A stretch of 57,973 nt of DNA from Bryobacteraceae bacterium CoA2 C42 (GTDB taxonomy: Bacteria > Acidobacteriota > Terriglobia > Bryobacterales > Bryobacteraceae). How positions within the stretch are numbered: position 1 is the stretch's first letter; every line of letters starts with the position of its first letter. This document shows positions 1 to 57,973 of the stretch, one piece after another. The notes under the pieces were generated by a model, which was given only the letters and a program-made list of their open reading frames with translations, ran no database searches and was not told the origin of the DNA. The stretch covers positions 1 through 57,973 of the forward strand of contig JAINDL010000103.1 in the NCBI GenBank assembly GCA_019931245.1. The letters are read 5' to 3'. Position numbers and translations under genes: made by a program.

Positions 1-567
1 CGGGCTGGGTGCGATCCAGCGCCTGCACTTGGCTCTTCTCGTCGACGCAAAGCACGATGGCGTGTTCTGGCGGGCTGAGATATAGCCCGACGACGGCCTC
101 GAGTTTCTCGGCGAACAGGGGATCGTTGCTGACCTTGAAGGTCTCGGAGCGGTGGGGTTTTAGTTCGTGCGCGCGCCAGATGCGCAGGACGCTGGTGTCG
201 CTGATTCCCAGGTGCTCCGCCATGCTGCGAGTGCTCCAGTGGGTGGCGTGGGCGGGCTCCTCAAGAGTAGTCAGCCGGATCACTTCCGTTACCTTGTCCG
301 GGGCGATCAAGGGCAGCCGACCGGGGCGGGGAGCGTCCTTCTCTGAACCGGGGAGGCCTTTGGCGAGGAATCGCCAGCGCCAACGAGCCGCCTTTTGCAG
401 GGAAATGGATAGGATGTCCGCAATCTCCAAGTTCTGTTTTCCCTCGGCGGCGAGCAGAACCACGCGGGCCGCCCGGCGACCCGGACCTGAGAATTACGGC
501 CGTTGGCCCACGCCTCCAGGGTCGTTCGCTGTTCAGCGGAGAGTTCAATCGGCGGAGCAACGCGCAT
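1..567 (-). pseudogene. IS630-family transposase, N-terminal half, frameshifted
   Basis: Read on the minus strand from the ATG at 567, this encodes MRVAPPIELSAEQRTTLEAW and continues into an HTH region. About 30 codons in, near 470-480, one base appears to be missing. From there the reading frame continues openly to the window edge as VVLLAAEGKQNLEIADIL, a Trp/Arg-rich helix (KAARWRWRFLAKG), a second HTH (MAEHLGISDTSVLRIW), and the start of the DDE domain (CVDEKSQVQALDRTQP). This order is that of IS630-type transposases, and the D of CVDEKSQ is the expected first catalytic Asp. The remaining DDE domain lies outside the window. The frameshift should inactivate the protein unless programmed frameshifting restores it, and I saw no clear slippery run there. 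Confidence 0.85.
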
Positions 568-637
568 GAGAGTCCAGCACCTCAGTTGTAGAGGCGCCGG
601 AGATTCGATAATGAGTACCATTAGCGAAGCACTGCGC
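1..637 (-). mobile_element. IS630-like insertion element, partial (one end)
   Basis: The transposase remnant is followed outward by about 70 bp without coding potential, up to a TA dinucleotide at 638-639. IS630 elements insert at TA. To the right of this TA a reading frame begins with no start codon (codons CTA GAG TTG CTC CAG), which fits an element sitting inside a gene. The terminal inverted repeat cannot be confirmed because the other end of the element is outside the window, so the right boundary is an inference. Confidence 0.45.
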
Positions 638-642
638 TAGAG

Positions 643-1233
643 TTGCTCCAGTTGCAGGTCGAGCACGACAAACTGCTCCGCGAATGGCCCGACGAACATT
701 TCAGTTACTACGCCGTACAGCGCGCCGCGGACGACGACAAAGTCTATCGCTTTCTCGCCCGGAAAAAGAAGGAGCATCTGGCCGCCTGGCAAAAACTGCA
801 GCTCCTGTTCGCGCAAAACCGCAAAGACTCTCCCGTCAATCCGCCGGAACCGGTGGACATCACAGCAGACTCCAACCTGATCGTCGAACCGGATCCGCCC
901 GCTTCTGTCATCGAGGAACTTCTCAAAATCGCCGACCAAGGCAAAAAGGAACCCTCCGCGGCTTTACCCGCTTTCGTCACCGAAGTCATTCATGAAAAAG
1001 AGCTTATGAGTAAATACGCCCCGGATTACGACTACGCCGATCTGCTCGAGAGCTACCCCCTGCCCAAGCCCAAACGGGCTGCGGAATCAACCGTGCCATC
1101 GGGATCGGAGACCCCGCGAGCCTATCGATTTACCCGGGCCAGCACATACGGTCCTTCGGGAACGATGGCCACGCGGGCCCCCGGCGCAAGGCCCTCCAGG
1201 ACCCCCTTTACCGCTGCCTGCCAGGTGGCGTAA
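643..1233 (+). CDS. Uncharacterised protein, probably 5'-truncated
   Basis: I do not recognise this family. The frame is open from about 625 but has no ATG or GTG; a TTG at 643 is the only nominal start and has no ribosome binding site. The product begins LLQLQVEHDKLLREWPDEHF. It is charged and helical up to about residue 110, then has a Pro/Lys-rich stretch. The last 40 or so residues overlap the 3' end of larA on the other strand by 112 bp and look like shadow sequence, so the true C-terminus may lie near 1085. The abrupt start beside an IS630-like end suggests a gene split by insertion. It is less likely to be an intact gene. Confidence 0.4.
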   Translation: MLQLQVEHDKLLREWPDEHFSYYAVQRAADDDKVYRFLARKKKEHLAAWQKLQLLFAQNRKDSPVNPPEPVDITADSNLIVEPDPPASVIEELLKIADQGKKEPSAALPAFVTEVIHEKELMSKYAPDYDYADLLESYPLPKPKRAAESTVPSGSETPRAYRFTRASTYGPSGTMATRAPGARPSRTPFTAACQVA

Positions 1234-2393
1234 GACCGGCCCCACAACACCGCCTGATACCGCTCCGGCAGCCCCGGCACATAGTAGTGCAGTTCCGCCT
1301 TGGCGCACACCAGCGCCAGTTTTTCCAACTGCCACTGGTCCGTCTCTACCGGCCGGTCCAGAATCGCGTCAAGAAACCCCCGCGGCTCCCGAAATCGCTC
1401 CATCATCCCCGCAAACTCCGGCGCGCCCACCCCCTCGGTACACGCCGAAAGCGTCAGAATCCGTCCCCCCGTCTTTACAAAGTGGCTCGCCGCCGTCACG
1501 CCCTTCACGGTCTGGTAGTAAGTCAAATCCAGCGGATAGCCCGCCGCCGAGGTGATCACCACGTCCACCGGCTCCTCCAACCGCTCGAGCATGGTCTCAC
1601 CCACGAAGGCCGCTCCAGCCGCATGCGCCCGCTCCGGATCCCCGGCAAACACCCGCGAAATCCGGCGGTCCCGCGTCAGCGCCACGTCCACCAGAAAGTC
1701 ATGCCGCGCCATCCGCGCAATCTCGAGAAGCTCCGCGTGCAGGGGGTTATCCGCGATCGAGCCCTCGGTCGCCCGCCGATCCCGCATGAACTGCGGGCTG
1801 TGGATCACCTTGATCGTCTCCGCCGCCGCGAGGCCCGGTGCGATCAGCTTCCGCCCGCCGGAAAACCCCAGCATGAGATGCGGCTCGATAAATCCCAGCG
1901 TGATGTGGAGGTCCGCTTCGATAAACCGCCGGTCGATGTACACCGGTGTCCCGGCCGCCGTCGCCCCCAGGCCGACGTGCTCGTCCAGGTGCTTGGCCCG
2001 GTGGTTTTCCACCCGCACCGTCTCGTAAATCTCCGGCCCGACGATCTCCCGCATCTCCGCCTCGGTTGCCTCCCGGTGCAAGCCCGTGGCAATCAGGATC
2101 ACGACGTTTTCCCGCCCAATACCCGCTGCCGCCAGCCGATCGAGGACCGGAGGCAGCACCCGCCGGTTCGGCGCGGGCCGTGTAATGTCACAAACCGAGA
2201 TGGCTGCTGTCCGCTTGCCTTTCGCTAACTCCGACAATGGCGCGCAGCCGATCGGCCGGTCCAACGCCTCCGCCAGCGCTGCCGCCTCATCCGCCAATCC
2301 CTGGGCCGAGTGCGCCTCCAGTACCTGGTACGGCAAGCCAGCCGGTAACTCCAGCGCGAGACCCGTCTTGCCAAAAGCCATCGTTACAGTCAT
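1122..2393 (-). CDS. larA: LarA-family nickel-dependent racemase
   Basis: This 423-residue protein belongs to the LarA (DUF2088) family, which racemises lactate and other 2-hydroxyacids with a nickel-pincer nucleotide cofactor. The residues known to matter in LarA are all visible at the expected spacing: D69 and R72 in VCDITRP, H106 in ATGLHR, H172 in EPHLMLGFSGGRK, K182 (the lysine that binds the cofactor covalently) and H198. The ATG at 2393 was chosen; a TTG just upstream and an ATG 12 bases downstream are alternatives. No larB, larC or larE maturation gene is in the window. The substrate cannot be told from sequence, since many LarA homologues act on acids other than lactate. Confidence 0.9.
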   Translation of the reverse strand: MTVTMAFGKTGLALELPAGLPYQVLEAHSAQGLADEAAALAEALDRPIGCAPLSELAKGKRTAAISVCDITRPAPNRRVLPPVLDRLAAAGIGRENVVILIATGLHREATEAEMREIVGPEIYETVRVENHRAKHLDEHVGLGATAAGTPVYIDRRFIEADLHITLGFIEPHLMLGFSGGRKLIAPGLAAAETIKVIHSPQFMRDRRATEGSIADNPLHAELLEIARMARHDFLVDVALTRDRRISRVFAGDPERAHAAGAAFVGETMLERLEEPVDVVITSAAGYPLDLTYYQTVKGVTAASHFVKTGGRILTLSACTEGVGAPEFAGMMERFREPRGFLDAILDRPVETDQWQLEKLALVCAKAELHYYVPGLPERYQAVLWGRSYATWQAAVKGVLEGLAPGARVAIVPEGPYVLARVNR

Positions 2394-2537
2394 CAAATCT
2401 ACGATACCCTAAGGCTCTTCTCCCCCTGTCCGAACATTTTTGCGTACTCCTGGCTCCGTTCTGCGCGTTGTTATAGCAGAGGGTCAGCGGGAAACGTTTG
2501 GCCGTCCGATTGCACTAACAACAGCAAAGAGGGAGAT

Positions 2538-2672
2538 ATGCTTGTCACCGCCATCATCGCCGGATTCCTGCTCCTGGGCCTTTTCTTTTCTATGCTTTCG
2601 TCAGCCCCCACGCACGCTGCGGGCTCGCTTGACGTCCTGAACGACGCGGGTCACCCCGATACAGCCCTGTAG
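2538..2672 (+). CDS. Small hydrophobic secreted or membrane peptide (44 aa)
   Basis: An ATG at 2538 is preceded by GGGAG with a spacing of 2-4 bases and opens a 44-codon frame ending in TAG at 2672. The peptide starts MLVTAIIAGFLLLGLFFSML, a single transmembrane helix, and ends with a short polar tail (HAAGSLDVLNDAGHPDTAL). It sits alone between divergent larA and the D-aminoacylase-like gene. It is not a family I recognise. The ribosome binding site and membrane profile argue for expression, but the length makes chance possible. Confidence 0.45.
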   Translation: MLVTAIIAGFLLLGLFFSMLSSAPTHAAGSLDVLNDAGHPDTAL

Positions 2673-2731
2673 CCCCGGCACCACAGCTTAGCCGCGGCGG
2701 GACCTTGGCTTACACTGAGGTGATGCTTCGC

Positions 2732-4303
2732 ATGAGTCGGCTCCTGTTCCTGCTTGCGCTTCCTGTTCTCGCTCAATCGCCTGACTTCGACCTGCTGATT
2801 ACCGGTGGTCGTATTGTGGACGGCGCCGGGAATCCGTGGTTCTTCGGCGATGTTGGCATTGTCGGGGATACCGTGGTCTATGTGGGTCCTGCCACCCGGA
2901 AGGTGGGTAAAAAGACCCTATCCGCCCAGGGTCTCACCGTGGCCCCCGGCTTCATCGACACCCACTCCCACGGCCGCCGCGGCGTCTTCGACGTCCCCTC
3001 GGCCGAAAATCAGATCCGCCAGGGCGTCACCACGATTATCGAAGGACCCGACGGCAGCTCTCCCTACCCCATCAAGGCCTTCCTTGACCGCTTCTCGAAG
3101 GTGCCCGCCACCACCAACTTCGGCCTTCTGCTCGGCCAGGGCACCGTCCGCGAACGGGTCATCGGGCTGAAGGACCGCAAGGCCACCCCCGAAGAGATCA
3201 CCCGCATGGAAGGGATGGTCCGCCAGGCGATGCTGGACGGCGCCTTCGGCCTCTCCACGGGCCTCTTCTACCTCCCCGGCGCCTTCACCCCGACCGAGGA
3301 GGTCGCCGCCCTTGCCAAGGTGGCCGGCGCCATGGGCGGCGTCTACACCTCCCACATGCGCAGCGAAGCCGCCGCCATTGTGGACGCCGTCAAGGAGACC
3401 ATCCGCATCGGGGAACTCGCCGCCATCCCCGTTCAGATCACCCACCACAAAGTCATCGGCCGCGCCAACTGGGGCCTCAGCAAAGAGACCCTTCGCCTCG
3501 CGGACGAAGCCCGCTCCCGCGGCATCGACGTGACCATCGATCAGTACCCTTACACCGCCTCCTCGACGGGTCTGGCCGCCCTTTTCCCCAAATGGGCGCT
3601 CGAGTCCGGGCAGAAAGCCTTCCTCGAACGCGCCGCCGCGCCCGGCCAACGCGCCCGCATGCGCACCGAAATCGCCACCGCCATCGAAACCGACCGCGGC
3701 GCCGGCGACCCCAAAAACGTCGTCATGGCCAGTTGCGCCGCCGACCGCTCCCTCGCCGGCAAGACCCTCGCCGACATCACCCGCGCCCGGGGCAGGGAAG
3801 TCAACTTCGCCAACGCCGCCGAAACGGCCATTGAGCTTCAGGAAAAGGGCGGCTGCTCCTGCGTCTACCACGCCATCGCCGAAGAGGACGTCGAACGCAT
3901 CCTTCGCTATCCGTACACGATGGTCGCCAGCGACGGCGGCATCCCGTTCTTTGGTGTCGACGTACCCCATCCGCGCAGCTACGGCACGTTCGCCCGTGTG
4001 CTCGGTCGCTATGTTCGGGAACGCGGCGTGATCGGTCTCGAAGAGGCCGTTCGCCGCATGACCAGCCTCCCCGCCGCCCGCTTCCGCATCATGGATCGCG
4101 GTCTGCTGCGCCCCGGCATGAAGGCCGATATCGCCGTCTTCGACCCCGCCCGCGTCATCGACAAAGCCGACTTCGTCAACCCCCATCAATACGCCGAAGG
4201 CTTCGTTCACGTCCTCGTCAACGGCGTCCCGGTGCTGGAAGCAGCGAAGATGCTCGCCAGCCGCCCCGGCCGCGCCCTGTATGGTCCGGCCTACCAGAAG
4301 TGA
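2732..4303 (+). CDS. D-aminoacylase-like amidohydrolase, secreted
   Basis: This is a 523-residue amidohydrolase-superfamily protein of the N-acyl-D-amino-acid deacylase type. An N-terminal signal peptide (MSRLLFLLALPVLAQ) directs export. A beta-sandwich start (LLITGGRIVDGAG) leads to the metal-binding DTHSH (H78, H80), followed by SHMRSE, ITHHK and ASDGG, the usual later metal and substrate residues. Members hydrolyse N-acyl groups from D-amino acids or act as dihydroorotase-like hydrolases. The ATG at 2732 is chosen because GAGGTG lies 9 bases upstream; the ATG at 2723 abuts that site directly. The stop overlaps the start of the GNAT gene, so the two are probably translated together. Confidence 0.85.
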   Translation: MSRLLFLLALPVLAQSPDFDLLITGGRIVDGAGNPWFFGDVGIVGDTVVYVGPATRKVGKKTLSAQGLTVAPGFIDTHSHGRRGVFDVPSAENQIRQGVTTIIEGPDGSSPYPIKAFLDRFSKVPATTNFGLLLGQGTVRERVIGLKDRKATPEEITRMEGMVRQAMLDGAFGLSTGLFYLPGAFTPTEEVAALAKVAGAMGGVYTSHMRSEAAAIVDAVKETIRIGELAAIPVQITHHKVIGRANWGLSKETLRLADEARSRGIDVTIDQYPYTASSTGLAALFPKWALESGQKAFLERAAAPGQRARMRTEIATAIETDRGAGDPKNVVMASCAADRSLAGKTLADITRARGREVNFANAAETAIELQEKGGCSCVYHAIAEEDVERILRYPYTMVASDGGIPFFGVDVPHPRSYGTFARVLGRYVRERGVIGLEEAVRRMTSLPAARFRIMDRGLLRPGMKADIAVFDPARVIDKADFVNPHQYAEGFVHVLVNGVPVLEAAKMLASRPGRALYGPAYQK

Positions 4304-4743
4304 TCCGCATTGCGCGGCCGTCTGAGATGGAGACGGTTCGCCTCCTCTTCCGCGAATATCAGCAGCACCTCGGCATCGACCTCTGCTTCCAGAACTTTGA
4401 GCAGGAGCTTGCCACCCTGCCGGGCAAATACACCGGCATCTGGTTGGCGGAAGCCGGCGGGGAATTGGCCGGCATTGTCGCGCTGCGCCCGTGGGCGGAG
4501 GGGATCGGAGAGATGAAACGCCTGTACGTGCGTCCGCGGTTTCAAGGCCGGGGCTTGGGTAAGGGGCTCGCGGAGACCGTGGTCGCGGCCGCGCGAGAGT
4601 CCGGCGACCGAGCGCTGCGGCTCGACACGCTCGCCTCGATGGCCGCGGCTGTCGCGATCTACCGCGCCATGGGTTTTCGGGAGATTGAGCCGTACACCCT
4701 CAACCCGGTGCCCGGCGCCCTCTATCTGGAGTTAAGCCTCTAA
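4300..4743 (+). CDS. GNAT-family N-acetyltransferase
   Basis: This 147-residue protein has the GNAT fold: the acetyl-CoA pyrophosphate loop is RFQGRGLGKGL, preceded by the beta-4 strand LYVRP. It starts with GTG overlapping the TGA of the preceding gene by four bases (GTGA), a sign of translational coupling. The acceptor is unknown. Pairing with a deacylase of N-acyl-D-amino acids could mean opposing action on amino groups, but this is inference. It ends one base before the convergent sulfatase. Confidence 0.85.
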   Translation: MIRIARPSEMETVRLLFREYQQHLGIDLCFQNFEQELATLPGKYTGIWLAEAGGELAGIVALRPWAEGIGEMKRLYVRPRFQGRGLGKGLAETVVAAARESGDRALRLDTLASMAAAVAIYRAMGFREIEPYTLNPVPGALYLELSL

Positions 4744-4744
4744 G

Positions 4745-6157
4745 CTACCGGCTCCGCCCCTGCCGTCGCCAGGTCGCCAGTTGATCTTTCAGCCGCGCGA
4801 CCACCGCCGGCTGGGCGGCATAGAGGTCATGCTCCTCCCGTGGGTCCGAGAGCACGTGGTACAGCTCGCCGTCCGCCTCGCCCGCTCCCGGCTCCACTTT
4901 TACCGGCGCGGTGAATCCGCCCGAGCCCCGGCCCAGCACCAGCTTCCACTCGCGGTCGCGGATGGCGAACATCCCGTTGCCGGCATGGTGCACCACCGCC
5001 GTCCGCATCCGCGGAGACAGCTCTGCGCGGAGCGCCGGAGCGAACGAGATGCTGTCCTCGGCCATGTCCGCGGCGAGCCTCACGCCGGCGAGTTCCGCCA
5101 CCGTCGCATACAGGTCCGTCAGGCATACCAGTTGGGTCGATATGCTGTTGGGCGCAATGCGGCCCGGCCAATGCGCCAGGAACGGCACGCGGTGGCCGCC
5201 TTCCTGAATATCGGACTTCTGGCCCCGCCACGTGGCGTTGGCGCGATGGCCGGCCGCCTCCCGCGCATCGCGCTCCTCCCACGGCGCTCCGTTGTCGCTC
5301 GTCACGATCAGCAGCGTATTGGTGCCTGCCACGGCATCGGCAATCCGTCCGATGGCGGCGTCCACCTCGCCGACAAAGTCCCCGTACGGTCCCGCCGGTG
5401 ATTTACCCTGAAACGGTTTCGACGGCACCCATGGCGTATGCGGGGCCGGCAGGGGAATGTAGGCAAAAAACGGCTTGGTCGACTTTACCGCGCCCCGCAG
5501 AAACCGCTCGGCCCGCTCGGTGATCTTGGGCAGCACCTCTTCCATGGCGAAGCCCGGCGCGCGCGGTCCGCCACGCCAGAAGGGGCCGCGCTTCACTTCC
5601 CCGTTATCGGCGATGGACGCCGTGGGCGGCTCCACGGCCCGGTCGTTTTCGAGATAGACGTACGGCGGCATGTCGAGCGAGGCGGGAATGCCAAAGTACT
5701 CGCCGAAGCCGTATTGCAGCGGCCCCGGCGCGTAGGGGCGGGCGTAGTCGACCTTCGCTTCGTTGCCCAAACCGAGATGCCACTTGCCGAAGCCGCCCGT
5801 GCGGTAGCCCTGCGCGAGCAGCAGCGCCGCCAGAGTCTGGCGGCCCGGCTCGATCAGCGCCGGCGAGTAGCCGTTCAGCACGCCCTGCGTCAGCTTCGTG
5901 CGCCAGCAGTAGCGGCCCGTTAACAGGCCATAGCGCGTCGGGGTGCAGACGCCGGACGGGGAATGCGCATCGAGAAAGCGCATGCCCTCGCGCGCCAGGC
6001 GGTCCAGCCGCGGCGTTGCCACCTTCGCCGCCGGGAAGAACGCGCCTACGTCGCCGTAGCCCAGGTCATCACAAAGCACAATCACAACGTTCGGCCTGGC
6101 GGGGGCGGCAGTGAGCGCTGCGGCAGCCAGCGCGGCATTAAAAATCCGGCGAGTCAC
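4745..6157 (-). CDS. Type I sulfatase (arylsulfatase family), secreted
   Basis: This 470-residue type I sulfatase carries the CTPTR sequence (C71) that is converted to formylglycine, the metal ligands DD at residues 30-31 in VLCDDLGYGD, and the later GKWHLG and TSDNG motifs. An Ala-rich signal peptide (residues 1-20) suggests export to the periplasm or outside. Such enzymes remove sulfate esters from polysaccharides or small aromatic compounds. No sulfatase-maturing enzyme is in the window. The start is a GTG at 6157 without a clear ribosome binding site, only 23 bases from the divergent dehydrogenase start. Confidence 0.92.
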   Translation of the reverse strand: MTRRIFNAALAAAALTAAPARPNVVIVLCDDLGYGDVGAFFPAAKVATPRLDRLAREGMRFLDAHSPSGVCTPTRYGLLTGRYCWRTKLTQGVLNGYSPALIEPGRQTLAALLLAQGYRTGGFGKWHLGLGNEAKVDYARPYAPGPLQYGFGEYFGIPASLDMPPYVYLENDRAVEPPTASIADNGEVKRGPFWRGGPRAPGFAMEEVLPKITERAERFLRGAVKSTKPFFAYIPLPAPHTPWVPSKPFQGKSPAGPYGDFVGEVDAAIGRIADAVAGTNTLLIVTSDNGAPWEERDAREAAGHRANATWRGQKSDIQEGGHRVPFLAHWPGRIAPNSISTQLVCLTDLYATVAELAGVRLAADMAEDSISFAPALRAELSPRMRTAVVHHAGNGMFAIRDREWKLVLGRGSGGFTAPVKVEPGAGEADGELYHVLSDPREEHDLYAAQPAVVARLKDQLATWRRQGRSR

Positions 6158-6180
6158 CCGAATATTGTATGCTTCTCAGG

Positions 6181-7197
6181 ATGCAGCCGTTCCGAGTCGG
6201 GGTCACCCCGGACTTCTATATCGACGCCAAGGGGCGTTTCGAGCAGGTCGTGGAAGCCAAGTTCGCCGTGCCGAATCTGGAGTGGGAAGCCATGCCGGAG
6301 ATGCCCGGCAACCACGCCACGCCGGAGGTTCTGAATCGCTACGACGCTGTTTTTGCGCTGTCGACGAAGATCGACGCCGCCAGCCTTCGCGGCGTGGACC
6401 GCCTGGCCATCGTCGCCCGCTGGGGCGTCGGCTACGACCGGATCGACACGGAAGCGCTCACGGCCGCCGATGTCGTGCTGGCGATTACGCCCAATGCCGT
6501 CCGCACCCCGGTCGCCGAGGCCATACTCACTCTCGTGCTCGCGCTCGCCAAGAACCTGCTCATCCAGGACCGCCTCACGCGGCAGGGCAAATGGCGCGGT
6601 GACCTGCCGCGGCTTGGCCGCAACCTCCGCGGCCAGGTGCTCGGCTCGATCGGCTGCGGCAACATCGGCCGGGAACTGTTCCGCCTCGCGCAGCCGTTTG
6701 GCTTCTCCCGCCTGCTGGCCCACGATCCCTACGTCGAGGCGGTTGAGGGCGTCGAGATGGTGGATCTCGACGCCGTCTGCCGCGAGAGCGACTTTGTCTG
6801 CGTCAATACCCTGCTTAACGAATCGACCCGCGGCCTGGTCAACGAACGCCTTTTCCGCCTGATGAAGCCCACAGCCCACTTCATCAACACCGCCCGCGGC
6901 CCGATTGTCGATGAGACCGCGCTCATCCGGGCGCTCGCGGAGGGCTGGATCGCCGGCGCCGGCATCGACGTCTTCGAGCAGGAGCCGCCCCGGCCCGATC
7001 ACCCGCTCTTGGCGATGGACAACGTGATTGTCACTCCCCACGGTTTGCCCTGGACCGAGGAGATCGCCCGCGACAACGGCCTTGAGGCGTGTGACAACAT
7101 TCTTGCCGTCGCGCGCGGTCAGGCGCCGGGCGGTGTCGTCAACCGGGCGGTGTTGAGCCGGCCCGGCTTTCAGAACAAATTGCACAGATACCTATGA
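6181..7197 (+). CDS. D-2-hydroxyacid dehydrogenase (SerA/PGDH-like)
   Basis: This 338-residue NAD-binding D-isomer 2-hydroxyacid dehydrogenase has the Rossmann motif GSIGCGNIGRELF (about residues 155-167), the NTARGPIVDE strand with the substrate-binding Arg, the DVFEQEPP catalytic Glu, and the catalytic His in TPHGLPW. The ATG at 6181 is preferred over 6169 because the family usually begins just before PFRVGVTPDF. A -10-like TATTGT at 6163-6168 would also place the transcript start between the two. Its stop overlaps the aldolase start (ATGA), making a two-gene operon that may oxidise or reduce a 2-keto/2-hydroxy acid produced or used by the aldolase. Confidence 0.85.
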   Translation: MQPFRVGVTPDFYIDAKGRFEQVVEAKFAVPNLEWEAMPEMPGNHATPEVLNRYDAVFALSTKIDAASLRGVDRLAIVARWGVGYDRIDTEALTAADVVLAITPNAVRTPVAEAILTLVLALAKNLLIQDRLTRQGKWRGDLPRLGRNLRGQVLGSIGCGNIGRELFRLAQPFGFSRLLAHDPYVEAVEGVEMVDLDAVCRESDFVCVNTLLNESTRGLVNERLFRLMKPTAHFINTARGPIVDETALIRALAEGWIAGAGIDVFEQEPPRPDHPLLAMDNVIVTPHGLPWTEEIARDNGLEACDNILAVARGQAPGGVVNRAVLSRPGFQNKLHRYL

Positions 7198-7976
7198 AAC
7201 CCAATCGTTTGCAGCAAGCCCTCGCCGCCCGCGGCTCCGCCGTCGGCACGATGATCATGGAGTTCGGCACCCGCGGTGTCGCGAAGATTCTGGCCTCGAC
7301 GCCGGTCGACTTCGTCATGATCGACATGGAACACACCGGCTTTGACACGAGTCACGTCGCCGACCTCTGCGCGTGGTTCAAAGCCACCGACATCGCGCCG
7401 CTCGTGCGCATTCCGCAGAATCTTTATCACTTCTGCGCGCGCACCCTCGACGCCGGCGCACTCGGCATCATGGTAGCGAACGTCGAGAACGCTGAGCAGG
7501 CCAAGGCGATTGTCGATGCCTGTAAGTACGCCCCCATGGGTAAGCGCGGCATCGCTCTCGGCACGGCGCATTCGGACTATCTGGTGCCGGACCCGGTCGG
7601 CTACTTTGCCCGCGCCAATGAGAACACGACGGTGATTACGATGATTGAGTCGCCCTCGGGCCTCGCCAACCTGGACGCGATTGCGGCGACGCCGGGCGTG
7701 GACGTGCTCTGGGTCGGCCACTACGACCTGTCGAGCGCCATGGGTATTCCGGGGGAGTTCCAGCATCCGGACTTCCTGGCCGCTCTGGCGGCGGTGGTCG
7801 CCGCCGCGGCGCGGCACGGCAAGGTGGCGGCGATCCAGCCGGGCAATGCGGAGCAGGCAAAGCAGTGGCACGGCATTGGTTTCCGGATCCTGAGCTGGAG
7901 CGTGGACTTGGCCGTGTACCGGAATGCAGTGAACGCCGGGGTGACGGATTTGAAGGCGCTGCTCGGTTCTGTCTGA
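7194..7976 (+). CDS. HpcH/HpaI-family class II aldolase
   Basis: This 260-residue protein has the HpcH/HpaI fold. The visible features are DFVMIDMEHTGFD, the substrate Arg in PLVRIPQN, and the metal-binding Glu and Asp in MIESPSGL and VGHYDLSSAMG. Such enzymes cleave 2-keto-3-deoxy-type sugar acids or 4-hydroxy-2-oxo acids to pyruvate (or a related ketoacid) and an aldehyde, using a divalent metal. It overlaps the dehydrogenase stop by four bases, so the two gene products probably act in the same degradation route. The exact substrate cannot be told. Confidence 0.9.
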   Translation: MKPNRLQQALAARGSAVGTMIMEFGTRGVAKILASTPVDFVMIDMEHTGFDTSHVADLCAWFKATDIAPLVRIPQNLYHFCARTLDAGALGIMVANVENAEQAKAIVDACKYAPMGKRGIALGTAHSDYLVPDPVGYFARANENTTVITMIESPSGLANLDAIAATPGVDVLWVGHYDLSSAMGIPGEFQHPDFLAALAAVVAAAARHGKVAAIQPGNAEQAKQWHGIGFRILSWSVDLAVYRNAVNAGVTDLKALLGSV

Positions 7977-7989
7977 CGGAGTTGTACTG

Positions 7990-8027
7990 CCCCGCGCCGC
8001 GCCTATTGGGAGGCGGCCAGCGCGGGG
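7990..8027. terminator. GC-rich hairpin between convergent genes
   Basis: CCCCGCGC at 7990-7997 pairs with GCGCGGGG at 8020-8027 around a 22-base interior that can itself pair in part. It lies 14 bases after the aldolase stop and before the convergent MFS gene. There is no T-run, so intrinsic termination is uncertain. The rest of the 137-bp gap shows nothing else. Confidence 0.3.
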
Positions 8028-8113
8028 GAGTCGCCGGGCTGTTGGATGGGAGCCGGCGGGGGACCGGGGTATGGCCTGGGTGGCGGAGTGGTGGTTTGTG
8101 CCGGGGTCGCGGG

Positions 8114-9322
8114 TTATGCCTTGGCCCGCGGCCGGAAGAAGGTGACAAACAGCAGCGCGCACAGGACGGTCAGGCCCAGCGGGACCAGGAAGATGCGCGA
8201 GTAGTCGACCGTCCGGGCGCCGGCGGCGTCGATGACCGTGAACAGGTCGCTGATGTAGCCCGCAAACCAGCTGCCGACCACCATGCCGGCGCCTAACAGG
8301 ACGAATGTGATCAGACCCTGCGCGGAGGCCCGGTTTTCGGGTTCCGCGGCCTGGTCTACGTAGATATAAGAGGCCGTGAAGAAGCAGACATAGCAGAGGC
8401 CGTGCAGCGTCAGCGAGGCGAGAATCAGCCACAGCGGCCCGCCCAACGCAAAGATGCCGTAGCGGATGGGCCAGGCGAGAATGCCCACCATCATCGTTCC
8501 GCGGATGCCCCAGCGCTTGAGCATCCACGGCAGGCCGATCATCGTGAGGATCTCGGCCGCCTGCGCCAGCGCCATCCAGGCCGGCGCGGAGCCCGGCGCG
8601 ATGCCCACGGCGTAGAGGAACGGGCCGGTGAGCACGAAGTAGAACATCAACTCGGTCGCCACGACGAAAGCGATGCCGAGGAAGACGGCGAACTCGGGGT
8701 CCCTGAGCATCTTGAGGGCGGAGAGAAAGGCCCAGGGCGAACCGCTCTTGCGGGCGGGCGGGGTGGGGGGCAGGAGGAGGCAGAAGAGCCCCAGCAGCAC
8801 GGAGAGTCCCGCGCCAAGCCACATGCCGTCAAACCCGTGGAACTGCCCCAGCAGGAGCGGCGCCCCTTCGCGGAGGCCGACTCCCAGGAGGAGACCCACG
8901 ACGATCCAGCCGATGGTGCCCCACACCCGCACCAGGCCGAACTCGCCTTCGGCCTCGGGCATATGGTGGAAGCAGATGGAGTTGGTCAGCGCCAGCGTGG
9001 GGCCATAGAGCAGCGACCAGAGCAGCATCCAAATCCAAACCCCGTCGTAGTTAGTGGCTGAGGCGACGACATAGAGCGGAACCGCGCCGAGCAGATGCAG
9101 TACGGCCAGGAGTTTTTCGGTTGAGAAGTAGCGGTCGGCAAGCTGGCCGGCGAAGAAGGGCGCCACCATGCAGCCGATGGGCAGGAGGGCGTAGATCGCT
9201 CCCACCTGCCCGTCGGTGAACTTCAAAACGGAGCCCAGATAGGCGGAGAAGTCCGGATACCAGGCTCCCCAAACCATATACTCCAACAACATCATGACGC
9301 TGAGGCGGAATCGAATTGACAT
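8114..9322 (-). CDS. MFS transporter, nucleoside:H+ symporter-like
   Basis: This 402-residue integral membrane protein has about 12 transmembrane helices. The N-terminus RLSVMMLLEYMVWGAWYP and the early SICFHHM segment match the nucleoside:proton symporter (NupG/XapB-like) branch of the major facilitator superfamily. Many soil bacteria carry it next to sugar-catabolic genes, so the substrate here may be a sugar or nucleoside; sequence alone does not decide. The start at 9322 overlaps the end of the ferritin-like gene by 31 bp, so both are probably one transcript. It converges with the aldolase operon. Confidence 0.8.
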   Translation of the reverse strand: MSIRFRLSVMMLLEYMVWGAWYPDFSAYLGSVLKFTDGQVGAIYALLPIGCMVAPFFAGQLADRYFSTEKLLAVLHLLGAVPLYVVASATNYDGVWIWMLLWSLLYGPTLALTNSICFHHMPEAEGEFGLVRVWGTIGWIVVGLLLGVGLREGAPLLLGQFHGFDGMWLGAGLSVLLGLFCLLLPPTPPARKSGSPWAFLSALKMLRDPEFAVFLGIAFVVATELMFYFVLTGPFLYAVGIAPGSAPAWMALAQAAEILTMIGLPWMLKRWGIRGTMMVGILAWPIRYGIFALGGPLWLILASLTLHGLCYVCFFTASYIYVDQAAEPENRASAQGLITFVLLGAGMVVGSWFAGYISDLFTVIDAAGARTVDYSRIFLVPLGLTVLCALLFVTFFRPRAKA

Positions 9323-10029
9323 GGAAGCCTACTAGCATAACTCTTACGCTGCACCCCCAGCAGCAGCGCATCGCATTCCTGACAAAACGAAGCCAACGAG
9401 TAGCCGCCCGCCCGCAGTACGCGACCGTGGTGCTGCCAGACGACCAGGTTGATGATCAGCTGCAGCGCCCGGTGGAGGGCGTGGCGCAGGCCGAAGTGAT
9501 CGCGGATGACGAGACTCAGGTTATGCGCCTGGAACTGTAGGTGGAAGGCTTCATCTTCGAGGATCCGGGCGCAGATGGCCCGCAGCGAGGGCAGCGTGGT
9601 GGCTCGCGCGACCGCCGAGTAGTAGGGGACGGCCACGACCTCGGCCGAGACGAGTACGGCTACTTCGAGGCCAAAGCCCATGGTGCGGCGCAGGAAACGG
9701 AAGGCGCCGTCGACCCAGTGGCGGCCCAGGAGCGGCTCGCCGTGGGAGCGGAGGACGTGGCCGAGCCAGCGCGAGTGGCGCTGCTCTTCGGCGATGAGGC
9801 CGGCCACGGCTTCGGGCAGATCCTCGTCGCCGATGCGGAGGGCGAAGGTACGGGCGAAGCGCAGGAGGTTGCAGCCGTCGGAGCCTTCGCCCAACTGGAA
9901 CTGGCGCAGGGAGTTGGCCAGGAGACGGCGTTCGGAGAGCGGCCACGCCGGGTCTGCGGGAAGGGTCAGATCCAGGGACCAGCGACGGGAGAAGTGGAGG
10001 CGCCAGAGGGCGCTCGGGGAGAGAGACAT
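9292..10029 (-). CDS. Ferritin-like di-iron domain protein
   Basis: This 245-residue, mostly helical protein carries di-iron ligands in the ferritin-like pattern: AEEQRHSRWLG, a Glu in VSAEVVAVPYY, and EDEAFHLQF. The two ExxH motifs on separate helices are the usual signature of a four-helix-bundle di-iron site. The function is unknown; oxidation or desaturation-type chemistry is possible. It starts just downstream of a perfect inverted repeat at 10035-10053 and overlaps the MFS gene at its 3' end. The promoter must lie across the glcF stop codon, with a TTGACA-like box at 10059-10064 on the minus strand. Confidence 0.7.
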   Translation of the reverse strand: MSLSPSALWRLHFSRRWSLDLTLPADPAWPLSERRLLANSLRQFQLGEGSDGCNLLRFARTFALRIGDEDLPEAVAGLIAEEQRHSRWLGHVLRSHGEPLLGRHWVDGAFRFLRRTMGFGLEVAVLVSAEVVAVPYYSAVARATTLPSLRAICARILEDEAFHLQFQAHNLSLVIRDHFGLRHALHRALQLIINLVVWQHHGRVLRAGGYSLASFCQECDALLLGVQRKSYASRLPCQFDSASAS

Positions 10030-10034
10030 GAATA

Positions 10035-10053
10035 CACTTTGCTATGCAAAGTG
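10035..10053 (-). promoter_or_regulatory. Inverted-repeat operator upstream of ferritin-like gene
   Basis: CACTTTGC-TAT-GCAAAGTG is a perfect 8-bp inverted repeat with a three-base centre. A further half-site (CTTTG) follows at once at 10054-10058. It lies 5 bases upstream of the start codon on the minus strand, between a TTGACA-like -35 box and the gene. Repressor binding would block transcription. ACTTT...AAAGT palindromes of this kind are used by PadR-type repressors; that assignment is inference, and no regulator gene is adjacent. Confidence 0.6.
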
Positions 10054-10060
10054 CTTTGTG

Positions 10061-11359
10061 TCAAGCAGAATAATTTTTGTAGGCTTCGTCGAGTACCTGT
10101 ACGACGTGCATAACGCGCTGTCCGGTGCCGTGGAGGCGGGCTCCGGCGTCGAGTTGCAGCATGCAGCCGGGATTGGAGGCGACAATCACCTCAGCTCCGG
10201 TGCCATTCACATAGCCCATTTTGTTTTTGAGCAGTTGGCTGGCCATCTCGGACTGCACGACGTTGTAGATGCCGGCGCTGCCGCAGCAGAGGTCGCTCAT
10301 GGGCATCTCTTTGAAGCGCAGGGCGGGGATGGCGGCGAGGATCTTGCGGGGGCCGACGCGCACCTTCTGGCCGTGGGCGAGGTGGCAGGAGTCCTGATAG
10401 GTCACGGTGAGCGGGACGGGGCCGAGGTTGGGATTGAGTTCGATGGCGCCGAGGAACTCGTTGACGTCCTTCATCTTCCGGACGAACTCGTGAGCGCGGT
10501 CGTGGTAGGCTGCGTCGTTTTCGAGCAGTTCGTGGTACTCCTTGAGGGTGGAGCCGCAGCCGCCGGTGTTGCTGATGATGGCGTCGAAGCCGCCGCCGAG
10601 GAGGGCGTCGATGTTGTTGCGGGCGAGTTTGCGGCCGTCGTCTTTGCGGCCGGAGTGGACGTGCAGGGCGCCGCAGCAGCCCTGATCTTCCGGGATGTGG
10701 ACCTCGCAGCCGTTTTTCTGGAGGACGCGGACGGTGGCTTCGTTGAGCCGGGCGAAGGAGACGTTCTGAATGCAGCCGGCGAGGAAGGCGACCTTGAACC
10801 GGCGCGGGCCTTCGGCGGGAAAGACCTTGCCGATCTGGCTGAAGAAGAAGGGGATTTCGGCGTTGGGCGAGAGCAGTTCGATGTCGGCGAGTTTGCCGAA
10901 CAGTTTGAGGATGCCGCTCGAACGCACGAACTTCTGCAGCCCGGAGGCCTGGTAGAGATAGAGGCCGGCACCGGCGACGCCGAGCATCCAGCGCGTCTGG
11001 AGGAGCTGGCCGAACAGGAACCAGCGGAGCAGGCGGACCGGGAGCGGGCGGGGGCGGTTTTCTTCGATGTGCGCGCGGGCGGCTTCGATCAGCTTGCCGT
11101 ACTGAACACCGCTTGGGCAGGCGGTTTCGCAGCCACGGCAGGCAAGGCAGAGGTCCATGTGCTCGACGTAGGCGTCGTTCATGGGAGCCTGGCCGGTGGT
11201 GATCTGCACCATCTGATAGATGCGGCCGCGGGGGGAGTCCATTTCGACGCCGAGTTCGCGGTAGGTGGGGCAGGCGTTGAGGCATAGCCCGCAGTGGACG
11301 CACTTGTCGAGATCTTTCTGAAGCGGTGCTTCGGCGTTATTCAGGTCAGATGCGGCCAT
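10061..11359 (-). CDS. glcF: Glycolate oxidase iron-sulfur subunit
   Basis: This 432-residue protein has two 4Fe-4S motifs near the N-terminus, CVHCGLCLNACP (C20, C23, C26, C30) and CLACRGCETACP. Two CCG domains follow, ending in GCCGALH and LCCGSAGIYNV. This is the architecture of GlcF, the electron-transfer subunit of glycolate oxidase, which passes electrons from glycolate oxidation to the quinone pool at the membrane. It follows glcE with a 14-bp overlap. The flavin catalytic subunit gene glcD is not adjacent. Confidence 0.9.
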   Translation of the reverse strand: MAASDLNNAEAPLQKDLDKCVHCGLCLNACPTYRELGVEMDSPRGRIYQMVQITTGQAPMNDAYVEHMDLCLACRGCETACPSGVQYGKLIEAARAHIEENRPRPLPVRLLRWFLFGQLLQTRWMLGVAGAGLYLYQASGLQKFVRSSGILKLFGKLADIELLSPNAEIPFFFSQIGKVFPAEGPRRFKVAFLAGCIQNVSFARLNEATVRVLQKNGCEVHIPEDQGCCGALHVHSGRKDDGRKLARNNIDALLGGGFDAIISNTGGCGSTLKEYHELLENDAAYHDRAHEFVRKMKDVNEFLGAIELNPNLGPVPLTVTYQDSCHLAHGQKVRVGPRKILAAIPALRFKEMPMSDLCCGSAGIYNVVQSEMASQLLKNKMGYVNGTGAEVIVASNPGCMLQLDAGARLHGTGQRVMHVVQVLDEAYKNYSA

Positions 11360-12443
11360 AGAGACGCCCCTTGTTCAGCAGTTGCTGCGGATCCATCATG
11401 TTCTTGATTTTTTCCATTACGCCGAGGTCGCCGCCCGGCGCGGGCCACTGGACGACGGCGGCGCGGTCATCGCCGGCTTCGAGGACGCCGGAGAAGGGTT
11501 GGCGAGCGTTTTCGAGGTGGAGATAGGCAACGCCGTTGGCGGCGCGGATGACGAGCGGACGTTGCTCGGTTTCAAGCAACGGCTGTAGACCCTGCAGGCG
11601 GGTGCTGAGGCGCGCGATGGCGCCCTTGGGGTGCTGGGCGAGGAAGGTGGCCGGGAACTCGGCGAGGCGACCGAGCAGCATGTCGTTGGGCGCGACGTGA
11701 TACTGCGACAACTCGCGCCGGTAGCGGTCGAGGACCTGGGTGCTGCCGCCGACGGGGAGGACGAGGAGGAAGCCCTGGTGGCCCAGAATCTGGCTGGCGG
11801 CCGGATTGAGCAGGTCGATGCCGGCGGGTTGGAGGACGCTGGTGAGCAGGCGGTTGCGTTCGGTGACGGCTTCGGCGGCGGTGGCGAAGCTGCGCACGAA
11901 GGTGAGCTTTTCAGCGGGCGAGGGGATGAGCTTGAAATTGATCGACGCGAGAACGCCGAGCGTACCGTAGCTGCCGATGAGCAGTTTGCCCATATCGAGG
12001 CCGGCGACATTCTTGACCACCATGCCGCCGCTCTGCACGAGTTTGCCGTCCATGGTGGCGAACTCGAGGCCGATGACGAGGTCGCGCGCGGTGCCGAACA
12101 GGCGGCGGCGGGGGCCGCTGAGGTTGGTGGCGATGACGCCGCCGACGGTGGCTTTCGAGGCGTAGGGCGGGTCGAGGGGAATCATCTGGCGGTTGCCGGC
12201 GAGCAGGCGGGTGAGCGCGGCGTAGGGCATGCCGGCGCCGACGGAGATGGTGAGGTCGCGCGGCTCGTACTGGAGCACCGTGTTGAGCTTCGCCGTGGAC
12301 AGGCGCAGCGCGGACGGATGCACCGGTCCTCCCCAGAGGGATTTCGAGAAGCTGCCGCCGCATTCGACGGTTTGCCGGCGTTCGCTGGCCTGCCGGAGGA
12401 GGGCGGCCAGTTCGGCTGGCGATGTGGGGGATAGAATCGACAT
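11346..12443 (-). CDS. glcE: Glycolate oxidase FAD-binding subunit
   Basis: This 365-residue FAD-binding (PCMH-type) protein has the flavin loop regions VECGGSFSKS, ISVGAGMPYAAL, ATVGGVIATNLSGPRRRLFGTARD and the C-terminal MKNMMDPQQLLNKGRL-like end (MEKIKNMMDPQQLLNKGRLY). GlcE is a shorter, GlcD-like subunit of glycolate oxidase, and its pairing with glcF supports the name. Translation probably starts at the ATG at 12443. The promoter is in the 30-bp gap shared with the divergent NTF2-like gene. Confidence 0.87.
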   Translation of the reverse strand: MSILSPTSPAELAALLRQASERRQTVECGGSFSKSLWGGPVHPSALRLSTAKLNTVLQYEPRDLTISVGAGMPYAALTRLLAGNRQMIPLDPPYASKATVGGVIATNLSGPRRRLFGTARDLVIGLEFATMDGKLVQSGGMVVKNVAGLDMGKLLIGSYGTLGVLASINFKLIPSPAEKLTFVRSFATAAEAVTERNRLLTSVLQPAGIDLLNPAASQILGHQGFLLVLPVGGSTQVLDRYRRELSQYHVAPNDMLLGRLAEFPATFLAQHPKGAIARLSTRLQGLQPLLETEQRPLVIRAANGVAYLHLENARQPFSGVLEAGDDRAAVVQWPAPGGDLGVMEKIKNMMDPQQLLNKGRLYGRI

Positions 12444-12455
12444 CCTGAACCTGCA

Positions 12456-12463
12456 AGTATAAT
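12456..12463. promoter_or_regulatory. Overlapping divergent -10 boxes
   Basis: AGTATAAT reads as TATAAT on the plus strand (12458-12463), ten bases before the start at 12474. It reads as TATACT on the minus strand (12456-12461), twelve bases before the glcE start at 12443. Both would give very short or absent leaders, and polymerase could not occupy both at once. The -35 boxes are weak on both sides. Confidence 0.45.
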
Positions 12464-12473
12464 TGGTCTTACG

Positions 12474-12887
12474 ATGCGTCTGGTATTGGCCCTACTTTTT
12501 ACGCTGCCTTTGGCGGCACAGGATGCCGCGATTCGGGGTGTGCTGACGGAGCAGGCGGCCGCGTGGAATCGCGGCGATCTGGAAGCGTTTGCTTCGACCT
12601 ACGAGAATTCGCCGCAGATTACGTTTTTCGGCAAGTCGCTTAACCGGGGATATGCCGACGTTCTGGCGCGCTACAAGAAGAGCTATGCGAGCCGGGAGGC
12701 GATGGGGAAGCTTCGGTTCGAGATTCTCGAATCGCGTCCGTTAGGCGCTGACCATGCGTTGGTGCTGGGTAAGTTTTTCCTGACGCGATCGGCGGCGGGC
12801 GGCGGCGATGCGACGGGCCAGTTCACGCTGGTTTTGCGCAAAACGAAGCAAGGCTGGAAGATCGTGCATGATCACACGAGTTCGTGA
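12474..12887 (+). CDS. Secreted NTF2-like (DUF4440/SnoaL-type) protein
   Basis: This 137-residue protein has a short signal peptide (MRLVLALLFTLPLAAQ) and then a single NTF2-like cone: the helix VLTEQAAAWNRGDLEAFASTY, and the strands ITFFGK, ALVLGKF, FTLVLRKTKQGWKIVHDHTSS. The KxGWKIVHDH end is typical of the DUF4440/YybH group. No catalytic residues can be assigned; such domains bind small ligands or degrade diverse compounds. It is monocistronic and converges with the TlpA-like gene. Confidence 0.8.
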   Translation: MRLVLALLFTLPLAAQDAAIRGVLTEQAAAWNRGDLEAFASTYENSPQITFFGKSLNRGYADVLARYKKSYASREAMGKLRFEILESRPLGADHALVLGKFFLTRSAAGGGDATGQFTLVLRKTKQGWKIVHDHTSS

Positions 12888-12894
12888 GGTGCGG

Positions 12895-13467
12895 TTATTT
12901 GGCCGATTTCGCGGCGCCGGCGGCGGCGGCCGGTTTTTTCGGGGCGGTGGGGGCCGGGGTGGCCGCGCCGGCTTTGAGTAGCGGGAGCACGACGTCGCGC
13001 ATATTCTTCTCTTCGTTTTCGAAGAACTTGTCGCCACCGGGGAACTGATGGCGGATGACACCCTTTCGATCAATGATGACCACCTGCGGCATCAGCATGC
13101 TCATCATGATGGGGTGCTGCAGGAATTGGGTGGCGACATCGCGGTTGGCGTACCCGATGGGATAAGTGAGATTGAACTGCTTGGTGTAGTCGTTGATCAG
13201 CATGTTCGCCATGTCGTTAATGGCGACACCGACCGGCTGGAAGCCCTGGGGGCCCAGTTCCTTATACAACTTCTGCATGGTCTGCGATGCCTTCTGGCAG
13301 TGCGGACAGGTGGTCAGCAGGAACTCGAGAGCCACCACCTTGCCGCGAAACTTGCTCAGCAACTGCTCCTGGCCGTTCGCCGCTTTGATGACGAGTTCCG
13401 GTGCCGGGCGCGGGTCGGCGGCCGTAAGCACTGTAGCAAGTACAAGCATCAACAGGGAAGATCTCAT
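12895..13467 (-). CDS. TlpA/AhpC-type thioredoxin-fold protein, exported
   Basis: This 190-residue protein has a signal peptide (residues 1-17) and a thioredoxin-like domain with the redox pair C54-P-H-C57 in FLLTTCPHCQKAS, plus the cis-Pro region MPQVVIID. The C-terminal 25 residues are Ala/Pro/Lys-rich (PAPTAPKKPAAAAG) and probably disordered or wall-associated. It likely reduces or oxidises thiols outside the cytoplasm. The start is the ATG at 13467; the longer upstream frame is a shadow. It is the last gene of a six-gene minus-strand operon, 10 bases after the metalloprotease. Confidence 0.85.
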   Translation of the reverse strand: MRSSLLMLVLATVLTAADPRPAPELVIKAANGQEQLLSKFRGKVVALEFLLTTCPHCQKASQTMQKLYKELGPQGFQPVGVAINDMANMLINDYTKQFNLTYPIGYANRDVATQFLQHPIMMSMLMPQVVIIDRKGVIRHQFPGGDKFFENEEKNMRDVVLPLLKAGAATPAPTAPKKPAAAAGAAKSAK

Positions 13468-13477
13468 AAAAATAATC

Positions 13478-14599
13478 TTAGCGCATCCGATCGGAGACGA
13501 TGACCCGATCGCCGTGCTGTTCGATGCGGGTCCGGGATCCTTTGCGCCGGCTCTGGAGGGCGGCGAAATCGGCCGCGGCCTCGGTATTTTCCCAGGCGAG
13601 GGTGTACTGCAGGAGGGGTTCTTTCGTTTTGCGATGTTCGAGGACGCGGAAGCGGCCGCCGCGCCAACGTTCGGCCCGCGCCGCGGCGGAATCGGCGTCG
13701 CCGAACTGCTTGAACATGACGAGGCAGTCGAATTCGCCGAGGGTGCCTTCGATGAGCACTTTGTGGCCTTTGGGGGCGGGTTCGAGATCGACCGGAACGG
13801 CTTCGGCGCGGGCGAAGTAGCGGTCGGGGTGGAGGATGTGCTGCGTGGTGGCCGGGGGGCGAGAAAAGACTTCGCGGAAGCCGTCGTTGCCGAGTTTTTC
13901 AATCACCCGGGCGTTGAACAGAAAGCCGCGGGAGTAGGGAAACAGGAGGCTTTCGCGGATGTAGACCGGGGCGCTCGTGAGTTCGGGGTACTGCGACAGG
14001 CCGGATTCGCCCATGTTGGCCATCATACGGACGAGGCCGGGATCTTTGCGGAGGCTTTGGCCGGTTTTGGCGCCCATCACCTCGTACATGAGCCACTGCG
14101 CCTGACCCTCCATGACGGCGAGGCGGGCGGTGGCGGCGTCGTCGGTGGAGCCTTTGCGGATGAAGCGGCCGAGGTTGAAGTGCTGGTCGGCGAGGGCGTG
14201 GGCGAGTTCGTGAGTCAGCACGAAGCGCTGCGTCGATTCGGGCGCGCTTTCGAGGATAAACATCTTCTTCTTGCGGTAGTCATAGAAGGCCGCGGCTTGT
14301 TCGGTGAGCAGCGAGACGGTGGAGCCCTTGAGGTCGTAGTCGGCCGGGATGAAGCCGAACAGGCGGAGGGTGAGGGTTTCGACGCGCAGCTCTTCGTCGC
14401 TCACGGTTTCCTGAATGCGAGTTTCAAGGAACTTCCGCAGGTTGGCTTTGCTGATGAAGGAGCGCTCGACGCGCGACTTCATGGGGAGGCCGGTGACGGC
14501 GGCGAGCTCCTTCATGGCCGGGTCGATTTCGGCGAACAGATCGGATTGCGCCGAGGCGGGGCGCAGGAGCAGGAGGATCGCCAGGGCGAGGCGTATCAT
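13478..14599 (-). CDS. Secreted HExxH zinc metalloprotease-like protein
   Basis: This 373-residue protein has a signal peptide (residues 1-17) and a gluzincin-type site: H130-E131-L-A-H134 in VLTHELAHALADQH, with E164 in AVMEGQAQWLMYE as the likely third zinc ligand. The rest has no family I can name, although similar exported HExxH proteins are common in Acidobacteriota. It overlaps the HMA-domain gene by four bases (ATGA) and precedes the TlpA-like gene by 10 bases. The context suggests handling of envelope proteins or metals, but the substrate is unknown. Confidence 0.75.
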   Translation of the reverse strand: MIRLALAILLLLRPASAQSDLFAEIDPAMKELAAVTGLPMKSRVERSFISKANLRKFLETRIQETVSDEELRVETLTLRLFGFIPADYDLKGSTVSLLTEQAAAFYDYRKKKMFILESAPESTQRFVLTHELAHALADQHFNLGRFIRKGSTDDAATARLAVMEGQAQWLMYEVMGAKTGQSLRKDPGLVRMMANMGESGLSQYPELTSAPVYIRESLLFPYSRGFLFNARVIEKLGNDGFREVFSRPPATTQHILHPDRYFARAEAVPVDLEPAPKGHKVLIEGTLGEFDCLVMFKQFGDADSAAARAERWRGGRFRVLEHRKTKEPLLQYTLAWENTEAAADFAALQSRRKGSRTRIEQHGDRVIVSDRMR

Positions 14600-15075
14600 G
14601 GAAGAATTTCCGTGACGTCGAGCAGGGGCGTGGTTTGGGGATCCGGGGGGACAGGGGAGATGGCGCGGACCTTGCGGATTGGGGTGGACTTGTCCTGGAG
14701 GCTAAGGAGAAGGTCGTCGCGGCGGCTGGAGAGGTTGTAGACCTGGCCGGAGCCTTCGACCGAAAAGCGCCAGCGGCCATCGCCGGTGACGGGGGTGCCG
14801 CGGACGACCACTTTGGCATCGCCGGGCCGGAAGCCGATGCCTTTGATGGCGTCGCGCAGTTGTTCGAGCGAGACGCGGTTGCCGGGGGCGAGGGTGAAGT
14901 CGACGCCATAGGCGGGGTCGACGGCGACCTTTTCGACGCCGCGAATTTTGCGGAGTCCGATCTCCATGCTTTTGACGCAAGTGGCGCAGTCCATGCGTTC
15001 GACTTCGAGGGACACCTGGAGGAATTCGGCTTGCGCCAAGGCCCAGGGGGCGAGCAGGAGGAGGAGGGTACGCAT
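14596..15075 (-). CDS. Exported HMA (heavy-metal-associated) domain protein
   Basis: This 159-residue protein starts with a signal peptide (MRTLLLLLAPWALAQA), then a heavy-metal-associated domain with the pair C30-A-T-C33 in VERMDCATCVKSMEIGLRKIRGV. A second part of about 80 residues has no recognised domain. HMA domains with CxxC bind Cu(I) or similar thiophilic ions, though the usual GMTCxxC is here RMDCATC. Being exported, it could buffer or deliver copper or mercury outside the cytoplasm. It lies four bases after the nuclease gene and overlaps the metalloprotease start by four bases. Confidence 0.8.
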   Translation of the reverse strand: MRTLLLLLAPWALAQAEFLQVSLEVERMDCATCVKSMEIGLRKIRGVEKVAVDPAYGVDFTLAPGNRVSLEQLRDAIKGIGFRPGDAKVVVRGTPVTGDGRWRFSVEGSGQVYNLSSRRDDLLLSLQDKSTPIRKVRAISPVPPDPQTTPLLDVTEILP

Positions 15076-15079
15076 GTAC

Positions 15080-17611
15080 CTATTGTAGAGGCGGCGCGAT
15101 TTCGGTGAACAGGTCGGCCTGGGTGGTGCGGCTGCCGACGGAGATTTCGATGCGCTGGCGTCCGGGGGGACAGGCGGCGGGGACGGTGAGTTCGACGCTG
15201 AGCAGGTTACCGCGGGGCTGAGCGGCGCGGACTTCAGCCGGCAGGCCGCAGAGGCGGGCGGAGACGGGGGCGGCGCCGCCGGCGCCATTGAGCAGGAGTT
15301 CGGCGACGGCGCCGGCGCGGAGGCGGTAGCTGGTCTGATCCGGAGTTGGCGGGAGCAGCGGGAGCGCGGGGGTAATGGGGCCGGTGGGCATTTCGACGCT
15401 GTGGAGAATGGCGCCATCGGCTTCGACGGCGACCGTGACGGAGCCGGCGGGGAGGGTGGAAGGGGTGAGGGCGACGAGCTGGCGGGGGCTGGTGAAGAGC
15501 GGCTCGAGGCGCGCGTCGCCGAGGCGGAGGCGGGCGTTGGGCGGCAGATCCTGGCGGGCGAAGAGGGTGATGAGGGTGGAGGGTGCGAGGGGGCCGGAGA
15601 GGAAGCTGGCGCTGTTGACGAGGCCGGCTGCGGTGAAGGGAACGGGGCGGGAGAGGAGGTAGGCGACGACGCCATCGTGGTCGGATAGGCGGGTGGCGGC
15701 CGGGGAGTCGGCGTTGCCGCGGGCGAAGTAGACGCGGCTGAGGAGGGTGGGCTGGTTGAGCAGGATGTGATCGAGGGTTTGGGTTTGGCCGTCGAAGACG
15801 TAGGAGTAGTGGTCGGCGGCGGGGAGGGTGGTGGTGAGGTTGGTGAAGCCGGGGAAGTTGATTTCGCTCGAGAAGGAGTTCCAGTCGCCGGCGACGACGA
15901 TGGGGAGGTTGGCGGGGAGCTGGCGGAGTTCGGCGGCGACGGAGGCGAACTGCGCGGCGCGTTTGGCCTGGACGCGCGGGTCTTCGAGGTTGAGGCGGGA
16001 GCGCATGTGAACGCCGAGGACGGCGAGGGGCTGGCCGGCGATGCGGGCGCGGAGGAGGATGGGCGGGCGGTCGTGGGTGACCTGGCCGGGGGCGAACTCT
16101 TCGTCTTTGGCGAGTTGCGCGACGGCGTCGACGGCGACGCGGGAGGCGCGGGCGAGGAAGCCGGAGGTGATGCCGCTGGGGTCGTTGGAGGGGGAGGTGA
16201 AGGCCATGTAGTCGGCGCCGAGGGAGTCGGCGGCGCGTTCGAGGGTGGCGAGGTTGTCGACCTCCTGGATGACGATCACGTCGGGCAGGCCGAGTTGGCG
16301 TTGGACGTACTGGCGGAGGCGGGGGAGGCGGGCGGTGAGGGCGGGTTCGTTGAAGAAGCGCTGGAGGTTGAGGGTGGCGATGGTGAATTCGTACTCGGCG
16401 CGGGCGGGGGCGGGGGACGGATCGGGAAGGGGAGCGGGGGCGGCGATGGGGTTGGCGTAGACGGTGTAGGCGCGGGAGCCGTAGTCGAGGGGGCCGTTGA
16501 CGTTGGGGAGAGCGACGCCGGCGGGGAGGGCGGTGGTGGTGATGAGGCGGAGGAGGTTGGGCCAGGGGGATTGGTCGGAGCGGCGGAAGGGGCGGGGGGC
16601 GTCGAGGGTGGCCCAGGCGACGGAGCCGTTGAGGGGGGCGACGACGTGGAGGCCGGCGCGGACGAGCATACCTTCGTAACGTTCGAGATCGGTATCGGGT
16701 TCGAGGGTTACCGGCGCGGGGAGCGATTGGCCCTGGGCGCGGAGGGTGACGGCGGGGTTGATGAGTTCGGTGAGCGGGGGGCTGGCGGGGTCGGCGGCGG
16801 GGCGGAACTCGACGATGTCGCCTTCGACTTCGAGCAGCGCGCCGGGCTGGGCGGCGGCGGGTGGAGTAACTTGGGTAAAGACGAGGATGCCGGAGGAGGC
16901 GTAGGGGTCGGGCTGGGGGGACTGGAGATAGAAGCCGTTGGAGCGGCGGAAGGTGACGATGCCGGAGGTGAGGGCGCGGCGGCCGGCGAAGGGGCTTTCG
17001 GCGCCGGGGCCCTGGATTTCGGAGATGGAGAGGCGGAGGGTTTCGGGCGGGGCGGCGCAGTTGACGGGCGGGGTGGTGCGGTGGCGGGGGGCGGGGGCGG
17101 CGATGGTGAAGTCGGCGCTGTTATTGTTGGTGTCCTGGCATCCGGCGCGGGCGCGGAGGGCGGCGGTGGTGTTGGAGAGATCGCGGGTGGGGGCGGTTTC
17201 AAATTCGGTGGCAGCGGCGCCGTAGCCGACGCGGTCGACGACTTCGCCGGCGGCGTTGCGGAGGACAACTTTGCCGGCGGTGGCGGAGAGAGCGAGCGTG
17301 CCGGTGGCGTCGGGTTCCGGGAGGTTTTGGGTGCCGCCGGCGCCGGCGGCCTGCTGGATGAGGTAGTAGCGGCCGGGTTCGAGGGTGCCGGAGAGGGGGG
17401 TGGACTGGTAGGTGGTGGCGGTGGCGCCGGCGTACTGGACGGCCCAGCCGGTGAGGGGTTGGGGCTGGGCGCCGCGGTTAAAGAGTTCAATGAAATCGTG
17501 GCGGAGGGTAGCGCCGGTGTTGCCGCCGCCGCCGTAGATCTGGCTGATGACGACCTGGGCGGCGAGGGTGGGGGCCAGGGTCAGGAGGAGGAGAACGGAG
17601 CGGAGGAGCAT
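15080..17611 (-). CDS. Secreted lamin-tail plus endonuclease/phosphatase-family protein
   Basis: This 843-residue protein has a signal peptide and an N-terminal lamin-tail domain (ISQIYGGGGNTGATLRHDFIELFN). A linker with OB-like strands leads to an endonuclease/exonuclease/phosphatase domain, in which IVIQEVDN (Glu), GVHMRSR, VVAGDWNS (Asp/Asn) and RLSDHDGVVAYL (Asp-His) give the full active-site set. The C-terminus contains AGLVNSASFLSGPLAPSTL, the typical opening of the TIGR03437 domain. It is probably an extracellular nuclease or phosphodiesterase. It starts three bases after the aldo/keto reductase gene. Base composition here is very GC-rich, which creates long glycine-rich shadow frames on the other strand. 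Confidence 0.88.
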   Translation of the reverse strand: MLLRSVLLLLTLAPTLAAQVVISQIYGGGGNTGATLRHDFIELFNRGAQPQPLTGWAVQYAGATATTYQSTPLSGTLEPGRYYLIQQAAGAGGTQNLPEPDATGTLALSATAGKVVLRNAAGEVVDRVGYGAAATEFETAPTRDLSNTTAALRARAGCQDTNNNSADFTIAAPAPRHRTTPPVNCAAPPETLRLSISEIQGPGAESPFAGRRALTSGIVTFRRSNGFYLQSPQPDPYASSGILVFTQVTPPAAAQPGALLEVEGDIVEFRPAADPASPPLTELINPAVTLRAQGQSLPAPVTLEPDTDLERYEGMLVRAGLHVVAPLNGSVAWATLDAPRPFRRSDQSPWPNLLRLITTTALPAGVALPNVNGPLDYGSRAYTVYANPIAAPAPLPDPSPAPARAEYEFTIATLNLQRFFNEPALTARLPRLRQYVQRQLGLPDVIVIQEVDNLATLERAADSLGADYMAFTSPSNDPSGITSGFLARASRVAVDAVAQLAKDEEFAPGQVTHDRPPILLRARIAGQPLAVLGVHMRSRLNLEDPRVQAKRAAQFASVAAELRQLPANLPIVVAGDWNSFSSEINFPGFTNLTTTLPAADHYSYVFDGQTQTLDHILLNQPTLLSRVYFARGNADSPAATRLSDHDGVVAYLLSRPVPFTAAGLVNSASFLSGPLAPSTLITLFARQDLPPNARLRLGDARLEPLFTSPRQLVALTPSTLPAGSVTVAVEADGAILHSVEMPTGPITPALPLLPPTPDQTSYRLRAGAVAELLLNGAGGAAPVSARLCGLPAEVRAAQPRGNLLSVELTVPAACPPGRQRIEISVGSRTTQADLFTEIAPPLQ

Positions 17612-17614
17612 GGA

Positions 17615-18538
17615 TTAGCGATTGTACTGGGGCGTGATGCCGCGGAGTTGGGCCCAGACGCGGTCGATGGCGGCGAGGGTATCGGGCGTGAGGGGGCCTT
17701 CGTTGGCGGCGGCGACGTTGGCATCGAGCTGACTTTGGCGGCTGGCGCCGAGGATGATGCCGGTGATGGGGGTATGGTGGAGGAGCCAGGAGAGGCTGAG
17801 GCTGATCATGCTGCGGCCGGCGGCGGCGGCGATCTGCTTCAACTCGTCGACGGCGGCGAACTGGGCGGGGTGCCAGTAGCGGTCGAGGTACATCTGATTG
17901 CCATCGAAGCGGGTGCCGGGCAGGGGAGCGGCGGCGGCCTGTTTGCCGGTGAGGAGGCCGCCGGCGAGCGGGTTGTAGATGTAGGTTTCGACGCCGTAGC
18001 GGGCGCACATGGGCAGGTATTCGGGTTCGATGCCGCGGGCGAGCAGGTTGTACATGGGCTGGGAGATCTTCATGGGATGGCGGCAGAGGGATTGCATTTC
18101 GGTGACCTGCCAGGCGGCGTAGTTGGAGCAGGCGAGTTGGCGCACCTTGCCCGCGTCGACCAGGCGGGCCATGGCTTCGAGGGTCTCTTCGATGGGGGTG
18201 GCCGGGTCGGGCATGTGGAGGTAATAGACGTCGACGTAGTCGGTGGCGAGACGGCGGAGGGAGGCGTCGATCTGCTTGTTGATAGCGGCGGCGGAGAGGC
18301 CGATGTCCTCCGGGCCGTCGCCCATTTTGCCGCGAACCTTGGTGGCGAGGCGGATGCGGCCGCGGCGTCCGTGGAGCGCTTTAGCGACGATCTCTTCGCT
18401 GCGGCCGTTGTTGTAGACATTGGCGGTGTCGAGGAAGGAGATGCCGTAGTCGAGGGCGGCGTCGATGAGGCGAAGGGAGTCGGCTTCATCGAGTTGGGAG
18501 CCGAAGGTCATGGTGCCGAGGACGAGACGGGAGTTCAT
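17615..18538 (-). CDS. Aldo/keto reductase
   Basis: This 307-residue NADPH-dependent aldo/keto reductase has the catalytic Asp and Tyr in FLDTANVYNNGRSEE (D37, Y42), the Lys in LATKVRGK, the YYLHMPDP strand, and the phosphate-binding IILGASRQSQLDANV near the C-terminus. It would be cytoplasmic, unlike most of its operon partners. The substrate is unknown. The ATG at 18538 overlaps the stop of the SGNH hydrolase gene by four bases, so translation is coupled. Confidence 0.92.
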   Translation of the reverse strand: MNSRLVLGTMTFGSQLDEADSLRLIDAALDYGISFLDTANVYNNGRSEEIVAKALHGRRGRIRLATKVRGKMGDGPEDIGLSAAAINKQIDASLRRLATDYVDVYYLHMPDPATPIEETLEAMARLVDAGKVRQLACSNYAAWQVTEMQSLCRHPMKISQPMYNLLARGIEPEYLPMCARYGVETYIYNPLAGGLLTGKQAAAAPLPGTRFDGNQMYLDRYWHPAQFAAVDELKQIAAAAGRSMISLSLSWLLHHTPITGIILGASRQSQLDANVAAANEGPLTPDTLAAIDRVWAQLRGITPQYNR

Positions 18539-19113
18539 GGGAGGAGTACCTGTACGACCTGCCGGGCGAGGGTCTGGTATCCGGCGGGGGAGTAGTGGAC
18601 GTTTTCGGGAAGCTGGCCGGAGTGGTCGGCGCGGAACAGATCGTTGATCTGGATGTTTTCGGCTTGCATGATGCGGGCGGCGGCGGCGTTGTAGTGGGGG
18701 ACGTCGGCCGGGTCGCGGGGGGGATTGACTTTGCCGAGGGGGACGGGGGTGGTGGAGGCCCAGATGAGGCGGGCTTTCGTTTTTTGGAGCCGTTGGACGA
18801 TGGCGCGGAGGTTGCGTTCGTAGTCGGCGAGGGGGACCTGGCGGGCGGCGCCATCCATGATTTTCAGGTCGTGGAGGCCGAAGTTGAAGTGGATGATATC
18901 CCACTGGCCGTCGCCGAGCCACTGGTCAATTTTGGCGAGGCCGTTGCCGGTGTGGGCGGCGTTGCCTTCGTTATGGACGACGGTGGCTTTGCCGGCGAGG
19001 GCTTGGGCGACGAAGGGGGTGTAGCCGATGGAGATGGAGTCGCCGATGATGAGGATTTTCTTGTTTTGAGCGCAGAGGGGGAGCGCGAGGGCGAGCAGGA
19101 GGAGGGTCCGCAT
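18535..19113 (-). CDS. SGNH/GDSL-type hydrolase, secreted
   Basis: This 192-residue exported esterase-like protein has a signal peptide (residues 1-15) and the block I motif IIGDSISIGY with the nucleophile S26. Block III NFGLHD is a variant of the usual GxND. The catalytic Asp-His block is in VHYSPAGYQ near residue 176. Such enzymes deacetylate or de-esterify polysaccharides or lipids. It is the first gene of the operon that runs to 12895. The start at 19113 is set by the signal peptide; the frame further upstream is shadow and crosses a terminator. Confidence 0.88.
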   Translation of the reverse strand: MRTLLLLALALPLCAQNKKILIIGDSISIGYTPFVAQALAGKATVVHNEGNAAHTGNGLAKIDQWLGDGQWDIIHFNFGLHDLKIMDGAARQVPLADYERNLRAIVQRLQKTKARLIWASTTPVPLGKVNPPRDPADVPHYNAAAARIMQAENIQINDLFRADHSGQLPENVHYSPAGYQTLARQVVQVLLP

Positions 19114-19131
19114 GCACTTTGATGATAGATC

Positions 19132-19160
19132 AAAAAAAGCCCGCGGCCGGAGCCGCGGGC
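19132..19160 (-). terminator. Intrinsic terminator of the TonB-receptor operon
   Basis: GCCCGCGGC at 19139-19147 pairs with GCCGCGGGC at 19152-19160 around CGGA. On the minus strand the hairpin is followed by seven T residues (19132-19138). It lies 31 bases after the stop of the beta-helix gene, which ends at 19191. Confidence 0.9.
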
Positions 19161-19190
19161 GTAGAGTTTGGCTAAAACTCCAATCCTGAA

Positions 19191-20945
19191 CTAGGGTTGG
19201 AGATCCTGTTCCTGGGCGAAGCTGGCCCACTCTTCGGTCCAGTCGGTGTCGCCGAAGGCGCCGATCCAGGTGGCCCACTGGTCGAAGAAGCCGTCGTCGG
19301 GCGGCTGGACCCAGTTGGCGCGGAAGACGGGGGAGCCGGTGAGGGGGCGGAAGTCGGGGTCGGAGCGTTCGAGCGGGCGGCGGAGGAGGGTGTCTCCGAT
19401 GAGGAACTGCGCGAGCGGGTTGGTGAGGAGCGCGCGGAAGTCGGCGACGACCTGACCTTCGAGGGTAGCGGGGGCGGCCGGGGTGGTGTTGAAGCCATTA
19501 TTCCAGCTAAGGATGCCGTTGACGCGGAAGTTGCCGGCGGCGATGTTGGGCTGGATGCTGTCGGCGATGTTGGCGCCGCCGAAGGTGCGGGTGATCCAGT
19601 TGTGGCAGAGCATGTTGTTGTAGGAGCCGCCGGCGCCGCGCCGGAAGTAGAGGCAGGGGGAGTCGGCCTCGTCAAAGCCACGAGCGCCGCCGCCGACGAA
19701 GGTCAGGTTGAACATGGTGGGATTCCCGAGGGGGCGGGCGGCGAAGTTCCGTTCGTAATTGTCCATCTCGATGCCGCGGTTGGAGAGGTCGTCGTTGGCG
19801 ACCATGACGCCGTGTTGGAGGCGGCCGCTCCAGCCAATCTGGCCGTCGATGAAATCGTCAGCGGTGTAGGTACCGACCAGATACTTGGCGTCGTTGGTGC
19901 CGCCGAACCATTCAAAGGCGTCGTCGAGGCCGTAGTGGGCCTGGAGGTACTCGCCCTTGGTGCCTTTACCGCAGCCGCCCCAGGTGATGGAGTTCGTTTC
20001 TTCGTTGGGGCGGAGGAGGGCGCCGGCGAACTCGACGCGGACGTAGCGGAGGCTGCCGCAGCTGTGGTCGGCATTGGTGCCGCCGTAGCGAGTTTCGGGG
20101 AGTTCGGGGAGACCTTCGATGGTGAGGAAGCCGGCGGGGTCGTTGATGGGAGCCTGGCCGAGCATGACGAGTCCGCCCCAGTCGCCGCGCTGGCGGCGGC
20201 CGATGGGCTGCGAGGAGGTCATGATGATGGGGCGGGAGCGGGTGCCTTCGGCGACGAGCTTGCCGTTGTTGGCGACGAGGAGGACGGAGGGGGGCTGAGA
20301 GCCGGGTTGGCCGATGATGACGGTGCCGGGTTCGATGGTGAGGGTGGCGTTGTTGCGGACGGTGACGATGCCGCGGATGCTGTAGGCGTTGTCGGCGGTA
20401 AGGGTCCGGTTCTCGGTGATGGCCGCCGGGAGATCGACGGTGGCGCGGACGACGCTGAACTTGAAGTAGGCGGTTTTGACGGGCCGGGTACCGGTGTAGT
20501 CGCGCAGTTGGACGACCAGCGTGTGCATGCCGAACTCTTCGGGCACGGTGACGGTGGCGACCGTGGCTTTGGTTGCTTCCGGAAGGCGGACGATGCGGAA
20601 GCCCTGGTCCGGGGTGTTGCCGAAGAAGTCGGTGGCGGTGTTGTTATTGGCCGGGAGGTAGAACTTGGCGCCGGTCTGGTTGTTCTGCCGGTAGGCGACG
20701 ATCGTATAGGGATAGAGATCGTTGTTGGGCTTCACGGTCCAGCGGACAGTGAGCTGTTCGCCGGGCCGGTAGACCTGTTTGTCGGCCCAAACCCACATGG
20801 CGGCGGTGGAGGAGACGCTGGTGAATCCGCTGATTTCGCGCTCGGCCTGGCTGGCGCTGACGGTCCGGAAGGCGGGGCCTTCGGCGGCAATGAGGTTAGT
20901 GCTGAGCAGGCCCAGCGCCGCGGTGGCAAGAGTAATCGTTCGCAT
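19191..20945 (-). CDS. Secreted beta-helix protein linked to a TonB receptor
   Basis: This 584-residue protein has a signal peptide. Its first third is beta-sandwich-like (VYRPGEQLTVRW) and may sense or bind a ligand. The rest has the features of right-handed beta-helix proteins: LTIEPGTVIIG, GDWGGLVMLGQAPIND, RYVRVEFAGA, YGLDDAFEWFGGTNDAKYLVG and DNYERNF. Proteins with this GGLVxxGxAP...DDAFEWFGGT pattern are often encoded beside TonB-dependent receptors; their role is not established. It begins 26 bases after the receptor gene and ends before a strong terminator, so it is the last gene of a three-gene operon. Confidence 0.75.
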   Translation of the reverse strand: MRTITLATAALGLLSTNLIAAEGPAFRTVSASQAEREISGFTSVSSTAAMWVWADKQVYRPGEQLTVRWTVKPNNDLYPYTIVAYRQNNQTGAKFYLPANNNTATDFFGNTPDQGFRIVRLPEATKATVATVTVPEEFGMHTLVVQLRDYTGTRPVKTAYFKFSVVRATVDLPAAITENRTLTADNAYSIRGIVTVRNNATLTIEPGTVIIGQPGSQPPSVLLVANNGKLVAEGTRSRPIIMTSSQPIGRRQRGDWGGLVMLGQAPINDPAGFLTIEGLPELPETRYGGTNADHSCGSLRYVRVEFAGALLRPNEETNSITWGGCGKGTKGEYLQAHYGLDDAFEWFGGTNDAKYLVGTYTADDFIDGQIGWSGRLQHGVMVANDDLSNRGIEMDNYERNFAARPLGNPTMFNLTFVGGGARGFDEADSPCLYFRRGAGGSYNNMLCHNWITRTFGGANIADSIQPNIAAGNFRVNGILSWNNGFNTTPAAPATLEGQVVADFRALLTNPLAQFLIGDTLLRRPLERSDPDFRPLTGSPVFRANWVQPPDDGFFDQWATWIGAFGDTDWTEEWASFAQEQDLQP

Positions 20946-20971
20946 GGGTCGGTGTGATTCCTTTATTGGAG

Positions 20972-23737
20972 TTAGAAGAAGGTGTAACTGGTGCCGATGG
21001 TAAAGGTACGGCCAATCTGGAAGCGGCGGACGACAAAATCGGCCTGCGTCTGCCGGTAGGTGTTGTTATTGAGGTTTTCGCCGCTGAAGCGTAACTTCCA
21101 CTTACCGGTTTCGCTCATGGTGTACTCGTAGACGAAGTCGAGCAGGACGTTGCGTTCCTGGTAGATATCCGGCAGTTGGAAGGTGCCAACGTCGGTGATC
21201 CGGCGCGAGACGCTGTTGACGTAGAATCGGCCATTGGAGCGCCAGGAGGGCCGCTGCCATTCGGCGATGACGTTGAAGATGTAGCGGGATTGGCCGACGA
21301 GCGGGCGATTGGCCGAGGTCAGCTGGACGAACTGATCGGTCGGGATTTTGACGTCGGAGTCGACCAGGGTGAGGTTCGCCTGGACGCCGAACTCGCGCAG
21401 AGATTTGCTGATCCGGCCAAGGCCTTGGCGCCACTCGAGTTCGACGCCCTGGTTGCGAGCGCTCGGAACGTTCAGGAAGCTTTGGCGGAGTTCAGAGGCC
21501 GTCGGACGGTAGATCTGTTCGATCGGGTCCTGGAACCGCTTGAAGAAGTAACTGGCGGCGAGAACCTGATTGCCGCCGAGGAACCACTCCCAGCGGACGT
21601 CGAAGTTATCGATTTTAGCGCGGCGGAGGTTGGGGTTCCCGACGGTGGAGAAGCCGCCGACGACGTTGGTGAACTCAAAGGGGGAGAGTTCGCGGAAGTC
21701 GGGCCGGTTGACCGTGCGCCCGTAGCCGAAGCGGATGTTCTGCTTGGTGGTGGCCTGATAGATGACGTTGACGGCCGGGAGCAGGTCGCGGTTATTGAGG
21801 TTGGCGACCGAAGGGATGCCGCCGGGGATGAGCGGGTCGAGGGTGGTGACGTTGATCTGGGCGTCTTCGATGCGGGCGCCGGAGATGACGCGCCAACGGG
21901 CGCCGATGGCGAGGTCGACCATGGTGTAGCCGCCGTAGATGTCCATGAGCGCGTTGTAGCGGTCGGTGCCGCGGGTGATTTCGCGGACCACAAAGCCGTC
22001 GGGGCGGATGTTGTTCGATCCGAGGACCACGTTGGTGGGTTGCGAGAAGTCGATGGTGGCGGCGCGGATGGGGAAGAAGCGGAAGCGGCGGCTGTCGAAG
22101 TCGCGACGGCGGACGGTGCCGCGGAAACCGGTTTTGAACAGGCCGCTGAACTTGCCTTTGAAGAAAGGGATGGACCAGTCGGCTTGCGGTTCGTAGATCT
22201 TGTCCTTGAGGGTGGAGAAGAAGCGGAGGCCGCTTTCGGGCAGGTTGAGGAAGGCGTAGGGCTGGTTGGAGCCGGGTTCACGACCGCGGATGGTTTCGCG
22301 GAGGTCCGGTTCGGAGCGGTCGGAGTTGGACAGGGTGAACTGCCAGTGGAAGACGCTGTTCTTCCAGCGGGCGATGGCGTGGTCCCCTTCGATGCCGGTG
22401 GACATGAGGCCGCGTTCGGTCCAGCGGAGGCGTTCGGAGAGAATATCCTGGCCGTTGCCGCCGTTCAGGCCGGAGATGAAGCGGGCTTCTTTGTCGGTAT
22501 CGCGGGTGAGGGTGTTGCGGAAGATGATTTTATTGGCGGCGTTGAGGCGGTAGGCAGCGTTGAGCACGGCCCCGATGCGGGCGGATTCGTTGCCGACGTC
22601 GAACTGGTAGTCGGAGAAGATCTGGGGCCGGCCGCCGCCGCTGTTGACGAGGAAGCGGCGATCTTCCGGGGTTTGCTGCGGAGAGTTATTGAAGGTGACG
22701 GCTGCGACGACGCCGAGTTTGCCCCAGGTGTTGCCTCCGGAGATGGAGTAGGTTTGGGTGGGGCGGGCGGAGGCGACGGGGCGGATCTGGTAGTCGGGGT
22801 TGAAGGAGCGGCCGAACTGCTGAAACTGCTGGTCGGAGAAGTTGCCGACGAACAGGCGCTTGTCGGCCGGGATGCCAGCCGGAATGCCGCGGTTGCCATC
22901 GTCAAAGCCGAAGGCGTCACGGGCGCCGCCGGCGAAGCTGCCGAAGCGCTGGCGGAAGGTTTGGGAGTTGAAGCCGTAGTTGACCGAGACGGTCATCGTT
23001 TTCTGGGCGGGGAATTCGGTGGTCTGCATCTGCACGAGTCCGCCGGAGAACTCACCGGGCAGGTCGGCGCTGTAGGTTTTGATGACCTTGATACTGTCGA
23101 TGAGGGAGGCGGGGAAGAGGTCGAGCGGGACGACGCGGCGCTCCGGTTCGGTGGTGGGCACCATGGCGTTGTTGAGCATGGTGGAGGAGTAGCGTTCGCC
23201 GAGACCGCGGACGAAGACGAAGCCACCGTCGACGACCGAGATGCCGGTGACCTTTTCGAGGGCGCCGGCGGCGTCGGAGGCGGTGCTGGCTTTGATGTCC
23301 TCCTTTGAGATGCTGTCGCTGACGGTGGACGCCAGTTTGCGCTCGACGAGGACGGATTCCGCGGTGGTTTGGACCGACCCGACTTTTTCGACGACTTCGA
23401 CGGTGGTGACGGCGCCTTTCTGCTGGAGGACGGAGCTGGCTTCGGTGATGGCGCCGGCTTTGACGGTGACGTCGTCGATGGTGGTGTCGAGGTGGTTGGG
23501 GCTGGTAAGGCGGAGCTTATAGGTGCCGGGAGAGAGGGTGATGGTAAAGCGGCCCTCGGTGTCGGTGGTCATTTTGCCATCGGAGACGCCGTCGACTTCG
23601 ATTTTGACGAGGGGGACGGGGCGACCGGTAGCGGCGTCGAAGACGGTGCCGGAGATGTTACCTTTGCCGGGGGGTTGGCCAAAGGCGAGACCCAGGGTGG
23701 CGAGCAGGAGCAGCGCGGCTCGAAGGGTGGTCAGCAT
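20972..23737 (-). CDS. TonB-dependent outer-membrane receptor with N-terminal CarboxypepD_reg-like domain
   Basis: This 921-residue outer-membrane protein has a signal peptide (residues 1-20), a carboxypeptidase-regulatory-like beta domain (GNISGTVFDAATGRPVPLVKI) and a plug domain (SISKEDIKASTASDAAGALE, VFVRGLGERYSSTMLNNAMV). A 22-strand type barrel ends in an aromatic residue (GTSYTFF). The N-terminal domain is common in SusC-like and Acidobacteria receptors. The ligand is unknown; the plug region DAAGALEKVTGISVVDGGFVFVRGL resembles receptors taken to import polymer fragments. It lies between the TIGR03437 protein (21-bp gap) and the beta-helix protein. Confidence 0.92.
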   Translation of the reverse strand: MLTTLRAALLLLATLGLAFGQPPGKGNISGTVFDAATGRPVPLVKIEVDGVSDGKMTTDTEGRFTITLSPGTYKLRLTSPNHLDTTIDDVTVKAGAITEASSVLQQKGAVTTVEVVEKVGSVQTTAESVLVERKLASTVSDSISKEDIKASTASDAAGALEKVTGISVVDGGFVFVRGLGERYSSTMLNNAMVPTTEPERRVVPLDLFPASLIDSIKVIKTYSADLPGEFSGGLVQMQTTEFPAQKTMTVSVNYGFNSQTFRQRFGSFAGGARDAFGFDDGNRGIPAGIPADKRLFVGNFSDQQFQQFGRSFNPDYQIRPVASARPTQTYSISGGNTWGKLGVVAAVTFNNSPQQTPEDRRFLVNSGGGRPQIFSDYQFDVGNESARIGAVLNAAYRLNAANKIIFRNTLTRDTDKEARFISGLNGGNGQDILSERLRWTERGLMSTGIEGDHAIARWKNSVFHWQFTLSNSDRSEPDLRETIRGREPGSNQPYAFLNLPESGLRFFSTLKDKIYEPQADWSIPFFKGKFSGLFKTGFRGTVRRRDFDSRRFRFFPIRAATIDFSQPTNVVLGSNNIRPDGFVVREITRGTDRYNALMDIYGGYTMVDLAIGARWRVISGARIEDAQINVTTLDPLIPGGIPSVANLNNRDLLPAVNVIYQATTKQNIRFGYGRTVNRPDFRELSPFEFTNVVGGFSTVGNPNLRRAKIDNFDVRWEWFLGGNQVLAASYFFKRFQDPIEQIYRPTASELRQSFLNVPSARNQGVELEWRQGLGRISKSLREFGVQANLTLVDSDVKIPTDQFVQLTSANRPLVGQSRYIFNVIAEWQRPSWRSNGRFYVNSVSRRITDVGTFQLPDIYQERNVLLDFVYEYTMSETGKWKLRFSGENLNNNTYRQTQADFVVRRFQIGRTFTIGTSYTFF

Positions 23738-23758
23738 ATTATGTTGCGGAAGAAGGAG

Positions 23759-24523
23759 TTATTCAGCGACCCAGATGGAGACCGCGTTGCTGGCGATGCC
23801 GTTGACGGTGACGATGACGGGTACCTGGCCGGAGACGAAGTTCTGGTTGGGGATGACGGCGTTGATCTGGCAAATGCCGGGGAACTGGGGGTGAGCGCCG
23901 GCGAACTGGGGGGTGACTTCAAGGACGGAGATGGTGACCTTGACGTCGGCCACCGCGCGGGAGAGTTGGGCCGGGGGCGCGCCGTCGGTGACGCGGGGGT
24001 TGGTGAGGCCGCAGCCGGTGGCATAGAGTTGAATTACTTCGCCGCGGCGGGCGCGGGTGGTGCGGCTATTGATGCCGAAGTCCTGATTCTGGGCGATGGC
24101 GGGGCGGGTGGGGTCGGTGCCGGCGGTGGCAAGGGCGGGCCAGAAGTCGTAAATGTTGACGTTGCCGCGGGCGACGGTGGTGCTGCCGTTGATGACTTCG
24201 ACCGGGGCGCTACCGATGGCCGTGCCGACGGGGACGACGAAGTTAATCTGATTGGCCGAGACGAAGTAGAGGGGCGCATTCACACCGCCGACCGTGAGGC
24301 GCACATTGGCGAGCGTGGTCGGCATGGGGGTGAGAGAGCTGAGCGCCGTGGTGGTGACGCTGCCAAAGCTGCCATAAGCGCTAGCAATCGACCCCGGCGC
24401 GACGGGCGCCTTCACGTCGAGGTTGCTGTAGTTGATTACGGTGACGGCACCGGGCGTCTGCGCCGCCATCAGCGCGGCAGAGAGAGCCGCGAGCACGAGA
24501 AAACGCTTACTAGGGATCTTCAT
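23759..24523 (-). CDS. Stand-alone TIGR03437-type secreted protein
   Basis: This 254-residue exported protein consists almost wholly of the Solibacter-type domain TIGR03437: VAPGSIASAYGSFG, NVRLTVGGVNAPLYFVSANQINFVVP, TRARRGEVIQLYATGCGLTNP and the closing VTVNGIASNAVSIWVAE. The domain is usually found at the C-terminus of long secreted proteins, so a free-standing copy at the head of a TonB-receptor operon is notable. It is immunoglobulin-like, and its role is unknown. The gene is first in the operon. The 119 bp before it hold its promoter region and the terminator of the radical SAM gene. Confidence 0.85.
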   Translation of the reverse strand: MKIPSKRFLVLAALSAALMAAQTPGAVTVINYSNLDVKAPVAPGSIASAYGSFGSVTTTALSSLTPMPTTLANVRLTVGGVNAPLYFVSANQINFVVPVGTAIGSAPVEVINGSTTVARGNVNIYDFWPALATAGTDPTRPAIAQNQDFGINSRTTRARRGEVIQLYATGCGLTNPRVTDGAPPAQLSRAVADVKVTISVLEVTPQFAGAHPQFPGICQINAVIPNQNFVSGQVPVIVTVNGIASNAVSIWVAE

Positions 24524-24582
24524 CTGATCCGATTCTAGTGAGCGAAATGTAACAGATGATTACTTGAGCGTGACAGTTGTGT

Positions 24583-24618
24583 TAAAAAACAAAAGCCACC
24601 GTGCGGGCGGTGGCTTTT
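24583..24618 (-). terminator. Intrinsic terminator of the radical SAM gene
   Basis: AAAAGCCACCG (24591-24601) pairs with CGGTGGCTTTT (24608-24618) around TGCGGG. On the minus strand the stem is followed by a T-rich tail (TTTTGTTTTTT). It lies 25 bases after the stop of the radical SAM gene that ends at 24643. Confidence 0.9.
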
Positions 24619-24642
24619 GCTCTCTGTTGTGAACGTTGTGGC

Positions 24643-26745
24643 CTAATCGCCGAACGAACCCACTTCCTTGTCCGCTTGGGGAGCGGCTGGCTTGATGCCA
24701 CCGAGGGCGTCGAGCGGGACAAAACCGCCTTCGGGTTTGGGCTGCTTAAGGATGTGCTCGCGGTAGAGCTTCTCCATCTGGGCGTTCTTGGCGGCTTCTT
24801 TCAACTTCTCATCGCGGGCGCGCAGTTTCTCTTCGCGGGCGTTCTTGGCGATGCCCACTTCGTCGAGGTCGTGCTGCTTGCCGCGGGCGACGTCTTCGGC
24901 GTTGAGTTTCAGTTTGTGGGAGGTGTCGGCCATCTGCACCTTTTTGTTACCGGCGAAGATTTCGTGGCGGCCGTGCTCTTCGTACCACTTGGTGAGGGTG
25001 GCGGTCATGTGCATCTTCTCGATGATGTTCCGCCAGCCTATGCCGGTGTTGTAGGCGCAGAAGGAGATTTCACCTTCCTGGGTGGCGTAGGGGATGATGC
25101 ACTGTTCGGTCCGACGGAAGTCGTAGTTGAACAAATCCTGGAACCACATGCCGGCGATGAAGAGGAAGTTCCAGCGGTCGGCGCGGCGCTTTTGGATGTC
25201 GGCCATGGTACGGTCGCCGGTCACCTTGCCGTAGTTGCGGCCAGTGGCGCCGAAGCACTTGTCGAACTTCTGGAGCAGGTCGAGGAGGCGGAAGTGCGTG
25301 GGAGCGTTGAAGGGCTGATAGTTGCGGAGCAGGGCCAGCGAGACGCCGACGACGGACCAGAACTTGCTGCGGGCGGCGTCGTTTACCTTGGCGATGTCCT
25401 TGGCGAGGCGGTCGGCGTTCAGGAACCCGGTGACGGGCCGGGCTTCCTTGGTCTCTTTGTCGATCATCAGCGCCATGCCGATGCCGCAGTTCGGGTGGCA
25501 GCCGCAGGAGAGTTGGCCCCAGTCGGCGTTCGGTCCGTGGACGAGGTCGGCCCAGTCGGAGAAGGTGGACATGAAGGAGATGGGGAACCAGTCGCGGACG
25601 GGTTCGCCGAGACCCACCTGATTCTTCACGTCATGAGCGAGGTGGGAGAGCGTGTAGCGCTGGGCGGCACGCCGTTCCGGGGTGACCTCTTCGTCGCGGC
25701 CGGTGAAGGAGACGGGCTGGAAGGAGAGGAAGGAGATGATCTTCGGGTTGTCGAGGGCGAAGCGGATGACCGCGCCGACCTGCTCATTATTGATCCCGTT
25801 GATGATCGTGATGACCGGGACGATGTCGACGCCAGCGTTGTGCAGGTTGGTGATCGCCTTGAGCTTCACGTCGAACAGGTTGCCGACGAGGCGGTGCGAA
25901 TTGGCTTCGTTGCCGATGCCGTCGAACTGGAGGTAGGCGTAGCGGAGGCCGGCTTCGGCGGCCTGCTTGCAGAATTCGGTGCTCTTGGCGAACTCGATGC
26001 CGTTGGTGGCGGCTTGCACGGAGTTGTAGCCGACCTTCCGGGCGTAGCGGACCGCGTCGAGGAAGTAGGGCGACAGGGTGGGCTCGCCGCCGGAGAACTG
26101 GACCGACATCTGCCGGCGGGGCTTGATGCTGATGGCGTTATCGAGCATCGTCTGGATCTCTTCCCAGCTCAATTCGTGGACGAAGCCAACTTGGTTGGCG
26201 TCCATGAAGCAGGGGTCGCACATCATGTTGCAGCGGTTGGTGAGGTCGATGGTGAGCACCGAGCCGCGGCCGTGGGTAATGGTGGAGGAGCCGTGATTGT
26301 GCAGCTTCTCGTCGTTGTGGGCGCGGATATCGCGGCCCGGGAACACCTCTTCGAGGTGCTGCGAGAAGGCCGGATCGATCGACATCAGGTCTTCGAACTT
26401 GCCGTGGATGGGGCACTCTTTGACCATGAGGATCTTGCCGTCACGCTCAATGATGTCGGCCTTGATTTCGCCAATCTTTTCGTTGAGGAGAACGGAGACG
26501 TCCTTCTTGCCGTCGAGAACTTCCTTGCGAAGCTCGGGTACGCACTTGGGGCACAACGAGTCGGTCTTGCGCGGCCAGCCGAGCGGGGGCTTGGACTTTT
26601 CCCAGCTCTTGAGCAGGGGCTTTTCCGACCACTTGGGGGTGAACGACGGATTCGGGTTGATCCGGTTCAGACGCTCGAACACCTGCCAGGCGGCGTTCGC
26701 GGTGACCGTTACGGCCTTCTCAACGTACTTAATGGGCTTGTGCAT
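24643..26745 (-). CDS. Tes/MJ0619-like radical SAM protein
   Basis: This 700-residue protein has an N-terminal zinc-ribbon-like pair, C65-P-K-C68 and C111-P-I-H, in the pattern LCPKC...KECPIHGKFED seen in the MJ0619 family. The radical SAM site is C172-N-M-M-C-D-P-C179, with GGEP at 219-222. Later conserved cysteines lie in LSCGCHPNCGIG and in CIIPYATQEGEISFC, so more iron-sulfur clusters are likely. Archaeal relatives (Tes) join the tails of two ether lipids to make membrane-spanning tetraethers. Some acidobacteria make membrane-spanning branched tetraethers, so a lipid-coupling role is a reasonable inference. A charged helical tail of about 90 residues (NAREEKLRARDEKLKEAAKN) is an addition. 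The gene is monocistronic with its own terminator. Confidence 0.85.
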   Translation of the reverse strand: MHKPIKYVEKAVTVTANAAWQVFERLNRINPNPSFTPKWSEKPLLKSWEKSKPPLGWPRKTDSLCPKCVPELRKEVLDGKKDVSVLLNEKIGEIKADIIERDGKILMVKECPIHGKFEDLMSIDPAFSQHLEEVFPGRDIRAHNDEKLHNHGSSTITHGRGSVLTIDLTNRCNMMCDPCFMDANQVGFVHELSWEEIQTMLDNAISIKPRRQMSVQFSGGEPTLSPYFLDAVRYARKVGYNSVQAATNGIEFAKSTEFCKQAAEAGLRYAYLQFDGIGNEANSHRLVGNLFDVKLKAITNLHNAGVDIVPVITIINGINNEQVGAVIRFALDNPKIISFLSFQPVSFTGRDEEVTPERRAAQRYTLSHLAHDVKNQVGLGEPVRDWFPISFMSTFSDWADLVHGPNADWGQLSCGCHPNCGIGMALMIDKETKEARPVTGFLNADRLAKDIAKVNDAARSKFWSVVGVSLALLRNYQPFNAPTHFRLLDLLQKFDKCFGATGRNYGKVTGDRTMADIQKRRADRWNFLFIAGMWFQDLFNYDFRRTEQCIIPYATQEGEISFCAYNTGIGWRNIIEKMHMTATLTKWYEEHGRHEIFAGNKKVQMADTSHKLKLNAEDVARGKQHDLDEVGIAKNAREEKLRARDEKLKEAAKNAQMEKLYREHILKQPKPEGGFVPLDALGGIKPAAPQADKEVGSFGD

Positions 26746-26922
26746 AGGGGGGTAAAAAGTCCTCGCAGGAGAATAGTACTTCCGATGTTAAAGATTAACC
26801 TGGGATTCAGGAATTCCCAATCGTTCAACGCCGAACGGGGATTTCGGGGGCTCAATGGCGATCTGGCGGGTTGAATGGAACCGCTGCGGCAGCCCTTTTC
26901 TTTTGGAATGAGCGACTTGCAA

Positions 26923-27408
26923 TTAGGTTGCGGGTTGCTCCAGGGTGGCTAGGCGGCGGGAGACCCGTTCGGCGGACTGGCGGGCGGCCGCGGCGGAGGC
27001 GGGGTTGGGGGCGGTGGCCTCGAGGTCGTGATAGCGGGCGAGGGCCTCGCGGTAGGCGGCGCGGGCGAGAACGGGGCGGGCGGCGCGGTGCTCTTCGGCG
27101 AGGGCGAGAACGGCGGCGGCGCGGGCGGCGAGGGGTTCGCGGACGTGGGTGTCGACGGCTTCAAAGTAACCGGCGAGGGTGAGGAGGGCGGCGTCGAGAT
27201 CGCCCGCGGGGACGGCGAAGAAGAAGCGGTGGGCGATGTGGGGACCGATCTGACAGACGAAGGCGAGGCGCTGTTCGGCGCTGTTGTATTCGAGGCCCAG
27301 GATGAGCGGCTCCATGCCGGCGATCAGGTGCTTGCGTTCGAGATCTTCGAGGCCGCGGAGGACGCGGTAGCGTTTGCCGGTTGCAAGCAGGGGAAAATCC
27401 ACTAGCAT
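26923..27408 (-). CDS. Uncharacterised protein, 161 aa
   Basis: I do not recognise this family. The first 80 residues look like a small mixed alpha/beta domain (YRVLRGLEDLERKHLIAGME, LAFVCQIGPHIAHRFFFAVP). The second half is Ala/Arg-rich and helical, possibly coiled coil, and ends SRRLATLEQPAT. There is no signal peptide or membrane segment. The start at 27408 is only 11 bp from the divergent carboxypeptidase start, so one of the two promoters must lie inside the other gene. The 177 bp downstream, before the radical SAM gene, hold only that gene's promoter region. Confidence 0.55.
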   Translation of the reverse strand: MLVDFPLLATGKRYRVLRGLEDLERKHLIAGMEPLILGLEYNSAEQRLAFVCQIGPHIAHRFFFAVPAGDLDAALLTLAGYFEAVDTHVREPLAARAAAVLALAEEHRAARPVLARAAYREALARYHDLEATAPNPASAAAARQSAERVSRRLATLEQPAT

Positions 27409-27419
27409 AAGTAGCTTAG

Positions 27420-28550
27420 ATGCTGATTCTTCCGTTCGCGTTATTGATTTCGGTAACCTGGAGTTTTGAAGGCGGCAGCGCCGGCCGGGTGGAGCCGGTG
27501 GGGGAGGGCCATGTGCGGATCGGGGCGCAGGGGCAGAAGGACCAGGACGGGCGCAACCGGCAGGCCAATTGGTACTCGTTTCGCGTGGATGGCGCGCGGC
27601 CGGGGCAGCCGGTGACGATTGATCTGGTGGACCTGCCGGGCGAGTACAACTACCAGCCCAACCGGGGAGCCGTGAACGCGGAGACGCCGGCGGTGTGGAG
27701 CGAGGATGGGAGGAGTTGGCGGCACGTCGAGGACTTCACCTACGATGCGGGCGAGCCGAAGATGACCCTGCGCATTACCCCGCGCGGCCGCCGCTTCTGG
27801 GTGGCGCATACCCCGCCGTACACGAACCGCCATCTGGAGGGGCTGTGGAAGGATGCCCGGCGCGCGTTTCGCCGCACGGAGATTGGCCGGAGCGTCGAGG
27901 GGCGGCCGCTGTGGCTATGGACGACGGGAACGGGCGCGAAGACGATCTGGCTGATGTTCCGGCAGCACAGTTGGGAGACGGGAAGTTCGTGGGTGGGCGA
28001 GGGGGCGGTGCGGGAGCTGCTGCGGAATGCGGCGCTGCGGAGCGCCTACACCTGGAAGATTTTGCCGATGGCGGATCCGGATGGGGTGGCGCGGGGCGGG
28101 GTGCGTTTTAACCGGCACGGGTTTGATCTGAACCGGAACTGGGACGTGAACGGGGTGGCGAAGATGCCGGAGATTACGGCGCAGCGGCAGGCGATCCTGG
28201 CGGCGGGCGGCGGGGCGCTGTTCCTGTCGCTGCACAATACGGAGACGGCCGAGTATCTCGAAGGGCCGCCGGTGACGGAGCCGGCGGTGCGGGAGTTGGC
28301 CGGGCGGTTTTATGAGGCGCTCGTAGCACGGACGAGTTTCGCGCCGACGCGGCCGCTGAGTTTTGCCGGGCCGGTGGCGGCGGGAAGGATGACGGTGATT
28401 CACGGACTGACCCGGGAGCGGGCTTGGCCCGCGTTTTTGATGGAGCAGCGGATCAGCCGGCAGCCGAAGTACGGGCGGCGGCCATTGGTGGAGGACCGGC
28501 TGCGGTTTGGCGGGGAGCTGGTGAAGGTGATGAGCGAGGTCTTGCAATAA
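27420..28550 (+). CDS. M14-family zinc carboxypeptidase, cytosolic-CP (Nna1)-like
   Basis: This 376-residue protein has an N-terminal beta domain ending RRFWVAHTPPYTNRHLEGLW, which is the pattern of the cytosolic carboxypeptidase (M14B) N-domain. The catalytic domain follows, with zinc ligands in FRQHSWETGSS (H and E) and SLHNTET (H), the DLNRNWDVN substrate-binding motif, and a Glu in FLMEQRIS as the likely general base. A hydrophobic N-terminus may be a weak signal peptide. It would trim C-terminal residues from peptides. It heads a five-gene plus-strand operon and ends three bases before the next gene. Confidence 0.87.
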   Translation: MLILPFALLISVTWSFEGGSAGRVEPVGEGHVRIGAQGQKDQDGRNRQANWYSFRVDGARPGQPVTIDLVDLPGEYNYQPNRGAVNAETPAVWSEDGRSWRHVEDFTYDAGEPKMTLRITPRGRRFWVAHTPPYTNRHLEGLWKDARRAFRRTEIGRSVEGRPLWLWTTGTGAKTIWLMFRQHSWETGSSWVGEGAVRELLRNAALRSAYTWKILPMADPDGVARGGVRFNRHGFDLNRNWDVNGVAKMPEITAQRQAILAAGGGALFLSLHNTETAEYLEGPPVTEPAVRELAGRFYEALVARTSFAPTRPLSFAGPVAAGRMTVIHGLTRERAWPAFLMEQRISRQPKYGRRPLVEDRLRFGGELVKVMSEVLQ

Positions 28551-28552
28551 CG

Positions 28553-28963
28553 ATGGCTACCTACGGCTTGGTGGAATACGAAGACGCTTCGCCCGCGGTG
28601 CGGGCCATTTATGACGAGATCCGGGCGGTACGGCAGACGGACTATATCAACAACTTCTGGAAGGCGCTGGCGCATAATCCGGCGACGCTGCGGCGGACCT
28701 GGGAGGGCGTAAAGGAGATCATGGGGCCGGGCGGGGCGCTCGATCCGTTGGTGAAGGAGATGATTTACATCGCCGTGAGCGCGACGAACGGGTGCGGTTA
28801 CTGCGTGGCGTCGCATACGGCGGCGGCGAAGAAGGCCGGGATGACGCCGGCGATGTTTGGGGAACTGATGTCGGTGGTGGGAATGGCAAACGAGACGAAC
28901 CGGCTGGCGGTGGGCTGCCAGATCGAGATCGACGAACGGTTTCGGACGAGTCAGGTACCATAA
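28553..28963 (+). CDS. Carboxymuconolactone decarboxylase/AhpD-like protein
   Basis: This 136-residue helical protein has the CMD/AhpD signature: a Glu in KEMIYIAVSATNG followed by C-G-Y-C-V-A-S-H with the redox CxxC and proton-relay His. AhpD-like proteins reduce peroxiredoxin partners or act as alkylhydroperoxidases; others are lactone decarboxylases. The CxxC-xxxH makes peroxidase-type redox activity the more likely. It is placed between the M14 peptidase (2-bp gap) and a repetitive secreted protein (6-bp gap). Confidence 0.88.
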   Translation: MATYGLVEYEDASPAVRAIYDEIRAVRQTDYINNFWKALAHNPATLRRTWEGVKEIMGPGGALDPLVKEMIYIAVSATNGCGYCVASHTAAAKKAGMTPAMFGELMSVVGMANETNRLAVGCQIEIDERFRTSQVP

Positions 28964-28969
28964 AAGGCG

Positions 28970-30481
28970 GTGCGGATCGCGATCGGATTGGCAGTGGCCT
29001 GTTTGGCGTGGGGGCAGCTGCCCCGGCCTGTGGAAGGCACGGTGGTGAACGGGTTGACGGGGGAGCCGCTGCGGCGGGTGAGCGTGCAGGTGATGAGCGC
29101 GGCGCGGCCGGTGGAGCCGGTGGTGACCGATGCGCTGGGCCGGTTCCGGCTGCCGGAGCTGCCGCCTGGGCGCTATCGGCTGCGGGCGACGCGGGCGGGT
29201 TTTTTTCCGTCGGAAAAGGGAGATGCGTCGGTGGAGGTGACGCCGGGTGATGGGCCGGCGGCGGTGACGATTCAGCTGAACCCCGGTGCGGCGGTGAGCG
29301 GAACGGTGACCGATGAGGCCGGCGAGGCGCTGCCGGGGGCGCAGATTACTTTGTTGCGGCGGGCGTACGTGGGGGGGCGGAGGAAGCTGGTTTTGGCGGG
29401 TTGGGGGGTGACCGACGACCGCGGGCAGTACCGGTTGCACGGTCTGCCGGCGTATTCCTACATTGTGCGGGCGGCGGTACAACGGTTGGCGGGAGACCCG
29501 CGGTTGTATCCGCCGACGTATTACCCGGCGGCGGCGGAGCCTGAGAATGCGCTGGCGGTGGCCTTGGGGCCGGGGCAGGAGCAGCGGGGGGTGAACATCA
29601 GCTTGCGGCCGGGACAGAGCTACCGGGTGAGCGGCCGGCTGGTGAACGGGTTGACGAATACGCCGCTGACGAACACGGCGTTGACGCTGATGAATCGCGG
29701 GGTGGGCGTGGCGGTGCTCGAAACCGGGCCGCAGGTGCTGGTGCGGGACCCGGGCGGGCGGTTCACGGTGCAGGGAGTGGTCCCAGGGGCGTACGATCTG
29801 ACGGGAAGCTATCTGGAGGCCGGGCAGATGCTGCAGGTGCGGATGCGCCTCGAGGTGAGCCGGGACCTGGACGATGTGGTGGTGACGATGCGGCCGGGGG
29901 TGACGGTACGGGGCCGGGTGGTGCTCGAAGGGGAAGGGAACCTGGAGATGGCGGCGTTGGGGGTGGAGATTGAATCGGACGAGGACCTGGTAGGCGGCGG
30001 GGGCGCGGCGCGGCCGGGGGCGGATGGCACCTTTCTGATTGGCCCGCTGCTGCCGGGGGGCTACGGGGCAAAGGTGCACCGGTTGCCGGCGGGGGCGTAT
30101 CTGCGGGCGTTGCGGGTGGGCGGGCGGGAGGCGGCGCTGGATCTATCCGGGGCGGCGGGGCAGACGGTGGCGACCGAGTGGGTAATTTCGCTGCGGGGTG
30201 GGCGGGTGGAGGGCGGGACGACGGCGGGCGCGGTGGTGGTGCTGGTGCCGGCGGCCGGGGCGGCGAATCGCCGGAGCCGCTACCGGGCCGGGGAGGCCGA
30301 TGGGGCGGGGCGTTTTGTCCTGCCGGGTGTAGCGCCGGGGAGTTATCTGCTCTACGCGTTTCGGAACGCGGAGGCGGGTGCGTGGATGGATGACGAGTTT
30401 TTGCGCGGGTTGCCGGAGGCGGGCGTGGCGGTGACCGTGGGGGAGCGGGAGACGAAGGTGGCCGACGTCAAGGCGCAATGA
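28970..30481 (+). CDS. Secreted protein with repeated carboxypeptidase-regulatory-like domains
   Basis: This 503-residue exported protein begins with GTG and a short signal peptide (RIAIGLAVACLAWGQ). It is built of several beta-sandwich CarboxypepD_reg-like units, each with the pattern G-x-V-x-(D/N)-x-x-T-x-x-P-L followed by D-x-x-G-x-(F/Y)-x-(L/V)-x-x-(L/V)-x-P-G-x-Y. Examples are VVNGLTGEPLRRVSV with DALGRFRLPELPPGRYRL, and VTDEAGEALPGAQIT with DDRGQYRLHGLPAYSY. Such proteins are very common in Acidobacteriota and are thought to be structural or adhesive. The stop overlaps the queG start by four bases, an odd pairing of a surface protein with tRNA modification. Confidence 0.85.
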   Translation: MRIAIGLAVACLAWGQLPRPVEGTVVNGLTGEPLRRVSVQVMSAARPVEPVVTDALGRFRLPELPPGRYRLRATRAGFFPSEKGDASVEVTPGDGPAAVTIQLNPGAAVSGTVTDEAGEALPGAQITLLRRAYVGGRRKLVLAGWGVTDDRGQYRLHGLPAYSYIVRAAVQRLAGDPRLYPPTYYPAAAEPENALAVALGPGQEQRGVNISLRPGQSYRVSGRLVNGLTNTPLTNTALTLMNRGVGVAVLETGPQVLVRDPGGRFTVQGVVPGAYDLTGSYLEAGQMLQVRMRLEVSRDLDDVVVTMRPGVTVRGRVVLEGEGNLEMAALGVEIESDEDLVGGGGAARPGADGTFLIGPLLPGGYGAKVHRLPAGAYLRALRVGGREAALDLSGAAGQTVATEWVISLRGGRVEGGTTAGAVVVLVPAAGAANRRSRYRAGEADGAGRFVLPGVAPGSYLLYAFRNAEAGAWMDDEFLRGLPEAGVAVTVGERETKVADVKAQ

Positions 30482-31494
30482 TCACGGCGGCGATGGTGCG
30501 GGAGGAGGCGGCCGCGGCCGGCTTTGCGCTGGCGGGGGTGGCGCCGGTGGGCCCCTATGCCGATCACCGCATCTATCGCGATTGGGTGGACCGGGGCCTG
30601 GCGGGGCGGATGGGATACCTGACCGACCACCGGGCGGACAAGCGCGCCGATGTGCGGAACCTGCTGCCGGAGGCGCGGAGCGTGCTGGTGGTGGGGCAGT
30701 TGTACAATCCACCGGCGCCCTACTCGACGGCGTTTTCCGAGGCCGAGCGCGGCTGGATTTCGCGGTACGCCTGGGGGCCGGATTACCACGATACGCTGCG
30801 GGCGGGACTGGAACGGCTGGTGGCGAGATTGCAGACGCGGCAGGCGTTTACCTACCGGATTTGCGTGGATACGGCGCCGGTGCTCGAGCGGTCGTTGGCG
30901 CGGTTGGCGGGGCTGGGGTGGATCGGGAAGAATACGTGCTTGATTCATCAGCAGCAGGGATCGTGGTTCTTTCTGGGCGAGGTGATCTGGTCGTTCGATC
31001 TGCCGGCTGACGGTGCGCCGCCGGACCGCTGCGGTACGTGCACGCGCTGCATTGACGCGTGTCCGACGGCGGCGCTGCGGCCGCGGGAGGGACGCTATGA
31101 GCTCGATGCCCGGCTGTGCATTGCCTATCTGAACATCGAACTGAAGGGGGCGGTGCCGGAGGAGTTGCGGGCGCCGATGGGCCGGCAGGTGTTTGGCTGT
31201 GACATCTGCCAGGACGTGTGTCCGTGGAACCGGCGGGCCGCGGCGCTACCGGCGTTTGCGGCCGAGATCGATCCGCCGCTCGAGCGGCTGGCGGCGTTGA
31301 CGCGGGAGGAGTTCGCGGCGCTGTTTGCGGGAACGCCGGTGGAGCGGGCGCGCTATCAGGGGTTTCTCCGCAACGTCTGCATTGCGATGGGCAACGCCGG
31401 GCTGGCGCGGTTCCGGGCGCCGCTCGAACGGCTGGCCGCGTGCGGGGATACTGTAGTAGAGGAGCATGCGCGGTGGGCGTTGGAGCGATTATGA
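30478..31494 (+). CDS. queG: Epoxyqueuosine reductase
   Basis: This 338-residue cobalamin-dependent iron-sulfur enzyme carries out the last step of queuosine synthesis in tRNA, reducing epoxyqueuosine. The catalytic Asp is in ICVDTAPVLERSLA. WIGKNTCLI binds cobalamin. The 4Fe-4S motifs are C184-GTC-TRC-IDAC194 and C241-DIC-QDVC248. It is somewhat shorter than most QueG proteins, with only a stub of the C-terminal HEAT-like region. The ATGA overlap with the preceding gene and with the following TPR gene puts it inside an operon of secreted proteins. Other queuosine genes are not in the window. Confidence 0.92.
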   Translation: MITAAMVREEAAAAGFALAGVAPVGPYADHRIYRDWVDRGLAGRMGYLTDHRADKRADVRNLLPEARSVLVVGQLYNPPAPYSTAFSEAERGWISRYAWGPDYHDTLRAGLERLVARLQTRQAFTYRICVDTAPVLERSLARLAGLGWIGKNTCLIHQQQGSWFFLGEVIWSFDLPADGAPPDRCGTCTRCIDACPTAALRPREGRYELDARLCIAYLNIELKGAVPEELRAPMGRQVFGCDICQDVCPWNRRAAALPAFAAEIDPPLERLAALTREEFAALFAGTPVERARYQGFLRNVCIAMGNAGLARFRAPLERLAACGDTVVEEHARWALERL

Positions 31495-32660
31495 ATTTGC
31501 TGCGGTTGGCTTTGTTGGTTCCCCTGCTATTGCCGGGCCAGACGGTGGCGCCCGGCTTTGAGCACTTCTACAGCATGGAGTATGAGCAGGCGATCGCGGT
31601 CTTTCAAAAAGACATTGCGGCGCGGCCGAAGGATCCGGCCGGGTACAACCACTTGGCGCAGGCGCTGCTCTACCGCGAGATGGACCGGGCGGGGGCGCTC
31701 GAAAGCGAGTTGGTGACGGGGAACAATCCGTTTCTCCGCCGGGGCAAGATTGCCGCCTCCGCGGCCGAGCAGAAGCGGTTTGACGACGCGATTGCGCGGG
31801 CGATTGCTTTATGTGAGGCGAGGGTGCAGGCCAACGCCGGAGATGTGGAAGCGGTTTATCTGTTGAGCGTGGCGCATGGGCTCGAAGCCAACTATAACTT
31901 TCTTGTGCGGCGGCTCTGGCGGGAGTCGCTCAAGCAGTTTACGCTGTCGCGGAAGCTTTCGATGCAGGTGACGGCGGCGGAGCCGCAGCGGGTGGACGCC
32001 TACCTCGTGCAGGGGGTGCACGACTACATTGTGGGGAGTCTGCCGTTTGGGTGGAAGCTGCTGGGGTTTCTGATTGGCTTCCACGGGGATAAAGAGGGAG
32101 GGCTGCGAACCGTCGAGCGGGTGGCGGTGCACGGCGATAGGAACAAGTTTGACGCGATGATCGCGCTGGCGGTGGCCTACCGGCGGGAGCGGCACGCGGA
32201 GAGGGCGGTACCGCTGTTGCTTGAGTTGATGCGCTGGTTTCCGCGGAACTATCTATTCCGGCTGGAGTTGGTGCAGATGTACGGAGACCTGGGCCGGCGG
32301 GAGGAGGCGTTGGCCGTGTTGGCGCGCATAGATCAGTTGAAGAGCGAGGGTGCTGCCGGCTATAAGACGCTGCCGGCGGGAAAAATTCAGTACGCGCGGG
32401 GCAACCTGTTGTTCTGGTACCGCGACTATGCGGGCGCGATTGAGAATCTGACGAAGGTGACGCAAGGGGGCGAGGAGTTGGACGTCAACACGGCAATGAA
32501 CGCGTGGATGCGGCTGGGGCAGAGTTACGATTTACTGGGGCAGCGGGCCAAGGCGTTGGCGGCTTACCGGCAGGCGGTTACAGCGGCTCCGGAGTCGGAT
32601 GCGGGTCGGGAATCGAAGCGGTATCTGAGTTCTCCGTACCGGCGGTCTGCGGGGTTGTAG
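31491..32660 (+). CDS. Secreted TPR-repeat protein
   Basis: This 389-residue protein has a signal peptide (MNLLRLALLVPLLLPGQ) and helical TPR-like repeats: MEYEQAIAVFQKDIAARPKD, YRRERHAERAVPLLLELMRW, DLGRREEALAVLARIDQLKS and LLGQRAKALAAYRQAVTAAP. The first ATG at 31491, overlapping the queG stop, is chosen over the long upstream frame, which is a queG shadow. TPR proteins serve as scaffolds; no partner is evident. Its last 83 bases overlap the 3' end of the convergent membrane-protein gene. Confidence 0.85.
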   Translation: MNLLRLALLVPLLLPGQTVAPGFEHFYSMEYEQAIAVFQKDIAARPKDPAGYNHLAQALLYREMDRAGALESELVTGNNPFLRRGKIAASAAEQKRFDDAIARAIALCEARVQANAGDVEAVYLLSVAHGLEANYNFLVRRLWRESLKQFTLSRKLSMQVTAAEPQRVDAYLVQGVHDYIVGSLPFGWKLLGFLIGFHGDKEGGLRTVERVAVHGDRNKFDAMIALAVAYRRERHAERAVPLLLELMRWFPRNYLFRLELVQMYGDLGRREEALAVLARIDQLKSEGAAGYKTLPAGKIQYARGNLLFWYRDYAGAIENLTKVTQGGEELDVNTAMNAWMRLGQSYDLLGQRAKALAAYRQAVTAAPESDAGRESKRYLSSPYRRSAGL

Positions 32661-33900
32661 ACGACTCGGAACAGAAATTCAGCTCGACTGCGGCGTCTTC
32701 CTCTTCCGCGGCGATCCAGACTCCGGAGGAGTTCGTGACGCTGAGGGCCAGTTCGGCGAGTTGTCGCGGGAAGGGAAGGCAACGGAGTTGAATCGGTCCC
32801 TGATGGGTCTTGGCAACGGCGAGCAGTTGCTCGGTGGGCTTGGCGCGTTCGACGAATTGATGATGCTTGTAGGCCCAGACGTAGGTGGTCTGATGCAGCA
32901 CGAATAGGGTGGCGAGGACGGCGAGCCAGGGGCGGCGGTGGGGAAAGCGGTCCCGCAGGGTGTGCCAGGCGGCGGCGAGGAGGAAGGCGAGACCGACGGC
33001 GGCGAGGTAGGTGTGGCGGCTGGGGGCGGCGCTTTGGTAGGTGAGAAAGCTGTAGGGCAGCAGGGTCACCCCCATCCATGCGAGGCAGCCCGTGAGGATC
33101 CGCCAATCCCGCTTGTACGCTGCCAGGATCAGGAGCGCCAGGGTGCCCCAGAGAGCGAGCAGACGGCCGATGGTGCGGAGTTCGGCGACCCAAAACGGCG
33201 CCGAGAGCGAGAAGGTACCGTCGTTAAAGTGGAGATGGTTGTTGCGGGCGCCGTGGATTGAGAGGTAGTAGAGAAGGGAAACGGCGACGGCGGGCAGGAG
33301 CCGCCACCAGAGGTCCCGCCGCCATCCGGCAATGAGAAAGGCGAGGGGAACGAAGACCACGGCCGATTCCTTGGACAACAGGGCCAGCCCAAAGGCGACG
33401 CCGGTGGCGAAGTACCACCGCGGGCGGCCGGTTTGGGCGTATTGGACCCAGGCGAGGAGCGCGGCGAGGGTGAAGGTGAACACCAGCAGTTCCGGTAGGG
33501 CCGAGTACCAGAGGACCGCTTCGTGGGGGCGCTCGAGGATGCAGAAGATCAGCGCTGCGGGAATTGACAAAACGAAGCCAACCGGGCGCCAGATACCGAG
33601 TGCGGCCACCAGGCAACAGTTCACGAAGTGAACCAGCAGGCTCGAAACGTTTAACCAGAGGGGCGCGAGACCCAGCCACCGTTCCGTCCAGTGCGTGAGC
33701 AGAATGGAGGTAGCGCGGCAGCGATAGAGGGCATCGGCCGCCAGGGCGGGCCACTGTTCCAGCGGGCCATACTCCCGGCCGAGCTGAATCTGCAGATAGT
33801 CGTCGCTGATCAGCGGCAGGGTCAGACCCCGACCGTAAGTGGCGAGACACAAAAGCGCTAAGGCTCCGCATAGCCAGAGCGGACGCACTGTGCTAAACAT
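32578..33900 (-). CDS. GT-C-like polytopic membrane protein (putative glycosyltransferase)
   Basis: This 440-residue protein has about ten transmembrane helices. The first periplasmic loop carries ISDDYLQIQLGREYG, like the catalytic acidic pair of lipid-linked GT-C glycosyltransferases (PMT/ArnT type). There is a KESAVVFVPLAFLI segment in mid-protein and a soluble C-terminal domain of about 75 residues. It probably moves a sugar from a lipid carrier to an envelope target, but acceptor and donor are unknown. It converges with and overlaps the TPR gene, and is transcribed alone. Confidence 0.7.
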   Translation of the reverse strand: MFSTVRPLWLCGALALLCLATYGRGLTLPLISDDYLQIQLGREYGPLEQWPALAADALYRCRATSILLTHWTERWLGLAPLWLNVSSLLVHFVNCCLVAALGIWRPVGFVLSIPAALIFCILERPHEAVLWYSALPELLVFTFTLAALLAWVQYAQTGRPRWYFATGVAFGLALLSKESAVVFVPLAFLIAGWRRDLWWRLLPAVAVSLLYYLSIHGARNNHLHFNDGTFSLSAPFWVAELRTIGRLLALWGTLALLILAAYKRDWRILTGCLAWMGVTLLPYSFLTYQSAAPSRHTYLAAVGLAFLLAAAWHTLRDRFPHRRPWLAVLATLFVLHQTTYVWAYKHHQFVERAKPTEQLLAVAKTHQGPIQLRCLPFPRQLAELALSVTNSSGVWIAAEEEDAAVELNFCSESSTTPQTAGTENSDTASIPDPHPTPEPL

Positions 33901-33965
33901 TTTCCCATTCCTGTTTTCCTGGCGCCGGCCGTCACCCCTGACGATCGACGTTACAACCCAAACCT

Positions 33966-33994
33966 AGTGTCTGTTATTAAACCACAAAGACACT
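33966..33994. repeat. Inverted repeat in a divergent promoter region
   Basis: AGTGTCT (33966-33972) pairs with AGACACT (33988-33994) around a 15-base AT-rich spacer. It sits in the 147-bp gap between the divergent GT-C-like gene and the TPR gene at 34048. The spacing of about two helical turns between half-site centres would suit a dimeric regulator. No other feature was seen in the gap. Confidence 0.35.
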
Positions 33995-34047
33995 CGTGCC
34001 GATTCGCCACACGCAGCCGGGATCGGGTACAGTAAAGGCACGGGACA

Positions 34048-34953
34048 ATGCAAAGCAGATGGCTCTTGCTGGTGTTGGTGTATTCGACGGTCCTGCTGGC
34101 GCAGCGGACCGAACCGGAGGTTTATTCCCCGCTAGGAAAAGCCTATTTCGCCCGTCCGGACACGGCCGGGGTGATCGCGCGGGCCGATCAGGCGCTGTTC
34201 GAAGGCGGGGAGAAGGCGGAGTTGCTGCTCGAGGCGGCTCGGGCGCGGGACCAGTTCTTCCGCTTTTCCGCTTCGATTCCGCTTTACACCCGCGGCATGC
34301 AGATGTTCCCCGAGGATGTGCGTTTTCCTCGCTATCGCGGCCATCGGCTGCTGTCGATGCGGCGCTTTGATGCGGCGCTGGCGGATTTGAAGGCGGCCGC
34401 CGAACTCGCTCCGGCCAGCTTTGATGTTGCCTATCATCTGGGACTCGCCTACTATCTGCGCGGCGACTTCAACCACGCGGCCCGCGAATACAGCCGGTGT
34501 CTGGCCCTGGGGGACAAACCCAAGCCGGAGTATCTGCGCGGGATACCGGCGGGTTGGCGGAGCTGTTACGCCCTGGATGACGACTCCCGCGTGGCGGTGA
34601 CCGACTGGGCCTACCGGGCGCTGCGCCAGGCGGGTAAGCACGCTGAAGCCAAGGCGCTGCTGGAGCGGATTGGGGAGTCGATGACGATTCGGGAGAACGC
34701 ATCGTATTGGAAGTCGCTGATGTTCTACAAGGGCGCCAGGACCGAGGAGCAGGCGCTGGGGGCGGGCGGCAACAGCAATGCCCTGGCGACGGTGGGTTAC
34801 GGCATCGCCGTGTTTCATCGGCTGGAGGGGCGGCAGGAGCGGACTTGCCGACTGCTGCGGCGGATTGTTGACGAGGAGAACTGGACGACGTTCGGGGTGA
34901 TTGCGGCCGAGACGGACCTTGCGCGCGGACTGTGCGCCCCGGCTAAGAAGTAA
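34048..34953 (+). CDS. Secreted TPR-repeat protein
   Basis: This 301-residue protein has a signal peptide (MQSRWLLLVLVYSTVLLAQ) and several helical TPR-like repeats, the clearest being RFDAALADLKAAAELAPASFDVAYHLGLAYYLRGDFNHAAREYSRCLALG. A Cys/Arg-rich segment near the end (RQERTCRLLRRIVDEENW) may be one more repeat. It is transcribed alone and ends inside the 3' end of the convergent HIT gene (11-bp overlap). The partner is unknown. Confidence 0.82.
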   Translation: MQSRWLLLVLVYSTVLLAQRTEPEVYSPLGKAYFARPDTAGVIARADQALFEGGEKAELLLEAARARDQFFRFSASIPLYTRGMQMFPEDVRFPRYRGHRLLSMRRFDAALADLKAAAELAPASFDVAYHLGLAYYLRGDFNHAAREYSRCLALGDKPKPEYLRGIPAGWRSCYALDDDSRVAVTDWAYRALRQAGKHAEAKALLERIGESMTIRENASYWKSLMFYKGARTEEQALGAGGNSNALATVGYGIAVFHRLEGRQERTCRLLRRIVDEENWTTFGVIAAETDLARGLCAPAKK

Positions 34954-35434
34954 GTGCCGCGAAAGCGTCCCGCAGGCGGCGCCAAGTGACGGGCAGCTCT
35001 TCGACGAGCACCCGAGTTTCGCCAACCACCGAAAGGAAGTTCGCATCGCCGAACCAGCGCGGGAGGACGTGCAGATGGATGTGGCCCGCCACCCCGGCGC
35101 CGGCGCACTCGCCGAGGTTCATGCCGAGGTTGATCCCGCCCGGCCGGTAGACCCGGCGCAGGGCGGTTTCGGCCGACCGCGCCAGAGCCATCATCTCGGC
35201 CGCAGCGGCTTCCGGCGCCGCGGCCAGCGAGTCGACATGGGCGTACGGGGCAATCATCAGATGGCCGTTCGTGTACGGATATAGATTCAAAAGCACATAA
35301 CAGTGCTGGCCACGGTGAACCACCAGATTCTCTTCGTCCTGCCCCAGCGCCGCCTTCCGACAGAAGATACAGGCCGACGGGGCGGGACCGGCATTCACAT
35401 ACTGGTACCGCCAGGGACTCCAAAGCCGGTCCAT
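34943..35434 (-). CDS. HIT-family (histidine triad) hydrolase
   Basis: This 163-residue protein contains the catalytic triad motif H-I-H-L-H-V (about residues 117-122) in AGHIHLHVLPRW, and the NLYPYTNGHLMIAPYAHV strand. A CIFC pair near the N-terminus (ACIFCRKAA) is typical of the zinc-binding Ap4A-phosphorylase-like HIT branch. It would hydrolyse or phosphorolyse nucleotide phosphoesters such as Ap4A in the cytoplasm. It is the third gene after S1 and the HU-like gene and is probably co-transcribed with them. Confidence 0.9.
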   Translation of the reverse strand: MDRLWSPWRYQYVNAGPAPSACIFCRKAALGQDEENLVVHRGQHCYVLLNLYPYTNGHLMIAPYAHVDSLAAAPEAAAAEMMALARSAETALRRVYRPGGINLGMNLGECAGAGVAGHIHLHVLPRWFGDANFLSVVGETRVLVEELPVTWRRLRDAFAALTS

Positions 35435-35446
35435 CGCCGTTTCCGT

Positions 35447-35764
35447 CTACTCGTCGTCGAAGTCGAAATCGTCCGAGCTTTCGCCCCCGTTGACAATATC
35501 CTTCAACTCCTTTGAAGGTTTGAAGTAAGGAATCCGTTTCGCGGGCACCTCGACCCGGGCTCCGGTTTTCGGGTTGCGTCCGACGCGGGGTTGCCGCTGC
35601 CTCGTCCGAAAGCTGCCAAATCCACGGATTTCGATCTTGTCGCCCTGCCGCAGGCTCCGAACCACACTGTCGAAGATGGCCTCCACGATGACTTCGGAAT
35701 CCTTCCGGGTCATCTCGACCACCTTGGACACCTCTTCGATCAAATCCGCTTTCGTCATTGCCAT
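35447..35764 (-). CDS. HU/IHF-family DNA-binding protein with acidic C-tail
   Basis: This 105-residue nucleoid protein starts MTKADLIEEVSKVVEMTRKD after a short MA. It has the DNA-arm core IEIRGFGSFRTRQRQPRVGRNPKTGARVEVPAKRIPYFKPSKELK, with the Pro that intercalates in the NPKTG arm region. The arm sequence is nearer IHF-beta than HU. After the fold, the last 14 residues (NGGESSDDFDFDDE) form an acidic tail that ordinary HU and IHF lack. It lies 24 bases after rpsA and before the HIT gene. S1-IHF-beta adjacency (rpsA-ihfB) is known from other bacteria. Confidence 0.92.
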   Translation of the reverse strand: MAMTKADLIEEVSKVVEMTRKDSEVIVEAIFDSVVRSLRQGDKIEIRGFGSFRTRQRQPRVGRNPKTGARVEVPAKRIPYFKPSKELKDIVNGGESSDDFDFDDE

Positions 35765-35788
35765 ATAGTTTCGCAGGTCTCCTCGACG

Positions 35789-37630
35789 CTAGTCGTCGTT
35801 TGCCGCCGCGGAAGGTTCATCCTTTCGCAGCGCCTCCTCAATGGTCGAGGTGGCGGCGGCGGCTTGCTTCTGATAGTCAGCCAGACGAATCCGCTCTTCG
35901 TCCTCGGCCACAGCCTTCAGACTCAAGCCAATTTTCTTATCGGCGGCGTTTAGGCGAATCACCTTGAAGGTGAACTCCTCCTTGACCGGGAGGGCCGGTG
36001 TCTTACTCTCCTGACCGCGCTGGTAGCCGGGCACTTCCGAGTTGTGACAAAGCGCTTCGACACCCGGAGCCACTTCGACGAAGATGCCGAACGCGGAAGC
36101 CCGGCAGACGCGTCCCTTGACAAGGTCCCCCACCTTGTGAGCCTGGAAGAAGGACTCCCAGGCGTCCGGCTGGAGCTGTTTCATGCCGAGCGAGAGACGC
36201 CGCGTGGGGGCATCGATCTGCAGGATCACGGCCTGGACCACCTGGCCCTTCTTCAACAACTCGGAGGGATGCTTGATGTGTTTGGTCCAGGACAGATCCG
36301 AGACGTGGACCAGGCCATCGATCCCTTCTTCGATTTCAATGAACGCCCCGAAATCGGAGAGCTTCCGCACGCGGCCCTCGACCACACTGCCGATGGCGTA
36401 GCGCGAGGCGACCGTAGTCCAGGGATCGTCTTCCAACTGCTTAATACCGAGGGAGATTCTGCGGTCCCGGCTTTTGACTTCGAGCACAACGCTTTCAACC
36501 TGATCCCCGGGTTTGACCACCTTCGAGGGATGCTTCATGCGGCGCGACCAGGTCATCTCCGAGATGTGGATCAGGCCTTCGACACCAGATTCGAGTTCGA
36601 CGAACGACCCGTAGTCGGTGACGCTGACCACGCGGCCGACCACGCGAGTTCCGGGCTGGTAGCGCTCGATCACGGTCGCCCACGGATCGGGCAGCATCTG
36701 TTTCAAGCCCAGCGAGATGCGCTCCTTGCCCCGGTCGAACTTGAGGACCCGCAGCGTTAACTCCTGGCCGACCTGCACGACTTCGCTCGGGTGCGTCACG
36801 CGGCCATGGCTCATGTCGCTGACGTGCAGCAGGCCGTCAATCCCACCCAGATCGATAAAGGCTCCGTATTCGGTCAGGTTCTTGACCGTACCGCGGGCGT
36901 CCCCGCCTTCCTGAATGCCGTCGAGCAGCGCCGCTTTCCGGGCGTTGACGTCCTCTTCGATCGCCAGTTTGCGGGATACGACGGCGTTGCCGCGGCGGCG
37001 ATTCAATTTGACGACCCGGACCGGGATCTCCTGACCGATGAAGGCTTCGACGTTGTAGACCGGCCGCACATCGACCTGCGAACCGGGCATAAAGGCCTCG
37101 ACGCCAACATCGACCATCAGGCCGCCCTTGGTTCTTCCGGTTACCTTGCCGGTGAGGATCGCGTTGTTCTTGAGGGCTTCGTCGAGATCGTCCCAGGCCT
37201 TACTATTCGAGGCTTTGTGGTGCGAAAGAACGACATAGCCTTCCGGCGTCAACTGTCCGTGCTCGACGACGACTTCGAGCGTGTCGCCGGGCTGGACCGT
37301 TACTTTCCCGTCAACAGTGGGCAGTTGCGAGATGGGGAGCGAGCCTTCCGACTTAGCCCCGATATCGACAAGCACCTCTTTGTCGGTAACTTTGACGACG
37401 TAGCCGCGCACGGCCTCGCCGTTGCCGGACATCGAGTATTGCCCGTATTCATCAAGGCCCTCGCTTGCGAGGACATCGTCCATCGAGAAGGTCTCTTCGC
37501 CCTCGGCGGCGGGTGCTTCCGAAGAAGACTCCGCTGGATGCTCCGGTATGGGGGCGGGCCCGGGGGCCGGTCGGTTGTCCGCACCGGAATCCGGATCATG
37601 CGGGGTAAAACTGTGGGGTGTTGTTCCCAT
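35789..37630 (-). CDS. rpsA: 30S ribosomal protein S1
   Basis: This 613-residue protein has six S1 RNA-binding repeats. The last four are the clearest: GTVKNLTEYGAFIDLGGIDG, GRVVSVTDYGSFVELESGVEG, GRVRKLSDFGAFIEIEEGID and GRVCRASAFGIFVEVAPGVEA. It helps load mRNA on the 30S subunit. A Pro/Glu/Ser-rich N-terminal extension of about 60 residues precedes the first repeat. The ATG at 37630 is chosen because GGAG lies seven bases upstream; the frame is open nine codons further, but with no good site. It heads the rpsA-IHF-like-HIT block. Confidence 0.95.
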   Translation of the reverse strand: MGTTPHSFTPHDPDSGADNRPAPGPAPIPEHPAESSSEAPAAEGEETFSMDDVLASEGLDEYGQYSMSGNGEAVRGYVVKVTDKEVLVDIGAKSEGSLPISQLPTVDGKVTVQPGDTLEVVVEHGQLTPEGYVVLSHHKASNSKAWDDLDEALKNNAILTGKVTGRTKGGLMVDVGVEAFMPGSQVDVRPVYNVEAFIGQEIPVRVVKLNRRRGNAVVSRKLAIEEDVNARKAALLDGIQEGGDARGTVKNLTEYGAFIDLGGIDGLLHVSDMSHGRVTHPSEVVQVGQELTLRVLKFDRGKERISLGLKQMLPDPWATVIERYQPGTRVVGRVVSVTDYGSFVELESGVEGLIHISEMTWSRRMKHPSKVVKPGDQVESVVLEVKSRDRRISLGIKQLEDDPWTTVASRYAIGSVVEGRVRKLSDFGAFIEIEEGIDGLVHVSDLSWTKHIKHPSELLKKGQVVQAVILQIDAPTRRLSLGMKQLQPDAWESFFQAHKVGDLVKGRVCRASAFGIFVEVAPGVEALCHNSEVPGYQRGQESKTPALPVKEEFTFKVIRLNAADKKIGLSLKAVAEDEERIRLADYQKQAAAATSTIEEALRKDEPSAAANDD

Positions 37631-37697
37631 GCCATCTCTCCGGGCCCAGCGGACCAACAGTGTGCATTACCGGGGAACACTGCCAACCTGCCTGCCG

Positions 37698-37724
37698 AGT
37701 ATAAAAATCTCCCAACGGAATCAA
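37698..37724 (-). promoter_or_regulatory. Possible promoter of rpsA
   Basis: On the minus strand TTGATT (37719-37724) is followed after 15 bases by TATACT (37698-37703), about 70 bases before the start codon. The spacer is shorter than the ideal 17, so only the -10 box is convincing. Confidence 0.4.
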
Positions 37725-37856
37725 TAAAGTGTTGGGTCTCAGATATTTCAGAAGTATATGGAACCTAAATCCTGGTGTCAACGGTACCGGGTGGAACCTT
37801 CACCGGCCCTGACTTTTCAGGCACCGCCTTTTCAGTTTATGATATCGTGCCCTCTC

Positions 37857-39500
37857 ATGCGTCTTGCTGTTTTTCTTTTCACGACCGTTGCCCTTGCGCA
37901 ACCCCCGAAACTGCTGCCGCCGTCCGTGCCCGACGGGGTGGAACTGGACTTCGACGTTGAGTACTCGCGCGTGGGCGAGCGGATGGCGATGGACATTTTC
38001 CGGCCCAAGGGGGAGGGACCTTTTCCGGCGGTGGTAGCCATTCATGGCGGCGGTTTCCGCGCCGGGTCGCGGGCCGGCTATCACCGGCTGTGCATCGAAC
38101 TGGCGCAAAAGGGCTTCGTGGCGGCGACGGTCTCCTACCGGTTGGCGCCGCGGCACCAGTTTCCGGCCGCGGTGGAGGATGTGAAGGCCGCGGTGCGCTT
38201 TCTGCGGGCCAACGCACAGAAACATCGTCTTGACCCGCACCATATCGGGGCCACGGGCGGTTCGGCCGGCGGCCATCTGGCGCTGATGCTGGGATTGACG
38301 GGTCACAGCACGGCGTTTGACGGCACGGGTCCGCACCGCGATCAGTCGAGTGAGGTGCAGGCGGTGGTGAATTTCTACGGTCCGACCGATTTCACCAAGT
38401 CCTACGAGGCCAGCGTCGATGCCAAGGATGTGTTGCCGCAGTGGATCGGCAACGATCTGGCGCACAACCGGAAGCAGCATCTGGTGGCGAGTCCGCTGTA
38501 CCATGTTTCGCCGCTGGCGCCGCCAATTCTTACCATCCACGGCACCAAGGATACGTATGTCGCCTATGAGCAGGGCCGTTGGCTCGATGAGCGGATGAAG
38601 GCGGCGGGCGGGGTGCACGAACTGGAGACGATTGAAGGCGCCGGACACGGATTCAAGGGTCCGGATCTGGCGCGGGCCGAGGCGCGTCTGGTGGCGTGGT
38701 TCAACCGATATCTGCGGCCCGGCCGCGAACGGCGCATTCTGATCTCCGACCATGGCCCACGCGGGGAGGTGGTGCTGATGGACTGGCCGAGCGGCCGGGA
38801 GCATCTGCGCGTGCCCAATGGCCGGGGCCACGACGTGCAGTCGTTGCCCAGCGGCAATATCCTCTACACGGTTGCTCCTGAGAAAAAGGTTTATGAGGTC
38901 GACGCCTCCGGCAAGCGCGTTTGGGAGTGTTGCGACGGGCTCGAGCATCCGCTGGCCGCGCAGCGGCTACCTAACGGCAATACGCTGATCGGCGACGCCC
39001 GGGCCGGCCGGGTGGTGGAGGTGGACCGGACGGGTAAGCGGGTCTGGGCCTATGCCTCCGAAGACCTGGCCAACATGAGGATGCGCAACACGCGCCGTAC
39101 AGCGGCGGGGACCACGCTGATCTGCGTCGAAGCCGTGGCCAAGGTGATTGAGGTCAACCAAGAGGGTCAGACGATCTGGGAATGGCAGGCCCCGGAGAAG
39201 GACAAGCGGCGGCTGTATCAGGCGTGGCGTTTGCCGGACGGCAATACTCTATTGAGTCTGTCGGATCCGGGCGAGGTTGTGATCGTAAATCCGCAGGGCG
39301 GCGTGGTGCGTTCGATCGGCGGGGCCAGGAGCGATATCAAGATGGGTTGGGCGTCGGGGATGGCCTGGTTCGCCAACGGCAATCTGCTGATCAGTGACTA
39401 CACGGGTCGCCGGCTGATCGAAGTGGACCCGGCCGGGTCGATGGTGAACGAACTGCGGCTGGGACCACGGACGGTGGCCAGCCTGGCGGTGATCGAGTAA
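37857..39500 (+). CDS. Secreted alpha/beta-hydrolase fused to a beta-propeller
   Basis: This 547-residue protein has a signal peptide (MRLAVFLFTTVALAQ). An esterase domain follows with the oxyanion motif HGGGF, nucleophile S136 in GGSAGGH, the Asp in GTKDTYV and the His in GAGHGF. From about residue 290 comes a different domain of six or so short repeats with the pattern LP(N/D/S)GN(T/I)L, each followed by VxEVDxxGxxVW, a PQQ/NHL-like propeller. The nucleophile family is that of hormone-sensitive lipase/acetyl-esterase relatives. The start is set by the signal peptide; a TATGAT box at 37838-37843 lies just upstream. I do not know a characterised protein with this fusion. Confidence 0.85.
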   Translation: MRLAVFLFTTVALAQPPKLLPPSVPDGVELDFDVEYSRVGERMAMDIFRPKGEGPFPAVVAIHGGGFRAGSRAGYHRLCIELAQKGFVAATVSYRLAPRHQFPAAVEDVKAAVRFLRANAQKHRLDPHHIGATGGSAGGHLALMLGLTGHSTAFDGTGPHRDQSSEVQAVVNFYGPTDFTKSYEASVDAKDVLPQWIGNDLAHNRKQHLVASPLYHVSPLAPPILTIHGTKDTYVAYEQGRWLDERMKAAGGVHELETIEGAGHGFKGPDLARAEARLVAWFNRYLRPGRERRILISDHGPRGEVVLMDWPSGREHLRVPNGRGHDVQSLPSGNILYTVAPEKKVYEVDASGKRVWECCDGLEHPLAAQRLPNGNTLIGDARAGRVVEVDRTGKRVWAYASEDLANMRMRNTRRTAAGTTLICVEAVAKVIEVNQEGQTIWEWQAPEKDKRRLYQAWRLPDGNTLLSLSDPGEVVIVNPQGGVVRSIGGARSDIKMGWASGMAWFANGNLLISDYTGRRLIEVDPAGSMVNELRLGPRTVASLAVIE

Positions 39501-39501
39501 G

Positions 39502-40449
39502 TTAGCGCGTGAGCAGCCAGTTGGCGGCGGCGAGACCGGACAGATAGGCGCCTTCGACGCGGGGACCGCCGAAGGCATCGCCGGCCAGCACGAGCGGCGG
39601 ATCGCCGGGGAGGCCGTAGCAGGGAGCGGGGAAGGCCTCCACCGGCTGGCTGTAGCGCCAGCGATGATAGCGCCAGTGGGTGACCGGCGAGCCGAGCCAC
39701 GGGGCGGCGGCGGCCAGCAGAAGGCGAGCGGTCTCCTCCTGCGGCATCTCCCAATGGGCGAGGCTGAAGTCGGGCGCGGCGAGGATGGTGACGCCGGTCG
39801 CCGCGCCGCCGAGGCCCTTTTGCCGGTTGTCGGCCAGGGTTTGGAGCGGCTCGTGGGCGAGGCGGAGAAAGCCGGGCGGGGGGATGGCGGAGTCGCCGGC
39901 GACAACGGCCAGGATGGCGAGACAGCGATGGTAGGCGATGGCGCTCAACTCCTGGTGGGTTGCGATGTCGAGGTCATCGACGAGCGCGAGCGCCTGCGGC
40001 ACCGGGGGGGTGAGTACGACGGCGGCGGCCGTGTAGATGGCGCCGCCGGCGGTCTCGATGCGCCAGTGGCGCTGCTCGCGGCGGAGGGCGGTGGCGGTGA
40101 CCTCGCAGGCGATGCGCCGGTTTTCGGCCAGGCGCCGGGGCAGGGCATTCATGCCGGCGGGCAGGCAGTAGCGGGTCTGCCCTTCGTGCTCGAACCAGGG
40201 TACGGCGATGCCGGCGGCCGTGAGGGTTTCAACAAGCTGCCGGAATGCGGGCGACCGGACAGTGAAGAACTGGGCGCCGTAGTCGAACGCGGCCTGTTCG
40301 AAGGGGCGGGAGGCCAGGCGGCCGCCTGGGCGCCGGCCCTTGTCCAGCAGGAGGACGCGCCTTCCGGCGGACGCGAGTGCGGCGGCGGCGGCCAGACCGG
40401 CCACACCGGCGCCAATGACGATGCAGTCTTCAGAGATGGAGGGTGACAT
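39502..40449 (-). CDS. FAD-dependent oxidoreductase, renalase-like
   Basis: This 315-residue flavoprotein has the dinucleotide-binding motif VIGAGVAGLAAAAALASAGRR with the following DKGRRPGGR, and a C-terminal FAD motif LVLAGDAFGGPRVEGAYLSG. The QFFTVRSPAFRQLVE segment is typical of the bacterial renalase-like group, which oxidises isomeric dihydro-NAD(P) forms. The function in this organism is inferred only. Its start shares one base with the pheA stop (TGATG), so the genes are coupled. Confidence 0.82.
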   Translation of the reverse strand: MSPSISEDCIVIGAGVAGLAAAAALASAGRRVLLLDKGRRPGGRLASRPFEQAAFDYGAQFFTVRSPAFRQLVETLTAAGIAVPWFEHEGQTRYCLPAGMNALPRRLAENRRIACEVTATALRREQRHWRIETAGGAIYTAAAVVLTPPVPQALALVDDLDIATHQELSAIAYHRCLAILAVVAGDSAIPPPGFLRLAHEPLQTLADNRQKGLGGAATGVTILAAPDFSLAHWEMPQEETARLLLAAAAPWLGSPVTHWRYHRWRYSQPVEAFPAPCYGLPGDPPLVLAGDAFGGPRVEGAYLSGLAAANWLLTR

Positions 40450-41297
40450 CAGACGCTTTTGGGGTAGCTGCCAAGCAGGTGGAAGGAGTCGGTGAACTCC
40501 TGGAGTTGGTGGAGGGCTCGCTGGCAGGCCGGGTCGGTATCGCGGCCAAGGACGTCGGCGTAGAAGAGGTACTCCCAGGGTTTGCCGCGCAGGGGGCGGG
40601 ATTCAATTTTGGTCAGGCTGAGGTCGCGGAGGGCAAAGGCGGACAGGGCGCGGAAGAGGGCGCCGGGGATGTTGCGGAGGGTGAAGGCGACCGAGGTCTT
40701 CCACGCCCCGGGGGGAGCGGCGGGTTCGGCGTCTCCGGGCCGGGAGCGGAGGAAGAAGCGGGTGAAGTTGCGGCGGTCGTCTTCGATCGAGCGTTTCAGG
40801 ATCCGGGCGCCATAGAAAGCGGCGGCGGTGGCCGAGGCGATGGCGGCGGCGCCGTGGGGTCGGGTTTCCATGATCATCTTAACGCTGCCGGCGGTATCGT
40901 AGAAGGTTTCGCGCTCCAGTTGCGGGCGGTCGGCCAGGAAGCGTAGACACTGGTTGATGGCGACCGGATGGGAGTAGACTTTGCGGACCTTGGCGTAGGT
41001 GGTCTCGGGGGCGGCGATCAGGTTGTGGACGATGCGAAGGTTGACTTCGCCGCGAATGGGGAGCTGGAAGTTGAGCAGATGATCGTAGTTTTCGTGCACC
41101 GATCCGTGCAGGGTGTTTTCGATCGGCACGACGGCGCGGTCGACCTCGCCGCTGGCGAGCCGTTCAAACACCTGCTGGAAGCGGGGGCAGGGAACTACCT
41201 CGACCGCGGGTCCGAGCAGCAGACGCGCCGCCTCCTCGCTGAACGCGCCCCGCTCGCCCTGAAAGGATGCCGTTAGTGGCTGCTGCTTCCGTCCCAT
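40449..41297 (-). CDS. pheA: Prephenate dehydratase
   Basis: This 282-residue monofunctional prephenate dehydratase has the N-terminal catalytic fold (SFQGERGAFSEEAA, VVPIENTLHGSVHENYD, NFTRFFLRSR) and a C-terminal ACT domain (VAFTLRNIPGALFRALSAFALRDLSLTKIESRPLRG) that binds phenylalanine for feedback control. It makes phenylpyruvate, the last precursor of phenylalanine. There is no chorismate mutase domain. It overlaps the UbiX-like gene by 25 bp and the renalase-like gene by one base. Confidence 0.95.
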   Translation of the reverse strand: MGRKQQPLTASFQGERGAFSEEAARLLLGPAVEVVPCPRFQQVFERLASGEVDRAVVPIENTLHGSVHENYDHLLNFQLPIRGEVNLRIVHNLIAAPETTYAKVRKVYSHPVAINQCLRFLADRPQLERETFYDTAGSVKMIMETRPHGAAAIASATAAAFYGARILKRSIEDDRRNFTRFFLRSRPGDAEPAAPPGAWKTSVAFTLRNIPGALFRALSAFALRDLSLTKIESRPLRGKPWEYLFYADVLGRDTDPACQRALHQLQEFTDSFHLLGSYPKSV

Positions 41298-41842
41298 CGT
41301 TTTGCCTCCGCATTTGGAATGCCGAGCAAATCAATCACCCGGTCCACACAATGATCCACTAAGTCCATGGCGGTTTGGGGCTGGCCATAGAAGCCGGGGA
41401 TCGGTGGGGCGAGGATGGCGCCCATCTCGGCAAGGGTGGTCATCGTGCGCAGATGGCCAAGGTGAAGCGGCATTTCGCGAACCATCAGAATCAGGCGCCG
41501 GCGCTCCTTGAGCACGACGTCGGCGGCGCGGGTCAGGAGATTGTCGGTAATGCCGTGAGCGATGGCCGACATCGAATGGACCGAACAGGGGGCGACGACC
41601 ATGCCGTGGGTGAGAAAGCTGCCGCTGGCCAGGGTGGCTCCAATCTCCTCCACCGGGTGGTAGTGGTGGGCCAATTCCCGGAAGGCCTGAACGCGCAGGC
41701 CCATTTCGAGCCAGGCGGTCCGCTCGGCCGACCGCGTCATCACCAAATGGGTCTCGAGGCCCTCTTTGCCTCGCAACTTTTCGAGCAGACGAAAACCGAG
41801 AACGGAACCGCTCGCTCCGGTTATCCCGACAATCACTCTCAA
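41273..41842 (-). CDS. ubiX: UbiX-like flavin prenyltransferase
   Basis: This 189-residue protein begins with a flavin-binding strand and loop, VIVGITGASGSVLGFRLLEKL, and has VVAPCSVHSMSAIAHG and RLILMVREMPLHLGHLRTM, as in UbiX/Pad1. UbiX makes prenylated FMN, the cofactor of UbiD-type decarboxylases. The start is a TTG at 41842 preceded by AGGAGG at seven bases, the strongest ribosome binding site in the window. An in-frame ATG at 41914 lies within three tandem repeats and would add an unlikely N-terminus. No ubiD is in the window. Confidence 0.88.
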   Translation of the reverse strand: MRVIVGITGASGSVLGFRLLEKLRGKEGLETHLVMTRSAERTAWLEMGLRVQAFRELAHHYHPVEEIGATLASGSFLTHGMVVAPCSVHSMSAIAHGITDNLLTRAADVVLKERRRLILMVREMPLHLGHLRTMTTLAEMGAILAPPIPGFYGQPQTAMDLVDHCVDRVIDLLGIPNAEAKRWDGSSSH

Positions 41843-41857
41843 GCCAATTCCTCCTGG

Positions 41858-41923
41858 CGCGCTGGCGCATTCTGGCTGGTGCGCTGGCGCATTCTGGCTG
41901 GCGCGCTTACGCATTCTGGCCGA
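41858..41923. repeat. Three tandem 22-bp direct repeats
   Basis: Copies lie at 41858-41879, 41880-41901 and 41902-41923. The first two differ only at their first base; the third differs at several positions near its start and end. The core is GCATTCTGGC. They lie immediately upstream of the ubiX ribosome binding site on the minus strand, so they may be in its leader or promoter. Because 22 is not a multiple of three, they are not a protein repeat. Confidence 0.85.
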
Positions 41924-42046
41924 TAGCGGGACAAACCGGCCCCTCCACCTATCAGCCTAGCGAATTCTCCGCCTTCCGCCAAGCGGCATCGGCGGCCGAA
42001 AACAGGCAGCGGGGCCCTATTTTTCAAAAAAGAAAATTAAGGGGAT

Positions 42047-42070
42047 TTTTGTTCTGAAATCAGAACAAAA
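42047..42070. promoter_or_regulatory. 24-bp perfect palindrome, likely operator
   Basis: TTTTGTTCTGA (42047-42057) and TCAGAACAAAA (42060-42070) form a perfect inverted repeat about the two bases AA. It lies about 92 bp upstream of the S24-type regulator start and about 15 bp upstream of its putative -35 box. The inner GTTC-N8-GAAC shape resembles LexA-type operators of several phyla, which fits the neighbouring gene. Autoregulation is inferred. Confidence 0.65.
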
Positions 42071-42084
42071 GTGCTTTTTTTCCA

Positions 42085-42113
42085 TTCCATCCGACGAGCG
42101 GCGCTGATATACT
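42085..42113 (+). promoter_or_regulatory. Putative promoter of the S24-type regulator
   Basis: TTCCAT (42085-42090) and TATACT (42108-42113) with a 17-base spacer form a sigma-70-like promoter. The transcript would begin near 42120 and have a leader of about 40 bases. The -35 box is weak. Confidence 0.5.
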
Positions 42114-42161
42114 CCGGATATTCTCCTTCACAATCAATGGTGAACCATAGACAGGAATCCT

Positions 42162-43007
42162 ATGTCTAATCGCCCGCTGCGCATCTCCCCTGGCTTGAAC
42201 GGCAAAGGGCAAACCATGGAGGAGGCTGGGCAGAAATTGAAGCGGGTTCGCGAGCGGTTGAACCTGCGTTACCGTGACGTCGAAGACGCCAGTCTGCGGA
42301 TTGCCGAGCGTCATCAGAATGACGAGTTTGCCGTTGCCCTGTCGCGTCTGTCCGACATTGAAAACAAAGGCACGGTGCCGACGGTCTTCCGTCTGTACAC
42401 GCTGTGCACGATCTACCGGCTGGACCTGCTGGAGGTGCTGCAGTGGTATGGCGTCGACCTCTCTCATCTGCCGGCCGATGCGGCCGCGATAGAGTTGGAG
42501 AAAACGCACGCGATCCATTTCCAGGCAACCCATCAGGGGGAGGTTCTGCTGCCTCTGGCGCTTGATCCGGGCTTGGACCTCACGAAGACGACCTATCTGA
42601 GCCGGATGATTCAGCGCTGGGGCAAACTTCCCCTCATGTTGTTGCATGGCTTGGACTTAAAGACTCACCGGTACGCCTTTGTGGGTTCTGAAGACTGGTC
42701 GATGTACCCGTTGTTGCAGCCCGGCTCCCTGCTGCTGCTGGATGAAACGAAGCGCAAGATCGTCCCGTCGGGCTGGACGAACGAATTCGACCGGCCTATT
42801 TACTTTCTCGAGCATCGCGAAGGCTACGCGTGTGGCTGGTGCAATCTGGACGGGAACCGTCTTGTGCTGCAGCCCCATCCGGCGTCCATGTGCAACCCGC
42901 AAGTGTTTCTGTATCCCGATGAGATCGACGTGATTGGCCAGGTTACCGGGGTGGCAATGCGCCTTGAGCACGGGCGTCGACGCCGTAACGGCACCGCAGC
43001 AAGCTAA
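42162..43007 (+). CDS. HTH regulator with S24 (LexA/CI-like) C-terminal domain
   Basis: This 281-residue protein has an N-terminal XRE-type helix-turn-helix region (about residues 21-98: AGQKLKRVRERLNLRYRDV, SRLSDIENKGTVPTVFRLYT). Its C-terminal domain has the S24 peptidase signature S180-M-Y-P-L-L-Q-P-G-S-L-L-L-L-D. The lysine expected about 50 residues later is not evident (an Arg in GNRLVLQP lies near), so self-cleavage is uncertain. It may respond to DNA damage or a small ligand. Its own promoter carries a 24-bp palindrome. The 3' end overlaps the convergent unknown gene by 65 bp. Confidence 0.8.
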   Translation: MSNRPLRISPGLNGKGQTMEEAGQKLKRVRERLNLRYRDVEDASLRIAERHQNDEFAVALSRLSDIENKGTVPTVFRLYTLCTIYRLDLLEVLQWYGVDLSHLPADAAAIELEKTHAIHFQATHQGEVLLPLALDPGLDLTKTTYLSRMIQRWGKLPLMLLHGLDLKTHRYAFVGSEDWSMYPLLQPGSLLLLDETKRKIVPSGWTNEFDRPIYFLEHREGYACGWCNLDGNRLVLQPHPASMCNPQVFLYPDEIDVIGQVTGVAMRLEHGRRRRNGTAAS

Positions 43008-43434
43008 CGAGCGTGCGCATATCGGAAGAATAGAGCGCTTTTTCTCCAGCCATTACGTTCCCAGGAATGTATTGTTTCCAGGGCTCCAGCAGATCCCAAG
43101 CCGCCAGAACAGCTTCGATCGGCCCTCCAATTCCCGATAGATATTCGCTGAGATCCGCTTCCTGTGCCGCCAGTGCCCGATTGAGCCAGTCGGCAAAAAC
43201 CTGCCGGTGCATGAGACGCATGGCGCGCCCCGCCTCTTTCTCACCAAAAAGGAGAGTAAGGCCGTGGTGTTCGTAAAGACCAGTATTAGAGTCCCGTAGC
43301 GAGGCCAGGTACTGAAGTTTCCCGAACTGTGTGGGGATCCGCGACACCGTATGACGCCAAAGATCCTCTTTGGCGTCACGATCCAGAAGGCTTTTGGGCC
43401 GGGCGACACGCATCGCTTCGGATACCTCGCCCAT
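42943..43434 (-). CDS. Uncharacterised protein, 163 aa
   Basis: I do not recognise this family. The protein is helical with no signal or membrane segment, and includes LWRHTVSRIPTQFGKLQYL, REDS-like SLRDSNTGLYEHHGL and LEPWKQYIPGNVMAGE. A ribosome binding site TGAGG lies six bases before the ATG at 43434, which supports translation. It converges with the S24 regulator and overlaps its 3' end by 65 bp, an overlap long enough to suggest fixed gene order or antisense effects. The function is unknown. Confidence 0.7.
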   Translation of the reverse strand: MGEVSEAMRVARPKSLLDRDAKEDLWRHTVSRIPTQFGKLQYLASLRDSNTGLYEHHGLTLLFGEKEAGRAMRLMHRQVFADWLNRALAAQEADLSEYLSGIGGPIEAVLAAWDLLEPWKQYIPGNVMAGEKALYSSDMRTLVSLLRCRYGVDARAQGALPPR

Positions 43435-43834
43435 AGTTTACCTCAATTCGGGTGGTTGGGCGCGAAGCCGTTTACGGGAAATGTGGCGCGGGTACCAGTG
43501 CTGTGGCGGAGTTGGATTTCCGCAAATTCCGCACGGCGCTTGTTCCAGATTCCGAAAGAGTCTAAGGCTTTCTTCCTAGGAGTCCTACTAGAACTAAACT
43601 CGAATCTACGCTGCACGAGACTAGTGATTGTAGGAACACTGTACGTCTGTACCACAGATTGTGGGTACTGTGTTGGTGTTGGTTATGGTACTACTGTAAG
43701 TACTGTAATCTCGCTGGCGGGTGCCTGGAGCCCGGAATCGTAGGATTCCGGATCGTTGATGCTTGCTCTCGGTGGCTGGCGAAATCATCGCTTACGAATA
43801 TTCAGAAGTTCTCTTCAGGAGTTTTGAACCGACC
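43435..43834. other. 400-bp gene-poor, AT-richer intergenic region
   Basis: No convincing gene lies here; a plus-strand frame at 43351-43743 has no ribosome binding site and shadows the unknown gene. The middle (43560-43700) is much richer in A and T than its neighbours and full of GTA/TAC triplets, with a TAGGAGTCCTA palindrome near 43576. A strong hairpin lies at 43732-43751. The right end carries the ribosome binding site AGGAG for the Cys/Pro-repeat gene. A non-coding RNA is possible but not shown. Confidence 0.5.
43732..43751. repeat. Perfect 8-bp hairpin
   Basis: CCGGAATC (43732-43739) pairs with GATTCCGG (43744-43751) around GTAG. No T-run follows on either strand, so it is not a standard terminator. 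It lies 83 bases upstream of the Cys/Pro-repeat gene and could be an operator or a leader structure. Confidence 0.6.
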
Positions 43835-44434
43835 ATGAAAATTGTTACTTTCTTGCTACCACTCGCCTTCACCGGTGCTTTATCGCTGTTCGCTCAGGGC
43901 GCTGTTTCGCATGCGCCATCCCTGCCGGGCGCCGAGGGAATCGCCGTCGACGCCGGCAATTCCACTGCTGGTTCTGGCGCTGCTCAAAGCATCGTTCCGA
44001 TTCCGGACTGCTTTCCCTGTTCTGAAGATAACGATCCTTATAGCGAAGGCCCCGCCGACTACCCGCCGATTCCGTTCCCGAAGCCGCCCGGCCTGCCGAA
44101 GTGCTACCCGATCTGCAACCTCGAGGGTGGCGTCGCCGCTGACGAGCCGTTGATCGTTCCGATTCCGGACTGCTTTCCCTGCTCTGAGGATAACGATCCT
44201 TATAGTGAAGGTCCCGCCGACTACCCGCCGATTCCGTTCCCGAAGCCGCCCGGCCTGCCGAAGTGCTACCCGATCTGCAACCTGGATGGTGGCCCCGACT
44301 CCTCCCTGTCGCCGTCGCCGCTCGCCGGTGTTGTGCCCCGGGGAGACTCTGCTCCAGTGGTGCGCCAGATCAATGCAGTCCCTGCCATCGAACCCTCTTC
44401 CGTCCTGCGCCGCTCGCGCTTGAGCCGGGGGTAG
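43835..44434 (+). CDS. Secreted protein with two 47-residue Cys/Pro-rich repeats
   Basis: This 199-residue protein has a signal peptide (MKIVTFLLPLAFTGALSLFAQ) and a short linker. Two copies of a 47-residue unit follow at residues 53-99 and 107-153, separated by VAADEPL. Each unit begins IVPIPDCFPCSEDNDPYSEG and ends KPPGLPKCYPICNL(E/D)GG, with four cysteines (CxxC and CxxxC). The tail is Ser/Pro/Arg-rich and basic at its end. No family is recognised. The cysteines could form disulfides or bind metal. The start at 43835 is set by the signal peptide. AGGAG lies 13 bases upstream, a long spacing. Confidence 0.8.
   Translation: MKIVTFLLPLAFTGALSLFAQGAVSHAPSLPGAEGIAVDAGNSTAGSGAAQSIVPIPDCFPCSEDNDPYSEGPADYPPIPFPKPPGLPKCYPICNLEGGVAADEPLIVPIPDCFPCSEDNDPYSEGPADYPPIPFPKPPGLPKCYPICNLDGGPDSSLSPSPLAGVVPRGDSAPVVRQINAVPAIEPSSVLRRSRLSRG
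43991..44293 (+). repeat. Tandem 141-bp coding repeat (two copies)
   Basis: Copies at 43991-44131 and 44153-44293 are separated by 21 bases, a period of 162 bp (54 codons). I count about six differing bases, nearly all at third codon positions; the only residue change I see is E to D near the end. This suggests a recent duplication or gene conversion, with selection holding the protein sequence. Confidence 0.9.
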
Positions 44435-44456
44435 GGAGATTGGTCGCTGTCCAACT

Positions 44457-44492
44457 TGACCCGAGGGTAGGGGAAACCCTAAACTCGGGTCA
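44457..44492 (+). other. Strong two-part hairpin with GAAA tetraloop
   Basis: TGACCCGAG (44457-44465) pairs with CTCGGGTCA (44484-44492). After a GG/AA internal loop, TAGGG pairs with CCCTA around GAAA. It lies 22 bases after the stop of the Cys/Pro-repeat gene. No T-run follows, so it may be an mRNA 3' end stabiliser, a factor-dependent terminator or part of a small RNA. Confidence 0.6.
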
Positions 44493-44539
44493 GAGGGCAG
44501 ACAGACATGGCGAGGCCGCGGCAGGTTCCAATTCCCTCC

Positions 44540-44567
44540 TTCATTAATGTAGTAGTAATGGTACACT
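44540..44567 (+). promoter_or_regulatory. Putative promoter of the seven-helix membrane protein
   Basis: TTCATT (44540-44545) and TACACT (44562-44567), spaced by 16 bases, lie 25 bases before the ATG at 44593. The transcript would start near 44574. Confidence 0.45.
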
Positions 44568-44592
44568 TTTAGCTTCATTTGTCCAGTACTGC

Positions 44593-45372
44593 ATGTTTGC
44601 CCCTTTTACTGCGCATCTCTGGCTCAGCATGGTCACCAGCCTTGGTGCCGGCGGCCTGGCGGTGTTCCTCTGGCGCCAAGGCCTGAGAGCGGCCTACCCC
44701 GGATTTTTCTCTTACTTGGTGGCGGAGTCGGTTCTGGGCTGCCTGTATGCCGGAATCGGATTTCAGTTTTCCCGAACGGTCCAGGCCGCCTACTTCCTGG
44801 TGTATCAACCCTCGCTATGGGTCTTCTACTTCTTGATGATCCGGGAGATTCACGCCAAATGCCTGGCGCGATTTCCAGGGATTGCCCGGGCCGGGCACCA
44901 GGTGCTCGTCTATGGCTTGCTTGGATCCATCATTCTTTCCGTGGTGACCGTGCAACCGGACCTGCAGGCGGACAATCATGAGGGAGCCACCTGGGTCCTT
45001 TACGTTACGGCCGCCCACCGGGTTGTAACCGGTGGGCTGACCCTGTTTCTTCTGCTCCTCACGCTCATCCTCACCTGGTTTCCCGTTCCCACCTCCCGCA
45101 ACTCTGTCCTGCATACGGCCTTGTCGTTCTTTTTCTTCCTCCTGACGACCATGGCGCACCTTTTTCGTAATTTAAATGGAAAAATGAATACCTCCGAGGT
45201 TAATTTGGGCATTACGGCTTTGGTCCTGCTCTGTTTATCGGTATGGGCGGCTCTACTGCGGCCCTCCGGCGAGGTAACGGCTAGCTTGGAAAGCGCTGAA
45301 TTGGAGGATGCCAGTTGGATTCTCTCCCAAATGGAGGCTCTCAACCGGGCCCTCCTGCGGGGCGTAAAATAG
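44593..45372 (+). CDS. Uncharacterised seven-helix membrane protein
   Basis: This 259-residue protein has about seven predicted transmembrane helices, beginning HLWLSMVTSLGAGGLAVFLW, with a soluble C-terminal tail of about 30 residues (SGEVTASLESAELEDASWIL). No catalytic motif is visible. Similar small polytopic proteins are frequent in Solibacter-type genomes and have no known role. It has its own promoter and is followed by a 171-bp gap with another promoter. Confidence 0.7.
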   Translation: MFAPFTAHLWLSMVTSLGAGGLAVFLWRQGLRAAYPGFFSYLVAESVLGCLYAGIGFQFSRTVQAAYFLVYQPSLWVFYFLMIREIHAKCLARFPGIARAGHQVLVYGLLGSIILSVVTVQPDLQADNHEGATWVLYVTAAHRVVTGGLTLFLLLLTLILTWFPVPTSRNSVLHTALSFFFFLLTTMAHLFRNLNGKMNTSEVNLGITALVLLCLSVWAALLRPSGEVTASLESAELEDASWILSQMEALNRALLRGVK

Positions 45373-45407
45373 GCAATGTTTTTTTGAGATTTTCCCGAAA
45401 CGGAGCG

Positions 45408-45436
45408 TTGCTTTCCATTTCGATCCGCCTTACACT
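45408..45436 (+). promoter_or_regulatory. Promoter of the 180-aa membrane-anchored protein
   Basis: TTGCTT (45408-45413) and TACACT (45431-45436) have a 17-base spacer. The transcript would start near 45443 and leave a leader of about 100 bases before the ATG at 45544. I could not match the leader to a known riboswitch class. Confidence 0.5.
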
Positions 45437-45543
45437 AGCAGAGAAGTGCCGGGTCAGGGCTGCTTGAACCCAAGGACGAAAGTTCTTTTTGGTGATCGTT
45501 TTCAGCAAAAGGGACCTTTACCATGGCGTAAGGAAGAAATTTT

Positions 45544-46086
45544 ATGGTTTATGTTCCGTTCTTCGTCGGTGCCGTAGGGAGTGTGATTTTCCTGGTTTTG
45601 CTGGTTCGCCTTGCCTCGGGTGCGAAACAGCGGCCCACTCGCCGGGAGGCTTTTGATGCCGAGTGGTTTGAGTCCTTTTCCGCCTTTCGCTATCTCCCCA
45701 TGCGCCGGTTGTTGAATGGTTCGGATGAGTCCTTCTTACAGTCGCGGAAGCTAGGCTCCACTCTTTCACTGCGGGCATTTCGGGCAGAACGTCGTCACCT
45801 GTTCCGCGTCTATCTACAGGAGCTTCGCTCTGATTTCCGCCGCCTGAGTCTGGGAGCCAAAGAAGCGATTTTGAACGCCCCAACCGATCAGTCCCACCAC
45901 GTCGAAACGCTGTTGGCGCTCGAGTGGCGATTTCGCAAGACTGTTTGGCGGGCCGAGCTCAGTTTACTTCTGCACGCTTGCGGCTGGCAGGCCGGGGATG
46001 CCTCTGGTTTAATCGACGTGATGCAGAACTTTGAATTTTGTCTGCGTGAGGCTTTCCTCGCCCGGAGCCAGCAGGTACAGTCTTAA
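45544..46086 (+). CDS. Uncharacterised membrane-anchored protein, 180 aa
   Basis: This protein has an N-terminal transmembrane helix (VPFFVGAVGSVIFLVLLVRLA) and then a charged, helical cytoplasmic domain of about 155 residues with many Arg and Leu (FRAERRHLFRVYLQELRSDFRRLSLGAKEAIL). A ribosome binding site AAGGAAG lies eight bases before the ATG at 45544. The family is not recognised. It stands alone after the seven-helix protein, and the two may be related in function only by position. Confidence 0.7.
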   Translation: MVYVPFFVGAVGSVIFLVLLVRLASGAKQRPTRREAFDAEWFESFSAFRYLPMRRLLNGSDESFLQSRKLGSTLSLRAFRAERRHLFRVYLQELRSDFRRLSLGAKEAILNAPTDQSHHVETLLALEWRFRKTVWRAELSLLLHACGWQAGDASGLIDVMQNFEFCLREAFLARSQQVQS

Positions 46087-46205
46087 CCCAGGCCGGGGTA
46101 TTCGGTTTCCCAAGCTCCGCTTTGTCGGGGCCGCGCAGGGTACAGGGGGCGGCGGGTTGTTCCCTCGGTTTTTTCGGCTTCTCACCCGCCAGGGATAAGC
46201 GTAAG

Positions 46206-47837
46206 ATGGTTGCAATGCGTCCATTTTGCGTTCTCTTGGCGGCGTCCGCTCTTGTTTTTGCTCAGACCACGGTGCCCAGCCACTGCGTGGTCTCTTCGAA
46301 CGGTGCTCCCGCTCTTCCGGCCAAGCTGCTCAGCGGTCAGGGGCGGTCCCCTTTCCCCATCACGATCCGCAATCCTGAGGCGCAGAAGTTTTTTGATCAA
46401 GGTGTCGCGCAGATGCACTCGTTCTGGGCGCGAGAAGCCGAACGGAGCTTTCTGCAGGCGGCTGCTCTCGATCCGGAAGCGCCGATGCCGTGGTGGGGCG
46501 TCGCGATGGTCGCTGCCGGAGATTATCGACCCCATTTTCAGCTCGTACGCGACAAAAACGCCGCGCCCAAGGGCATGACCCCGCCCCTGCGGCGCGCCGT
46601 CGATGCCGCGCAAAAAGCACAGGCGCTCGCCCGGAACGGCAGCACTCGCGAACGGGCCTATATCGAGGCCATCGCGGCCCGCCGGCGGTTCCCGCTGGAC
46701 GATGCCGCGGCGGACGCCGGCTACATCGCCGGTCTGCGTGCGGTGCTGGCCCAGCATCCGGAGGAAGTCGAGGCCGCCACCTACCTGGCCCTGCACTTGA
46801 TGGATGGCTTTCTTACCCCGTCCCGGCAGCCGCGTCCGGGTTCCCTCGAAGCCGTGAGGATTCTCAAGGATCTTGCCGCCCGGGTGCCGGACCATCCCGG
46901 GGTGCACCACTACGTGATTCATGGCTGGGAGGGCTCTTCCTTTGCCAAAGAGGCATGGAACAGCTGTGAACGCTACGCCGCGCTTGTTCCGGAGATCCCG
47001 CATGCCCTCCACATGCCGGGCCACATCTACTCGCAAACCGGAAAGCTTTCGGAAGCCGCCGCCAGCTTTGTCGCCGCCGGCAGTCTGGAGCGGCGTTACA
47101 TGAAGGCCGACGCGGACTATGGGAATCTGCACCACGGGCACAACATTCACTATCTCGCCGTGGTCCAGGCCGCCGCTGGTAAATACGATGACGCCATCCA
47201 GTCTGCCCGCGAACTGCTTACTTACACCGAATCCGAGGCCGAAGCCAAACAGCTGGATAACTCCCGCACCGCCTACCGGCAGGGGTGGTTCGCGCTGCTG
47301 CGGACCCTGGTCTGGGCCGAGCGCTGGGATGCCATTCTTGACCCCGCCACGGTTCCCGTCATCGCCAAGCCGCGCGAACAGGCCTGGATGCACTGGGCTC
47401 GCGGTCTCGCCCACGCGGCCAAGGGGGAGGTGGAGAAGGCCCGGCTCGAAGCCAAGGGGATGCGAGCCGCCCTCCTCGATTTTGAGGCCCGCAACAAGGC
47501 CGCGTTTCCCCGCGAACTCGGCTTGGCCGAGCAGGAACTTCACGGCCAGATCACCATCGCCTCCGGCAAGACGGGACGGGGGGTGAAGATTCTCGCCGAG
47601 GTCTCCGCAGCCGAGCGGGCGCTGCGCTACAACGAGCCGCCCTACTATCCCCGCCCCGTGGCCGTGGCCTGGGGCGCGGCGGCCGCCAAAGCCGGCAAGT
47701 CGAAGCAGGCCGAGCAGGCCTATCGCATCGCGCTCGAAGAGTTTCCGGCGATGGACCGCGCCGTACGGGGCTTGCAGCAGGTCTTGACCCAGGGTCCTGT
47801 GCCGGGCGCCAGGCGGGCTGATGGCGGCCTCGAATAG
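46206..47837 (+). CDS. Secreted TPR-repeat protein
   Basis: This 543-residue protein has a signal peptide (MRPFCVLLAASALVFAQ) and alpha-helical TPR-like repeats throughout: PEAQKFFDQGVAQMHSFWAREAERSFLQAAALDPEAPM, AGKYDDAIQSARELL and KAGKSKQAEQAYRIALEEFP. HMPGHIYSQTGKLSEAAASF and HHGHNIHYLAVVQAAAGK contain histidine-rich elements typical of this group. The ATG at 46206 was chosen; 46215 is equally possible. The stop overlaps the flavoprotein start by 17 bases, so they are probably co-transcribed. Confidence 0.85.
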   Translation: MVAMRPFCVLLAASALVFAQTTVPSHCVVSSNGAPALPAKLLSGQGRSPFPITIRNPEAQKFFDQGVAQMHSFWAREAERSFLQAAALDPEAPMPWWGVAMVAAGDYRPHFQLVRDKNAAPKGMTPPLRRAVDAAQKAQALARNGSTRERAYIEAIAARRRFPLDDAAADAGYIAGLRAVLAQHPEEVEAATYLALHLMDGFLTPSRQPRPGSLEAVRILKDLAARVPDHPGVHHYVIHGWEGSSFAKEAWNSCERYAALVPEIPHALHMPGHIYSQTGKLSEAAASFVAAGSLERRYMKADADYGNLHHGHNIHYLAVVQAAAGKYDDAIQSARELLTYTESEAEAKQLDNSRTAYRQGWFALLRTLVWAERWDAILDPATVPVIAKPREQAWMHWARGLAHAAKGEVEKARLEAKGMRAALLDFEARNKAAFPRELGLAEQELHGQITIASGKTGRGVKILAEVSAAERALRYNEPPYYPRPVAVAWGAAAAKAGKSKQAEQAYRIALEEFPAMDRAVRGLQQVLTQGPVPGARRADGGLE

Positions 47838-48795
47838 CGTCATTGTTCTCGGCGCCGGTTTGGCCGGCTGCGCGGCTGCACTGTCCGCGCGGGCGCAGGG
47901 CGCTGCCGTCACCGTGTACGATCCGGCCCGCGCGGCCAGGCACCGGGTGTGCGGCGAGTTCTTGAGTCCGGAGGTGCGGAGTTCGCTGGAACAGCTCGGG
48001 GCCTGGTCGGAGGCCGAAGCCTGTCGTCCCGCGCTTATGCACTCGATGCGGGTATACTTCGGACGCCGGGTATGCACTGACCGTCTGCCTGAACCCGCCA
48101 TCGGCCTCAGCCGGCTCCGCCTCGATCATCTCCTGCGGGACGCCGCCGCCACCCGCGGCGCGCGTTTCGTGGCCGAACGGAGCCAACCATCCCCGGGCTG
48201 TGTCCTGGCCACCGGCCGCCAAACGGGCGTCGCTCCCGGTGACCGCCTCTTCGGCTTCAAGGCGCACTTCTCCGGCCCCCCCGGCGATGCCGTCGAACTC
48301 TACTTCGGAGACCGCTTCTACATCGGCGTCAACCCCGTTGAAGACGGATTCACCAACGTCTGCGGTCTGGCGCCGGAGTCGCTGCTGCGCACCATCCACT
48401 TCTCCTACGACGCGCTCCTGGCGCTCAACCCCGCCCTTGCCGAACGCACCCGGCCCCTCACCCGCGCCATGCACTGGCTCTCCACCGGGCCGCTCGTCTA
48501 TGGCCGCCGCCGCCAGCCACGCGGGGTCTACCCTGCCGGCGATGCCTTCTCATTCATCGATCCCTTTACCGGCGCCGGGATGCTGAACGCCCTCGAGACG
48601 GGCCGGATGGCCGGTTGGGCCGCCGCCACGGGGCAAACGCCCGAAGCCTACGGCAGCGCGGTCATGGGTCGCCTGCGGCGACCGCTGCTGGTCGCACAGG
48701 TACTGCGTACCGCGATCGCCATGGGCGCCGCCACTCACCTCGCACCCTGGATCCCCGGCCGCTGGCTCTTTGCGCTGACCCGGCCATCGGCCTGA
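47821..48795 (+). CDS. Geranylgeranyl-reductase-like FAD-dependent oxidoreductase
   Basis: This 324-residue flavoprotein has the FAD motif VIVLGAGLAGCAAALSARAQG, the HRVCGEFLSPEV segment typical of the geranylgeranyl reductase/FixC-like group, and the second FAD motif YPAGDAFSFIDPFTGAGMLNALETG. Relatives reduce isoprenoid double bonds or hydroxylate aromatic rings. The substrate is unknown. It overlaps the TPR gene by 17 bp and is followed by a hairpin that terminates the opposite operon. Confidence 0.82.
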   Translation: MAASNSVIVLGAGLAGCAAALSARAQGAAVTVYDPARAARHRVCGEFLSPEVRSSLEQLGAWSEAEACRPALMHSMRVYFGRRVCTDRLPEPAIGLSRLRLDHLLRDAAATRGARFVAERSQPSPGCVLATGRQTGVAPGDRLFGFKAHFSGPPGDAVELYFGDRFYIGVNPVEDGFTNVCGLAPESLLRTIHFSYDALLALNPALAERTRPLTRAMHWLSTGPLVYGRRRQPRGVYPAGDAFSFIDPFTGAGMLNALETGRMAGWAAATGQTPEAYGSAVMGRLRRPLLVAQVLRTAIAMGAATHLAPWIPGRWLFALTRPSA

Positions 48796-48811
48796 AGGAG
48801 ACGGCGCGAAA

Positions 48812-48856
48812 AAAAGAGAAAGACCGGTGAGTACTCGGAGGAAGATACTCACCGGT
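48812..48856 (-). terminator. Intrinsic terminator of the purC-Nramp operon
   Basis: ACCGGTGAGTA (48823-48833) pairs with TACTCACCGGT (48846-48856), a perfect 11-bp stem with a 12-base loop. On the minus strand it is followed by CTTTCTC and then a run of T. It lies 88 bases after the Nramp-like stop at 48945. A second, smaller palindrome (CCCTCC-C-GGAGGG) lies between them. Confidence 0.85.
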
Positions 48857-48944
48857 AGGGTCACACACCCCTCCCGGAGGGAGTAGTGGAGGTTGACCGA
48901 CTTGCGAGGCTAAAGGGTATTCCCTACAGCTCTCTAGTAGTATC

Positions 48945-50324
48945 CTAACCCCAAACTAATCGGATTGTATAGTACCCCATCATAAAGATTGTGAAAAGGG
49001 AGGCGGTCCAGAGGGTAATGGTGAAGGGCAGGCCGGTGGTGACCTCCCGGGGCATATGCCTATAACGCAGGTAAAGCACGGAGATGGCGATCACAGGTAG
49101 CATCAGCGCCTGGGCCACCCCACCGATTTTGACCATCCGGCTGGGATCCACTTTCAGAAAATAGAGGCCCACCGGGATCAGCAAAAGCATGCAAACAAAG
49201 CGGTTCCGCCACTTCACCCGCGCCGCGTAGTCGCCGCGGTCAAAGGCCCCCAGCAGGCACGCCATGTCCGAGTACACCCGGCTATTGGAGGCCGTAGCGG
49301 CGAAAATCGTCCCGTACAGCGTCGCGCAGGCTCCGACATAGAACACCCACAGCGCCCAGGACCCCAGCGTCTCGGTGTACATCTTCGACAGCACCGCGAT
49401 CATCTCGTTCCCTGCCGGCAGCAGCCCCTGGCTATGCAGCACCCCGGCGCCGAGCAGGTAAAACGCCAGCGTGGCAATCGTATAGATCGCCATGGAGGCG
49501 ACAATATCGGTGTTCATCACCTTGATCCAGCCCTGCGCCCGGCTTCGCCAGACCGGCGAATCTTCGCGCGCGCCGGTGTAGCGTGCGTAACCCTTCTCGA
49601 CGCACCAGTACGGGTACATGAACAGTTCGGCCGCACCCACGCCGGTGATGCCGAACACGGCCACCGCCGTCGCCAATCCCTGGCCCGGCAGCTTGAAGCT
49701 CAGCCCTTCGAGCAGCAGCGGGACCGTGAAGTACTCCGGCTTGCTCACGAGCACCATGGCGCAAAGCAGCGTGATCATCGTGAACAGGCCCACCTTGAAT
49801 GTCGCCAGATGCTCCACCCGCTCGTAGCCGCCGCCCAGCAGCAGCCACAGCGACATCGCCAGCAGCCCCAGCACCCAGGCCGTGATCGTCACCCCCGGCA
49901 CGAGCGTATTCAGCACCTGCGCCACCCCGGCAAACATCGCCCCGATCTGGAACATCGTGACCAGCACCATGAACGCCCACATCCAGACCACCCAACTCAC
50001 CCCGAGCCGCGGCCCGGGCACCAGGTTGAACGACCCGAGGCCGGTCTTGCCCGTGGCGATCGTAAACCGGCCCATCTCCGACTGCAGCGCCGGTTTCAGC
50101 ACGCAGCTGATGATGATGATCCAGAGCGCCACGTAGCCGACTTCGGCGCCCAGCGAGGTGGTTGCAATCAGCTCTCCCGAGCCGACAATCGAGGCCGCTA
50201 GGATCATTCCCGGGCCGATCCGGCGGAGAATCTGCCAGAAGTGGCGCGGCGGTTCGGCGACATCCTCGTCGTGGTAAGCGTACGGATCTTTGAGTGTTGG
50301 TTTAGACATGACAGGCGAAGCCAT
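48945..50324 (-). CDS. Nramp-superfamily transporter with non-canonical metal site
   Basis: This 459-residue protein has about 11 transmembrane helices. Helix 1 reads GPGMILAASIVGSGELIATTS; the DPGN metal-binding motif of true Nramp proteins is replaced by GSGE. Helix 6 reads FGITGVGAAELFMYPYW, without the usual MPHN. Known Nramp-related transporters with changed sites carry other ions, such as magnesium, so manganese or iron transport should not be assumed. The ATG at 50324 follows the flavoprotein stop by five bases; an ATG at 50309 is an alternative. Last gene of a five-gene operon. Confidence 0.8.
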   Translation of the reverse strand: MASPVMSKPTLKDPYAYHDEDVAEPPRHFWQILRRIGPGMILAASIVGSGELIATTSLGAEVGYVALWIIIISCVLKPALQSEMGRFTIATGKTGLGSFNLVPGPRLGVSWVVWMWAFMVLVTMFQIGAMFAGVAQVLNTLVPGVTITAWVLGLLAMSLWLLLGGGYERVEHLATFKVGLFTMITLLCAMVLVSKPEYFTVPLLLEGLSFKLPGQGLATAVAVFGITGVGAAELFMYPYWCVEKGYARYTGAREDSPVWRSRAQGWIKVMNTDIVASMAIYTIATLAFYLLGAGVLHSQGLLPAGNEMIAVLSKMYTETLGSWALWVFYVGACATLYGTIFAATASNSRVYSDMACLLGAFDRGDYAARVKWRNRFVCMLLLIPVGLYFLKVDPSRMVKIGGVAQALMLPVIAISVLYLRYRHMPREVTTGLPFTITLWTASLFTIFMMGYYTIRLVWG

Positions 50325-50329
50325 CCCGG

Positions 50330-52231
50330 TTACTGTATTGCATTTGCCAGGTACTGCGCCAGTTCCCCCCGGGTTACCGGGCCCGTCTTGGCGGGCAGGG
50401 CAGGGAACAGACGGGGGAACCGCGGCAGGCGCCAATCGCTCCACAGCAGCGGCAGATCGGCGTGAAACCAGTTGCGGTGATCAACGGCCATCCAGCCGCG
50501 TTCGACGGCCATCGTAATGGCCGCGGCCCGCTCGGCCGGGATGGCGAACAGCGCCGCCAGAATCTGCGCCGCCTCGCCGCGCGTCACCGGCGCGTCGGGC
50601 GAAGCATGCAGATCGTGGGAGTTCACCGGATAGAGCCCTCGCTGCGCGGTCAACTGAATGGCCGCAAAGCGGGGGTCGGAGGGCGCCAGATCATCGAACC
50701 AGAAAACGGGGATGCCGGCGCGGGTCAACTCGCGGTCCAGCGTCTGGCCGGGAGCGAGGGTGGCCAGCATCGCCGCCGCCTCGCCGATATTCCATTCGAT
50801 CGGATGCAGGCGGTAGGCGCCGTTGGTCAGATGCGTGACGCCGATGTTCTTGCCCGCCGGCAAAAAGTTTTCGATCGGATCCTTCGGCAGCAGGGCGCCG
50901 GCGGGAATCTGAAACGGCCGCGGCATCATCATGCGGCCCTTTTCGTTGGCGCCGCAGGGGTGAATATCCACCATGTAGAAGCCCGTACCGGCCGAGGCAG
51001 GGAAGTGGCGGGCGCGGAGACCGGTCTGAAACTCGGCGACAATGTCCTGCTCGCGCACCGTTTCGCGCGCGACAATCCGCCGGCTCTCGCGAATGTAGGG
51101 GTACTGCGACAGGCCGTCGGCCGAGCCCATCTGTTCGGCCAAAAGCTTCAACTCCGGGTGGCCCAGCTCATGCTGCATCCAGGCGAGAAAGGCATAGGAG
51201 GTGCGCTTGGCCTGTTGGAGAATGCGCGCGAGGTCGGCCGGGTTCCGGTCGAGAATCGACTCTTCGTGATAATCCTGCCGCGGCCAGTTCATCAGCGCCA
51301 CGTTGGGGTTCTTCACGCGGCGCCAGGAAAAGAACGGCCGGGGCGACATATTGTTCGGCACCGGTGGGTCGTCGCCGTACATGCTATAGAGCACTTCGCC
51401 GCGCCAGCCGTACTCGGCCGGGTAGTTCATCCGCAGGCTGAAGTTCTGCCGCTTGACGATGGCATCATGGTCGGCCAGCTTGGGCCGCGCGTGGTTTTCG
51501 CCCGGGCGGGATTCGATGACGAACGGGTAGGTAAAGCTCTGCACGCAAGCCGGGTTGGGCCGGTCGGCGGCATGGGGTTCGCCCGTATCGGAGCGGGCCT
51601 CGGCGCCCACCACGTACGGCACCTTGGCCATCGGCAGCAGGTCGCCCATCTCGGTGGCATCGAGCACCCAGCCCGGTATAATCCGCAGAAACTCCCGCGT
51701 ATCGAGGTTTACGGCCAGCGCGGCGGCGATGCGGTTGCGTTCGCGCGTCAACTCGAGGATCTTGGTGCGGCGCAGCAGCCGGATATTGGGCCGCGCGGCC
51801 AGCATCTCCTCGAGAATGCGCACCGCCACGCGCGGCTCAAAGCACAGCGAGGAGACGTAGCAGCCGCCTGGGTTGGGCGTCCCGCCGTAGGCGCCGCGAA
51901 TCTTCTGGCGGAACTGCAGATAGCTGAGCGGCGCGCCCGTGATCTCGATGAATTTGTGTTCGTCGAGCGCCGAAACGCCGCCCGCCGTCGCCTGGCCGCC
52001 GACCCACGAGGACTCTTCGGTCAGGCAAACGCTGCGTCCGCGGTCGGCCGCCCGCACCGCCGCCGCCACGCCGCCCATCCCGGCGCCGGCCACCAGGACG
52101 TCACAGGCCGCCGCCGGCGGCTGCGCGGGGGCCTCCAACCGCAGCACGGCCCGCTGCGGGTCGCCGTCGACGGGTACTTTCTCGACGTCGACGACCGTAA
52201 AAATCGTTGCCGCTACAATCCACCAGGACAC
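50330..52231 (-). CDS. Exported FAD-dependent oxidoreductase with C-terminal SLH-like region
   Basis: This 633-residue protein has a GTG start and a hydrophobic N-terminus. Its FAD-binding domain of the FAD_oxidored (PF12831) type has CDVLVAGAGMGGVAAAVRAAD followed by EESSWVGGQATAGGVSAL, and DATEMGDLLP. The C-terminal quarter carries two APVTRGEAAQILAAL-like motifs, resembling S-layer homology repeats that bind cell-wall polymers. The family is common in Planctomycetes and Acidobacteriota, often in sugar-related clusters; reactions are unknown. It starts three bases after the HAD gene and ends five bases before the Nramp-like gene. Confidence 0.85.
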   Translation of the reverse strand: MSWWIVAATIFTVVDVEKVPVDGDPQRAVLRLEAPAQPPAAACDVLVAGAGMGGVAAAVRAADRGRSVCLTEESSWVGGQATAGGVSALDEHKFIEITGAPLSYLQFRQKIRGAYGGTPNPGGCYVSSLCFEPRVAVRILEEMLAARPNIRLLRRTKILELTRERNRIAAALAVNLDTREFLRIIPGWVLDATEMGDLLPMAKVPYVVGAEARSDTGEPHAADRPNPACVQSFTYPFVIESRPGENHARPKLADHDAIVKRQNFSLRMNYPAEYGWRGEVLYSMYGDDPPVPNNMSPRPFFSWRRVKNPNVALMNWPRQDYHEESILDRNPADLARILQQAKRTSYAFLAWMQHELGHPELKLLAEQMGSADGLSQYPYIRESRRIVARETVREQDIVAEFQTGLRARHFPASAGTGFYMVDIHPCGANEKGRMMMPRPFQIPAGALLPKDPIENFLPAGKNIGVTHLTNGAYRLHPIEWNIGEAAAMLATLAPGQTLDRELTRAGIPVFWFDDLAPSDPRFAAIQLTAQRGLYPVNSHDLHASPDAPVTRGEAAQILAALFAIPAERAAAITMAVERGWMAVDHRNWFHADLPLLWSDWRLPRFPRLFPALPAKTGPVTRGELAQYLANAIQ

Positions 52232-52234
52232 AGC

Positions 52235-52882
52235 TTACGATTCTATCCTTTCCACCAGCTGGCTCATGTGCTGAATGATAAAGTCCGGTGGTTCGGCCGC
52301 GAACGTCTCCGGCTGAAACCCCCAGGCGCACCCGCAAGCCTGCACCCCGGCGTTGCGCGCCGTCCGGATGTCCACCGCCGAGTCGCCCACCATAATCGTC
52401 CGGCCTTTGCTCATGCCGGTTTCGCTGAGCAGCGTAAGAATGCCCACCGGGTCGGGCTTCTTCTTCGGCTCAAAGCTGTTCCCACCGTAGATCCGCACGA
52501 AGTGCCCGGCCAGGCCCAACTGCGTCATCATGCGTTCGGAGAACTTCACCGGCTTATTCGTCAGCACCGCCAGCGTGTGGCCCTTCGTACGCATCCGATC
52601 GAGCGCCTCCCGCACCCCGTCGTAGAGTACGGTCTTGTCGAGCATATGCGCCCCGTAGTATTTGATGAAGAACGCGTGCGCGCGCTCCACCTCGGCTTCG
52701 GGCGCGGTTTCGCCCAGCGCGCTCCGCACCAGCGCCAACGCGCCGCGCCCAACGTACCTGGCCACTTGCTCACCCGGCAGCGGCGGCAGGCTCATGTAGC
52801 CGCGCGTCGCGTTGACCGAGTCAATCAGGTCCTGCTTGGAGTCCACCAGCGTCCCGTCCAAATCAAAAATCAGTAGATGCAT
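52235..52882 (-). CDS. gph: HAD-family phosphatase, phosphoglycolate-phosphatase-like
   Basis: This 215-residue HAD hydrolase has motif I FDLDGTLVDS (nucleophile D7, acid D9), motif II VLTNKP, a Lys in FEPKKKPDP and motif IV MVGDSAVDIRTARNAG. The small helical cap and VGRGALALVRSALG segment are close to phosphoglycolate phosphatase (Gph), which removes the 2-phosphoglycolate formed during DNA repair or oxygenase reactions and yields glycolate. The glycolate oxidase genes glcEF elsewhere in the window are a possible downstream step. It begins six bases after cvpA. Confidence 0.85.
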   Translation of the reverse strand: MHLLIFDLDGTLVDSKQDLIDSVNATRGYMSLPPLPGEQVARYVGRGALALVRSALGETAPEAEVERAHAFFIKYYGAHMLDKTVLYDGVREALDRMRTKGHTLAVLTNKPVKFSERMMTQLGLAGHFVRIYGGNSFEPKKKPDPVGILTLLSETGMSKGRTIMVGDSAVDIRTARNAGVQACGCAWGFQPETFAAEPPDFIIQHMSQLVERIES

Positions 52883-52888
52883 GAAACT

Positions 52889-53443
52889 CTATTCCAACCG
52901 CCGGATCTGGTCGCGCAGCGGGTTGAACCAGGCCTTTTTCGCTTTCTCATAGTTCTTCAAAAACTCCTGCTTGAACTCGGTCGGCATCAGTTCGGAAAGC
53001 ACGCGCGAGGAGTCCAGCAGATAAGGCGCCAGGCGCGAGCCGACCACCAGGGAAGGCGGCTCCCCCGGCAAAAACGCGTTCACCGCCATCAGCAGCACAA
53101 TCGCGATCAGCCCCCCGCGGACCAACCCCACCAGGCCCCCTAACACCCGGTTCAGCCACGACAAGCCCACCAGCTTAAAAAAACGCGTTGCGGCGTGCCC
53201 CAGCAGCGCCCCCGCCAGAATCACCCCGCCGAAGATCCCAATGTAGCCGAGAAAGTTCGCCACCCCCGCCGAACTCGTGTACTCGCGAAACGGCCGTCCG
53301 GCCTCCGGGTAGTAAAGCGCCGCGAGCCCGAAGGCCAGCACCAGCGCGGCCAAGCCGATCCCGATCCGCGCAAACCCCCGCACCGCGCCCGAATACACGG
53401 ATCCGAGCAGAATAGCCGCAAAGGCGAGATCGAGAACGTTCAC
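52889..53443 (-). CDS. cvpA: CvpA-family membrane protein
   Basis: This 184-residue protein has four to five transmembrane helices (LDLAFAAILLGSVYSGAVRGF, ANFLGYIGIFGGVILAGALLG, GGLVGLVRGGLIAIVLLMAV) and a cytoplasmic amphipathic C-terminus. The GLSWLNRVLGGLVGLVRGG segment is the hallmark of the family, which takes its name from colicin V production and has roles in envelope stress. The start GTG overlaps the purC stop by four bases. cvpA next to purine genes is a known arrangement in other bacteria. Confidence 0.88.
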   Translation of the reverse strand: MNVLDLAFAAILLGSVYSGAVRGFARIGIGLAALVLAFGLAALYYPEAGRPFREYTSSAGVANFLGYIGIFGGVILAGALLGHAATRFFKLVGLSWLNRVLGGLVGLVRGGLIAIVLLMAVNAFLPGEPPSLVVGSRLAPYLLDSSRVLSELMPTEFKQEFLKNYEKAKKAWFNPLRDQIRRLE

Positions 53444-54327
53444 AGCTTCTTGCCAGTCAGAATCCGGTAGGCTTCGACGTACTTCTCCCGCGTCCGCGCC
53501 ACCACCTGTTCGGGCAGCTCCGGTCCGGGCGATTGCTTGTTCCAGTCGAGGGTCTCCAGGTAATCCCGGACATACTGCTTGTCGAAGGAGGGCTGCGGCC
53601 CGCCCGGCTTGTACGTCGCCCGCGGCCAGAATCGCGAACTGTCCGGCGTCAGCACCTCGTCGGCTACCACCAGCCGTCCGTCGACGAAACCAAACTCAAA
53701 CTTCGTATCGGCCAGGATGATCCCGCGCGTCTCGGCGTACGCCGCCGCGCGGTCGTAGATCCGCAGCGTCAAGTCCCGCAGCTGGCTCGCCAGCTTGGCG
53801 CCCACCTGCCCGACCACCTCTTCAAACGGGATGTTCTCGTCGTGGCCCGTCTGCGCCTTCGTGGCCGGCGTGTAGATCGGCGCCGGCAGCCGGTCGCCCT
53901 CCCGCAGCCCCGGCGGCAGCGGCAGACCGCAAACGGTCCCGCCCTGCTGATACTCCTTCCAGCCGGATCCGGACAGATACCCCCGCGCCACGCACTCCAC
54001 ATCCACCATCTTGGCCAGGTGAATGTACATCGACCGGCCTTCGAGCTGATCCCGGAAGGGCTGCAGCGAGGCAGGGAACTCGTCCACGTTGGCGCTGATG
54101 ACGTGATTCGGCACCACGTCTTTCAGGAACTCGAACCAGAACAGCGAAATCTGCGTCAGGACCTTGCCCTTGTCCGGAATGCCGCTCCCCAGAATCACGT
54201 CGAAGGCGGAGATGCGGTCCGTAGCCACCATCAGCAGCTCCGTCGGCGAGATCTCGTAGACATCCCGTACCTTGCCGCGACGAAGGAGCTTAACCCCGGG
54301 AAGATTGCTTTCAATCAGTAAACCCAT
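53440..54327 (-). CDS. purC: Phosphoribosylaminoimidazole-succinocarboxamide synthase
   Basis: This 295-residue protein is SAICAR synthetase, which joins aspartate to CAIR in purine synthesis, using ATP. Motifs include LLRRGKVRDVYE, VATDRISAFDVILGSGIPDKGKVLTQIS, VECVARGYLSGSGWKEY and LADTKFEFGF. It has the length of the longer, eukaryote/Bacteroides-like PurC form. The ATG at 54327 is chosen; a TATAAT box at 54346-54351 on the minus strand would place the transcript start just upstream and exclude the ATG at 54348. It is first in the operon that runs to 48945. Confidence 0.95.
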   Translation of the reverse strand: MGLLIESNLPGVKLLRRGKVRDVYEISPTELLMVATDRISAFDVILGSGIPDKGKVLTQISLFWFEFLKDVVPNHVISANVDEFPASLQPFRDQLEGRSMYIHLAKMVDVECVARGYLSGSGWKEYQQGGTVCGLPLPPGLREGDRLPAPIYTPATKAQTGHDENIPFEEVVGQVGAKLASQLRDLTLRIYDRAAAYAETRGIILADTKFEFGFVDGRLVVADEVLTPDSSRFWPRATYKPGGPQPSFDKQYVRDYLETLDWNKQSPGPELPEQVVARTREKYVEAYRILTGKKL

Positions 54328-54357
54328 AAACAATCTGGAATACTTCATTATAGAGGG

Positions 54358-54885
54358 ATGAGCGAACGCCCTCTCGTCACCGACCTCGTCCAGATCAAAA
54401 GGCTCGGAGAGCAGAAGCGCGACGAGAACCTGCGCCTCCGTATGCACCTCAAACGCCACGCCTTCGTCGAGCGGAAACTGAAAGCCATCGCCGACCGGAT
54501 CGAAAAGAAGACCGACTGCCTGGCCTGCGCCAACTGCTGCCGCAACGCCACCGCGCGCCTGCAGGAGCGGGAGCTCGAGGCCGTCGCCAAAGGCGCCGGC
54601 ATGCGGCTAAAGGATTTTCTGCGCGATTGCGTCGAGGAGTCCGCCGAGGAGGGCCTTATTCTCAAGCGCCACGAAGATGGCAGCTGCGTCTTCCTGAACG
54701 GCAACGAGTGCCTCATCTACCGCCACCGGCCCACCGCCTGCCGCCACTTTCCCCATCTGACGAGCGGCCCCGGCTCGCTCATCTGGCGCATGTGGGAGAT
54801 GCCCGACCGCGCTACCTACTGCCCCATCGTCTACAACACGCTCGAGGAGTGGAAGGACGAGGTCGATTTCCAGCGCACCGTTTAG
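54358..54885 (+). CDS. YkgJ-family cysteine-cluster protein
   Basis: This 175-residue protein belongs to the YkgJ/zinc-iron-chelating domain family (PF03692). It has CLACANCCRNATARLQERELE near residue 55, then CVFLNGNECLIYRHRPTACRHFP and TYCP, giving about eight conserved cysteines that probably bind a metal or iron-sulfur centre. The function is unknown. It is divergent from purC, with 30 bp between the two starts. An ATG directly after GAGGG at 54353-54357 is used. It precedes the binding-protein gene by four bases. Confidence 0.85.
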   Translation: MSERPLVTDLVQIKRLGEQKRDENLRLRMHLKRHAFVERKLKAIADRIEKKTDCLACANCCRNATARLQERELEAVAKGAGMRLKDFLRDCVEESAEEGLILKRHEDGSCVFLNGNECLIYRHRPTACRHFPHLTSGPGSLIWRMWEMPDRATYCPIVYNTLEEWKDEVDFQRTV

Positions 54886-54889
54886 GCGT

Positions 54890-55765
54890 ATGCTAACGGG
54901 GCTATCCGGTCGCCATCTGCTCGCCGGTGGCGGCCTCGTCTCCTGCGCCAAGCGCTCGCGCGCCCGCATCGCCGTGGTCCCCCAAGCCACCGCCCATCTC
55001 TTCTTTGTTTCCGTCCACGCCGGCGTCGACCGCGCCGCCCGGGAGTGTAACGTCGACGGGCTCTGGAACGGGCCGAACGAGGAGACCGACTCCTCCCGGC
55101 AGATTCAAATCGTCGACGCCTTTATCGCCCGAACCGCCCCCCTCGAGCGGGCCGCCGCCGCGGGCATTCCCGTCAACGTCTTCGATTCGGCCATGAACTT
55201 CGAGGATTACGTCACCTTCGTCGCCACCGACAATTCCGCCGCCGGCTGCCGGGCGGCCCGCGAGATTGGCCGTCTCCTGCAGGGGCAGGGAAGCGTAGCC
55301 ATGGTTATGCAGAAGCCCGGAGGCGCCTCCACCGGCCTCCGCGAGCGTGGCTTTGGGGAAACCCTCGAACGCGAGTTCCCTGCCGTCCGGCTCGTCGCCC
55401 GCCGGTTCGGCATGGGCGACCGCGCTCGCTCCCGCGCCGCGGCCGCAAACATCCTCACCGCCCACCCCGGCCTCCAGGCCCTGTTCGGCTCGAGCGAAGC
55501 CGCCTCCATCGGCATCATCCAGGCCGTCGAAAGCCGCGGCCGCGCCGGCCAGATCAAGATCGTCAGCTTCGATCGGGCAGCGCTCCGCTCGGGCGCCCAG
55601 GAGCGACATCCAGTCGATGTCATGCTCGTTCAGGATCCGGACCGGATCGGCTACGAGGCCGTCCGCTCACTCGCCCGCAAGCTGCGCGGAGAAACCCCAC
55701 CCCGCCGCCTCGACCTCCCGGCCCGCCGGTTTACCCGCGAAAACGCCGCCGCGCTGCCATCTTAA
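54890..55765 (+). CDS. Periplasmic sugar-binding-like lipoprotein, orphan and internally shortened
   Basis: This 291-residue protein is similar to ribose/galactose-type periplasmic binding proteins (PF13407). The N-terminus has a lipobox-like LVSC with C19. The first subdomain is short: the expected segment after QIQIVDAFIA (usually about 20 residues that include a strand ending DGIxLAP) is absent, and the text jumps to RTAPLERAAAAGIPVNVFDS. FDRAALRSGA and VQDPDRIGYEAV show the rest of the fold. No ABC permease or ATPase is adjacent. It may be a signal-sensing relic or a variant with altered binding. Confidence 0.75.
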   Translation: MLTGLSGRHLLAGGGLVSCAKRSRARIAVVPQATAHLFFVSVHAGVDRAARECNVDGLWNGPNEETDSSRQIQIVDAFIARTAPLERAAAAGIPVNVFDSAMNFEDYVTFVATDNSAAGCRAAREIGRLLQGQGSVAMVMQKPGGASTGLRERGFGETLEREFPAVRLVARRFGMGDRARSRAAAANILTAHPGLQALFGSSEAASIGIIQAVESRGRAGQIKIVSFDRAALRSGAQERHPVDVMLVQDPDRIGYEAVRSLARKLRGETPPRRLDLPARRFTRENAAALPS

Positions 55766-56706
55766 ACCAACGCCGACAGCATCGCCGCCATCAGCTCCCG
55801 GCCATGCGCCGGCGTCAAGCCCTCGCGGCTCAGCAGTTCGGCTGTCATGCCCGGATCAAACGGCTGCGCTACCGACAGATGCGGCAGAAACGTCGCCAGG
55901 CCGGCCATCGCGCGCCATCCGGTTGTTCGCTCGGAAACCGCCTTCAACGCCCACTCGAACTTCGAGGCGGAAACCAGCCGCGGCCGCTTGCCCCCGCCGG
56001 CAAACGCCATGTCCAGGAGTTCCCCCAGTGTGGGCGCCAACGCCGGCCCCGCGCAGAGGTGCCGGATCGCTCCGGCCTCAAAATGACGGGCGATCAGGGT
56101 GGCCAGCGCTCGCCCGGTCCACGCCGCATCAATCAGGTCCACGGGAACCTCCGGCCGGCCCGGCAACAGAGGAATCTCCGAACTGAAGGGAATCAACCGC
56201 AGCACCTGCTCCACGTGGCCGCCCCCGCCCATCACCGAACTCAACCGGTGGATCGAAACCGGAAGCTTCGCTGCGGCCAGCACCAACGACTCTGCCTCAT
56301 GCTTCGATTGCGTGTAGGTATTAAAGTAGCCCTCGCCCGGCGGCACGGGCTCCTCGCGGACCCAGCCCTCCCGCCGCCCGGCAATGTAGAGCGTACTGAC
56401 ATGCGCGAAACGCTCTAGCCGCGGGCAGCCCTCCGCGAACTCGAGCATCCGCCGGGTCCCTTCAAGATTCGTCTCCCGCACCTCGTCGAGCGGCAGGTTA
56501 AACCGAATCTCCGCCGCGCAATGAATGATCACACGGGCCTGCCGCTGCAGGGCGGCTCGCTCCTCGCTCGACAACCCCAAGCCGGGTAAGCGGATGTCCG
56601 CCGCCGGGCGGCGCAACAGGTGAATCGTCTCACCCGGCATCAACCACTCCAATACCGGGAGCATCTCCCGTCCTACCGTCCCCGTTCCACCGGTGACCAA
56701 GATCAT
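55762..56706 (-). CDS. NAD(P)-dependent SDR, thioester-reductase/epimerase-like
   Basis: This 314-residue extended short-chain dehydrogenase has the dinucleotide motif GGTGTVGREML, the VIIHCAAEIRFN segment that resembles male-sterility/thioester reductase proteins, and the catalytic Tyr-Lys in YTQSKHEAE. It may reduce an acyl or sugar substrate. The ATG at 56706 is preferred, as the start shares a base with the GT stop (TGATG). It forms a pair with the glycosyltransferase, and its 3' end overlaps the convergent binding-protein gene by four bases. Confidence 0.8.
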   Translation of the reverse strand: MILVTGGTGTVGREMLPVLEWLMPGETIHLLRRPAADIRLPGLGLSSEERAALQRQARVIIHCAAEIRFNLPLDEVRETNLEGTRRMLEFAEGCPRLERFAHVSTLYIAGRREGWVREEPVPPGEGYFNTYTQSKHEAESLVLAAAKLPVSIHRLSSVMGGGGHVEQVLRLIPFSSEIPLLPGRPEVPVDLIDAAWTGRALATLIARHFEAGAIRHLCAGPALAPTLGELLDMAFAGGGKRPRLVSASKFEWALKAVSERTTGWRAMAGLATFLPHLSVAQPFDPGMTAELLSREGLTPAHGRELMAAMLSALV

Positions 56707-57389
56707 CACGAACGCTCCCGTACCGGCGCGTAACGCCGCGCCAGCCAACTGGGCGAGACACCCAGCCAATACAAAATCTGCAGCCCGGTCCACTGGGCAA
56801 ACACACCGGCGAGATTGCGGTGCTCAAACCGCCGGGACGATGCGGTCAACCCGCACGCCACCCGCCGAAACCGGCCTCGGCGGCGAATCCGTCGGACCAG
56901 GTCAATATCTTCAAACAGCGGCAGCGGCCGAAAACCACCCACCGCCTCGTAGCTCTCCCGCCGGACGAAAATACCCGAATCCCCGTAGCAAAGCCCGAGC
57001 ACCCGAAACCACGGATACGCCCGCGTCAACCGCCGCGCGGCCCGCCCGGATCCGCCAAACCGTACCGCGAAGTTGCCGCCCGCCACGGTCGGATCCGCGA
57101 GCGCCGCACGGATTGCCCGCGTCGCACCGGGATCCGGCGTACAGTCCGCGTGCAGGAACCAAAGCACATCCCCTGTGGCCAGCGCGGCGCCCGCCGCTTG
57201 CTGCCCTCCGCGGCCGGCTTCGGTGCAAATCACCTTGGCCAAGGGGGCGGCCAGAGTCCGAGTATCGTCGGTGCTGCCCCCATCGGCCACAATCAACTCC
57301 TGCAAACCATCCAGCGCCGTCACCGCCGAGAGCGTGGCGGGCAGCGCGATGGCTTCGTTCAGGGTGGGAATGATGACAGAAATACGCAA
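56706..57389 (-). CDS. TIGR04283-like glycosyltransferase family 2
   Basis: This 227-residue GT2-fold protein starts with ISVIIPTLNEA and VADGGSTDDT, and has the HADCTPDPGAT donor-metal (DxD-like) segment, YGDSGIFVRRESYEAVGGF and LFEDIDLVRRIRRRGR. This order matches the TIGR04283 group, first described with arsenosugar synthesis but wider in use. The start is taken as a TTG at 57389, because no ATG lies nearer and the fold starts there. The frame upstream is doubtful and has no strong ribosome binding site. The acceptor is unknown. Confidence 0.78.
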   Translation of the reverse strand: MRISVIIPTLNEAIALPATLSAVTALDGLQELIVADGGSTDDTRTLAAPLAKVICTEAGRGGQQAAGAALATGDVLWFLHADCTPDPGATRAIRAALADPTVAGGNFAVRFGGSGRAARRLTRAYPWFRVLGLCYGDSGIFVRRESYEAVGGFRPLPLFEDIDLVRRIRRRGRFRRVACGLTASSRRFEHRNLAGVFAQWTGLQILYWLGVSPSWLARRYAPVRERS

Positions 57390-57489
57390 TACCGAACTTC
57401 GCAGAATATATATTATGTAAACTTTGGACCGGATCACCAAACCGATGGGCCAAAACCCCCAATTGTACACCGATCCGTGGTTTCCATCG

Positions 57490-57972
57490 TCAGCGCTCCC
57501 GTCCTCCCCCGCCGCCGGCCCGTCCGGCTCCGCCGCGCATTCCGCCCTCCGGACGGCTCGTCTGCTCACGGACTACGGGACCATCGAGCCCTCGGCTCCG
57601 CCCGCCGCCGAATCCGCCTCCGCCGTTGCTCTCGCCCCGCGAAATGCCACCACCCCCGTCGCCCCGGCTGCGCCCCGCGCCAAAACCTCCCCAGTCGACC
57701 CGGTCACTCCCGCCATTGCTCTCTCCCCGCGACATGCCGCCGCCCCAGTCGCCCCGGCTGCGCCCCGCGCCAAAACCTCCCCAGCCGACCCGGTCACTCC
57801 CGCCATTGCTCTCCCCCCGCGTCACGGCTCCCGCCGCATCCCCGCGCGAGGCCCCATCACCAAACCGTCTCCATCCACCCATGTCGCCGCCCCGGTTCAT
57901 CTCCCCCCCCGTCACCGCTCCCCCCCCCCCCCCCCCCCACCCCCCCCCCCCCCCCCCCCACCCCCCCCCCAC
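57490..57972 (-). CDS. Gly/Arg/Ser-rich repeat protein C-terminus, partial
   Basis: The minus strand encodes a 160-residue Gly-rich frame with tandem 30-residue repeats (SRGESNGGSDRVxWGGFGAG, then RSRGD-GGG). It has no start codon that can be trusted and continues to the window edge through a C homopolymer. Gly/Arg/Ser tails like this end some exported proteins such as DUF3300 members, but I cannot identify the domain. Given the homopolymer, the N-terminal part of the frame may be a sequencing artefact. Confidence 0.35.
   Translation of the reverse strand: MGGGWGGGGGGWGGGGGGAVTGGEMNRGGDMGGWRRFGDGASRGDAAGAVTRGESNGGSDRVGWGGFGAGRSRGDWGGGMSRGESNGGSDRVDWGGFGAGRSRGDGGGGISRGESNGGGGFGGGRSRGLDGPVVREQTSRPEGGMRGGAGRAGGGGGRER
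57621..57840. repeat. 90-bp tandem coding repeats
   Basis: Copies start at 57621 and 57711, with a third partial copy from 57801. They share an anchor (CGCCATTGCT or CGCCGTTGCT) with 90-bp spacing, equal to 30 codons. The first two copies differ at only a few positions. Confidence 0.8.
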
Positions 57973-57973
57973 C
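57914..57973. other. Terminal C homopolymer tract, probable assembly artefact
   Basis: The last 60 bases are almost pure C, broken by a few A. Natural DNA of this kind is rare, and the tract coincides with the window end. I read it as low-quality contig-end sequence. Confidence 0.75.

Follow-up and report, generated by a model that had tools for sequence, protein, structure and literature searches.

An acidobacterial branch of the Tes radical SAM superfamily that probably forms iso-diabolic acid

Branched GDGTs (brGDGTs) serve as a standard proxy for temperature and pH in soils and sediments; to our knowledge, both their source organisms and the acidobacterial enzyme that couples the lipid tails are unsettled. 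A gene in the window, i.e., the whole stretch of 57,973 nucleotides from Bryobacteraceae bacterium CoA2 C42 that was analysed, raises the question of which membrane-spanning product a Tes-like enzyme of this phylum would make. The initial annotation described its product as a Tes/MJ0619-like radical SAM protein of 700 residues and a candidate for joining lipid tails, possibly into tetraethers. We consider it probable, on comparative grounds, that the main job of this protein and its close relatives, here termed class A, is to link two phospholipid iso-C15 acyl tails through their methyl ends, resulting in membrane-spanning iso-diabolic acid.

The open reading frame listed at positions 24643–26745 was confirmed and lies on the minus strand, which the initial annotation did not give. 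It encodes 700 residues from an ATG at 26745, a start supported by relatives with similar N termini, and its chance origin is ruled out by 64–99% identity across many relatives. The window is part of a 6.07 Mb draft genome (completeness 97.7%), and the Solibacter-like host proposed earlier agrees with the nearest named relative among the matches listed (the best 80 of 582 loci), a protein from a Ca. Sulfopaludibacter (Solibacteraceae) MAG with 98% identity. The gene is the single member of the Tes-like family in this genome, in which the remaining matches to the profile NF045702 reach at most 57.8 bits. Directly 3' of the stop codon, a hairpin that is terminator-like on both strands (24590–24619; a 13-pair stem with a loop of 4) plausibly serves as the terminator named in the initial annotation; such sites as a class are not above chance (5 in the scan versus a mean of 4.2 in shuffles).

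The monocistronic layout described earlier is consistent with sets of 119 and 160 loci, neither of which revealed a broadly conserved operon partner; a conserved operon was rejected, the common neighbours being shadow ORFs of the gene itself or lineage-shared genes. Downstream on the same strand (20972–24523) are genes for a TonB-dependent receptor and an IPT/TIG-domain protein, an order seen mainly in near relatives. Upstream on the opposite strand (27420–31494) are an M14 carboxypeptidase, a carboxymuconolactone decarboxylase-family protein, and a protein that we take to be QueG-like, relatives of which lie at most 4.5 kb from class A in 16 of the 160 loci.

The homology to Tes/MJ0619 holds, with matches to PF04055, PF23545, and the MJ0619 structure (7tol, E 4.5e-61), while the non-lipid radical SAM families MoaA, NirJ, AhbC, and PqqE were rejected as a home for the protein with far lower scores. 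However, the protein scores 311.8 bits on NF045702, the NCBIfam equivalog model of Tes, which has a curated whole-protein cut-off of 450 bits. Four more class A proteins (314.5–323.3 bits) also fall below this cut-off, whereas two proteins of a second type, class B, exceed it with 571.1 and 587.6 bits. The second-best NCBIfam match of the window protein is the TrsS radical SAM (seleno)protein model NF045646, at 203.7 bits versus a cut-off of 490.

Matches at E 1e-10 or better occur in 56 of 61 genomes, comprising the window's own and 60 relatives. Most are class A, 64–99% identical to the window protein with frames of about 700 residues or longer. Class B, present in six genomes, is 35–41% identical and mostly 550–577 residues long, and a single genome encodes a third type (L048), a weaker match with 31% identity. 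Class B corresponds to canonical bacterial Tes (e.g., L036 and L040) and is homologous to class A over residues of about 56–579 (32–39% identity). In a quick tree of 75 rows, all 64 class A rows make up a single, long-stemmed clade (SH-aLRT 100), and a careful tree of 31 rows likewise unites all 24 class A rows (100/100), where their emergence from within the class B rows is not firmly supported (90/88). The claim is restricted to the class A clade itself, given this placement and a root that is not settled: archaeal rows are too few, and L048, L197, L198, MJ0619, and the rows from haloarchaea were marked as long or odd. By these sequence comparisons, the window gene is a member of a highly conserved acidobacterial branch, class A, of the Tes superfamily. 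Bacterial Tes homologues, 456 in number, were described by Zeng et al., who suggested that they take part in brGDGT formation; Koribacter (42%), S. usitatus (40%), and E. aggregans (32%) are among the organisms listed (PMC8941075). In the literature searched, with supplements and the Mss paper outside its scope, no statement of a two-family split by cluster content was found.

MJ0619 contains three [4Fe-4S] clusters and a rubredoxin-like iron (PMC9433317), and the corresponding positions were compared in a class A alignment of 166 rows, which includes fragments and at least seven duplicate genes and does not represent 166 independent genomes. MJ0619 numbering appears to differ by 20 between the paper and the PDB chain, the latter being higher. 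The CxxC, CPxH, and CNMMCDPC motifs noted initially are all present. The rubredoxin-like site, CX2C...CX2H in Tes, is formed by C65, C68, C111, and H114 (26404–26553, minus strand, as for all features of the gene below; 165, 165, 165, and 164 of 166 rows; PF23545 E 2.7e-13), with a longer loop in class A than in MJ0619. The radical SAM motif of the CX3CX2C form, C172-x3-C176-x2-C179 (26209–26232; PF04055 E 4e-18), is conserved in 165, 165, and 164 rows. The C-auxiliary cluster retains all its ligands in 166/166 rows: C420, which lies in the motif C414-x-C416-x3-C420 (25486–25506; 166, 165, and 166 rows), C549 and C563 (25057–25101), and M533 (25147–25149), the counterpart of Met439, the labile cluster ligand of MJ0619 (PMC9433317). 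Y553, located between C549 and C563, is the counterpart of Tyr459 and is likewise invariant. Since the M439A, Y459F, and Y459L variants of MJ0619 keep activity (PMC9433317), the conserved counterparts of Met439 and Tyr459 are weak evidence for coupling and say little on catalysis. C414 and C416 are extra cysteines of class A that were absent from the initial annotation.

The N-auxiliary cluster, another point that the annotation did not contain, differs. Its CxxxCxxC motif, provided in Tes by C73/C77/C80 together with a histidine, was found in none of the 166 class A rows, where the counterparts of the three cysteines are a gap, H151, and S154. Conversely, CxxxCxxCxxH is present in six of the seven non-class-A rows, i.e., five of the six class B rows and L048, the seventh being a class B fragment that starts past the motif. 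L048, the only TrsS/Tes-intermediate examined (311.0 and 318.1 bits), therefore keeps the motif, unlike class A. The Tes N-auxiliary position is occupied in class A by the stretch H143-x-D145-x3-H149-x-H151 (26293–26319; 157, 164, 165, and 165 of 166 rows), a putative and possibly new metal site. The later cysteines of MJ0619/Tes that had been reported are thus retained for the C-auxiliary cluster and lost for the N-auxiliary one, and the loss of cluster cysteines, which the annotation had named as evidence against its own reading, applies to the latter only.

Cluster loss, together with 18 positions that are fixed in class A differently from the five class B rows and MJ0619, could point to another reaction, in which the fold would be retained for a different lipid cross-link, a tail modification, or a protein substrate, a change marked by the missing N-auxiliary cluster and by the fixed substitutions. 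The long, fully supported stem of class A is also in line with such a change, but the invariant C-auxiliary ligands argue against it, and we regard it as rather improbable.

The predicted structure reproduces the Tes fold (7tol/7tom). The 7tom alignment spans residues 57 to 595, leaving outside an N-terminal helix and a C-terminal tail, neither of which is found in Tes. The helix, which the annotation had missed, comprises residues 4–28 (26662–26736; AlphaFold2, pLDDT 91–96 in ten-residue blocks); a hydrophobic moment reaching 0.52 fits, and does not prove, an interfacial helix, which may contact the membrane or a partner. The charged helical tail of the initial annotation is present as the 105 residues 596–700 (24646–24960), with a predicted helix at 636–664 and 20 K/R and 18 D/E among the last 100 residues. 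It terminates with Gly-Asp in 103 or more of the 166 class A rows, some of which are incomplete at this end. The VIA-align lists re-examine Foldseek matches only, and no exclusion is drawn from them.

The mechanism proposed for MJ0619 involves two SAM-derived radicals, in which the first substrate radical is kept on the C-auxiliary cluster before the bond forms (PMC9433317), and the ligands of both clusters in this scheme are retained in class A. By analogy, SAM cleavage at the radical SAM cluster (C172/C176/C179) would lead to hydrogen abstraction from the end of one tail, the first substrate radical would be stored on the C-auxiliary [4Fe-4S] cluster (C420/C549/C563 and Met533), and a second SAM would generate the second radical, resulting in the Csp3–Csp3 bond. 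The rubredoxin-like site would be retained, while the N-auxiliary cluster would be either dispensable or substituted by the conserved H143/D145/H149/H151 stretch. Since the role of the remaining MJ0619 metal sites is stated to be unclear (PMC9433317), N-auxiliary loss is compatible with catalysis. Docking at the membrane or at a partner may be mediated by the N-terminal helix and the tail; the best candidate for such a partner is the 361-aa SPASM-like radical SAM protein described below.

The nature of the product is approached through the ether-forming domain PF09989, which we take to be a domain of PlsA/Ger-like proteins. The domain was found in 8 of the 42 genomes tested and is not specific, as matches also occur in Thermotoga maritima, Deinobacterium chartae, and Lactococcus lactis among 14 control genomes. 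In the window's family, 25 of the 37 genomes of which entered the test, PF09989 is present in 5/5 genomes with class B versus 2/20 without it (Fisher p 0.0004 by genome and 0.007 by genus). No class A was found in two of the five genomes with class B and PF09989 (G034 and G036), and no PF09989 in E. modestus or C. validum. Within the family examined, class B, which is patchy, accompanies the ether-forming domain, and PF09989 is not a prerequisite for class A. Profile searches of the window's genome recovered neither PF09989 nor canonical Tes (NF045702), and because both are missing, ester-bound iso-diabolic acid is better predicted than brGDGT as the product of this organism.

The tetraether product suggested by the initial annotation is weakened by this gene content, while the more general role in joining lipid tails is supported. 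We therefore hold it unlikely that the protein acts in the window's organism as a canonical tetraether synthase, which would couple ether lipids into brGDGTs. The Tes homology (7tol) is in favour of this reading, as is E. aggregans, in which brGDGTs co-occur with one Tes homologue of 32% identity (PMC8941075), probably of class A; the low NF045702 score next to those of class B, the N-auxiliary motif missing throughout class A, the absence of class B and PF09989 from the genome, and the tracking of class B by PF09989 in the family argue against it.

In 17 SD1/SD3 cultures, iso-diabolic acid reportedly makes up 20–40% of the fatty acids, and it is described from SDs 1, 3, 4, and 6 (PMC13274423); a review on apparently the same SD1/SD3 survey mentions "substantial amounts in 3 of 17 strains" (PMC11767167). 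Class A is present in both E. modestus DSM 18101, with 30.4% iso-diabolic acid (PMC11354219), and Chloracidobacterium, for which it is described as a primary fatty acid of the genus (PMC12816986). In the E. modestus genome, class A scores 313.8 bits on NF045702 and all else at most 52.7; no better candidate is thus visible to this profile in an organism rich in iso-diabolic acid, which also speaks against a different reaction for class A. Class A is the sole NF045702 match above 70 bits in 10 of the 12 named or isolate Acidobacteriaceae genomes, the exceptions being Acidicapsa dinghuensis (a second match of 256 bits) and Granulicella sp. S156 (fragments of up to 94.1 bits). Chloracidobacterium validum BV2-C (G145) encodes two other Tes/TrsS-like proteins, so that class A is not the sole candidate in that genus. 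Solibacter usitatus is reported to contain brGDGTs and two Tes homologues with no detectable iso-diabolic acid, for which the authors allow rapid consumption (PMC10087280); if one of these homologues is class A, there is no simple match of enzyme to product.

The NF045702 search of Thermotoga maritima gave no match at E 1e-25, and SD1 genomes may therefore hold a more distant Mss. A related reading, which rivals ours on novelty and not on function, is that class A is itself the acidobacterial Mss of the 2022 Mss paper, a known family under another name. The reaction expected of Mss is the same joining of acyl tails, and its models reportedly share the Tes architecture (PMC13274423), a likeness by description only; a Black Sea survey found Mss homologues in 11 of 97 Acidobacteriota MAGs but counts Tes homologues separately, in 17 of 97 (PMC11868695). 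We consider this identity doubtful, albeit worth bearing in mind.

Of 297 evenly drawn Acidobacteriota genomes, 165 have a match at E 1e-15. Judged by score, 138 of these encode class A, 18 have matches in the class B range only (two of these, G247 and G278, could be fragments), and nine have weak matches only. Class A was found in all 35 listed genomes of the family f8, with which the SD1 genera Edaphobacter, Granulicella, Acidipila, and Acidicapsa cluster in the tree, and no genome of its class is among the 20 unmatched genomes listed (112 more are unmatched). In the window's family, 164 of the 170 genomes that are at least 90% complete have a match at E 1e-40, some of them (e.g., G369, G370, and G435) in the class B range only. 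Class A is probably the enzyme that many Acidobacteria use for iso-diabolic acid.

Several further observations concern the history of the family. The window protein is about 80% identical to homologues in f8, another family of the class, and only about 68% to those in f3 of its own order, a pattern of old duplication or transfer. Four genomes (G084, G334, and G127 of f26 and G208 of f33) each encode two class A paralogues, about 69–72% and 50–53% identical to the window protein. Beyond Acidobacteriota, where the contig scan covered the best 80 of 582 loci, two Rhodanobacteraceae-titled records among the matches listed (L127 and L129) carry an Acidobacteriaceae-type class A with 86–87% identity and are probably mislabelled or mis-binned. 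Plasmid-borne class A was rejected, as none of the six plasmid-borne relatives (four Halobacteria, Persicobacter, and Nonomuraea; 23–28% identity) comes near class A identity; in two haloarchaea (plasmids L195 and L196), the distant Tes homologue is directly upstream of a methyltransferase gene.

Gene linkage provides a candidate partner. In the genus g10 (G027 and G418), genes for a 553-aa protein with no Pfam or NCBIfam match, a protein of 1187–1225 aa, class A, and a 361-aa radical SAM protein follow one another in this order on one strand. The large protein contains two PF01869 stretches and PF09989 in G418, and its 87% identical counterpart in G027 contains PF09989; two activase domains are the architecture of Ger, which, according to the authors, is not separable from PlsA by sequence alone (PMC13274423). 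These loci (L226/L227) appear to be a membrane-spanning or ether lipid operon of the 553-aa, Ger-like, class A, and 361-aa radical SAM proteins, and the operon shared with a Ger-like gene is a further point for the tetraether synthase reading.

The 361-aa family occurs on the same strand 41–210 bp from class A in 6 of the 160 loci (three upstream and three downstream), many of which have short flanks. It is present in 95 of the 297 genomes, 92 of them with class A, while class A alone occurs in 46 and the 361-aa protein alone in 3. The co-occurrence (p 2e-37 at the genome level) is inflated by shared ancestry; the better evidence is therefore that class A is also present in 22 of the 24 families with the 361-aa protein and that two gene orders exist. 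The 361-aa gene is also directly upstream of class A in G346, G352, G304, G240, and G177, which together with G298 and G069 gives adjacency in at least 7 of the 92 genomes; in most, the two genes were not seen adjoining. The window's genome has one member at C44:65033-66010, outside the window, and another lies at L227:8378-9460. The C-terminal cysteines that the family conserves point to a putative SPASM-like domain, and all 25 NCBIfam models listed score the protein below their cut-offs. A precedent for such proteins acting on lipid tails is the SPASM radical SAM enzyme GMGT synthase, which works on tetraethers (PMC11186832); it implies no kinship to the 361-aa protein. The 361-aa SPASM-like protein is plausibly the best candidate partner of class A; of the earlier idea that the tail recruits a partner, the partner is thus plausible, but nothing links it to the tail. 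A recurrent radical SAM neighbour would also suit a different reaction of class A. Combining these features, we tentatively propose that class A is an iso-diabolic acid synthase that would perform sp3–sp3 coupling without the N-auxiliary cluster, with the H-x-D-x3-H-x-H site instead and a dedicated second radical SAM partner, while a separate canonical Tes with Ger/PlsA would make brGDGTs in a subset of genomes.

If every acidobacterial 'Tes homologue' is taken as a brGDGT marker, two enzymes are conflated. The widespread class A fits (ester) iso-diabolic acid, and the patchy class B tracks the ether-forming domain in the family examined. The split between class A, which has lost the N-auxiliary CxxxCxxC of Tes/GDGT-MAS (MJ0619), and class B thus offers testable gene markers, as well as a natural test of which additional Tes metal sites are needed to couple two inert carbons.
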